From an uncultured Intestinimonas sp. (GTDB lineage Bacteria; Bacillota; Clostridia; Oscillospirales; Oscillospiraceae): a DNA stretch of 32,499 bases. The position numbers and the translations under genes are program-made. The notes beneath the pieces were generated by a model. The model ran no database searches. It saw only the letters and a list, made by a program, of their open reading frames with translations, and was not told where the DNA came from. Of the stretch, positions 1-32,499 are shown one piece after another (position 1 is the first letter of the stretch; each line of letters starts with the position of its first letter). Location of the stretch: the NCBI RefSeq assembly GCF_944387245.1, contig NZ_CALXEE010000020.1, positions 1-32,499 on the forward strand. Reading direction: 5' to 3'.

Positions 1-36
1 CTTGTGTATAATAATCTCTGCACCTATATCGTCCAC

Positions 37-123
37 GCCGGTATGATGGAATTGGTAGACGTGACGGACTCAAAATCCGTTGGTGGCGACATCGTGTCGG
101 TTCGAGTCCGACTACCGGCACCA
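37..123 (+). tRNA. tRNA-Leu (anticodon CAA)
   Basis: A class II tRNA with a 7-bp acceptor stem (GCCGGTA at 37-43 paired with TACCGGC at 113-119), discriminator A120 and an encoded CCA at 121-123. The anticodon stem ACGGA/TCCGT encloses the loop CTCAAAA, giving anticodon CAA, which reads UUG leucine codons. The long variable arm and the TTCGAGTCC T-arm are typical of tRNA-Leu. A perfect terminator hairpin begins two bases after the CCA. Confidence 0.97.
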
Positions 124-124
124 C

Positions 125-162
125 GTCGGAGCAAGCTTTATATCGCTTGCTCCGACTTTTTT
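125..162 (+). terminator. Terminator of tRNA-Leu
   Basis: A 12-bp perfect stem (GTCGGAGCAAGC, 125-136, with 145-156) around an 8-nt loop, followed by six T. It starts immediately after the tRNA CCA end and so ends the tRNA transcript. Confidence 0.93.
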
Positions 163-200
163 CAAAAGTCAGAGCGCGCTCATGCCGCTGCTTCTCCTTT

Positions 201-240
201 CCAAATCACAACCGCTTGCGCTGGGTTGTGATTTGGTTTT
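201..240 (+). terminator. Second terminator-like hairpin
   Basis: A 13-bp perfect inverted repeat (CCAAATCACAACC, 201-213, with 224-236) with a 10-nt loop, followed by TTTT. No gene lies between it and the tRNA terminator. It may end a lost gene or act as a backup terminator. No coding capacity is evident between 163 and 430. Confidence 0.6.
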
Positions 241-286
241 GGGTGCAGACCTGAACTCTGATACATCTATATTGTTGGGATGTTCC

Positions 287-324
287 ACGTCGGAGCAAAG
301 TCCGCTTTGCTCCGACGTCTTTTT
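287..324 (+). terminator. Third terminator hairpin sharing sequence with the tRNA terminator
   Basis: A 14-bp perfect stem (287-300 with 305-318), a TCCG loop and a CTTTTT tail. The 14 bases CCACGTCGGAGCAA at 285-298 also occur at 121-134, where they are the tRNA CCA end plus the first terminator arm. This hairpin therefore looks like the tail of a second tRNA unit whose body is missing. Confidence 0.75.
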
Positions 325-430
325 ATGCCTATGCAAAAAAGACGTCACCCATCGGCCGGCTGGCGCATAGCTTGTGGTGGCGGGGCAGACGCCCTGCCCG
401 TCACCGATCGTTCAGGAGGTAATCGCAGTT

Positions 431-1288
431 ATGGCCGACATTCAGCAGGACCTTTATGGCCTGACGTACAGCACCAACTTCCAGATCCAGGGCACCCAGG
501 AGGAGGCTGTCAACCTGACCCTTCCTCCCGCCCCAACTGTTCTGGCCACCGTGACCGGCACCGTCACCGACGGCACCGATCCCATCCCCGACGCCACCGT
601 CAAGCTCTTTGACAGCGCCGGACTCCCCTATCAGCACACTATGACCAATGCCCTGGGCGAGTACACTCTGAATGGTGTCCCCGCCGGGACTTACAGCATC
701 GCCGCCGTTGCCGACGGCTATTTGATGAGTTCTTCCGTGGGCGTCACCCTCTCCAGCGGGGATACCACCGCCATCCCGCTCTTCTGCACCGCCGATACCA
801 CTCTGGCTCTGGGCGCCATAGCCGGTATTCTGACCGTCGCCGGTACAACGGGTACCCCTTTGGGTGGAGCCAAGGTCTCCCTCCGCAACACCTTGGGTGA
901 GACCATCGCCACCACTTACACCGCCGCCGACGGAGAGTTTCTGTTCTATGATGTGGCCGACGGCATTTACAGCATTGTGGCTTCTGCTGACGGCTATGTG
1001 ACCACCGCCCCCATGACCACCACCATCACCGGCGGTTCCACCGCTAACCTGGTCATGACCATCCTGGTGGATGCCAGGACCTACAACGGCACCGTCAGCG
1101 GCATCGTCACAGACCAGAATGGCAACGCTGTGGCAGATTGCTTTGTGGGGCTCTATCAGGTGATCACCGAGGGCACCACGACCCGTGAGATTCTGCTGGC
1201 CTCCACCAAGACCAACAGCACGGGAAACTACCTCTTTGGCGGCGTCACCGGCGGTCAGTATCTGGTCAAGGCCAAAGTCAGTCAGTAA
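431..1288 (+). CDS. Protein with three Cna-B/carboxypeptidase-regulatory-like repeats
   Basis: A 285-residue protein made almost entirely of three beta-sandwich repeats of the CarboxypepD_reg/Cna-B kind (roughly residues 35-115, 120-205 and 215-285). Each has the hallmark run of a GTVT-type strand, a D/N-G-E-Y/F-x-F turn, a G-x-Y-x-(I/V)-x-A strand and ADGY. No signal peptide, LPxTG sorting signal or membrane segment is visible, so it may be intracellular, spore- or phage-structure-associated, or exported by another route. The start ATG at 431 was chosen because AGGAGGT lies 10 bases upstream; the frame is open further upstream but without an SD. The function is unknown; adhesion or a structural role is only suggested by the fold. 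The C-terminus ends with a complete third repeat. Confidence 0.8.
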   Translation: MADIQQDLYGLTYSTNFQIQGTQEEAVNLTLPPAPTVLATVTGTVTDGTDPIPDATVKLFDSAGLPYQHTMTNALGEYTLNGVPAGTYSIAAVADGYLMSSSVGVTLSSGDTTAIPLFCTADTTLALGAIAGILTVAGTTGTPLGGAKVSLRNTLGETIATTYTAADGEFLFYDVADGIYSIVASADGYVTTAPMTTTITGGSTANLVMTILVDARTYNGTVSGIVTDQNGNAVADCFVGLYQVITEGTTTREILLASTKTNSTGNYLFGGVTGGQYLVKAKVSQ

Positions 1289-1428
1289 CCCGTCCCTCCG
1301 GTCTGGCCCAGGGCTCCATTTTCTGTCTCCGCACCGATGAGGAGGCCGCACAGGACCTGCGGCTTTGCTCCGTCCCCGGACGCTGCGCCCTCCGTGTCTG
1401 TCTCTGTTCCCCCTGCCCCTGGGACAGT

Positions 1429-1659
1429 GTGACCTTGCAGCGCTGGTGCCGCCCCTCCTTCTCAGCCAAACCTCTGCTATGCACCGACACCGCTCTCTTC
1501 AGCGGCCTCTTTCCCGGAGTCTATATCCTGACCCTCTGTCGAGGCGCCAGCGGCATCCGACTGCTCCTGCGCCTGCCCCCCGGCGCCGCACTGACTCTGT
1601 GTCACGATCCAGCCACCTTGCACTGCGGATGGCAGCGAGACCCCTTTCCCTTTTTCTGA
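1429..1659 (+). CDS. Cys-rich Cna-B-like ORF in the -1 frame (start unclear)
   Basis: This frame is open from 1189 to 1659, one base back from the preceding gene. Its codons have the same GC-rich third positions as that gene. The translation is unusually rich in cysteine (about a dozen Cys), and a segment GLFPGVYILTL resembles the GLPPGTYTL strand of Cna-B domains. The only standard start is the GTG at 1429, which has no obvious SD; the protein-like sequence begins earlier, around 1300, where only CTG/ATT codons exist. It may be a separate small gene, the end of the previous gene reached by a -1 frameshift, or a pseudogene. Coordinates give the GTG version (76 residues). Confidence 0.35.
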   Translation: MTLQRWCRPSFSAKPLLCTDTALFSGLFPGVYILTLCRGASGIRLLLRLPPGAALTLCHDPATLHCGWQRDPFPFF

Positions 1660-1665
1660 ACACCG

Positions 1666-1703
1666 GGACCTGTCTCTGACCTTATCCAGTCAGAGACAGG
1701 TCC
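1666..1703 (+). terminator. Terminator after the Cna-B-like genes
   Basis: A 15-bp perfect stem (GGACCTGTCTCTGAC, 1666-1680, with 1689-1703), an 8-nt loop and a loosely T-rich tail (TATCTATTTA). It separates the repeat-protein region from the iron transporter. Confidence 0.75.
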
Positions 1704-1818
1704 TATCTATTTACATTGCTGATAATCTTCCTATCATGCCGCTGCTATTTTTGTATTCTATTTACAGTTGCCTATCGCTAACCATTTGTGGTATCCTTTT
1801 CATGCGACGCGCATTGAT

Positions 1819-1860
1819 GTGACATGTAAGACCAGTCGTCTTGCCTGTCACGTTCTTTTT
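1819..1860 (+). promoter_or_regulatory. Leader hairpin with T-tail upstream of the siderophore transporter
   Basis: A stem of about 14 bp (1819-1832 with 1838-1851, one mismatch and one G-U) is followed by TTCTTTTT. As RNA this is terminator-like and lies about 45 bases before the first permease start, so it may be an attenuator. It could also be an operator palindrome in DNA form. Confidence 0.4.
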
Positions 1861-1866
1861 GTCATC

Positions 1867-1886
1867 TGGTTAGTTAAAGCTAACCA
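1867..1886 (+). promoter_or_regulatory. Inverted repeat, possible metal-repressor operator
   Basis: The arms TGGTTAG and CTAACCA (7 bp each) are separated by TTAAAG, 20 bases before the permease start codon. The octamer GCTAACCA also occurs at 1777-1784, further upstream. GGTTAG/CTAACC half-sites resemble those bound by DtxR/IdeR-type iron repressors, but the spacing is wider than their consensus, so the assignment is tentative. Confidence 0.35.
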
Positions 1887-1905
1887 AGTCGTAGAAGGAG
1901 GTACT

Positions 1906-2946
1906 ATGATTCGTCTGTCCCGTTCCACCCTGATCCTGTCTCTGGCCCTGCTCCTGCTGTCGGTGGGCTCCCTCTTTGTGGGTGTCATTGATCTCACGCC
2001 GGGGGCGCTTCTCGCCGGAGACCTGGAGCTTCTGGAGATCTTCCTCATCTCTCGTCTGCCCCGTCTGCTGGCCATTTTATGCACCGGTGTGGGTATGAGC
2101 GTCGCCGGTCTCATCATGCAGCAGCTGTGTAGCAACAAGTTTGTCTCCCCCACCACTGGCGCTACCATCTCCTCAGCCCAGTTCGGCATCCTGCTCGCCC
2201 TGCTGTTCCTCCCAACCTCCACTCTGTGGAGCCGGGCCATCTTCGCCTTTGTCTTTGCCGTCCTGGGTACCTGGATCTTCGTCTGGTTCATCCAGCGTAT
2301 CCAGTTCAAGGACGCGGTCATGGTACCCCTGGTGGGCATCATGTTCGGCAACGTCATCGGCGGCATCACCAGCTATCTGGCCTATAAATACGAGATGACC
2401 CAAGCCCTCTCCTCCTGGCTGGTGGGCCACTTCTCACTGGTCCTCAAAGGCCGGTATGAGATCGTTTGGCTGGCGGTGCCCCTGGTGGTGCTGGCCTTTC
2501 TCTTTGCCAACCACTTCAACATCGTGGGCATGGGCCGGGACTTTTCCAAAAACCTGGGTGTACCCTACAACGTGGTGCTCTTTCTGGGTCTCACCATCGC
2601 CGCCATGATCACAGCGGCCATCGTGGTGGTGGTGGGCTCCATCTCCTACATCGGCCTCATCGTCCCCAACGTGGTGGCCATGTTCAAGGGGGACAAGATT
2701 CGGGGCACACTGGTGGACACCGCGCTCTTCGGCGCTCTCTTCGTGCTCGCCTGCGACATGATCGGCCGGGTGGTGATCTACCCCTATGAGCTGCCCATCG
2801 AGCTCATCGTGGGCATTCTGGGCAGCCTCATCTTCATTGGCCTGCTGTTCTATCGCCTGAAGCATGGACGAAAGGCCATCCGTCTGGGGGGCGGCTCCGG
2901 CTGCTGCCAGGCCCCCACCCAGCTGGAAGGAGGGAGCGCCCTGTGA
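1906..2946 (+). CDS. Iron-siderophore ABC transporter permease (YclN-like)
   Basis: A FecCD/BtuC-family inner-membrane permease of 346 residues with about eight or nine hydrophobic segments. It is the first of a four-gene operon whose order (permease, permease, ATPase, binding protein) is that of Bacillus yclNOPQ, the petrobactin-type importer. The start ATG at 1906 has AAGGAGG directly upstream; the frame is open back to 1768 but lacks an SD there. The family motif region with GLIVPN (about residue 260) is present; it forms the coupling segment that contacts the ATPase. The stop codon overlaps the GTG start of the next permease (GTGA), so the two are translationally coupled. The substrate is inferred from homology, not shown. 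Confidence 0.9.
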   Translation: MIRLSRSTLILSLALLLLSVGSLFVGVIDLTPGALLAGDLELLEIFLISRLPRLLAILCTGVGMSVAGLIMQQLCSNKFVSPTTGATISSAQFGILLALLFLPTSTLWSRAIFAFVFAVLGTWIFVWFIQRIQFKDAVMVPLVGIMFGNVIGGITSYLAYKYEMTQALSSWLVGHFSLVLKGRYEIVWLAVPLVVLAFLFANHFNIVGMGRDFSKNLGVPYNVVLFLGLTIAAMITAAIVVVVGSISYIGLIVPNVVAMFKGDKIRGTLVDTALFGALFVLACDMIGRVVIYPYELPIELIVGILGSLIFIGLLFYRLKHGRKAIRLGGGSGCCQAPTQLEGGSAL

Positions 2947-3920
2947 ACCTGTCCGCCGCACGCAGCAATCGCCGGAAGCTGCTGCTCCTCACCCTGCTGA
3001 CCCTGGCCTGCGCCGCCGGCTACCTGCTGGTGGAGGTGAACTTCGCCGACCCCAGGCTCCTGGGCTACGCCATGAAACTCCGCACCCCCAAACTCCTGGC
3101 TATGCTTCTCACCGCCTTCGCCATCGGCGGCGCCTCCATTGTCTTTCAGTCCATCATCAACAACACCATCGTCACCCCCTGCCTGCTGGGCATGAACTCC
3201 CTTTACACCCTTATCCACACGGCGGTGGTCTTCTTCCTGGGCTCGGGCAGCCTCATCGCCGCCAACGCCAACCTCTCCTTCGCCGTGGACGTGGTGCTCA
3301 TGGGCCTTACCGCCACGGTGGTCTACAGCTGGATTTTTCAAAAGACCCGGCACAACGTGCTCTACGTACTGCTGGTGGGGACGGTGCTCACCTCCTTCTT
3401 CGGCAGCATCCAGACCACCCTCACCCGGGTCATGGACCCCAACGAGTACGACACTCTGCTCACCTCCCTGGTGGCCAGCTTCAGCAACATCAACTCAGAG
3501 ATTCTCCTTTTCTCCACCCTTCTGCTGGCAGGCATCACCTTTGCCCTGCGGAAGGAGCTGGCCCTGCTGGATGTACTCACGTTGGGTAAGGACAAGGCCA
3601 TCAACCTGGGGGTGGACTACGACCGCTGCGTCCGCCGGCTGCTGCTTGGGGTGACCCTGTGCATCGCCGTGGCCACCGCCATGGTGGGTCCCATCTCCTT
3701 TCTGGGGCTCATCATCGCTAACCTCTCCCGCCAGCTTCTCCGCACCTACCGCCACAGCCAGCTCATCCTGGGCTCCGCCCTCTTCGGTATGGCGGTGCTG
3801 GTAGGCGGACAGCTCATTGTGGAGCACGTCTACACCTACGCCGTGCCCGTGAGCGTCTTCATCACCGTGGGCGGCGGCCTCTACTTCCTCTACCTATTGC
3901 TGACCAGAAAGAAGGTGTGA
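2943..3920 (+). CDS. Iron-siderophore ABC transporter permease (YclO-like)
   Basis: The second FecCD-family permease, 325 residues, predicted to form the heterodimeric channel with its upstream partner. Hydrophobic segments cover most of the length, and the coupling-helix region with GLIIANL appears around residue 256. It starts with GTG at 2943, overlapping the upstream TGA, with GGAAGGAGGG ahead of it. Only three bases separate its stop from the ATPase start. The N-terminus carries a positively charged stretch (RSNRRK) before the first membrane helix, fitting the positive-inside rule. Confidence 0.9.
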   Translation: MNLSAARSNRRKLLLLTLLTLACAAGYLLVEVNFADPRLLGYAMKLRTPKLLAMLLTAFAIGGASIVFQSIINNTIVTPCLLGMNSLYTLIHTAVVFFLGSGSLIAANANLSFAVDVVLMGLTATVVYSWIFQKTRHNVLYVLLVGTVLTSFFGSIQTTLTRVMDPNEYDTLLTSLVASFSNINSEILLFSTLLLAGITFALRKELALLDVLTLGKDKAINLGVDYDRCVRRLLLGVTLCIAVATAMVGPISFLGLIIANLSRQLLRTYRHSQLILGSALFGMAVLVGGQLIVEHVYTYAVPVSVFITVGGGLYFLYLLLTRKKV

Positions 3921-3923
3921 TCC

Positions 3924-4676
3924 ATGAAGATCTCCGAACTGACCAAACGCTATGACGGCAAGACCGTGGTGGACGCCGTCAGCTTCACCATCCCCAAGGG
4001 GAAGGTCATCTCTCTCATCGGCCCCAACGGCGCCGGAAAATCCACGGTGATGGGCATGATCTCCCGGCTCATCGCCCACGACAGCGGGCTGGTTGACTTC
4101 GAGGGCAAGGACATCGGCAAGTGGAAGAGCAAGGAGCTCTCCAAGCGCCTGGCCATCCTCACCCAGTCCAACAGCATCCAGATGAAGCTCACCGTCCGGG
4201 AGCTGGTGGCCTTCGGCCGCTTCCCCTACTCGGGCAGCCGCCTCACCGACGAGGACCGGGCCATCATCGACCGGGCCATTGCCTACATGGAGCTAGAGGA
4301 GTTCCAGGACCGGTTCATCGACGAGCTCTCCGGCGGCCAGCGCCAGCGGGCCCTTATCGCCATGGTCATCGCCCAGGACACCGAGTACATCCTCCTGGAC
4401 GAGCCCACCAACAACCTGGACATCTACCACGCCACCAACATGATGAAGATCGTCCGCCGGCTCTGCGACGAGCTGGGCAAGACGGTGATCCTGGTGCTCC
4501 ATGAGATCAACTACGCCGCCTTCTACTCCGACTACATCTGCGCCTTCAAGGACGGCAGGATCGCCAAGTTCGGCACCGTGGAGGAGGTCATCACCAAGGA
4601 GAACCTGTCCGAGATCTACCGAGTGGACTTTGAGATCCTGAACATCCAGGGAAAACCCCTGTCCATCTACTATTGA
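3924..4676 (+). CDS. Iron-siderophore ABC transporter ATP-binding protein (YclP-like)
   Basis: A cytoplasmic ATPase of 250 residues that powers the importer. All ABC motifs are visible: Walker A GPNGAGKST (about residues 33-41), Q-loop in LTQSNS, signature LSGGQRQR, Walker B YILLDEP and the switch His in LVLHE. The sequence is strikingly close to Bacillus YclP as I recall it (shared ISRLI, LTVRELV.FGRFPYS, AMVIAQDT.YI.LDEP.NNLD, YSDYI.A.K.GRI), which supports the YclNOPQ assignment over other FecE-type systems. Confidence 0.94.
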   Translation: MKISELTKRYDGKTVVDAVSFTIPKGKVISLIGPNGAGKSTVMGMISRLIAHDSGLVDFEGKDIGKWKSKELSKRLAILTQSNSIQMKLTVRELVAFGRFPYSGSRLTDEDRAIIDRAIAYMELEEFQDRFIDELSGGQRQRALIAMVIAQDTEYILLDEPTNNLDIYHATNMMKIVRRLCDELGKTVILVLHEINYAAFYSDYICAFKDGRIAKFGTVEEVITKENLSEIYRVDFEILNIQGKPLSIYY

Positions 4677-4719
4677 CCCGCCATTTTTCCGTACTTTTTA
4701 TGAAGAGGAGTTTGCACAC

Positions 4720-5688
4720 ATGAAGAAGCTCGTCTCTCTGGCCCTTGGCCTGAGCCTGGCCCTCTCCCTAGCCGCCTGCTCCGGCGGCACCGCCGCGCCT
4801 GCCCCCACGGAGCCCTCCGCCACCGTTACCATTACCTCCCTCAACGGCGCCAAGGAAGCGGTGGAGCTGGAGGTCCCCTACGACCCCCAGCGCATCGCCA
4901 TCCTGGACATGGCCGCTCTGGACATTCTGGACGCTCTGGGCGTGGGTGATCGGGTGGTAGGCACCGCCAACACCAGCCTGGACTACCTCCAGGGGTACAT
5001 CAACGACGACATCGCCGAGCTGGGTACCATCAAGGAGGCCGGCCTGGAGGCCGTCATGGCCTGTGATCCCGATGTGATCTTCATCGGCGGCCGTCTGGCC
5101 ACCTCCTACGACGCCCTCAGCGAGATCGCTCCCGTGGTGTACCTGGCCACCGACACCGAGATCGGCGTGGTGGAGAGTGTCCGCAAGAATGCCGTCACCG
5201 TGGCCTCCATGTTCGGTCTGGAGGAAAAGGTCGATGCACTCATGGCCGAGTTTGACAGTCGGATCGCCACCCTGTCCGCCTTTGCCGACGGCAAGACCGC
5301 CATCGTAGGCATGTGCACCAGCGGCAGCTTCAACGTTCTGGGCAACGACAGTCGCTGCTCCATCATCGGCCGGGAGATCGGCTTTGAGAACATCGGCGTG
5401 GACGCCGCTCTGGACACCTCCACCCACGGCAATGAGGCCTCCTTCGAGTTCATTGTGGACAAAGCCCCTGACTATATTTTCGTCATGGACCGGGATGCCG
5501 CCATCGCCACCGAGGGCGCCAAGCTGGCCCGGGAGATCATGGAGAATGAGCTGGTGATGGGGACCGATGCCTACAAGAACGGCCATATCGTCTACCTGGC
5601 CCACCCCGCCGTGTGGTACACTGCCGAAGGCGGTATCACCGCTCTGGATGTGATGCTCTCTGACCTGGAGAGCGAGCTTTTGGGTTGA
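4720..5688 (+). CDS. Siderophore-binding lipoprotein (YclQ/FatB-like)
   Basis: The extracellular solute-binding component, 322 residues. A lipoprotein signal peptide is evident: MKK, a hydrophobic core, then the lipobox LAAC with Cys20, followed by a Ser/Gly/Ala/Pro-rich tether. The mature part has the Fe3+-siderophore binding-protein layout: PQRIAILDMAALDILDALG (first lobe), a long helix linker and a C-terminal lobe ending LDVMLSDLESELLG. It follows the ATPase by 43 bases with its own GAAGAGGAG SD, consistent with the higher expression usual for binding proteins. Catecholate or petrobactin-type substrates are inferred from the family. Confidence 0.9.
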   Translation: MKKLVSLALGLSLALSLAACSGGTAAPAPTEPSATVTITSLNGAKEAVELEVPYDPQRIAILDMAALDILDALGVGDRVVGTANTSLDYLQGYINDDIAELGTIKEAGLEAVMACDPDVIFIGGRLATSYDALSEIAPVVYLATDTEIGVVESVRKNAVTVASMFGLEEKVDALMAEFDSRIATLSAFADGKTAIVGMCTSGSFNVLGNDSRCSIIGREIGFENIGVDAALDTSTHGNEASFEFIVDKAPDYIFVMDRDAAIATEGAKLAREIMENELVMGTDAYKNGHIVYLAHPAVWYTAEGGITALDVMLSDLESELLG

Positions 5689-5700
5689 AGCATTCCCTGT

Positions 5701-5737
5701 AAAAAAGTCGTCCAGCCTACTGGCCGGACGACTTTTT
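5701..5737. terminator. Bidirectional terminator between convergent genes
   Basis: A palindrome with AAAAAAGTCGTCC on the left and GGACGACTTTTTT on the right. The T-tracts on both strands end the iron-uptake operon (+) and the nitroreductase (-). Confidence 0.93.
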
Positions 5738-5742
5738 TATGT

Positions 5743-6264
5743 TCAGATCTTGAATACACGGCCGGGTTTCCGCGCAGGCGCCGTAGGCGCCGCACCCGCA
5801 GGATAGCCCAGGGCCAGGGTCCCCACGCCCCGCATGCACGCGGGGACGCCCCATTCCTTGAGCAGGGCCTTGCCCTCGTCGCTGTCGAACATCTCCCGCG
5901 CCCGGTGAATCCAGCAGGAACCCAGACCCAGGGCGTGGGCGGCCTCCATCATGACGGTCAGCGCGCAGCTGCCGTCCTCCACCCAGGTGTACCGCTCCGG
6001 CGATGCCAGCACCACCACGATGGTAGGTGCTCCGTAGTAGGGATCACTGTTGGTGCCCATAATGGCGGCGTTCATGGCGGACAGCTTGCCCCGGACCGCC
6101 GGGTCCTGGACGGCCACCAGTGTCACCAACTGGCTGCCCATTCCGCAAGGGGCGTACAGCCCCGCCTGGAGCACCGCGTCCAGTTCCTGCTGCTCCACCT
6201 GCCGGGGCTGAAAGGCCCGGATGCTCCGGCGCCCCAGAATGGTCTCATATGCTTTGTTTTCCAA
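5743..6264 (-). CDS. Nitroreductase-family protein
   Basis: A 173-residue flavin-dependent nitroreductase-fold protein. The N-terminal RRSIRAFQPRQV (about residues 12-23) is the FMN phosphate-binding motif, APCGMGSQ matches the isoalloxazine-contact loop, and the late GLGSCWI motif is also conserved. It is short, as in the single-domain subfamily often annotated as NAD(P)H nitroreductases of Clostridia; the substrate cannot be deduced. The start is a TTG at 6264, supported by GGGGGA just upstream; the first residues MENKAYETILGRRS match the family start. A promoter overlaps the end of the upstream dus gene. Confidence 0.88.
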   Translation of the reverse strand: MENKAYETILGRRSIRAFQPRQVEQQELDAVLQAGLYAPCGMGSQLVTLVAVQDPAVRGKLSAMNAAIMGTNSDPYYGAPTIVVVLASPERYTWVEDGSCALTVMMEAAHALGLGSCWIHRAREMFDSDEGKALLKEWGVPACMRGVGTLALGYPAGAAPTAPARKPGRVFKI

Positions 6265-6296
6265 GTGTATTCCCCCATTTCCATCTGATTTGATCC

Positions 6297-6325
6297 ATCA
6301 TACCACGGCCCAGGCCCTGTGTCAA
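6297..6325 (-). promoter_or_regulatory. Promoter of the nitroreductase gene
   Basis: On the minus strand, TTGACA (6320-6325) and TATGAT (6297-6302) are separated by exactly 17 bases. The -35 box overlaps the stop codon of the upstream dus gene. Confidence 0.7.
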
Positions 6326-7296
6326 AATATAGGCTGGTCCCGCCAGCCGGCAGCAGAATCCCTCTGTAGGGAGAACTCCCCGAAAATGGCCTCCACACAC
6401 GCTTCATACTCAGCGGGGTTTTTGGCCTTCTTCAGAGTCTTGCCCAGGCGCTCATGACCGGCAAAGAGCCAGATGAGGTAGAACCACAGCTCCTTCATGC
6501 GAAGCATAGCGTTGTGCCGGCTGCCGAAGGCCTCCGCATAGCCCTCATAAAGGGCATCGTGGAACCGCCGCAGCGTGTCTCGGTCGGATGACGGTCCTCC
6601 TTTGGCCTTGGACGCCAGAGCGGGGTCCCCCACCAATCCCCGGCCCAGCATGACCCGGTCTACCGCGGGAAAACACTGCCGGAAGATCCCAATCTCATCC
6701 GAAGTGGTCAGGTCTCCGTTGTAACACAGTGAGACCGTACTCCGCTCCACCGCCGAAGCAAAGGCCTCCAGCCGCACCTTGCCCTTATAGAAATCCGACC
6801 GCACTCTGGGGTGGACAATAAGCTCCGCACAGGGATAGCGGTCAAAGCACTCCTGCAGCCGTTCAAATTCCTCTGGCGATGAAAAGCCCACCCGGGTCTT
6901 GATGGAAATGGCGACTTTGGCCCGGCTGAAGATCTGCTCCAGAAAGCGATCCAGTCCATCAGGGTCCCGAAGGAAGCCGGCCCCCTTCCCTTTGGCGGTA
7001 ACAGTCCCGGAAGGACAGCCCAGATTCAGATTGACCTCCCGATAGCCCAGGTCGGCCAATAGTTCCGCCGCCCAGAGGAAGTCCTCTGCCTGACAGGTCA
7101 ACAGCTGGGGCACCTCCGGCACCCTGGCCTCTGCATCCGGCGTGAGTTCCCGCATATCCCGTCTGGAAAAGACCCTGTCCTTTCCGGGTGAGACAAAAGG
7201 CATAAAATATTTGTCCACCCCATGAAAAAACTGACTGTGGACCCGCCGGAACAGCCTGCCTGTCACCCCCTCCATGGGAGCAAAGTAATAATACAT
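6322..7296 (-). CDS. tRNA-dihydrouridine synthase family protein
   Basis: A 324-residue FMN-dependent TIM-barrel enzyme that reduces uridines in tRNA D-loops. It shows the Dus motifs in order: YFAPMEGVTGRLFRR at the N-terminus (FMN site), NLNLGCPSGTVTAKGKGAGFL with the catalytic Cys, SIKTRVGF, VHPRVRSDFYKG, and MLGRGLVGDP (phosphate-binding end). Start chosen at ATG 7296, which gives MYYYFAPMEG and has AGGGGACAGGA upstream; a longer frame to 7329 lacks an SD. The Dus subtype cannot be fixed from sequence alone. Confidence 0.92.
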   Translation of the reverse strand: MYYYFAPMEGVTGRLFRRVHSQFFHGVDKYFMPFVSPGKDRVFSRRDMRELTPDAEARVPEVPQLLTCQAEDFLWAAELLADLGYREVNLNLGCPSGTVTAKGKGAGFLRDPDGLDRFLEQIFSRAKVAISIKTRVGFSSPEEFERLQECFDRYPCAELIVHPRVRSDFYKGKVRLEAFASAVERSTVSLCYNGDLTTSDEIGIFRQCFPAVDRVMLGRGLVGDPALASKAKGGPSSDRDTLRRFHDALYEGYAEAFGSRHNAMLRMKELWFYLIWLFAGHERLGKTLKKAKNPAEYEACVEAIFGEFSLQRDSAAGWRDQPIF

Positions 7297-7460
7297 GGTT
7301 TTCCTGTCCCCTTTTGTCTTGAATAGCAACTTATTTTTGTGTTATACCTATTATTTATGTTTATATATGTAAAATTTATAACTTTACGTATCAAATCCCA
7401 CAATTTCCCCGTTCTGCTTCCATTTAAAATATGGTATACCGTGGGTACAGGATATCATGC

Positions 7461-7704
7461 AAGGAGGTGGATATCATTTCTGAATTGCATGTCAGCCGCA
7501 TTCGCCGCCTGCGCGAGGAATTCCGTCCCCTCACAGAACCCAACATACCCTCAAATCTCTGTCTCCTGCAGCATAGGCGCTGCTATGATCCCAGACCAAG
7601 GTCAATCCTTTAATAAGCTCTATCCCCACGCCGACAGCGCTTTGTGCTGTGCCAAGCACTGCGGCAAAGACGGCTGGAGCATTTTCTCCGGTGAGTCCCT
7701 CTAA
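7461..7704 (+). pseudogene. Degraded C-terminal end of a GGDEF (diguanylate cyclase) domain
   Basis: From about 7549 one frame reads ISVSCSIGAAMIPDQG..., then LYPHADSALCCAKHCGKDGW, which matches the last strand and helix of GGDEF domains (V-T-x-S-I-G-x-A, Y-x-x-A-D-x-A-L-Y-x-A-K-x-x-G-(K/R)-(N/D)). The expected preceding helix (RIRRLREEFRPLTEPN) lies just upstream in a different frame (7461-7548), so a frameshift near 7540-7550 separates them. Everything N-terminal, including the GGDEF active site, is gone. The rest of 7297-7768 is AT-rich and holds no gene I can support. Confidence 0.6.
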
Positions 7705-7711
7705 ACAGCCA

Positions 7712-7753
7712 AAGACCGCCATGTCCCGGCCTGAGCCGGAGCATGGCGGTCTT
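7712..7753 (-). terminator. Hairpin downstream of the Na/Pi cotransporter gene
   Basis: A 12-bp perfect outer stem (AAGACCGCCATG, 7712-7723, with 7742-7753) and an inner CCGGC/GCCGG stem. It lies just after the minus-strand gene end at 7769. The T-tract is short on either strand, so termination efficiency is uncertain. Confidence 0.65.
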
Positions 7754-7768
7754 GTTCTATCTTCCACC

Positions 7769-9421
7769 TCAGGGCAGGCTGGCACTGGAGCGCTCCTGCG
7801 CGATGTTGAGCACATGGTCGCCGATACGCTCAAAGTCGGTGAGCATCTCAGAGAACAGAATACAGCCCTCATCGGAGCAAATACCTTTGCGCATCCGCTC
7901 CATCTGGTGGCGCCGGAAGCTGGCCGTCATGTCGTCCATCTTCTGCTCCAGGGCGGAAACCTCGCTGAGCCACTCCACCGGATTGGATACCACACCGCTG
8001 AGCTTCTCGATGGCTTTGCGGCTGACAGCCTCCATCTCCCGGATTTCTTCCTTTGCCTCCTCGGAGAAATGGACATCCTTCTCCTTTAGAATCCCGCTGT
8101 AACCACAGATGTTCATGGCGTGGTCACCGATACGCTCAATGTTGCCCGCGATCTTGAAATAGGCGCTTACCGCGGCGGAATCCTGCTCATTGGTCTCGTG
8201 GACGATCACATGGGAGATAAACTGGGAAATTTCCTTGTTGAGGAAGTCAATATATTCTTCCACCGACTCCTCCTTGGCCACCAGGGAGGGGTCACGGTCC
8301 AGTACCGCCCGGAAGGCGGTGGAGACGTTTTCCTTCGCCATGTCCAGCATGCGGTTGAGCTCCTGACGAAGCTGGCTGATATAGATAGCGGACTGACCGA
8401 TGGTACGGTCCTGATTGGCATTGATGGGAGTGAGGTAGGCCAGATGCATTCCCTCGTCCAGATCCTGCTTGCGCTCAGGCAGGATGCGCATAGCCGCCTT
8501 CACCATCCACTTGCCCAGAGGCAGCAGGAGCAGTGTTGTGACAATATTAAAGAGGGTGTGCATGTTGGCAATCTGGGAGGCGGGACTGTTGGGCGTGAGG
8601 CTCTCCACGAAACCCACCAGGGAGATCCCCAGGAGTGGGGTCACCAGGCACAGCGTGGTAAACAGAATGGTTCCAATGATGTTGAACATCAGGTGGATGA
8701 TGGTGGTCCGCTTGGCGTTGCGCCCGGTGCCCACCGAGGCCAGCACAGCGGTGATGCAGGTACCGATATTCTGGCCGAACAGGACATACACCGCACTGCC
8801 CAGTCCGATAACGCCACTGTTGGCCAGCGCCTGGAGGATACCTACAGAAGCGGAGGAGGACTGGATGAGGGCGGTAAAGAGTGCGCCGGCCAGGATACCC
8901 AACACAGGATTGGAGAACTTGGTCATCAGGTCCACAAAAGCGGGCATTTCGCGCAGGGGGACCATGGCTGCGCTCATCATGTCCATGCCGATAAAGAGGA
9001 CACCCAGGCCGCCCAGGATACTGCCATAGTGGTGGATCTGCGGCTTTTTCAAAAATACCATCATAGCCACGCCCAGGAAGGCGAAGAGGGGGGCCAAAGC
9101 GCCTACGTCCAGGGCGATGAGCTGTCCGGTGATGGTGGTGCCGATGTTGGCGCCCATGATGATCCACACCGCCTGGGTGAGGGTCATCATGCCGGAGTTA
9201 ACGAAGCCCACCACCATGACCGTGGTGGCGGAGGAGGACTGGATGACGGCGGTGATTACCGCGCCCACCAGCACGCCCAGCACCCGGTTGGCCGTCAGCT
9301 TTTCCAGGATGCTCTTCATCCGGTTGCCGGCCGCGGCCTCCAGGCCGGAGCTCATCATCTGCATTCCGTGCAGGAACAGCGCCAAGCCGCCCAACAGGCT
9401 CAGAATATTGGCAATACTCAT
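7769..9421 (-). CDS. Na/Pi cotransporter family protein with PhoU-like C-terminus
   Basis: A 550-residue membrane protein of the NptA/YjbB (SLC34-like) family. Two inverted family repeats are visible, each with the signature QSSSA: AVIQSSSATTVMVVGF (about residues 58-73) and ALIQSSSASVGILQAL (about 187-202). Hydrophobic helices fill the first 320 residues. The last 200 residues are polar and helical with repeated ER(I)GDHAMNI / ERIGDHVLNIAQ motifs, the PhoU-like metal/phosphate-regulatory module. It probably moves phosphate with Na+. The ATG at 9421 has AAAAAGGAG upstream. It has its own promoter and a long leader with an internal terminator (see those entries). Confidence 0.92.
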   Translation of the reverse strand: MSIANILSLLGGLALFLHGMQMMSSGLEAAAGNRMKSILEKLTANRVLGVLVGAVITAVIQSSSATTVMVVGFVNSGMMTLTQAVWIIMGANIGTTITGQLIALDVGALAPLFAFLGVAMMVFLKKPQIHHYGSILGGLGVLFIGMDMMSAAMVPLREMPAFVDLMTKFSNPVLGILAGALFTALIQSSSASVGILQALANSGVIGLGSAVYVLFGQNIGTCITAVLASVGTGRNAKRTTIIHLMFNIIGTILFTTLCLVTPLLGISLVGFVESLTPNSPASQIANMHTLFNIVTTLLLLPLGKWMVKAAMRILPERKQDLDEGMHLAYLTPINANQDRTIGQSAIYISQLRQELNRMLDMAKENVSTAFRAVLDRDPSLVAKEESVEEYIDFLNKEISQFISHVIVHETNEQDSAAVSAYFKIAGNIERIGDHAMNICGYSGILKEKDVHFSEEAKEEIREMEAVSRKAIEKLSGVVSNPVEWLSEVSALEQKMDDMTASFRRHQMERMRKGICSDEGCILFSEMLTDFERIGDHVLNIAQERSSASLP

Positions 9422-9515
9422 CGAAATGCTCCTTTTTCTCTTTCTTCTCTCTGAAATCGAATGGTCGGATCAGTTCCCTTGCCATCCGTCTGCAGGCGTT
9501 TCCCCGCATCCGGGC

Positions 9516-9564
9516 AAAAGAAAAAGACATAGCCTGCTTTTCCATTCGAAAAGCAGGTCATGTC
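9516..9564 (-). terminator. Intrinsic terminator inside the Na/Pi cotransporter leader
   Basis: On the minus strand, a 17-position stem (9548-9564 with 9526-9542, nearly perfect, loop GAATG) is followed by TTTTTCTTTT. It lies 95 bases before the start codon of the gene it precedes, so it must be controlled or leaky: an attenuator arrangement. Confidence 0.75.
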
Positions 9565-9674
9565 TCTTCAACAGGCCTGGGGCAACTCCACTTGTGGGTG
9601 AGCACGGTAGCTTTTTCCGCAGCAGCATCGCTCATAGCTCCATGGTCCTTTCTGTCTCAAACACAATCTTTCAC
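9565..9674 (-). promoter_or_regulatory. Structured 5' leader of the Na/Pi gene (candidate riboswitch/attenuator)
   Basis: About 110 nt of transcribed leader lie between the predicted transcription start (near 9674) and the terminator stem. They contain short self-complementary segments such as CCAC-AA-GTGG and GAGC/GCTC pairs. I do not recognise a known riboswitch class; B12, T-box, THF and c-di-AMP signatures were looked for and not seen. A ligand-sensing aptamer is inference from the promoter, leader, terminator and gene layout. Confidence 0.35.
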
Positions 9675-9680
9675 AATTAC

Positions 9681-9709
9681 ATTATACATGCTATTTATGC
9701 CACCGTCAA
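9681..9709 (-). promoter_or_regulatory. Promoter of the Na/Pi cotransporter gene
   Basis: On the minus strand, TTGACG (9704-9709) and TATAAT (9681-9686) are separated by 17 bases, a near-perfect sigma-A promoter. Transcription should begin near 9674. Confidence 0.85.
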
Positions 9710-9726
9710 CGGAATTTTACCCCACT

Positions 9727-10482
9727 TTACCTTTTCTCCACATCGCGCAGAAAGACCGGCCGGTCCGGCTGGGATCTCTGTGGGCAATACCGAAAATGGA
9801 GTCCCTCGAAGGCAGTGATGCCCTCCGGGTCTTCCACGCCGCCCTCTGACAGAAAACGGACCATCTCCCCTCTGGCCATCTTGACATGGACCCCTTTCTC
9901 CACTACCTTTCCGTCGGCACGCAGTTCCCCGAAAACGGGCGTAATCACCCTTGTTCCAGCGGGTAGGTGGGGGATCACTGCCTTACTGTACTCCCCAGAG
10001 GCCAAATCCACCACCACACCGTCGGGCGCCAGAGCTTCGGCCAGCTTGCCTCCCCAGAAAGCATAGAGGTCCTTACAAAACGGGGTCTTCAGCCTGGCCT
10101 GCATCTCCAACCGATAGGGAGTCACTCCGTCAAAGGGGCGGAGCACTCCGTAAAACCCGGAAAGGATGCGCAGGTGCTCCTGCACGTAGGCCAACGCTCC
10201 TTCTGAAAAGACCGCAGGCGCCATATAGCGATACTGAATCCCTTCATAGGCCAGAAGCGCCGGCGTCAACCGCTGGCGCAGGTCCATGGTCTGGAACCGC
10301 TGGTAGTTGAGCTGAGCCAGCTGGTCGTTACAGGCGAGCAGCTTCTTCAGTTCCGTCAAAGAAAGTCCCTTCAGATAGCCCAGCAGCTGCTCTGTCTCCT
10401 CCAGCAGAGCAGGCAGCTCTCTGGGCGGCAGCCCGTCCAGATCTTCATTCATTTTCTTGGCTGGTGAGATGATGATACGCAT
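9727..10482 (-). CDS. yaaA: Peroxide stress protein YaaA (DUF328)
   Basis: A 251-residue member of the YaaA/UPF0246 family, which in E. coli limits free intracellular iron and DNA damage during peroxide stress. Diagnostic features are the N-terminal RIIISPAKKMN, YEGIQYRYM-type central motif, ILSGFYGVLRPFDGVTPYRLEM, DLASGEYSKAV and the basic C-terminal FRYCPQRS region. Start chosen at ATG 10482 (GGGAGGAAG upstream), giving MRIIISPAKK as in the family. It begins only 33 bases after the terminator of the orphan eutL gene and I see no promoter in the gap, so it may depend on read-through. Confidence 0.93.
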   Translation of the reverse strand: MRIIISPAKKMNEDLDGLPPRELPALLEETEQLLGYLKGLSLTELKKLLACNDQLAQLNYQRFQTMDLRQRLTPALLAYEGIQYRYMAPAVFSEGALAYVQEHLRILSGFYGVLRPFDGVTPYRLEMQARLKTPFCKDLYAFWGGKLAEALAPDGVVVDLASGEYSKAVIPHLPAGTRVITPVFGELRADGKVVEKGVHVKMARGEMVRFLSEGGVEDPEGITAFEGLHFRYCPQRSQPDRPVFLRDVEKR

Positions 10483-10514
10483 GGACTTCCTCCCTTTCAA
10501 CATTCGGAACGGAC

Positions 10515-10559
10515 AAAAAACGGCCCGGAGCGGTGATTCTACGCCGTCTCCGGGCCGTT
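10515..10559 (-). terminator. Terminator of the orphan eutL transcript
   Basis: A 12-bp perfect stem (AACGGCCCGGAG, 10519-10530, with 10548-10559), extended inside by CGG/CCG, with a T6 tract on the minus strand. It starts 14 bases after the eutL stop. Confidence 0.92.
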
Positions 10560-10571
10560 GATGGGGCAAAA

Positions 10572-11165
10572 ATCAGTCGATGGGGTTGTCGGCCACGAAC
10601 TCCACAGCGGAGGCGAAGGCGTCACAGGCGGACTTACAGGCGGACTGGCTGCCGGTGAGCAGACCGCCGCCGAAGTTGGTCTCGCTGGGGGGCGCGTACA
10701 GCACGCACAGACGGACGTCGGCGGCCTTCAGAGCGGCATCGACGCCGTACATGGCCTCCAGAGGAGGAGCGATCAGGTAGGCGATAGCCTCGCCCTCCTG
10801 GATGCCGCAGGCCTCGGACAGGTAGGAACCGGTCCGGGAGATGCAGTGGGCGTAGTAGACAATGGTATCGTCCTCGTTGGCGGAGACGAAGTGGCACACG
10901 TTCTCAATCATGTCCACACAGGCGGCCAGGCCGGCCTTGGCCTCAGCGGGGTTGGGGGCGGCCAGGATGCCGATGATCTCACCGGCCAGCTTGGTGTTGG
11001 CGTTGGCAGCGCCGCCGTAGAAGCTCTTGGCGTAGGCCACGCGGCAGTCGGCCTTCTTGGTGGCCTCGTCCAGGGCGGTATAGGTCACATCATCGCAGTC
11101 GGCAGTGACCAGGGCCAGGGACTTCTCGCCGGGCTGCAGGCCCAGCTCCTTGGCCATATCAGGAG
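10572..11165. repeat. 594-bp near-identical repeat, copy 1 (orphan eutL)
   Basis: Aligned with 21434-22027, only two mismatches occur (10624 A versus 21486 G; 10642 G versus 21504 A). Immediately beyond 11165 the two genes show 12 differences in 58 bases. The abrupt boundary suggests recent gene conversion. Confidence 0.93.
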
Positions 11166-11223
11166 ATACGTTTGGGATCAGCTTGGTGGCCAGTACAGTT
11201 GCTTTCACAGGATCTCGTTTCAT
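10573..11223 (-). CDS. eutL: EutL shell protein, orphan second copy
   Basis: A 216-residue trimeric tandem-BMC (BMC-T) shell protein of the ethanolamine microcompartment. Family landmarks: SLALVTADCDDVTYTALDEATK, the AGEIIGILAAPNPAEAKAGL segment, SRTGSYLSEACGI, YLIAPPLEAMYGVDAALK and SETNFGGGLLTGSQSACKSACDAF. The length is the same as enterobacterial EutL. It differs from the operon copy (21435-22085) only at three positions within the first 20 residues (Lys7/Arg, Leu15/Ile, Ser20/Ala) and is otherwise identical in protein. It has its own TTGACA-17-TATAAT promoter and its own terminator, so it is transcribed separately from the main operon. It lies downstream of the adenosylcobalamin riboswitch RNA. 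Confidence 0.95.
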   Translation of the reverse strand: MKRDPVKATVLATKLIPNVSPDMAKELGLQPGEKSLALVTADCDDVTYTALDEATKKADCRVAYAKSFYGGAANANTKLAGEIIGILAAPNPAEAKAGLAACVDMIENVCHFVSANEDDTIVYYAHCISRTGSYLSEACGIQEGEAIAYLIAPPLEAMYGVDAALKAADVRLCVLYAPPSETNFGGGLLTGSQSACKSACDAFASAVEFVADNPID

Positions 11224-11298
11224 GATCCGTCTCCTCCTTCACGGGCAGCACTGCCGCCCGGCCTGCCGCCCAGTTGGCGGCATATCTTATCAGTATTG

Positions 11299-11327
11299 AT
11301 TATATCGGGTCACATCCTTTTTGTCAA
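11299..11327 (-). promoter_or_regulatory. Promoter of the orphan eutL
   Basis: On the minus strand, perfect TTGACA (11322-11327), 17-base spacer and perfect TATAAT (11299-11304). It is downstream of the riboswitch RNA terminator, so the orphan eutL is not under direct cis control of that riboswitch. Confidence 0.92.
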
Positions 11328-11370
11328 CGGAACACCGGCGTTCTGCCGCTTTTTTTGGCTCTTTCCGGTA

Positions 11371-11410
11371 AAAAAGCGGCGGAGTCATCCCTGCATCGGG
11401 ATGGCTCCGC
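11371..11410 (-). terminator. Distal terminator of the riboswitch RNA, with GATGCA loop
   Basis: On the minus strand, a 13-position stem (GCGGAGCCATCCC with GGGATGACTCCGC, 11398-11410 with 11379-11391) closes a GATGCA hexaloop and is followed by CGCTTTTTT. The loop is of the GANGCA type also seen in the eutG and eutA leaders. A second, mirrored repeat (GCCGCTTTTTT at 11345 with AAAAAAGCGGC at 11370) overlaps it. Confidence 0.85.
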
Positions 11411-11433
11411 TCTTCTCCACAGGCGGGTATTTC

Positions 11434-11497
11434 CTGGTATGGCCGGACCCACAGTGGCAGCTATGGGTCCTTGCCCTGCATCAGCTTGCCATACCAG
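11434..11497. repeat. Nested inverted repeat in the riboswitch RNA tail
   Basis: The outer arms CTGGTATGGC (11434-11443) and GCCATACCAG (11488-11497) enclose the inner arms GGACCCA (11445-11451) and TGGGTCC (11464-11470). Both stems are perfect, so any transcript across it will be strongly folded. Confidence 0.7.
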
Positions 11498-11532
11498 TTC
11501 CAAAGGGAGGTGAAGTTGGCCACCTGACACAT
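11461..11532 (-). CDS. Possible 23-residue small ORF in the riboswitch RNA tail
   Basis: ATG at 11532 to TAG at 11461 reads MCQVANFTSLWNWYGKLMQGKDP, with ordinary codons and a plausible amphipathic composition. No SD precedes the ATG, and the end of the frame overlaps the nested inverted repeat, so it may be chance. If translated it would be the only peptide encoded by the riboswitch transcript. I do not recognise it. Confidence 0.15.
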   Translation of the reverse strand: MCQVANFTSLWNWYGKLMQGKDP

Positions 11533-11583
11533 CGCATAAGGAGGAATGGCGGTTCGTCCCGTCCACCCTTTAGCGCCGACAAC

Positions 11584-11617
11584 AAAAAAGCCGTATCCCT
11601 CTTAAAAAGGATACAGC
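11584..11617 (-). terminator. Riboswitch-controlled terminator
   Basis: On the minus strand, GCTGTATCC pairs with GGATACGGC and is followed by TTTTTT (11584-11589). It lies about 70 bases after the aptamer, where the expression platform is expected. The 13 bases GCCGTTGCTGTAT containing its 5' arm also occur inside the aptamer (complement of 11778-11790), so the 3' arm could alternatively pair there. Confidence 0.8.
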
Positions 11618-11685
11618 AACGGCCCACTGGCTTTCGCCGTGGGAACTGCACCCTCCTAAGCGCGAGGAGGTCTCGTGTGCGCCAT

Positions 11686-11845
11686 ACACAGGCAGGTATT
11701 CTGACTTAGGCGTCCAAACGCGCTCCCCGCCTTCCCAGAGCTTTCTCTCCAGTGACCTAATGGGGACCACTTCGCCAATACAGCAACGGCTTTGCGCGGG
11801 ATTCTCACCCGACTTCCCTTTTGAGCTCGTCAAAGCACCTGTGTA
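11686..11845 (-). promoter_or_regulatory. Adenosylcobalamin riboswitch aptamer
   Basis: On the minus strand the RNA begins ACACAGGTGC and ends with the B12-box-like CAGAATACCTGCC followed by TGTGT. P1 forms from ACACAGG and CCTGTGT. The conserved core GGGAA...GGGTGAGAATCCCGCGC is present, as in the cobalamin riboswitch consensus. It senses the cofactor needed by EutBC. It has its own promoter and is followed by a terminator, not directly by a cobalamin transport gene. Confidence 0.93.
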
Positions 11846-11881
11846 CCACTTATGATTCAGTTGTCAGCTTGGCTTATATAT

Positions 11882-11911
11882 ATTATACTGGCCCTCTTGC
11901 CTCCTTGTCAA
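11882..11911 (-). promoter_or_regulatory. Promoter of the riboswitch RNA
   Basis: On the minus strand, perfect TTGACA (11906-11911), 18-base spacer and perfect TATAAT (11882-11887), so the predicted start is near 11875, about 30 bases before the aptamer. It sits just downstream of the eut operon terminator. Confidence 0.9.
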
Positions 11912-11923
11912 GGGGGCACATTC

Positions 11924-11967
11924 AAAAACGAAATGGACCCCGCCGCAGGCACTGCGGCGGGGTCCAT
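11924..11967 (-). terminator. Terminator of the long eut operon
   Basis: A 16-bp perfect stem (ATGGACCCCGCCGCAG, 11933-11948, with 11952-11967) closed by a 3-nt loop, followed on the minus strand by TTTCGTTTTTG. It lies 9 bases after the eutQ stop. Confidence 0.94.
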
Positions 11968-11976
11968 CTGAATTGG

Positions 11977-12414
11977 TTACTGCCAGTCGGCGGGGAAAAC
12001 AGTGTAGGCGTACTTGGCATAGTCGGGGGTGCTGAAGTGGATGTGGCTGCCCTTGGGGATGTAGATCACATCGCCGGCGTCGCCGCCTACCACACGACCG
12101 TCGATCTTGATCTCCAGACGGCCTTCCAGCACGATGTCCCACTCATCGTAGGTCAGGGTCCACTCAAAGTCGGCTCCATCGGAGAGTTCCATGATGCCGC
12201 AGCCCATGCGGGGGGCCTCCTCCAGGGTGGCCACGTCCTTGAGCTTGACATCGTTACGGCCCTCGAAGGGCTCCAGTTTCACGGTGGAGGTCTTGACGCC
12301 GATGACGCCGCTGGGGTCCACCTGCTTCTGGAAGTCGCACTTGCCGGTAGAGCCCGCCGCTTCGGCGATGACCTTTTCTACGATGCTGCGAATGAGTTCT
12401 TCACTTACGTTCAT
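11977..12414 (-). CDS. eutQ: EutQ, short cupin-type ethanolamine utilization protein
   Basis: A 145-residue EutQ homologue. The C-terminal half is the EutQ cupin barrel (TYDEWDIVLEGRLEIKIDGR, then GDVIYIPKGSHIHFSTPDYAKYAYTVFPADW). In Salmonella, EutQ is an acetate kinase needed during anaerobic growth on ethanolamine. The enterobacterial protein is about 230 residues, so this form is much shorter. The first 20 residues (NVSEELIRSIVEKVIAEA) form an amphipathic helix of the kind that targets enzymes to BMC interiors, linked to the cupin by a Gly/Ser/Thr stretch. It is the last gene of the operon. Confidence 0.88.
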   Translation of the reverse strand: MNVSEELIRSIVEKVIAEAAGSTGKCDFQKQVDPSGVIGVKTSTVKLEPFEGRNDVKLKDVATLEEAPRMGCGIMELSDGADFEWTLTYDEWDIVLEGRLEIKIDGRVVGGDAGDVIYIPKGSHIHFSTPDYAKYAYTVFPADWQ

Positions 12415-12443
12415 AGCGATTCCTTACCTTTCCGCGCTGCCAG

Positions 12444-13676
12444 TTAGTCGAACTTCACGTTCTCGATCTTAGACAGCAGCTTGGGCGCCAGGATATTGGC
12501 CACGATGATGGCGGTAACACCAGCCACCAGCTTGCCAACGATCACGGGGAAGATCATGTCGGGGTTGTTGCCGGCAGTGAAGCCCAGGTGGTCGCCGAAC
12601 ACGAAGGCGGCGGACACGGAGAAGGCCACGTTCAGCAGCTTGCCCTTGGGGTTCATCTCGCCCATGATGTTGAACATGGCGATGTTGTTGGCCAGGTTGG
12701 CCACCATACCGGCAGAGCCCTGCTCGTTCATGCCAAGAGCGGCACCGATCTTCTCCAGAGGCTTGCCGAAGGTGCGGGTGATCCACTCCACCATGGGGAA
12801 GGCGCCGATGAGGACGATGGCGATCTGGCCACAGACCAGGAGGCCGCTGTCCAGACCACGGGAGCCGTCGGCGGGGTTCTCGACCATGATGTGGAACACG
12901 GGGAACATGATGCCGGTGATCTGCTCAAAGACAGCGATGGCGGTGAGGGCGGTGATGACGATGGTCACGCCGGTACCGAACACGTTGAAGCCTTTGATCA
13001 TGGGGCCAGGGGCACACCACAGGCCGATGACGATCAGAGCAGCGATGATGATGACGGGGATCAGGTTCTGGATGATGGTGATGATACCCAGGTGATACTC
13101 AGGAGCCAGGGTGTTCATCATCAGGCCACCCACGATGCAGCCGATGGGAATGGTGATCATACCAGCCAGAACACCGGCGCCCAGGTAGCCGCGGTCTTCC
13201 TTCTTGATGATACCCAGAGCCACGGGGATGGTGAACACGATGGTGGGACCCATCATGGTGCCCAGGATCAGGCCGGCAAAGTTACCGATGGCGATGTCAT
13301 CACCGGCCAGCTGCATGGCCAGAGGATAGCCGCCCATGTCGCAGGCCAGCAGGGTGGTGGCGAACATGGCGGGGCTGGCACCGAAGATGCCGTAGATGGG
13401 CTTCAGGATGGGGCCCAGCAGCATGGACAGAACAGGGGCCGCGGCCACGACGCCGGCCATGGACATGGCCAGACCGCCCATAGCGTTGAAGCCGTCTTCA
13501 AACTTCTCACCATAACCGAGCTTGTTGCCGCGGATTTTATCGATGGCGCCAACGAGCATGAAGATCATCATGATAAGCATGATGACGGAGTTGATAGAGA
13601 TACCAGAGATCCATGCGGAGATACTGTCGGTAAATATGCTGGGATCAGCAGCAGCAATCAGTTCACTATAATCCAT
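12444..13676 (-). CDS. eutH: EutH ethanolamine transporter
   Basis: A 410-residue polytopic membrane protein of the EutH family, which mediates ethanolamine uptake, especially where diffusion of the neutral amine is limiting. About ten hydrophobic segments are visible. Family-conserved stretches include KLGYGEKFEDGFNAMGGLA, LLACDMGGYPLA, GTMMGPTIVFTIPVALG and the late NNIAMFNIMGEMNPKGKLLNVAFSVSAAFVFGDHLGF. It sits between the pduT-like gene and eutQ, with normal short spacing, so it is expressed with the compartment genes. Confidence 0.96.
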   Translation of the reverse strand: MDYSELIAAADPSIFTDSISAWISGISINSVIMLIMMIFMLVGAIDKIRGNKLGYGEKFEDGFNAMGGLAMSMAGVVAAAPVLSMLLGPILKPIYGIFGASPAMFATTLLACDMGGYPLAMQLAGDDIAIGNFAGLILGTMMGPTIVFTIPVALGIIKKEDRGYLGAGVLAGMITIPIGCIVGGLMMNTLAPEYHLGIITIIQNLIPVIIIAALIVIGLWCAPGPMIKGFNVFGTGVTIVITALTAIAVFEQITGIMFPVFHIMVENPADGSRGLDSGLLVCGQIAIVLIGAFPMVEWITRTFGKPLEKIGAALGMNEQGSAGMVANLANNIAMFNIMGEMNPKGKLLNVAFSVSAAFVFGDHLGFTAGNNPDMIFPVIVGKLVAGVTAIIVANILAPKLLSKIENVKFD

Positions 13677-13742
13677 AGTTTACTCTCCTTCTCTTCTCAG
13701 AATGGGTCTGCTCCCATTGGGAAGCCTTCTGTCAGCTTCGGC

Positions 13743-14294
13743 TTACAGCAGAGACTGGAACAGTTTGGGGGAAGGACGCGGGATAACGGTGGTGCCCACC
13801 AGGAGCTCCGCTTCCCGCTCTGCGGCCGCCACGGCCGCCCGGACCGCGCCCACGTCGCCGGTGAGGGTCACATAGCCCTTGCCGCCGATGGCGTAGCCGA
13901 TGCGGACTTCAATGAGGGTGATGTTGGCCGCTTTCGCCGCCACGTCAGCGGCAGTGATGGCGGAGGCCACGGAGTAAAACTCCAGGACGCCCACGGCGCC
14001 CGGCTTCTCCACCTGGGTGGTCATGCTGATGGCCTGAATGACCTGAGGATGGACATTGGGGAGGGTCAGCGTGTCCACCACGCACTCGCCGCCCCGCTTG
14101 ATGCCCTCGGCCATGGAGGCCTTTACGTCGCCGGTGTCCCCGGCGATGAGGACCATGTACTTACCCGGACAGACGGTGGAGGATCGGATGAGGTCCACCT
14201 GAGCCGCCTTCACCATGTAGTCGCAGGTCTCGATGCCCCGCGCGATGCTGTTGAGTTCTACCATGCCGATGGCAAGTCTGCTGGCGTTTCCCAT
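13743..14294 (-). CDS. PduT-like tandem-BMC shell protein
   Basis: A 183-residue shell protein with two BMC domains (about residues 5-90 and 97-180), expected to form pseudohexameric trimers. The motif SSTVCPGKY (Cys42) matches the site at which PduT binds a [4Fe-4S] cluster at its trimer axis. The second domain ends VGTTVIPRPSPKLFQSL, the usual BMC tail. Start ATG 14294 was chosen (AAGGAGTG upstream); it follows the pduS-like stop by 5 bases, implying coupled expression with its likely electron partner. Calling it PduT rather than EutM is based on the tandem domains and the CPGKY motif. Confidence 0.9.
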   Translation of the reverse strand: MGNASRLAIGMVELNSIARGIETCDYMVKAAQVDLIRSSTVCPGKYMVLIAGDTGDVKASMAEGIKRGGECVVDTLTLPNVHPQVIQAISMTTQVEKPGAVGVLEFYSVASAITAADVAAKAANITLIEVRIGYAIGGKGYVTLTGDVGAVRAAVAAAEREAELLVGTTVIPRPSPKLFQSLL

Positions 14295-14299
14295 GCTTC

Positions 14300-15649
14300 T
14301 CACTCCTTCCGGCTGCTGATACGGGCGCCCTTATCGGTGACCTCCACCACCACGCCGGAGATGCTGGCGTGGATGTTGGCGGACAATCCCTCGGCGGCCT
14401 CGGCCAGGATCTCTCCCCGCTCCACATAGTCGCCCACCGCCTTTACCACATTGGCGGGCTTACCGATGTGCTGAGAGAAGGGGATAAAGACCTCATTGGG
14501 GCTGAGCTCCTTGCACTCATGGGCGTGGAGCCCGTAGTACTCGGAGAGCCCCAGTCGGGCCACCAGGCGGTCCGTGGGGGTGTGGCGCTGGTCCACAAAG
14601 GACCGGGCCTGGGGTTCCATGTTCCGGGGCACCTGGATGCCGCGGGCGCGGAGCTGGCCCTTGATGTACTGGTTCACCTTCCGGGGCGAAAGGCCCATGG
14701 GACAGGCAAACATCTCACACACGCCGCAGTCGCAGCAGTTGGCCGCGTCGCCGAAGCAGCGCTCGTACTCCGCGTTGTCCTCCATCCCCGGCTCCCGCCA
14801 GAGGTTCCGCATCACCAGGTTGGGGCGGATCTGATGGCCGATGAGATACCGGGGGCAGAGGTCGGTGCACATCCGGCACTGGATGCAGGCACTGCGGGTC
14901 TGGTGCCGGATGGCCTCCATGGGCAGGGTGGCCCGCTTGAACAGATAGTGGTCTTTGGGCAGGACGATGATGTTGCCGGTGGTCTTGGTAACCACGGCGG
15001 CATCAATGTCCGCCTGGCTCAGGAGCACTTTGCCCATCATGGGACCACCCAGGATCAGGGCATAGTCGGTGATGGTCGGCTCCGCCGCCTTCACGCATTC
15101 GGCGATGGCGGTGCCCACGGGTACGTGGAGCATGATGGGGGCCTTTACTTCACCCACCACGGAGAGGAACTTATCCACCACGGGACGGCCCTGGATGGCG
15201 TCGAAGATGTTGAGCAGGGTGCCCACGTTGTCCACAACACAGCCCACGTCCAGGGGCAGGCCCCGCTCCGGTACCGACCGACCGGTGACCTGCTGAACCA
15301 TGGTCTGTTCGTCGCCGGCGGGATAGAAGGTCCCCATCTCGAAGATCTCCACGGGGGCGTCCGCCAGCTTGATCGCGTCGGACAGGGCCGCGATCTCAGC
15401 CTTATACTTTCCTTTGAGTGCGATGACTGCCCGCTTGGCCTCCAGATGGGCGGCCACTGCCACCACCGCGGCTATGATCTGGGGCGCATAGGTGCGGCAC
15501 AGATACTTGTCAGTCTCGATGAGGGGCTCACACTCTGCGGCGTTGACCACAAAGCATTCGGCCTTGGCGTTGAGCTTGACGTGGGTGGGAAACCCAGCGC
15601 CGCCGGCGCCAACAATACCGGATGCCTTGATGAGTTCGGTCAGATTCAT
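14300..15649 (-). CDS. PduS/RnfC-like ferredoxin-flavoprotein (probable cobalamin reductase)
   Basis: A 449-residue RnfC-barrel protein like PduS, which reduces cob(III)alamin to cob(I)alamin for the adenosyltransferase. An N-terminal glycine-rich GAGGAGFPTHVK (residues 14-25) is the flavin/NADH-binding motif. Two Cys clusters bind [4Fe-4S]: CIQCRMCTDLCP (Cys255, 258, 261, 265) and CCDCGVCEMFACP (around Cys305-316). A C-terminal biotinyl-like sandwich is suggested by KAVGDYVERGEILAEAAEGLSANIHASISGVV. It is followed at once by the PduT-like shell gene, whose Fe-S site could carry electrons across the shell. In this operon it would feed EutT. Confidence 0.9.
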   Translation of the reverse strand: MNLTELIKASGIVGAGGAGFPTHVKLNAKAECFVVNAAECEPLIETDKYLCRTYAPQIIAAVVAVAAHLEAKRAVIALKGKYKAEIAALSDAIKLADAPVEIFEMGTFYPAGDEQTMVQQVTGRSVPERGLPLDVGCVVDNVGTLLNIFDAIQGRPVVDKFLSVVGEVKAPIMLHVPVGTAIAECVKAAEPTITDYALILGGPMMGKVLLSQADIDAAVVTKTTGNIIVLPKDHYLFKRATLPMEAIRHQTRSACIQCRMCTDLCPRYLIGHQIRPNLVMRNLWREPGMEDNAEYERCFGDAANCCDCGVCEMFACPMGLSPRKVNQYIKGQLRARGIQVPRNMEPQARSFVDQRHTPTDRLVARLGLSEYYGLHAHECKELSPNEVFIPFSQHIGKPANVVKAVGDYVERGEILAEAAEGLSANIHASISGVVVEVTDKGARISSRKE

Positions 15650-15706
15650 GCTTTCACCGCCTTATTCCCTTTGCCATTTACCGCCCTGGCGGGGCGGCAC
15701 CGGCTG

Positions 15707-15991
15707 TTACTCCAAAACGCTGGAATCGATCTCCTGGTCGTCCACGATGCCCACAACGGTGGCGTCAACAGGGACTGACATGTCCCCGGCAGCGCTCCGG
15801 GCCGAGCTCCCGCCGACGATCAACACCGTCTCTCCCACGCCGGCGCCGATGATGTCAGCCGCCACCATGGGGGTCTTGTCCTTGGAGCCGTCCAGGATGT
15901 TGATGGGCTGCACAATGAGCAGCTTATATCCGGCCAGCTTCTCCTCTTTGCGGGTGGCCCAGATGTTGCCGATGACCTTTGCCACTTTCAT
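15707..15991 (-). CDS. eutN: EutN/CcmL-type pentameric vertex protein
   Basis: A 94-residue BMC vertex protein (BMC-P). The family start KVAKVIGNIWATRKEEKLAGYKLLIVQPI is clear, followed by VAADIIGAGVGETVLIVGGSSAR and VDATVVGIVD. Pentamers of this family cap the icosahedral corners of the shell. Start ATG 15991 was chosen for AGGGGGA upstream and agreement with the family; a longer frame to 16051 adds an unrelated Gly/Pro-rich stretch. Confidence 0.95.
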   Translation of the reverse strand: MKVAKVIGNIWATRKEEKLAGYKLLIVQPINILDGSKDKTPMVAADIIGAGVGETVLIVGGSSARSAAGDMSVPVDATVVGIVDDQEIDSSVLE

Positions 15992-16057
15992 ACGTTGTCC
16001 CCCTGTTTGACGCGGGACAGCGGAAGAGGGAATCCCTCCCCCGCGGTCCATCCGCGT

Positions 16058-16825
16058 TTAGTCTTCGTCCCGGACGATGGTCATGCCCCGATCCTTGGCG
16101 GCGTCCTTGGCCAGCGCGGTGACAATGGTCTTCTCACCGATGTGCACCTTGGTAACCCCGCTCATGTTGGCCTCGATGAGATCCTTCTCCGTGAGAACCC
16201 GCTTCTCGATCCGTACCGCTTTCTCCTCACAGCAGGCGGCCACAGGGGCGGGCGCTACGGGAGCAGGGGCGGCAGGAGCAGCGGCACACACAGGTGCGGC
16301 CGCGGCGGGTACCGGGGATGCGTTGCCCAGGATGACCTGCTCCAGGCTGGCCTGGGCGCAGATCACCACGCCGGAGGCTACCAGCAGGTCCAGCTTCTGC
16401 TGCATCATGTTGTAGTAGGCGGCGGGCGCCGTCTCCCTATACTGATACAGCTCCACCTCTTCGGTGGGGACATAGACCTTTTTACCTGAGAGGATGGCTT
16501 TGGAGGCAAGACGGGTATACGCGGTGTCGCAGGCGCCGGATGCCAGCGCCGCCATGGCGTCACAGCTCAGATTGAAGAGCACCACGGCCTCATAGGCGTC
16601 CAGGTCCACTTCGTAGTGGTGCATCAGGGCGCAGTCGGTGTGGTAACGTGCCTTGAGGGCCTCGTTCTCCAAGGTCGCGTGACAGTCGGTGCCGTGATCC
16701 TGAGTCAGGATCAGCAGACCCGGCTTTCCGCCGCAGTCGGTGCACTCGGCGCAGCTTCCTTCCGTTTCGGAGATCTTCTGCGCGACGCGACGGAGGATCT
16801 CTTCCACGATGGCGTTATGGTCCAT
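16058..16825 (-). CDS. Eut-locus protein with flavoprotein-like domain and BMC-associated tail (eut_hyp type)
   Basis: A 255-residue protein of the type annotated only as 'ethanolamine utilization protein' in Gram-positive eut loci. Four parts are visible: an N-terminal amphipathic helix (NAIVEEILRRVAQKI) that looks like a BMC-targeting peptide; a Cys motif CAECTDC (Cys25, 28, 31) that could bind metal; a flavoprotein-like alpha/beta region (about 35-160, with LLILTQDHG and VVLFNLSCDAMAALASG); then an Ala/Pro-rich linker (about 170-200). The last 50 residues (RVLTEKDLIEANMSGVTKV..., with KTIVTALAKDAAKDRGMTIV) resemble the N-terminal module of EutT encoded two genes upstream. The enzymatic role is unknown; redox or cofactor handling inside the compartment is a guess. 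Confidence 0.75.
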   Translation of the reverse strand: MDHNAIVEEILRRVAQKISETEGSCAECTDCGGKPGLLILTQDHGTDCHATLENEALKARYHTDCALMHHYEVDLDAYEAVVLFNLSCDAMAALASGACDTAYTRLASKAILSGKKVYVPTEEVELYQYRETAPAAYYNMMQQKLDLLVASGVVICAQASLEQVILGNASPVPAAAAPVCAAAPAAPAPVAPAPVAACCEEKAVRIEKRVLTEKDLIEANMSGVTKVHIGEKTIVTALAKDAAKDRGMTIVRDED

Positions 16826-16862
16826 GCCTTCCCCTCCTTTCTAAATCATTCATTGGGTCTCG

Positions 16863-17681
16863 TCAGACCTTGCAGTTCATGGCGATGCCGGCGGGCGTCA
16901 CCAGGAAGGGATTGGCCGGCTTGATGGTCTTGATGCCGGTCTCCTTCTCGAAGATGCCCTCGATCCCCGTCAGACAGCAGGTACCGCCGCACAGGTAGAT
17001 GGCGTCGGTATGCTCCTTGTCGATATACCGGTTCACGATGGAGGCCATCTTCTCCACCACCGCCTTTACCACCGGCAGGATCTCCTTGTGACGGGAGTAG
17101 TCCTGCTTGATGGCCTCGGCTTCCTGGAAAGAGACGTGGAAGTTCCCCGCCAGGACCAGGGTGAGGTGGGTACCTCCGGTGGGCTCATCCTCGATCTGGA
17201 CCACCTTGCCGCCCTTCAGGATGGCAAGGCCCGTGGTACCGCCGCCGATGTCCACCACCACACCGTCCTCGATCTGGTAAATGGAATTGGCTGCGGTGGG
17301 CTCATCCAGAACATTGGTGACCTCAAATCCCGCTCCTTCTGCCACGTACTGGTGGGTCTTTGTGCTGGATTCGGTCCCGGCGGGCATGGCGATGGCACAG
17401 TTGACCAGCTCCATGTCCAGCCGCTCCTCCAGCTTTGCCTTGAGCTCCTTGACGATCCGCAGCGCCCCGGAGTAGTCCACCACCACGCCGTCCCGCAGGA
17501 CCTGCGCCGCCTGCTTCTCGCAGGCGATGGGATTATCCTCCTCGTCCAGGACGACCATGACGATGTAGGCCGTGCCCAAATCCAGGCCCACCTTCAGCTT
17601 GTTGCTGACGGGCTTGAATGTCTTTGTCTCCGATTCCTCCACACGGGCCATATAGGCGTTGACGCGGTCCAGATCCATCAT
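16863..17681 (-). CDS. eutJ: EutJ Hsp70-like chaperone
   Basis: A 272-residue actin/Hsp70-fold ATPase. The nucleotide motifs are visible: LKVGLDLGTAYIVMVVLDE (phosphate 1), VVDIGGGTTGLAIL (phosphate 2) and IYLCGGTCCLTGIEGIFEK (adenosine). The length matches EutJ and is far shorter than EutA or DnaK, with no substrate-binding domain. It is presumed to help fold or assemble Eut enzymes or shell. ATG 17681 or the adjacent ATG 17678 could both serve; AAAAGGAG lies upstream. Confidence 0.94.
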   Translation of the reverse strand: MMDLDRVNAYMARVEESETKTFKPVSNKLKVGLDLGTAYIVMVVLDEEDNPIACEKQAAQVLRDGVVVDYSGALRIVKELKAKLEERLDMELVNCAIAMPAGTESSTKTHQYVAEGAGFEVTNVLDEPTAANSIYQIEDGVVVDIGGGTTGLAILKGGKVVQIEDEPTGGTHLTLVLAGNFHVSFQEAEAIKQDYSRHKEILPVVKAVVEKMASIVNRYIDKEHTDAIYLCGGTCCLTGIEGIFEKETGIKTIKPANPFLVTPAGIAMNCKV

Positions 17682-17700
17682 GTGTTTGGCGCTCCTTTTG

Positions 17701-18516
17701 TCAAGTTTCGTTTCTGCTCTGATACTGTCCGGCCAGATACCTACACATCATGATGTGCAGGGCGCTGGACATGCGGTTGAGCTCTTCGATGATATCGCCC
17801 CGGGTGTACTTTGCACCGGTGTGGAAGGCATTGGCCGCCGCCACTTCCGTCTCGCGCACATCGGTGCGCAGCTGATTGAGCAGCGCGAAGTCCCGTCCCA
17901 TGGTGTAGTCGGGCAGGACCATAGCCTTGACCCCAAAGAACCGCTGGGGATCGTGGGACTGCTCCCGCAGCTCCGCGTGGGTGAGTCCGATGATGGTGTC
18001 CATCTGGAAGGGCTCATCCAGCACGTCGCAGCGCATCATCTCCCGCAGGATCTTCAGGATGTCATCCAGGTCGTCGATGAGGGCCTGGCTGCCTCCCCGG
18101 TCGTGGATGTCCACCTGGGCCAGGACCAGCGCGCTTTGCAGCGAGTCCAGCTTTCCGCGGAACAGAATCCGGGGATGGTTCTTCACCACCAGCACGTTCC
18201 CCACCAGGTGGGTCATGTGCTCAGGCTTCTCCATGTAGAAGGCGCCGGTCTCATAATCCACGAATTTGGGCTTCATAGGCGCCGGCGCCGGTGCGGGCGC
18301 TGCCATGGTCACCTCGGGCATGGGCGGCACCTCCGTGGCGACGATCCTGGGGGTGGTCTGCTGTCCCTCCTTGACGATCTTGATCTTGCGGGACTGCAGA
18401 TACTCCCGGGCCGCCGGGGTGAGGATCTTGCCTGCCGGCACGACGTAGCATTCGGGATCTGTTGCCCGAAGCTCGCACCGAAGAGCGTCCTCCGTGATAC
18501 ATTTCAAGCGCTTCAC
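17701..18516 (-). CDS. eutT: EutT ATP:cob(I)alamin adenosyltransferase (CCxxC-less form)
   Basis: A 271-residue adenosyltransferase that makes the AdoCbl cofactor of EutBC. The N-terminal module (CITEDALR...VVPAGKILTPAAREYLQSRKIKIV, about residues 6-50) matches EutT starts; an Ala/Pro/Met linker (about 70-82) leads to the catalytic helical bundle: KNHPRILFRGKLDSLQSALVLAQ, GRDFALLNQLRTDVRETEVAAANAF and ELNRMSSALHIMM. The metal-binding HX11CCX2C motif of Salmonella EutT is absent: the corresponding region reads FVDYETGAFYMEKPEHMTHL, without cysteines. Start: GTG 18516 is annotated, but TTG 18507 would begin MKCITEDALR, closer to EutT of enterobacteria (MKDFITEAWLR), and has AGGGGGT at a better distance. 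Confidence 0.92.
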   Translation of the reverse strand: MKRLKCITEDALRCELRATDPECYVVPAGKILTPAAREYLQSRKIKIVKEGQQTTPRIVATEVPPMPEVTMAAPAPAPAPMKPKFVDYETGAFYMEKPEHMTHLVGNVLVVKNHPRILFRGKLDSLQSALVLAQVDIHDRGGSQALIDDLDDILKILREMMRCDVLDEPFQMDTIIGLTHAELREQSHDPQRFFGVKAMVLPDYTMGRDFALLNQLRTDVRETEVAAANAFHTGAKYTRGDIIEELNRMSSALHIMMCRYLAGQYQSRNET

Positions 18517-18554
18517 CCCCTCCGTCGGTAGGTTTGATGCGGCTTACGCCGGTC

Positions 18555-18839
18555 TTACTTCTCCAGGCTGGGGAGGATGAACTCCACTTCCTCGTGGGGA
18601 CGGGGGATCACGTGGACGGACACCAGCTCGCCCACCCGCTCAGCGGCGGCGGCGCCGGCGTCGGTGGCGGCCTTGACGGCGCCCACATCGCCACGGACCA
18701 TGACGGTCACCAGACCGCCGCCCACATGGACCTTGCCGATGAGGGTGACGTTGGCGGCCTTGACCATGGCATCGGCGGCCTCGATGGAGGCGACCAGGCC
18801 TTTGGTCTCGATCATACCAAGTGCTTGCATACTAGCCAT
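18555..18839 (-). CDS. eutM: EutM-type BMC shell protein, copy 2
   Basis: A 94-residue single-BMC-domain protein that forms the hexameric facets of the shell. The whole length is the BMC fold: [26 protein letters not shown], the pore strand [23 protein letters not shown] and [18 protein letters not shown]. It differs from the copy just upstream (18936-19223) at residue 3 and in the last few residues, although the DNA has about 20 silent differences, so selection on the protein sequence is strong. Confidence 0.97.
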
Positions 18840-18861
18840 ATTTATACACTCCTATGCCCAC

Positions 18862-18902
18862 CCGGGCGGCGGTCAGGGGACCGGACGGCTTACGCCGCCC
18901 GG
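18862..18902 (-). repeat. Intercistronic hairpin between the two eutM genes
   Basis: A 10-bp perfect inverted repeat (CCGGGCGGCG, 18862-18871, with CGCCGCCCGG, 18893-18902) without a T-tract. It lies between two highly expressed shell genes and may protect or separate mRNA segments rather than terminate. Confidence 0.55.
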
Positions 18903-18935
18903 CCCCCGCTTCGCCGCAGGGGATGGGGAAAATGG

Positions 18936-19223
18936 TTACTGCTTATCCAGAGAGGGGAGGATGAACTCCACTTCCTCGTGGGGACGGGGAATGACATGGA
19001 CGGAGACCAGCTCGCCCACGCGCTCGGCAGCGGCAGCGCCGGCGTCGGTGGCGGCCTTGACGGCGCCCACGTCGCCGCGGACCATGACGGTCACCAGACC
19101 GCCGCCCACATGGACCTTGCCAATGAGGGTGACGTTGGCGGCCTTAACCATGGCATCGGCGGCCTCGATGGAGGCCACGAGACCCTTGGTCTCGATCATG
19201 CCAAGTGCTTGCATAGTAGCCAT
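18936..19223 (-). CDS. eutM: EutM-type BMC shell protein, copy 1
   Basis: A 95-residue hexameric shell protein, the major facet component. It is nearly identical in protein to the downstream copy; the tail is SLDKQ rather than SLEK. A strong AGGAGGA precedes the ATG. Together with the eutM/eutK-like gene at 20795 this makes three paralogues sharing one BMC sequence in this operon. Confidence 0.97.
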
Positions 19224-19248
19224 AAATAGTTCCTCCTAAAAATCAGTC

Positions 19249-20733
19249 TTACAGATCCTTGAGCCGGGCCATGATCTTGCGGACGATGTCCTCTACATCA
19301 GCCTCGCTCACATCGCTGGTGCGCAGGCGGCAGATACCGTCGGAGCAGTCAGGCAGGTCGGCACGGATCTCCTCCAGTTCCTTGAGGCCATAGGCCACCT
19401 TGCGGGTATTGAGGAGCTGCATGGGGCCCACGTTCTCGCTGGTGGCGGAGCCGCCCACGGCGCCGCAGCCCAGGGTGAGGGCGGGCATGAGGCCGGTGGT
19501 ACCGCCGATGCCGCCCAGGGCGGAGGGGGTGTTCACCATGATCCGGGAGGCGGGTACCCGCTTGGCGAAGTAGTCCACCATCTCGTCATTCTTGGTGTGC
19601 ATGGAGAAGGTGTGGCCGGCGCCCTCGTAGCGGAGGATGGTGCACACCTTGTCGCATACGTCCTTGTAATCGGTGCCGGTGAAGAAGGCCAGGATGGGAC
19701 CCAGCTTCTCGTTGGAGTAGGGATGGCCCCGGCCCACACCGTCCTCGCGGGCCACCAGGACCCGGGCGGTGGCAGGCACCTTGTCCAGCCCGGCCAGCTT
19801 GGCAATGGTCTCCACGCTCCGGCCCACGATCTCGGGATTCATAGTGCCGTTGGCGCGGAGGATGAACTTACCCAGCTTCTCACGCTCGGCGTCGTCCAGG
19901 AAGTAGGCGCCCTGCTTCTCCATCTCGGCCTTGACGGCGGGGACCATGTCCTCGTCGCAGATGATGGACTGCTCGGAGGCGCAGATGGTACCGTTGTCGA
20001 AGGTCTTGGAATCCATGATGCGCTTGACCGCCAGGGGCAGGTCGCAGGTCTTCTCCAGGTAGGCGGGGCCGTTGCCCGGGCCCACGCCGATGGCGGGGGT
20101 ACCGGAGGAATAGGCCGCGCGGACCATGGCGGAGCCGCCGGTGGCCAGGATCATGGCCACGTCCCGGTGACGCATCAGGTTGTCGGTGGCCTCCATGGTG
20201 GGGATGGTGATGCAGGAGACCAGGTTCTCATTGCCGCCGGCCTCGGCGATGGCCTGCCGGATGACCTTGACGGTCTCCATGATGCAGCGCAGGGCCGTGG
20301 GGTGGGGGGAGAACACGATGGCGTTGCCCGCCTTGATGGCGATCTCCGCCTTGTAAAGGGTCGTAGAGGTGGGGTTGGTGGAGGGCACAAGACCGGCAAT
20401 GACGCCCATGGGCACGGCGATGGTGCGGACCTTCTTCACGTCGTCCCGCTCCAGCTCGCCCACGGTCTTCATGTCCTTGATGTACTCATAGACACCCCGG
20501 CTGCCGAAGATATTCTTGATGATCTTGTCCTCAACCTTGCCGAAGCCGGTATCCTCATTGGCCATCTCAGCCAGGCGCCGGGCGTTGCGCACACCGGCGT
20601 CGGCAATGGCACGGACGATGTGGTCCACCTGGGACTGGGTCATAGTGGCCAGTTCCTGCTGGGCCTCCTTCGCCGCCTCCACCAGCTCACGGACCTCTTG
20701 CATAGACAGCAGGTCTTTATCGTAAAGCTGCAT
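19249..20733 (-). CDS. eutE: EutE acylating acetaldehyde dehydrogenase
   Basis: A 494-residue CoA-acylating aldehyde dehydrogenase converting acetaldehyde to acetyl-CoA with NAD+. Catalytic Cys lies in FDNGTICASEQ; the cofactor region has VIAGLVPSTNPTSTTLYKAEIAIKAGNAIVFSPHP, as in AdhE N-terminal domains and Clostridia EutE/PduP forms. Unlike enterobacterial EutE it has no evident N-terminal targeting peptide of the QQDIEQVVKAVL type. Instead the C-terminus has an extra tail after RKVAYGLKELEEIR: a linker with DCSDGICRLRTSD, then the amphipathic helix EADVEDIVRKIMARLKDL, which resembles a BMC encapsulation peptide. Confidence 0.95.
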   Translation of the reverse strand: MQLYDKDLLSMQEVRELVEAAKEAQQELATMTQSQVDHIVRAIADAGVRNARRLAEMANEDTGFGKVEDKIIKNIFGSRGVYEYIKDMKTVGELERDDVKKVRTIAVPMGVIAGLVPSTNPTSTTLYKAEIAIKAGNAIVFSPHPTALRCIMETVKVIRQAIAEAGGNENLVSCITIPTMEATDNLMRHRDVAMILATGGSAMVRAAYSSGTPAIGVGPGNGPAYLEKTCDLPLAVKRIMDSKTFDNGTICASEQSIICDEDMVPAVKAEMEKQGAYFLDDAEREKLGKFILRANGTMNPEIVGRSVETIAKLAGLDKVPATARVLVAREDGVGRGHPYSNEKLGPILAFFTGTDYKDVCDKVCTILRYEGAGHTFSMHTKNDEMVDYFAKRVPASRIMVNTPSALGGIGGTTGLMPALTLGCGAVGGSATSENVGPMQLLNTRKVAYGLKELEEIRADLPDCSDGICRLRTSDVSEADVEDIVRKIMARLKDL

Positions 20734-20794
20734 TTGATCAACTCTCCTCTTGTGGGATACTTCCCATATGACATTCCGTCATCTTAAGCGGTTC

Positions 20795-21370
20795 TTAACG
20801 TCCCCGAAACGCTCGAATGGCCGCCACAAGCTCCTCTTTCTTGGCGAACCGGATCTCCTTACGGGTCATGGTGTCCAGGCCCACGCTCCTTGCGACGGAG
20901 CGCAGCTTGACCACAGGCATGGCCTCAAGGACCTCGTCCGTCAGGTCGGCGAGCTGTACACCCTCTTCCTCCTCGGTCTTTTCCTCCGCCGGGGCCTCGG
21001 GTTCCGGCTGGGGTTCAGGCTGGGAGGCGGGGGTCTCGCTCACCGGAGGCTGCTGGACCTTCTCCGGCTCCTTGGGGGGCTTGGGAGTGGGCGTGACCGG
21101 CGCGGGCGTCGTCAATATGCCCTCGAGCTCCTCATGCGGTCTCGGGATGACGTGCACGGACACCAGCTCGCCGACCCGCTCCGCCGCGGCCGCACCGGCG
21201 TCGACCGCCGCCTTCACGGCGCCGACGTCGCCACGGACCATGACGGTCACCAGGCCGCCGCCCACGTGTTCCTTACACGTCAGGGTGACATTTGCCGCCT
21301 TTACCATGGCGTCGGCTGCCTCAATCGAGGCCACTAAGCCACGGGTTTCGATCATACCCAAAGCCTTCAT
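20795..21370 (-). CDS. eutK: EutM/EutK-like shell protein with Rho-N/SAP-like C-terminal domain
   Basis: A 191-residue protein in three parts. Residues 1-90 are a BMC domain almost identical to EutM (about seven substitutions, including [10 protein letters not shown] instead of [10 protein letters not shown] beside the pore). Residues about 91-138 are a Pro/Glu-rich linker. Residues about 140-191 ([19 protein letters not shown].., with [18 protein letters not shown]) resemble the helix-extended-loop-helix of SAP or Rho N-terminal domains, which bind nucleic acid. Enterobacterial EutK also has a BMC domain plus a C-terminal helix-turn-helix domain, so this looks like an analogous protein with a different tail. 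The eutK symbol is by analogy only. Confidence 0.8.
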
Positions 21371-21433
21371 TCAGTACCTCCATCATGGGCCGGCGTTACC
21401 GGCCCTCTCTTGTGAACGAATCAGGCGATGGGG

Positions 21434-22027
21434 ATCAGTCGATGGGGTTGTCGGCCACGAACTCCACAGCGGAGGCGAAGGCGTCGCAGGCGGACTTACA
21501 GGCAGACTGGCTGCCGGTGAGCAGACCGCCGCCGAAGTTGGTCTCGCTGGGGGGCGCGTACAGCACGCACAGACGGACGTCGGCGGCCTTCAGAGCGGCA
21601 TCGACGCCGTACATGGCCTCCAGAGGAGGAGCGATCAGGTAGGCGATAGCCTCGCCCTCCTGGATGCCGCAGGCCTCGGACAGGTAGGAACCGGTCCGGG
21701 AGATGCAGTGGGCGTAGTAGACAATGGTATCGTCCTCGTTGGCGGAGACGAAGTGGCACACGTTCTCAATCATGTCCACACAGGCGGCCAGGCCGGCCTT
21801 GGCCTCAGCGGGGTTGGGGGCGGCCAGGATGCCGATGATCTCACCGGCCAGCTTGGTGTTGGCGTTGGCAGCGCCGCCGTAGAAGCTCTTGGCGTAGGCC
21901 ACGCGGCAGTCGGCCTTCTTGGTGGCCTCGTCCAGGGCGGTATAGGTCACATCATCGCAGTCGGCAGTGACCAGGGCCAGGGACTTCTCGCCGGGCTGCA
22001 GGCCCAGCTCCTTGGCCATATCAGGAG
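21434..22027. repeat. 594-bp near-identical repeat, copy 2 (operon eutL)
   Basis: Partner of 10572-11165, same orientation, two mismatches in 594 bases. The first 58 bases of the gene (22028-22085) lie outside the repeat and differ at 12 positions. Confidence 0.93.
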
Positions 22028-22085
22028 CCACGTTAGGGATGATCTTCGTGGCCAATACGGTTGCTCTTACGGGATCTCTTTTCAT
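21435..22085 (-). CDS. eutL: EutL shell protein, operon copy
   Basis: A 216-residue BMC-T shell protein with the same landmarks as the copy at 10573-11223 (TADCDDVTYTALDEATK, SRTGSYLSEACGI, SETNFGGGLLTGSQ). It lies directly between eutC and the eutM/eutK-like gene, the usual EutL place in a eut operon, so it is probably the original copy. GGGAGGAAATT precedes the ATG. Confidence 0.97.
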   Translation of the reverse strand: MKRDPVRATVLATKIIPNVAPDMAKELGLQPGEKSLALVTADCDDVTYTALDEATKKADCRVAYAKSFYGGAANANTKLAGEIIGILAAPNPAEAKAGLAACVDMIENVCHFVSANEDDTIVYYAHCISRTGSYLSEACGIQEGEAIAYLIAPPLEAMYGVDAALKAADVRLCVLYAPPSETNFGGGLLTGSQSACKSACDAFASAVEFVADNPID

Positions 22086-22107
22086 GGTAGAATTTCCTCC
22101 CTACTCC

Positions 22108-22998
22108 TTACAGTTTCAGATCAGTGCCGCTGGCCTTCTTCTCCAGCATGATCTTAATGATGTCGGCGATGTGAGCGCCGGCCTCGGCGGGGATGGTACC
22201 ATTCCGGTGGATGTTGGAGACCACGGTACGGCGGGCCTCAGGCATGCCCACGGTGGCCTTGTAAGCGATGTAGGCGGACATAGACTCGGCGGTGATCAGG
22301 CCGGGACGCTCGCCGATGAGGGTGCAGGTAACCTCGGCGCCGGTAAGCTCGGAGATCTCGTCCATGACGGCCACACGGCCAAACTTCACGAAGAAGGGAG
22401 TGCCCACGTCAATCTTATAGTTCTGCAGGCCCTGCATGATGGCGGGGAGCAGATCGGGGATGTTTGCGGCCACGGAGGCGGAGGACAGACCGTCAGCCAC
22501 GTAGATCTGGACGGTGGGGTTCTTCTTGCACTTTTCCTTGATGGTGGCCACGGCCTCGGGGCTGAGCTTACGGCCCAGATCGGGGCGGGTCAGATAGGTG
22601 TCCTTGCTGTCGCACTGGGTCTGCACGATGAACAGGCCCTGGGACTTCACGAACTCCTCGTCCACGTCGTTGAACACGGCGTCCTGGGCGGCGGAGTGGG
22701 CAGCGCGGAACTCCAGCTGGGGGAGGGTCTTGTAGCGGGCGCCGGCCTTGCCGATACCCAGACGGCAGGGAGCGTTGAACTTCAGCTCGGCATACTCCTC
22801 GCCGTGCTCAGGATTCTCCACCAGATACTGCTTGCGGATATCCACCTCGGTGATATCGGGGATGCAGCCGTCTTCGATGTTGGCGGGCGCCTCGCAGGCC
22901 TTAGCACAGGCGGCCTCGACAGCGGGAGCGTCGGAACCGCTCACGTTCATCTCGCTGAGCACCTGCTCAATGATTGTTCTCAGATCTTTCTCATCCAT
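22108..22998 (-). CDS. eutC: Ethanolamine ammonia-lyase small subunit EutC
   Basis: A 296-residue small subunit of the AdoCbl-dependent lyase that splits ethanolamine into acetaldehyde and ammonia. The N-terminus (DEKDLRTIIEQVLSEM) is an amphipathic targeting helix, followed by an Ala/Cys-rich linker to about residue 48. The body has the EutC motifs: LRIGKAGARYKT-like (LGIGKAGARYKTLPQLEFRAAHSAAQDAVF), QTQCDSKDTYLTRPDLGRKL, YVADGLSSASVAANIP, LIGERPGLITAESMSAYIAYK and the C-terminal SNIHRNGTIPAEAGAHIADII. The B12-binding cleft forms with EutB, encoded 17 bases upstream. Confidence 0.97.
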   Translation of the reverse strand: MDEKDLRTIIEQVLSEMNVSGSDAPAVEAACAKACEAPANIEDGCIPDITEVDIRKQYLVENPEHGEEYAELKFNAPCRLGIGKAGARYKTLPQLEFRAAHSAAQDAVFNDVDEEFVKSQGLFIVQTQCDSKDTYLTRPDLGRKLSPEAVATIKEKCKKNPTVQIYVADGLSSASVAANIPDLLPAIMQGLQNYKIDVGTPFFVKFGRVAVMDEISELTGAEVTCTLIGERPGLITAESMSAYIAYKATVGMPEARRTVVSNIHRNGTIPAEAGAHIADIIKIMLEKKASGTDLKL

Positions 22999-23015
22999 GA
23001 ATCACACCTCCTCCC

Positions 23016-24386
23016 TTATTTCGCCAGGAACACGGAAGCGTCGCCAGCCTTGGCGGTCAGCTTGCCGTTCTCGGAGAAGCCCATCTTCTCCAGCCACATA
23101 TCGAACTCGTGGATGGGACGCAGGCCGAAGATCTCGCGGAGGGCAGCGGCCTCGTGATAGCCGGTGCACTGATACATCAGCATGCAGTCATCGCCCTCGG
23201 GAACGCCCATGATGTAGTTGCAGCCGGCGGCAACCAGCAGGGTGGCCAGGTTCTCGATGTCGTTCTGGTCAGCCTTCATGTGGTTGGTGTAGCAGGCGTC
23301 GCAGCCCATGGGAACACCGGTCAGCTTGCCCATGAAGTGGTCCTCCAGGCCGGCGCGGGTGACCTGCTTGGAATCGTACAGATACTCGGGCCCGATAAAG
23401 CCGACCACGGTGTTGACCAGGAAGGGCTGATAGCGCTTGGCAAAGCCGTAGCAGCGAGCCTCCATGGTGACCTGGTCCCAGCCGTTGTGGGCATCAGAGG
23501 AGAGCTCGGAGCCCTGGCCGGTCTCGAAGTACATCACGTTGGGACCGGTGCAGGTGCCGCGGCTGAGCATGGTGGCGCGGCCCTCGTCCAGCATCTCGGC
23601 GGTCAGGCCGAAGGCCTCGTTGCCCTTCTGGCTGCCGGCGATAGACTGGAACATCAGGTCCAGGGGAGCGCCCAGCTTGTCGGCGGCAGCGGTCTGGGTG
23701 GTCACGTGGGCCAGCACGCAGATCTGGGTGGGGATCTCCCACTTCCGCTTGAACTCGTCGAACATCTTCAGGATGCGGGCCACGGACTCCAGGGAGTCGT
23801 CCACGGGGTTCAGGCCGATGACGGCGTCGCCGCAGCCCAGGGACAGACCTTCCATAACGGAAGCGATGATGCCCTTGGGATCGTCGGTGGTGTGGTTGGG
23901 CTGCAGACGGGAAGAGAAGGTGCCGGGCAGACCGATGGTGGTGTTGCAGTGGGCGGACACACGCATCTTCTTGGCGGCATAGATCAGGTCCAGGTTGCTC
24001 ATCAGCTTGCAGACGCCGGCCACGATCTCGGAAGTCAGGCCGCGGGAAGCGTGCCGGATCATCTCGGTGGTGGTGCTCTCGCTGAGGAGCCACTCACGGA
24101 ACTCGGCCACCGTCATGTTCTTGAACTCATTGAAGATGGTCTCGTTGACGGCGTCCTGGATAATACGGGTAACCTCGTCCTCCTCGTAGGGGACGGCGGG
24201 GGAATTGCGCAGATCATTTAAAGTAAGGTGAGAAAGGACCACCTTGGCGGCGACTCTTTCCTCGGCAGTCTCGGCGGCGATGCCTGCCAGCTTGTCGCCG
24301 GACTTTTCCTCATTGGCCTTGGCCATAACCTCGCGCACGCTCTTGAACTCGTACACATGGCCAAACAGCTTCGTTTTGAGAATCAC
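23016..24386 (-). CDS. eutB: Ethanolamine ammonia-lyase large subunit EutB
   Basis: The 456-residue catalytic TIM-barrel subunit, of normal family length. Highly conserved EutB segments are seen throughout: LSHLTLNDLRNSPAVPYEEDEVTR, ASRGLTSEIVAGVCKLMSNLDL, NTTIGLPGTFSSRLQPNHTTDD, LSLGCGDAVIGLNPVDDS, TCTGPNVMYFETGQGSELSS and DACYTNHMKADQND. Its active site houses substrate radical chemistry driven by AdoCbl from EutT. It is followed at once by eutC, and EutA upstream reactivates the enzyme. Confidence 0.98.
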   Translation of the reverse strand: MILKTKLFGHVYEFKSVREVMAKANEEKSGDKLAGIAAETAEERVAAKVVLSHLTLNDLRNSPAVPYEEDEVTRIIQDAVNETIFNEFKNMTVAEFREWLLSESTTTEMIRHASRGLTSEIVAGVCKLMSNLDLIYAAKKMRVSAHCNTTIGLPGTFSSRLQPNHTTDDPKGIIASVMEGLSLGCGDAVIGLNPVDDSLESVARILKMFDEFKRKWEIPTQICVLAHVTTQTAAADKLGAPLDLMFQSIAGSQKGNEAFGLTAEMLDEGRATMLSRGTCTGPNVMYFETGQGSELSSDAHNGWDQVTMEARCYGFAKRYQPFLVNTVVGFIGPEYLYDSKQVTRAGLEDHFMGKLTGVPMGCDACYTNHMKADQNDIENLATLLVAAGCNYIMGVPEGDDCMLMYQCTGYHEAAALREIFGLRPIHEFDMWLEKMGFSENGKLTAKAGDASVFLAK

Positions 24387-24408
24387 GCTACTTCACCTCT
24401 CGTACTTT

Positions 24409-25839
24409 TTAAGAATTGAAGATCAGGGTCTTGATCACCACGGGCACCACATGCCCGTCCGCGACGGGTTCGCCGATGTCCACGTAGTCTCCGCTGAGGG
24501 TCTTGATGCCGTCGATGCAGATGACGTCTTTCTTGTAGTCCAGCATTACGTTCACCGCGTTCCCCAGCACTTTGCCGATATCGGCCTCCACCACAAGGAT
24601 CAAGGGATAACTGCTGTCGATCACCTCCTTCGCTGCGTCAATGATCGCCGCTGCGAGGTCCTGGACCTCCGCAAAGCTGGTGCGCGTTTCCCCGTTGAAG
24701 GCAATGGCGATCTGTTCCACCTTGCCCTCCGGCTTGTACAGCGGCATCTGCCTGGTGATGGAGGTGCGAAACGTCTCCAGCGACGCCTCGTCCTCCTCGG
24801 ACACCTTGAGGATGGGGATATTCTTGATCGGGAGCCGGTCTGCCTCGACGTGGATGGTGCTCCCGCTCACCTCGGTGGTATGCGTCCCCGCGCCCACCAC
24901 CGTGGCCCGTATTGTCTCGGCGGCCTGGAAGAGCTGCACGGTCTGGAGGTCCGGGTTGGACCGGATCGCCTGACCCAGCAGCACACCAATGTCGCCGTAA
25001 CGGAAATAGTCGCCCTCCATCTGCTGATAGACGCAGTCGGCAACGCCGCCGGAGAAGGTGATAGCCTTGATCTCCGGCTCGGCGGGGAGGGGTTTGCCGT
25101 CGTTGGTGTAGAGTCCCAGGTGGTCCCCGTCCATCTTCTTGAGGTGGAGGGACTGGGCCAGCTGGTCGGCCATCAGGGCGCAGATCTGGCGGAGCTTCTG
25201 CTCCTCTGCCGGATCGCCCACCTGGAGGTCAATGCCGTGGGACTTGGCCAATGCCTGTATCTTTGGGAAGAGATAAGTGACCCTGCCCTTGTCCACTTTG
25301 ATGAGGCGGCCGCCGATATCCAGGCAGCTCACCCCGCGGAGGGTCCCCTTCTCATAGACTGCGATGTTGGTGGTGCCGCCGCCCACATCCAGGTTGGCGA
25401 CGGTGGTGCGGTGCTCTTCCGAGAGCTTGTCGACGCCGGCACCCCGGGCCGAGAGCACCGACTCCAGGTCGGGCCCGGCGGTGGCCACCACAAAGTCTCC
25501 GGCCAGATCGGAGAGGGCCTCCAGCACCTCGTTGGCGTTTTCCTTCCGGGCGGTCTCGCCGGTGATGATTACCGCGCCGGTCCGCACATCCTCCGGTGTC
25601 ATACCGGCGGCCTGGTACTCGTCCCGGACGATCTTCTTCACCGCCTCGGCGTCGATCTCCGTGTTGGACTTCAGGGGCGTAAAATAGATGAGACTGCGGT
25701 AGATGACCTCTTTGTCCACGATCTGGATCCGCGGCACGGTATAGCTGCTGGCCCGGTTCTCAATGGTCAGCCTGCTGAAAATGAGCTGTGTCGTGGAGGT
25801 TCCAATATCGATGCCCACGCTGAGGATCACTTCATGCAA
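24409..25839 (-). CDS. eutA: EutA, ethanolamine ammonia-lyase reactivase
   Basis: A 476-residue ASKHA-fold ATPase that releases damaged cobalamin from EutBC. The N-terminal LSVGIDIGTSTTQLIFSRL, then GAVIITGETARKENANEVL, GDFVVATAGPDLESVLSARGAGVD and NLDVGGGTTNIAVYEKG (phosphate 2) match EutA. Start: TTG at 25839 with AGGTGA upstream gives MHEVILSVGIDIG, close to the family start; an upstream extension to 25899 would run through the leader terminator and is rejected. A leader with its own terminator separates it from eutW. Confidence 0.95.
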   Translation of the reverse strand: MHEVILSVGIDIGTSTTQLIFSRLTIENRASSYTVPRIQIVDKEVIYRSLIYFTPLKSNTEIDAEAVKKIVRDEYQAAGMTPEDVRTGAVIITGETARKENANEVLEALSDLAGDFVVATAGPDLESVLSARGAGVDKLSEEHRTTVANLDVGGGTTNIAVYEKGTLRGVSCLDIGGRLIKVDKGRVTYLFPKIQALAKSHGIDLQVGDPAEEQKLRQICALMADQLAQSLHLKKMDGDHLGLYTNDGKPLPAEPEIKAITFSGGVADCVYQQMEGDYFRYGDIGVLLGQAIRSNPDLQTVQLFQAAETIRATVVGAGTHTTEVSGSTIHVEADRLPIKNIPILKVSEEDEASLETFRTSITRQMPLYKPEGKVEQIAIAFNGETRTSFAEVQDLAAAIIDAAKEVIDSSYPLILVVEADIGKVLGNAVNVMLDYKKDVICIDGIKTLSGDYVDIGEPVADGHVVPVVIKTLIFNS

Positions 25840-25878
25840 GGCGTTCACCTGCTTTCCATTTTTGGTCGTTGGTCCTGT

Positions 25879-25908
25879 AAAAACAGGCAGCCCGAACACA
25901 CAGGGGCT
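25879..25908 (-). terminator. Intrinsic terminator in the eutW-eutA gap
   Basis: On the minus strand, AGCCC pairs with GGGCT (25904-25908 with 25889-25893), followed three bases later by TGTTTTTA. The 5' arm can alternatively pair with the GGGG run 10-15 bases earlier, giving a competing hairpin. This suits conditional read-through into eutA. Confidence 0.55.
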
Positions 25909-25929
25909 TTTTCTCTCCCCCGCGCATCC

Positions 25930-25943
25930 GAGCTGCGTCGCTC
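25930..25943 (-). promoter_or_regulatory. Candidate EutV-binding hairpin upstream of eutA
   Basis: On the minus strand, GAGC-GACGCA-GCTC: a 4-bp stem with a hexaloop of the GANGCA type, 22 bases before the eutA leader terminator. ANTAR proteins of the EutV group bind paired hexaloop hairpins with a conserved G at loop position 4. The second partner hairpin is not clear here. Confidence 0.4.
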
Positions 25944-25959
25944 TGTTTTCCGGCCGGTA

Positions 25960-27387
25960 TTACGTCACACTGGCCGCGTCTACGATTTGATTTTTGAAGT
26001 CAAAGGTCACATGGGTCCCGCCCGATCCCGATTCCACACTCAGATTCCCCCGGAGCTTATCCTTCACCATGGTCTGAACGATGGACAGGCCCAGCCGATC
26101 GGTGCGGACGTTCTCCACATCATAGCCGCTGCCGTTATCGATGACCTCGATGCGGGAATACAGCTCCCCGCGGGTCACCACGATACGGATCAGACCGCTC
26201 TCCCGATCCTGGAAGGCATACTGAAGGGAATTCTGCAGCAGCTCGTTGATGATGAGGGCCACCGAGGTGGCAATATCGGAATCTACCTTGAAGTCGTCCC
26301 CCTCCAGGGTGATATTCACGTCGAAGTGAGGGCGGGCAAAGTAGCGGACGGTATTGTTTTTGATGTTGAGGATGACCTCACCGATCTTTACCTGGTCCAC
26401 ACCGCTCTGTGCCAGCAGCTCATGGGTGGTGGCGATGGAGAGGATGCGGTTCATACTCTCGCCCAGGACCTTCCGGGTCTCCTCGTTGTCCGAGCGCCGG
26501 ACCTGGAGCCGAAGGAGGCTGGCGATGGTCTGGAGATTGTTCTTAACCCGGTGATGCATCTCCTTGATGGCCACCGATTTGAGGATCAGGGCCTTTTCCT
26601 GTTCTTTCTTCCAGGTGTTGTCCTGGATGACCACGGCAAAGGCCATGTCTTCACTCTCCAGCTGGATACGTTTCACGGAAAGGCTGTGTCGGCCCACGGT
26701 GATCTCAATGACCGAATAGCCCGACTGGTCGGCATCATCCACCGAGTCTACCAGGCGCACATTCTCGTAGATCTGACCCAGCGGGTCCTCTATGTAGCCC
26801 AGTTGACGGTAGAGATCCCGAGCCAGGGAGTTCCGAAAGGCTACAACGCCTGTCCGATCCACCATCAGCAGCGCCTCGTCGATGCACTCGGTGAGCCAGT
26901 TGTTGCTGCCCACCATGTGGCTCAGGGCGTTGGCGATCTGCTCGTAGCTCTGCTCGGAAAAATGGAGCCGTTCGCTGATCTGCCGCTGCTCATCCACCCG
27001 CTGCTCCCGGATGAGCACGCCAATGACCCGGTCGCCGGCGGTGTTCTTGATGGGTTCCACCGACTGGATGGTGCGGCCATTCTCCTGGGTCACAGCCTTC
27101 ATCTGTTTGGTGGCCACCCCCAACCGGAAGGTCCGGGCCACTGCGGGCTCGTTTTCCTTCCGGGCCAGGAGGCCCACCACGGTCTTTTTATAGGAGGACG
27201 GTACATAGGAGGGCTTCGCCTCGGCCACAACGATCGCGTCTCCATCCCAGGAGGGGCAGTCGATGAAAATATCGGCATCCTCCAGGTTGGCCAAGGGTTG
27301 GAGCACCGCACTCATACCCTGTATGGTGGCAATCTCCTCCTCTGTGAGGTCCGTATATTTTTTGCACAGCTCCCAGATGATGTCCAT
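25960..27387 (-). CDS. eutW: EutW sensor histidine kinase
   Basis: A 475-residue soluble kinase that phosphorylates EutV when ethanolamine is present. Domains: an N-terminal HisK_N-type sensor region (about 1-130), a PAS-like region (about 150-260), a HisKA_2 dimerisation box with EMHHRVKNNLQTIASLL (His278/279) and a HATPase_c domain with the N-box INELLQNSLQYAF and IEVIDNGSGYD. No membrane segment is seen, consistent with intracellular sensing. The start lies 3 bases after the eutV stop, so the pair is tightly coupled. Confidence 0.95.
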   Translation of the reverse strand: MDIIWELCKKYTDLTEEEIATIQGMSAVLQPLANLEDADIFIDCPSWDGDAIVVAEAKPSYVPSSYKKTVVGLLARKENEPAVARTFRLGVATKQMKAVTQENGRTIQSVEPIKNTAGDRVIGVLIREQRVDEQRQISERLHFSEQSYEQIANALSHMVGSNNWLTECIDEALLMVDRTGVVAFRNSLARDLYRQLGYIEDPLGQIYENVRLVDSVDDADQSGYSVIEITVGRHSLSVKRIQLESEDMAFAVVIQDNTWKKEQEKALILKSVAIKEMHHRVKNNLQTIASLLRLQVRRSDNEETRKVLGESMNRILSIATTHELLAQSGVDQVKIGEVILNIKNNTVRYFARPHFDVNITLEGDDFKVDSDIATSVALIINELLQNSLQYAFQDRESGLIRIVVTRGELYSRIEVIDNGSGYDVENVRTDRLGLSIVQTMVKDKLRGNLSVESGSGGTHVTFDFKNQIVDAASVT

Positions 27388-27390
27388 CTC

Positions 27391-27978
27391 TCACTGACCC
27401 CCGGACTTCATCAAGATGATCTCGGCTACCCGGCGCATGGACAGGTTCTTGGTCTGGCTGAGCTTCCGGATGTAGTCGTAGGCGTCCTGTTCGGTCATGC
27501 CCTCCTGGGCCATGACCTGACCTTTGGCCTTCTCGATGATGCTGCGGTTCTCCAGCCGCTCAGACACCTTCTGCATATCCTTTCGGAGCTTTTTCATGTC
27601 CTTGCTGCGGGCCACCGCCAGCTCAATGCTGGGGACCAGGGATTTCTCGTCGATGGGTTTGACCAGGTAACCGGCCACCCCAATATCTTTGGCCTGATCC
27701 ACGAATTCCCGCTCACTGTACGCCGTGAGCATCATCACCGTGTCAGCCAGGTTTTCTTCATATACAATCTTGGCTGCGGACAGGCCATCCAGCAGAGGCA
27801 TCTTGATATCCATGAGCACCAGGTCGGGCCGGCACTGCTTGCAGACCTCCACGGCGTCGAAGCCGTCGGCGGCCTCTCCGACCACCTGATAGCCCTCTTC
27901 CGCCAGCAGCTCCTTCAAGTCCATTCGGGTGATGGGTTCATCGTCGGCGATGACCACCCGGATCCCGTCCTTGTACAT
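27391..27978 (-). CDS. eutV: EutV response regulator with ANTAR antitermination domain
   Basis: A 195-residue RNA-binding regulator. The receiver domain (1-120) has the acidic pair Asp12/Asp13, phosphoacceptor Asp57 in LVLMDIKMP, Thr85 and Lys107. A helical linker leads to the ANTAR domain (about 135-190): ENRSIIEKAKGQVMAQEGMTEQDAYDYIRKLSQ, then MRRVAEIIL. Phosphorylated EutV dimers bind paired hexaloop hairpins in nascent leaders and prevent terminator formation. Candidate targets in this window are the eutG, eutS and eutA leaders. Confidence 0.97.
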   Translation of the reverse strand: MYKDGIRVVIADDEPITRMDLKELLAEEGYQVVGEAADGFDAVEVCKQCRPDLVLMDIKMPLLDGLSAAKIVYEENLADTVMMLTAYSEREFVDQAKDIGVAGYLVKPIDEKSLVPSIELAVARSKDMKKLRKDMQKVSERLENRSIIEKAKGQVMAQEGMTEQDAYDYIRKLSQTKNLSMRRVAEIILMKSGGQ

Positions 27979-28019
27979 TCCACTTCTTCCTCCTTGCTGT
28001 GCCGGCGTCCGTCCGCCCG

Positions 28020-28466
28020 CTACAAGTACCCTAGGAACCGCAGTAGCTCATCGACTCCCTCGCCGCTGACGCTGCTGGTCACGAACATCTGGCTGGCCCC
28101 CGCCATGCGCAGGTATTGCTTGGCGCGCTCCACCTGCTCCGGCGTGGCGATGTCACATTTGGTCACCACACCAAGGGCGGGCTTGGCAAACTGGCTATTA
28201 TAGGCCGGGGGAAACATGGTCCCGTCCTCCGTGGCATCCTGGACGAAAACAATGACGTCCGCGTCTGCCGCCGTTACCATCAGAGCGCCCCGAAAATACC
28301 GGCGCTCCAAATATTCTCCCGGCGTGTCGATCATGGTCTGATTGATGACCTGTACCGTCTGGGTCTTGTGATAAGTCAAGTCCTCATGATTGATCCGCTG
28401 ACACAGGGTGGTCTTCCCCGCCGCCGAGCGGCCAATGAGGATCATACGTTTTTTTCGTCCTTCCAT
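28020..28466 (-). CDS. eutP: EutP small P-loop protein
   Basis: A 148-residue GTPase-like P-loop protein; the Salmonella homologue has been described as an acetate kinase. Walker A is GRSAAGKT (residues 12-19), followed by a switch region with IDTPGEYLERRYFRGAL, and a TKCD motif in GVVTKCDIATPEQ matching the G4 NKxD position. It lies between eutS and eutV, as in many Gram-positive eut operons. Confidence 0.94.
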   Translation of the reverse strand: MEGRKKRMILIGRSAAGKTTLCQRINHEDLTYHKTQTVQVINQTMIDTPGEYLERRYFRGALMVTAADADVIVFVQDATEDGTMFPPAYNSQFAKPALGVVTKCDIATPEQVERAKQYLRMAGASQMFVTSSVSGEGVDELLRFLGYL

Positions 28467-28477
28467 CTCGTCCGGCC

Positions 28478-28837
28478 TCAGGTCTTGGTCATGGGTGTGG
28501 GGCTGTAGCCCATCATGTCACACAACACCTGCATCACACTGTGGAGGGCGGCCTCCACAGCGGCCACATCACCGGTGATGACCAGGGAACCGTTGAACCG
28601 GTCCACGAAACCGATCTCCACCGCTGCGGCCTTGGTGGACACATCGGCAGCGATCATGGCGGCCTCACTGGGGGTGATGGTCATGATGCCGATGGCACCC
28701 CTGGCGTCGATCAGCCCCAGCTTTGTATAGAGGGAGTCGTCCGGGCTGGCGATCACATGGCACAGTGTCACCTGCTTGCCGGGGACAAACTCCTGAATAA
28801 TTCGCTTTTTCTCGTCCAATTCGATCACGGCGCTCAT
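28478..28837 (-). CDS. eutS: EutS shell protein
   Basis: A 119-residue circularly permuted BMC shell protein; the family forms bent hexamers at shell edges. KKRIIQEFVPGKQVTLCHVIASP, GAIGIMTITPSEAAMIAADVSTKAA, IGFVDRFNGSLVITGDVAAVEAAL and the CDMMGYS tail match EutS throughout. The first gene of the long operon. Start: ATG 28837 (or the adjacent 28840) after GGAAGG; an upstream extension to 28906 is rejected because it would cross the leader terminator. Confidence 0.95.
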   Translation of the reverse strand: MSAVIELDEKKRIIQEFVPGKQVTLCHVIASPDDSLYTKLGLIDARGAIGIMTITPSEAAMIAADVSTKAAAVEIGFVDRFNGSLVITGDVAAVEAALHSVMQVLCDMMGYSPTPMTKT

Positions 28838-28868
28838 CATCCTTCCATGAGCAGCGGTATCACCTGAC

Positions 28869-28918
28869 AAAAAAGCTCCCACAGGATCAATCTTTTTCAG
28901 CATCAATCCCTGGGAGCT
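28869..28918 (-). terminator. Leader terminator of the eutS operon
   Basis: On the minus strand, AGCTCCCA and TGGGAGCT arms (28911-28918 with 28874-28881), with inner GGAT/ATCC pairs, are followed by a T6 tract. It lies about 30 bases before the eutS start, so the whole operon requires read-through: an EutV antitermination target. Confidence 0.88.
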
Positions 28919-29030
28919 CCATCGCTCGGCTCAAACACCTGCGTTTCCTATCGATCCGCGCTGCTTCCGGCACTAACGGCGCGCCTTCCGCCACTTTTAT
29001 ACAAAAGCATCTAAAATCGCATCAATGCTT
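28919..29030 (-). promoter_or_regulatory. 5' leader of the eutS operon
   Basis: About 110 transcribed bases lie between the promoter and the terminator. They contain a tandem pair of related segments (GTGGCGGAAGGCGCGCC and GTGCCGGAAGCAGCGCGG), the second with GAAGCA, and a GAGC...GCTC pair whose 3' arm overlaps the terminator's 5' arm. Exact hairpins could not be resolved by eye. It is a likely EutV-binding leader by position. Confidence 0.5.
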
Positions 29031-29037
29031 TTTGTAT

Positions 29038-29066
29038 ATTTTATCAGCCAAAAGCGGCATTGTCAA
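29038..29066 (-). promoter_or_regulatory. Promoter of the long eut operon
   Basis: On the minus strand, TTGACA (29061-29066), 17-base spacer and TAAAAT (29038-29043). The same box sequences and spacing occur in the eutG promoter. Such a strong constitutive-looking promoter fits control by antitermination. Confidence 0.88.
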
Positions 29067-29079
29067 TGCTTTTCTCTTC

Positions 29080-29116
29080 TTTCAGCCGCGGCCGGCACTA
29101 CCGGACGCGGCTGAAA
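29080..29116 (-). terminator. Hairpin after eutG
   Basis: An 11-bp perfect stem (TTTCAGCCGCG, 29080-29090, with 29106-29116), with an inner CCGG/CCGG stem, starts just past the eutG stop. No T-tract follows on the minus strand, so it may stabilise the 3' end or be a weak terminator. The main eut promoter lies immediately beyond. Confidence 0.5.
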
Positions 29117-29119
29117 CCT

Positions 29120-30253
29120 TTAGGGCAGCTTCCCGATATAGGCTTTCCGGAATACCTGGAGAATATCCTCCTTGGTACAGGGCTTGGGGTTGGTGGCGGT
29201 GCAGCGGTCGGCCAGGGCGGCCTCCGCCATAGCATCCAGCTCAGCCTCAAATTCCTCTTTGTTCACACCGGCGACCTGGATGCTGGAGGGGATGTGGAAC
29301 TGCTCCACATACTTCCGGGCGGTGCGGATGAGGTTGAGGGCGCTCTGGCGGACACTGGAACTCTCCAGGCCCAGCAGGCGGGCGATCTTGGCATATCGCT
29401 TGGCCACGGGGGTAAGGGTCTCGGCACAGCCGGCGTTAAAGCTCATCACATAGGGGAGCAGGATACCGTTGGCCCGGCCGTGGGGAATATGGAACCGGGC
29501 GCCCAGAGCGTGGGCCATACCGTGATTGAGGCCCAGGCCGGAGTTGGAGAAGGCGATGCCGGCCAGGCAGGAGGCATTGTGCATGCCCTGACGTGCCTCC
29601 ATATTCTCCGGCTCACGGTAGGCAGTAAGCAGGTGCTTGCGCACCAGCTTGATGGATTTTTCAGCCGCCGCGTCGGAGAAATCGTTGGCGGCGGTGGACA
29701 CCAGGGCCTCCACCGCGTGGGTGAAAACGTCGATGCCGGTGTCGGCGGTGACAGAGGGGGGTACGCTGGCGGTGAGCACGGCGTCCAGAATGGCCACATC
29801 GGGCAGGAGGCTGTCCTCCACCAGGGGGTACTTGACCTCCTTCTCCGGATCGGTGATGACAGCAAAGCGGCTCACCTCGGAGCCGGTGCCGCTGGTAGTG
29901 GGCACCGCGATGAACTGGCAGTCCCGCATATCGCAGGCCTTGGCCGCGAAGAAGACGATGGCCTTGGCCGCATCGATGGGAGAGCCGCCGCCGAAGGCGA
30001 TGACGGCGTCGGGCTTGAATTCCAGAATGGTGTCCACGCCCTTGGTGACGGTGGCGATGTCGGGGTCGGCCTTTACCTTGTCGAAAATGCGGTACTCCGC
30101 CCCTGCCTTGTCCAGCTCATCGGTGATATAGCTCACCTTTCCGCTGGAGGACATAAAGCCGTCGGTGACGATGAAGACCCGGTGCAGCTTGGGGGCGAGG
30201 GTCTCCAGTCCGCCCCCTGTCATGATCCTAGTACGCACGCTGAAGGAGTTCAT
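29120..30253 (-). CDS. eutG: EutG-like iron-containing alcohol dehydrogenase
   Basis: A 377-residue Fe-ADH reducing acetaldehyde to ethanol and recycling NADH. GGGSPIDAAKAI is the dinucleotide-binding turn; DVFTHAVEALVS and LNHGMAHALGARFHIPHGRANGILLP carry the metal-binding Asp/His residues of the family. A conserved AGCAETLTPVAKRYAKIA follows. Start ATG 30253 was chosen for MNSFSVRTRI and the AAAGGAG upstream; an extension to 30313 would run through the leader terminator. It is upstream of the main operon as a separate unit with its own promoter and an antitermination leader, as eutG is in Enterococcus. Confidence 0.9.
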   Translation of the reverse strand: MNSFSVRTRIMTGGGLETLAPKLHRVFIVTDGFMSSSGKVSYITDELDKAGAEYRIFDKVKADPDIATVTKGVDTILEFKPDAVIAFGGGSPIDAAKAIVFFAAKACDMRDCQFIAVPTTSGTGSEVSRFAVITDPEKEVKYPLVEDSLLPDVAILDAVLTASVPPSVTADTGIDVFTHAVEALVSTAANDFSDAAAEKSIKLVRKHLLTAYREPENMEARQGMHNASCLAGIAFSNSGLGLNHGMAHALGARFHIPHGRANGILLPYVMSFNAGCAETLTPVAKRYAKIARLLGLESSSVRQSALNLIRTARKYVEQFHIPSSIQVAGVNKEEFEAELDAMAEAALADRCTATNPKPCTKEDILQVFRKAYIGKLP

Positions 30254-30305
30254 ATGCTCGCTTCGCTCCTTTCCCAGTTGGCCGGCACCCTGCTCGGCGC
30301 CGCCG

Positions 30306-30363
30306 AAAAACAAAAAGCGCCCTGAACGCAGGATAAATCACATTGATTCCCCGTTCAGGACGC
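30306..30363 (-). terminator. Leader terminator of eutG
   Basis: On the minus strand, GCGTCCTGAACG pairs with CGTTCAGGGCGC (30352-30363 with 30317-30328; 12 positions with a G-U), followed by TTTTTGTTTTT. It lies about 50 bases before the eutG ATG. Confidence 0.92.
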
Positions 30364-30408
30364 TGCTTCGCATCCATTCCTTTGCTGACCGCCCACTGCT
30401 TCGCAGAC
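30358..30408 (-). promoter_or_regulatory. Dual GAAGCA-hexaloop antitermination element of eutG (EutV target)
   Basis: On the minus strand, two 6-bp stems carry the same hexaloop: P1 GTCTGC-GAAGCA-GTGGGC (30391-30408, some G-U) and P2 GGATGC-GAAGCA-GCGTCC (30358-30375, one G-U). The P2 3' arm GCGTCC is exactly the first six bases of the terminator's 5' arm, so P2 and the terminator exclude each other. This is the architecture of ANTAR-target RNAs. The loop has G at position 4, as published for ANTAR targets, but G rather than A at position 1. Confidence 0.8.
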
Positions 30409-30425
30409 GAATTCCAGCTATGGCA

Positions 30426-30454
30426 ATTTTACGACATCAAAGGCTTTTTGTCAA
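30426..30454 (-). promoter_or_regulatory. Promoter of eutG
   Basis: On the minus strand, TTGACA (30449-30454), 17-base spacer and TAAAAT (30426-30431), identical boxes and spacing to the main eut promoter. The transcript would start near 30419, about 10 bases before the P1 hairpin. Confidence 0.9.
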
Positions 30455-30505
30455 GTTTTTTCTCTCAACCCCCTTCTGGTTTTGTTATATCTGTAAAAAA
30501 ACGGT

Positions 30506-30534
30506 TTGACAACCCGGAGAAAGCCTGCGATAAT
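30506..30534 (+). promoter_or_regulatory. Promoter of the Eis-like gene
   Basis: TTGACA (30506-30511), 17-base spacer and GATAAT (30529-30534) on the plus strand, divergent from the eutG promoter. The leader to the ATG at 30674 is about 130 bases with no feature I recognise. Confidence 0.75.
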
Positions 30535-30673
30535 ATAGGCTGTCAAAGCAGGTGCGCGGAGGTCGTCCAGCCGGCCTCCAGCAGAACAAAATGGGCAGGC
30601 CTTGTCAGCGTTTGCGGGCAGGGTCTGGTTGCTATTCTCTTTTTCCCCGCGTTACCAGCAAAGGAGTGTATCA

Positions 30674-31906
30674 ATGGAAATCAGGTTCGTTCTTCCCTCC
30701 GAACGAGATCAGCTCGCCCGCAACGTGGTGAGCGCCTTCCCGTCCAAGACACCGGATTCTCTCCTTCGGAATATGGAAAGCGAGCTGTACCAGCCGGACG
30801 AGGGACGCTACCTCGGCTGTTTTGACGACGATGGGACCCTGGTGGGTTCCATTCTGATGATGGATTTCACCCTCAACGTCAGAGGTGTGATGATGCCCAT
30901 GGGAGCGGCGGCCTATGTGTCCACCAACTTCCTCCGGAAGAAGGAACACACGGCCATGACCATGCTCCGCGTCCTCATGGGGTATTACCAAAAGCTCGGT
31001 ACAGCCATCGGCTGTCTGCACCCCTTCATGCCCTCCTTCTATCGGAAGATGGGCTACGGGTACTGCAACGAGAGCATCCTCTACCAGCCCAAACCCAGCA
31101 TGATCCGTTCCTTCGGGGACAAGTCCGGCCTCTCCTACGCCGGCCCCAACGACAAGGAGGAGGTCCTGCGCTTTTACCGCGCCTGGGCCGAGAAGACCAA
31201 CGGCGCCACGGTCCACCACTACATGGACCCCCACCGCATCTTCGACATGCCCTATGTGGTCATCTGCCGCAGGGAGGGTCGGATCACCGGCTACCTCACC
31301 TTCGAGTTCGTGGAGGTGGACCACTACACCGATATGTACCATGACCTGATGGTCCGGGAGATGATCTGGGAGGACGTGGATACCCTCAAGCAGTTCATGA
31401 CCTTCTTCGCCTCCCAGGTGGACCAGATCGAACGGGTACGCATCTTCTCCCCCGACGAGTATCTCCACGTCATGTTCAAGAATCCCGACACCGGTGAGAA
31501 TCGGGCCCACGACGGCTGCATCCACGAGATCGGACGCAAAACCATGGGCTACATGGTCCGCATCTTCGACGTGAAGCAGTATTTTGCCGTCCAGACTCAC
31601 TGTGAGTCGCCGGTCTCCCGGCCCTTCACCCTGGCCCTCCAGGTCCGGGATACCTTCCTCTCCCACAACGACGGCACCTTCCTGCTGAAGGTGGAGGGGG
31701 ACAGGGTGACCCTGGTGGACAAGGGAGAGCCCGACGTCACCCTCTCCACCCCCATCGCCGACCTCTCCTCCCTGGTGATGGGCGCCATCCCCCTGAGGGA
31801 ATTTTTGGCCTACGACCGCATGCAGCTCAGCGACCCCAGCTATGCCGACGACATCCAGAAGGCCATCGGCTGGAGCGTCAAACCCAAGAACTATACTTAT
31901 TTCTGA
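30674..31906 (+). CDS. Eis-family GNAT N-acetyltransferase
   Basis: A 410-residue protein with the three-part Eis architecture: an N-terminal GNAT domain (about 1-150; PMGAAAYVSTNFLRKKEHTAMTMLR is the acetyl-CoA loop region and LHPFMPSFYRKMGYGY the C-terminal strand-helix), a second GNAT-like domain (about 150-290) and an SCP2-like C-terminal domain (about 300-400). The C-terminus is Phe (KNYTYF); in Eis proteins the terminal carboxylate takes part in catalysis. Eis enzymes acetylate amines such as aminoglycosides or lysines; the substrate here is unknown. ATG 30674 has AAGGAG upstream. Confidence 0.88.
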   Translation: MEIRFVLPSERDQLARNVVSAFPSKTPDSLLRNMESELYQPDEGRYLGCFDDDGTLVGSILMMDFTLNVRGVMMPMGAAAYVSTNFLRKKEHTAMTMLRVLMGYYQKLGTAIGCLHPFMPSFYRKMGYGYCNESILYQPKPSMIRSFGDKSGLSYAGPNDKEEVLRFYRAWAEKTNGATVHHYMDPHRIFDMPYVVICRREGRITGYLTFEFVEVDHYTDMYHDLMVREMIWEDVDTLKQFMTFFASQVDQIERVRIFSPDEYLHVMFKNPDTGENRAHDGCIHEIGRKTMGYMVRIFDVKQYFAVQTHCESPVSRPFTLALQVRDTFLSHNDGTFLLKVEGDRVTLVDKGEPDVTLSTPIADLSSLVMGAIPLREFLAYDRMQLSDPSYADDIQKAIGWSVKPKNYTYF

Positions 31907-31921
31907 GCCGGAGGTGCGTCC

Positions 31922-32386
31922 ATGAACGTGCGGATCACCAAGGCGGATGAGAGCCGCCTGAGCGCCTGCCATGAGGTCTTCCTGGACAGCGCCCTCTACG
32001 ATCACTACTTTTCCCAGGAGGGGCGGCTGGACAAACAGCTCTCCACCGCCATCAGCCGGGGCGAGCTGTGGATTGCCCTCGCCTCCCGGGACGAGGTGGC
32101 CGGGTGTATGTGGATCGAGCCCACCGGCTTCTTCGGCGCCTTTCCCTACCTGGCCCTGCTGGGAGTGAAGAAGTCCTTCCGGGGCGCGGGCATCGGCCAT
32201 GTGCTCCTGGAGACCTTCATCGGCGTCTCCCGCTCCCTGGGCTACAAGAAGTGCTCCCTGCTGGTGAGCCACTTCAACCCCAGGGCCAAGAACCTCTACC
32301 AGTCTCTGGGCTTCAAGAAGGTGGGCTATGTGCCCGACTGTATCCTCCCCGGCATCCACGAGAACATCATGGTCAAGGACCTGTAA
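31922..32386 (+). CDS. GNAT-family N-acetyltransferase
   Basis: A 154-residue single-domain acetyltransferase. The acetyl-CoA pyrophosphate motif is visible as VKKSFRGAGIGHVLLETFI (R/Q-x-x-G-x-G/A), followed by VSHFNPRAKNLYQSLGFKKVGYV, the family's C-terminal helix and strand. It begins 15 bases after the Eis-like gene with GCCGGAGG upstream, so the two form an operon. The substrate is unknown. Confidence 0.88.
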   Translation: MNVRITKADESRLSACHEVFLDSALYDHYFSQEGRLDKQLSTAISRGELWIALASRDEVAGCMWIEPTGFFGAFPYLALLGVKKSFRGAGIGHVLLETFIGVSRSLGYKKCSLLVSHFNPRAKNLYQSLGFKKVGYVPDCILPGIHENIMVKDL

Positions 32387-32395
32387 ACGCACAAA

Positions 32396-32425
32396 AAGTC
32401 CCGGCTCCCCATGGAGCCGGGACTT
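32396..32425. terminator. Terminator after the acetyltransferase genes
   Basis: A 13-bp perfect stem (AAGTCCCGGCTCC, 32396-32408, with 32413-32425) with a 4-nt loop. The T-tract is on the minus strand (AAAAA before it on plus), so it may also end a minus-strand gene beyond the window. Confidence 0.75.
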
Positions 32426-32436
32426 CAGTCTGTCGA

Positions 32437-32473
32437 GAAACCCGGCATATGCGTCAAGCATAAGCCGGGTTTC
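32437..32473. terminator. Second hairpin at the window end
   Basis: A 10-bp stem (GAAACCCGGC, 32437-32446, with GCCGGGTTTC, 32464-32473), extended inside by TATGC/GCATA, followed by TTGTGT. Probably a terminator or part of a convergent pair; the context on the right is missing. Confidence 0.5.
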
Positions 32474-32499
32474 TTGTGTATAGCTGCCAAAGAAGGATA

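Follow-up and report, generated by a model that had tools for sequence, protein, structure and literature searches.

We sought to identify the product of an adenosylcobalamin (AdoCbl) riboswitch that lies 3' of eutQ, on the same strand as the eut operon, in a stretch of DNA from an uncultured Intestinimonas sp. (contig NZ_CALXEE010000020.1, 32,499 nt; this whole stretch is called the window). A sequence-only reading had suggested that the RNA itself is the product, an EutX/Rli55-type sponge for EutV. From the sequence evidence we consider it probable that this stand-alone RNA works like EutX/Rli55, as a candidate EutV decoy. Its parts, the loop class that it shares with the eut leaders, its co-occurrence with EutV in the genus and its antiterminator complementarity can be read directly from the DNA. 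The operon runs from eutG to eutQ (11977) on the minus strand, as do all features of the RNA given below, and contains eutV (27391..27978, minus strand) and eutW (25960..27387, minus strand). The former encodes a response regulator with an ANTAR domain (PF00072 and PF03861), the proposed ligand of the RNA, and the latter a sensor kinase (PF12282, PF07568 and PF02518). The genome of the window thus encodes both EutV and EutW, as in EutX/Rli55 systems. The best solved sequence for the eutV product was 6wsh/6ww6 (E 2.9e-60), which is E. faecalis EutV according to excerpts of PMC8934654. EutV paralogues of 37-44% identity occur in genome G001 (locus L049, 4211-7098) and genome G000 (locus L087, contig C51); in G001 two of these lie on either side of a second eutL, and an EutW-like kinase follows.

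The promoter of the stand-alone RNA (11882..11911) consists of TTGACA at 11911-11906, an 18-nt spacer and TATAAT at 11887-11882. It had been called perfect, and it does match the consensus at 12 of 12 positions. We aligned nine copies: that of the window, those of seven other genus genomes, and L027, a near-repeat of G004. TTGACA was invariant in all nine, TATAAT was present in eight and read TATGAT in the ninth, and the tail contained long conserved blocks. The aptamer, likewise as proposed, was recognised as RF00174 at 11674..11857 (107 bits, E 4.1e-26), and an Rfam search of 11300-11980 with E values up to 10 returned no other family above its gathering score. Another riboswitch of the same genome (L002, L021) is 82% identical to the aptamer over about 200 nt.

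Directly 3' of the aptamer lies a CCUCC...GGAGG hairpin (11651..11670) with 5/5 pairs, which shows no covariation because it is invariant in 12 sequences. It would sequester part of a putative antiterminator strand, GGGUGCAG (11646..11653), whose complement lies in the 5' arm of terminator 1 (11616-11609). Across 12 sequences, which represent three genera or more, 96 cells of this pairing were scored and 99.0% of them were paired, compared with 25-60% for slid controls. No pair had changed on both sides; the strand is invariant, and the evidence is therefore one of complementarity, not of covariation. Terminator 1 (11584..11617), predicted to be under AdoCbl control, is formed by a stem at 11617-11590 and a U-tract. 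Three of its nine stem pairs had changed on both sides in the 12 sequences, a count reached by 67 of 500 shuffles, while the number of cells with changes on both sides and the covariation score were reached by none of 500. Terminator 1 and the antiterminator strand are thus conserved, and they stand between the aptamer and the candidate EutV sites. Because of this complementarity, and because AdoCbl control has been described for EutX, we infer that the switch terminates when bound and reads through when free. From the U-tract of terminator 1 to the final terminator the distance is about 172 nt, in agreement with the roughly 170 nt proposed. The coordinates, with an inferred start site, predict a short RNA of ~290 nt and a long RNA of ~505 nt.

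The tail ends in the final terminator (11370..11410), with a stem at 11410-11379, the loop GATGCA at 11397-11392 and a T-run at 11375-11370; its fold has -24.4 kcal/mol and a z of -4.83, and the arrangement of terminator 1, tail and GATGCA-capped terminator is the one that had been described. The terminator scan did not list it, probably because its stem contains a mismatch and CGC precedes the T-run. The tail also contains the second GATGCAGGG that had been noticed (11482-11474), and within it an internal candidate EutV loop GATGCA (11477..11482) in a small hairpin. This internal loop is the weaker one because in the window it forms only a 3-bp hairpin with a 7-nt loop, and of the two, the better candidate for an EutV site is the apical GATGCA of the final terminator. 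The starts of the two loops are 85 nt apart, and the second is the terminator cap; the window's tail contains no close dual-hairpin EutV site. A scan of the window for paired A1/G4 hairpins found two sites only, both inside eutL copies on the opposite strand.

The small hairpin belongs to a predicted three-way junction (11434..11497), made of an outer stem, that hairpin with the internal loop, and a longer hairpin that presents the hexaloop CUGCCA (11455..11460). This is the local MFE fold (z -4.41), and 10 of its 22 pairs had changed on both sides among eight sequences, as many as in none of 500 shuffles, although the number of further pair types was reached by 249 of 500. When the whole of 11620-11360 was folded, the MFE fold differed in this segment; the junction is thus supported by covariation and by the local fold, but not by the larger one. 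CUGCCA is the most conserved hexaloop of the tail and is not of the EutV type. It sits on covarying stems in the riboswitch tails of the window, L098, L109 and L035, and a search by eye for a partner of this loop found none that was consistent. ORFs overlap the tail, for example one of 23 aa at 11532-11461. A coding tail was rejected because relatives differ there by single-base gaps and no ORF survives.

A search of 11 genus genomes matched nine, the window's own included. The match in G007 was only the aptamer of another riboswitch, and the transcript is present in eight of the 11. A covariance model of the tail, run with strict filters on 300 family genomes, matched four, all of them genus members and the window's own among them. 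In nine further loci (eight beyond the genus, one from the window's own genome), the single match of that model was to the CUGCCA hairpin in L035, at E 1.7. The exact bases of the GATGCA terminator cap vary within the genus, where by eye we saw 7-nt loops in G006 and G003 and other loops in G010, G004 and G008. For the internal loop, the invariant columns across the seven EutV-positive genomes with the tail (window included) are exactly G1, G4 and A6.

To see which loops EutV is likely to recognise in this lineage, we scanned the window and 18 loci for hexaloop hairpins with G4 that overlap a terminator; G1 and A6 were not required. In the window, the eutG leader (30313..30410, minus strand) has GAAGCA in both P1 and P2, the eutS leader (28869..28948, minus strand) has GCAGGT in P1, outside the G1/G4/A6 class, and GATGGA in P2, and the eutA leader (25879..25970, minus strand) has GACGTA in P1 and GACGCA in P2. 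In all three P2 overlaps the terminator. The eutA leader, a dual-hexaloop leader of EutV type, comes in addition to those contained in the sequence-only reading. Across the family, the P2 loops at eut leaders had G1 and A6 in 17 of 17 cases, and P1 loops were less uniform. Not included in this count are P1 hairpins that the scan also returned, two from eutA leaders and others from eutG leaders (one, in L106, probably so), and matches away from eutG, eutS and eutA were discarded as chance. In L113, L114, L115 and L122 the scan found no eut-leader P2; a looser look gave GATGTA in L114. As read from these leaders, the P2 code of eutG, eutS and eutA is here G1-N-N-G4-N-A6, and not the published A1/G4. 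The earlier proposal that the tail loops are of the same GANGCA type as the eutG hairpins thus stands as a code of the lineage (the eutG loops are GAAGCA), but this code departs from the published one.

For E. faecalis EutV sites, the published accounts, as excerpted, give loops with A1 and G4, and in excerpts of a later structure paper (PMC8934654) G4 is the sole base-specific contact and one hexaloop is the minimal site. We also looked at three distant EutV genomes (G617, G609 and G453; EutV identity 52-56%) with four leaders near eutV, whose P2 loops, AACGAA, AAAGAA, AATGGG and AACGGA, all have A1. L131 gave two more matches, upstream of eutV, which we left out of the leader count; one of them has A1. 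The EutV contact loops of these outgroups read SMNKRC, SMDKRC and SMSKRR, close to the SMNKRA of E. faecalis, whereas in the window's family the loop is mostly SQTKNLS, with variants. The positions were equated by pattern mapping with Met172 and Arg175 as these appear in excerpts of PMC8934654. By coordinates, no riboswitch lies close to eut in the three distant genomes.

We examined a fixed 260 nt beyond terminator 1 in 13 eut-linked tails, from which G009 was excluded because no EutV was found there, and L027 because it nearly repeats G004. At a stem of at least 5, GNNGNA was the commonest hexaloop class, with 10 of 39 hairpins in 7 of the 13 tails; at a stem of at least 6 the CUGCCA class leads it 8 to 7. 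Dinucleotide shuffles gave a mean of 0.35 GNNGNA hairpins, and none of 2000 reached 10. With a single tail from the window's genus, 9 of 26 hairpins belonged to the class, spread over 6 of the 7 tails, a set that is not strictly one per genus, since both L035 and G343 may belong to Flavonifractor. As terminators are lost on shuffling, natural controls were added, and these gave a milder contrast: GNNGNA accounted for 4 of 60 hexaloops on stems of at least 5 in 17 stretches (360 nt each) that follow other cobalamin aptamers, compared with the 10 of 39 in tails (Fisher 0.016). Among hexaloops on stems of at least 8 followed by a U-tail, GNNGNA made up 3 of 3 in tails and 0 of 62 elsewhere (Fisher 2.3e-5); the window's own terminator cap is not among the three, owing to a mismatch in its stem. 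Without the U-tail condition the counts were 6 of 14 and 23 of 556 (Fisher 2.3e-5); the 23 include hairpins of eut leaders. We defined the loop class from the leaders, although the sequence-only reading had already noticed GATGCA in the tail. As a candidate at the level of sequence, the proposed sponge was supported by this excess of the leader loop class over both shuffles and natural controls.

GNNGNA hairpins with a stem of at least 5 are lacking in six of the 13 tails. Five of the six come from genus members, in which by eye only 2-3 pairs close the internal loop (in G006 it exists only as a 7-nt loop), and the sixth, G013, has mismatched stems, likewise by eye. Tails of other genera present GACGCA and GAAGAA (G168), GAGGCA (G343), GACGAA and GTGGAA (L035), and GAGGAA (L036), and L033 has two perfect, close GGCGCA hairpins beyond its eutQ-adjacent riboswitch. 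The eutQ-adjacent cobalamin riboswitches of L033 (1740-2200) and L096 (G013) are of another build, with no own promoter evident by eye; in G013, two G-class hexaloop hairpins with mismatches were seen by eye behind the riboswitch. The G343 tail probably belongs to the eut locus of G343, a link drawn from similarity because the contigs are broken. That genome has 18 RF00174 matches at E <=0.001, several of them ~100 nt from a contig start. Further cobalamin riboswitches seemingly with no gene directly behind them (by eye) are L108 (G343, contig C205) and L118 (G040, contig C93). Neither has a GNNGNA hexaloop with a stem of at least 5 in the next 360 nt, and they were not counted as eut-linked.

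We next compared the presence of the tail with that of EutV, which was found in 8 of the 11 genus genomes. A loop-bearing tail occurs in seven of these eight and in none of the other three (Fisher 0.024, with related genomes treated as independent). The one EutV-positive exception is G007, whose assembly is 77% complete. In G002 and G005 (99% and 97% complete; no EutV found) the transcript was not found. G009 gave no EutV at E 1e-20, a lack that is not certain because that genome is only 81% complete. Its RNA keeps the promoter, the aptamer and the CUGCCA hairpin, while the candidate EutV loop and the CACCUC motif described below are absent. Also encoded in G009 is an EutB homologue (75% identity) of a type found in several EutV-positive genomes alongside a closer copy.

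These observations are consistent with the following mechanism. With AdoCbl bound, the CCUCC/GGAGG hairpin and terminator 1 would form and yield the short RNA, which lacks the EutV loops. With AdoCbl absent, GGGUGCAG would pair with the 5' arm of terminator 1, and transcription would read through to the final terminator. The long RNA would then display GNNGNA hexaloops, one within the three-way junction and one capping the final terminator, that would mimic the leader loops of eutG, eutS and eutA and bind phosphorylated EutV, so that eut antitermination would fail when the cofactor is absent. Ligand control, EutV binding and sequestration by the RNA are thus what the sequences lead us to expect. 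The sponge reading gains support because the tails share the loop class of the leaders, with the internal loop invariant at G1, G4 and A6; because G009, in which no EutV was detected, keeps the RNA but not the loop; and because outgroup leaders use A1 loops together with a different EutV contact loop.

Three other explanations were weighed against the decoy. If the RNA were an ordinary cis riboswitch, then transcription would read through the final terminator and AdoCbl would control the second eutL copy (10573-11223). In its favour, G000 and G006 have eutL next, in the same orientation, and G001 has it about 2 kb farther along. However, eutL has its own promoter beyond the strong terminator (11327-11299, 12 of 12 consensus matches), as had been proposed, and a cap loop, in contrast to a P2 antiterminator, is compatible with formation of the terminator. 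By eye, moreover, the next gene differs: G003 and G010 have one similar to the window's ORF 7769-9421, G008 and L027 a convergent rplT, G004 an infC-like ORF on that side, and further genomes others again. Since the downstream gene varies among genomes, which argues against an eutL leader, we consider control of eutL very unlikely. The two eutL copies of the window (10573-11223 and 21435-22085) are 97.8% identical in DNA; like the pair of G001 (96.6%), they are nearer to each other than to copies of other genomes, a pattern as in gene conversion or recent duplication, and the pair of G006 (90.9%) is not closer to each other. The RNA could also be a now functionless remnant, a riboswitch whose gene has gone elsewhere, as the absence of a conserved ORF in the tail would allow. 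But the promoter, the antiterminator complementarity and the tail helices are maintained, the helices with compensatory changes, and G1, G4 and A6 are invariant, which makes this explanation very improbable. The stand-alone character follows from the conserved promoter, the two terminators, the lack of a surviving ORF and the changing downstream gene, and at the level of sequence it amounts to a separate transcript with its own promoter. The suggestion that the RNA itself is the product was supported on these same grounds. By eye, an ORF lies behind each of five other riboswitches of the window's genome, and none behind this one.

The remaining explanation takes the tail to be a trans-acting base-pairing RNA under B12 control, in which CACCUC and CUGCCA would pair with Shine-Dalgarno regions or other sites of mRNAs and the GNNGNA loops would be secondary. 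CACCUC (11507..11512), which resembles an anti-Shine-Dalgarno sequence, occurs in 11 of 14 eut-type tails and 1 of 17 control regions, and the letters CTGCCA in 12 of 14 and 2 of 17. The CUGCCA hairpin, in addition, covaries strongly and persists in G009, a genome in which we found no EutV. On the other side, CACCUC is absent from G009, both motifs are missing in L033 and G013, and the match of the tail loops to the eut leader code would be left unexplained. We regard this explanation as unlikely. By eye, CACCUC (11512-11507) could also pair with GGAGGGUG 3' of the aptamer.

Returning to the EutV decoy, we offer a wider picture only tentatively, and are inclined to doubt it as a whole. In a family of gut clostridia, the EutV code may have been rewritten, G1 replacing A1 and A6 being fixed, alongside substitutions in the EutV contact loop where E. 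faecalis has Met172 and Arg175, so that EutV, three leaders and the decoy shifted together; the decoy would use single hexaloops, terminator caps included, and a second module (CACCUC and the CUGCCA hairpin) would give it another activity. In excerpts of a 2018 review (PMC5821096), the Clostridium eut loci are said to have EutV and no obvious associated riboswitch, and it is asked whether an EutX-like RNA lies elsewhere in the genome. The titles and abstract openings examined on EutV, EutX, Rli55, Intestinimonas and Flavonifractor contained no description of the stand-alone RNA, most subscription papers being outside this scope, and the word 'riboswitch' is absent from the main text of a Flavonifractor paper on two eut operons. 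The locus and its relatives supply concrete candidates for such an RNA in the family to which Intestinimonas and Flavonifractor belong. With a loop code in common, sequestration of EutV could be probed in vitro through A1/G1 loop swaps, and the matched difference in the EutV contact loop is a natural experiment on the choice of RNA by ANTAR proteins.

Cobalamin riboswitches of RF00174 upstream of genes share the same aptamer, whereas the stand-alone RNA has no following ORF. In ANTAR dual-hexaloop leaders (E. faecalis eutP; the targets of NasR and AmiR), P1 and P2 hexaloops with G4 occur together with an overlapping terminator, as in the eutG, eutS and eutA leaders of the window, but the first base of P2 is G in the window's family and A in those leaders, as it is in the distant EutV genomes. 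EutX of Enterococcus faecalis and Rli55 of Listeria monocytogenes, as given in excerpts of PMC5821096 and PMC8934654, are nearest to the RNA. Here the RNA lies at the 3' end of the operon after eutQ, its loops are G1..G4..A6 instead of A1..G4, one loop caps the final terminator in place of a close dual hairpin, and there are in addition the CUGCCA three-way junction and the CACCUC motif. The assignment to the EutX/Rli55 type holds for the aptamer, the promoter, EutV/EutW and the loop class, and fails for the close dual hairpin and the A1/G4 loops. What the RNA has in common with EutX/Rli55 is an AdoCbl aptamer, its own promoter, a terminator after the aptamer, EutV-type loops beyond that terminator and an eut locus with EutV/EutW.
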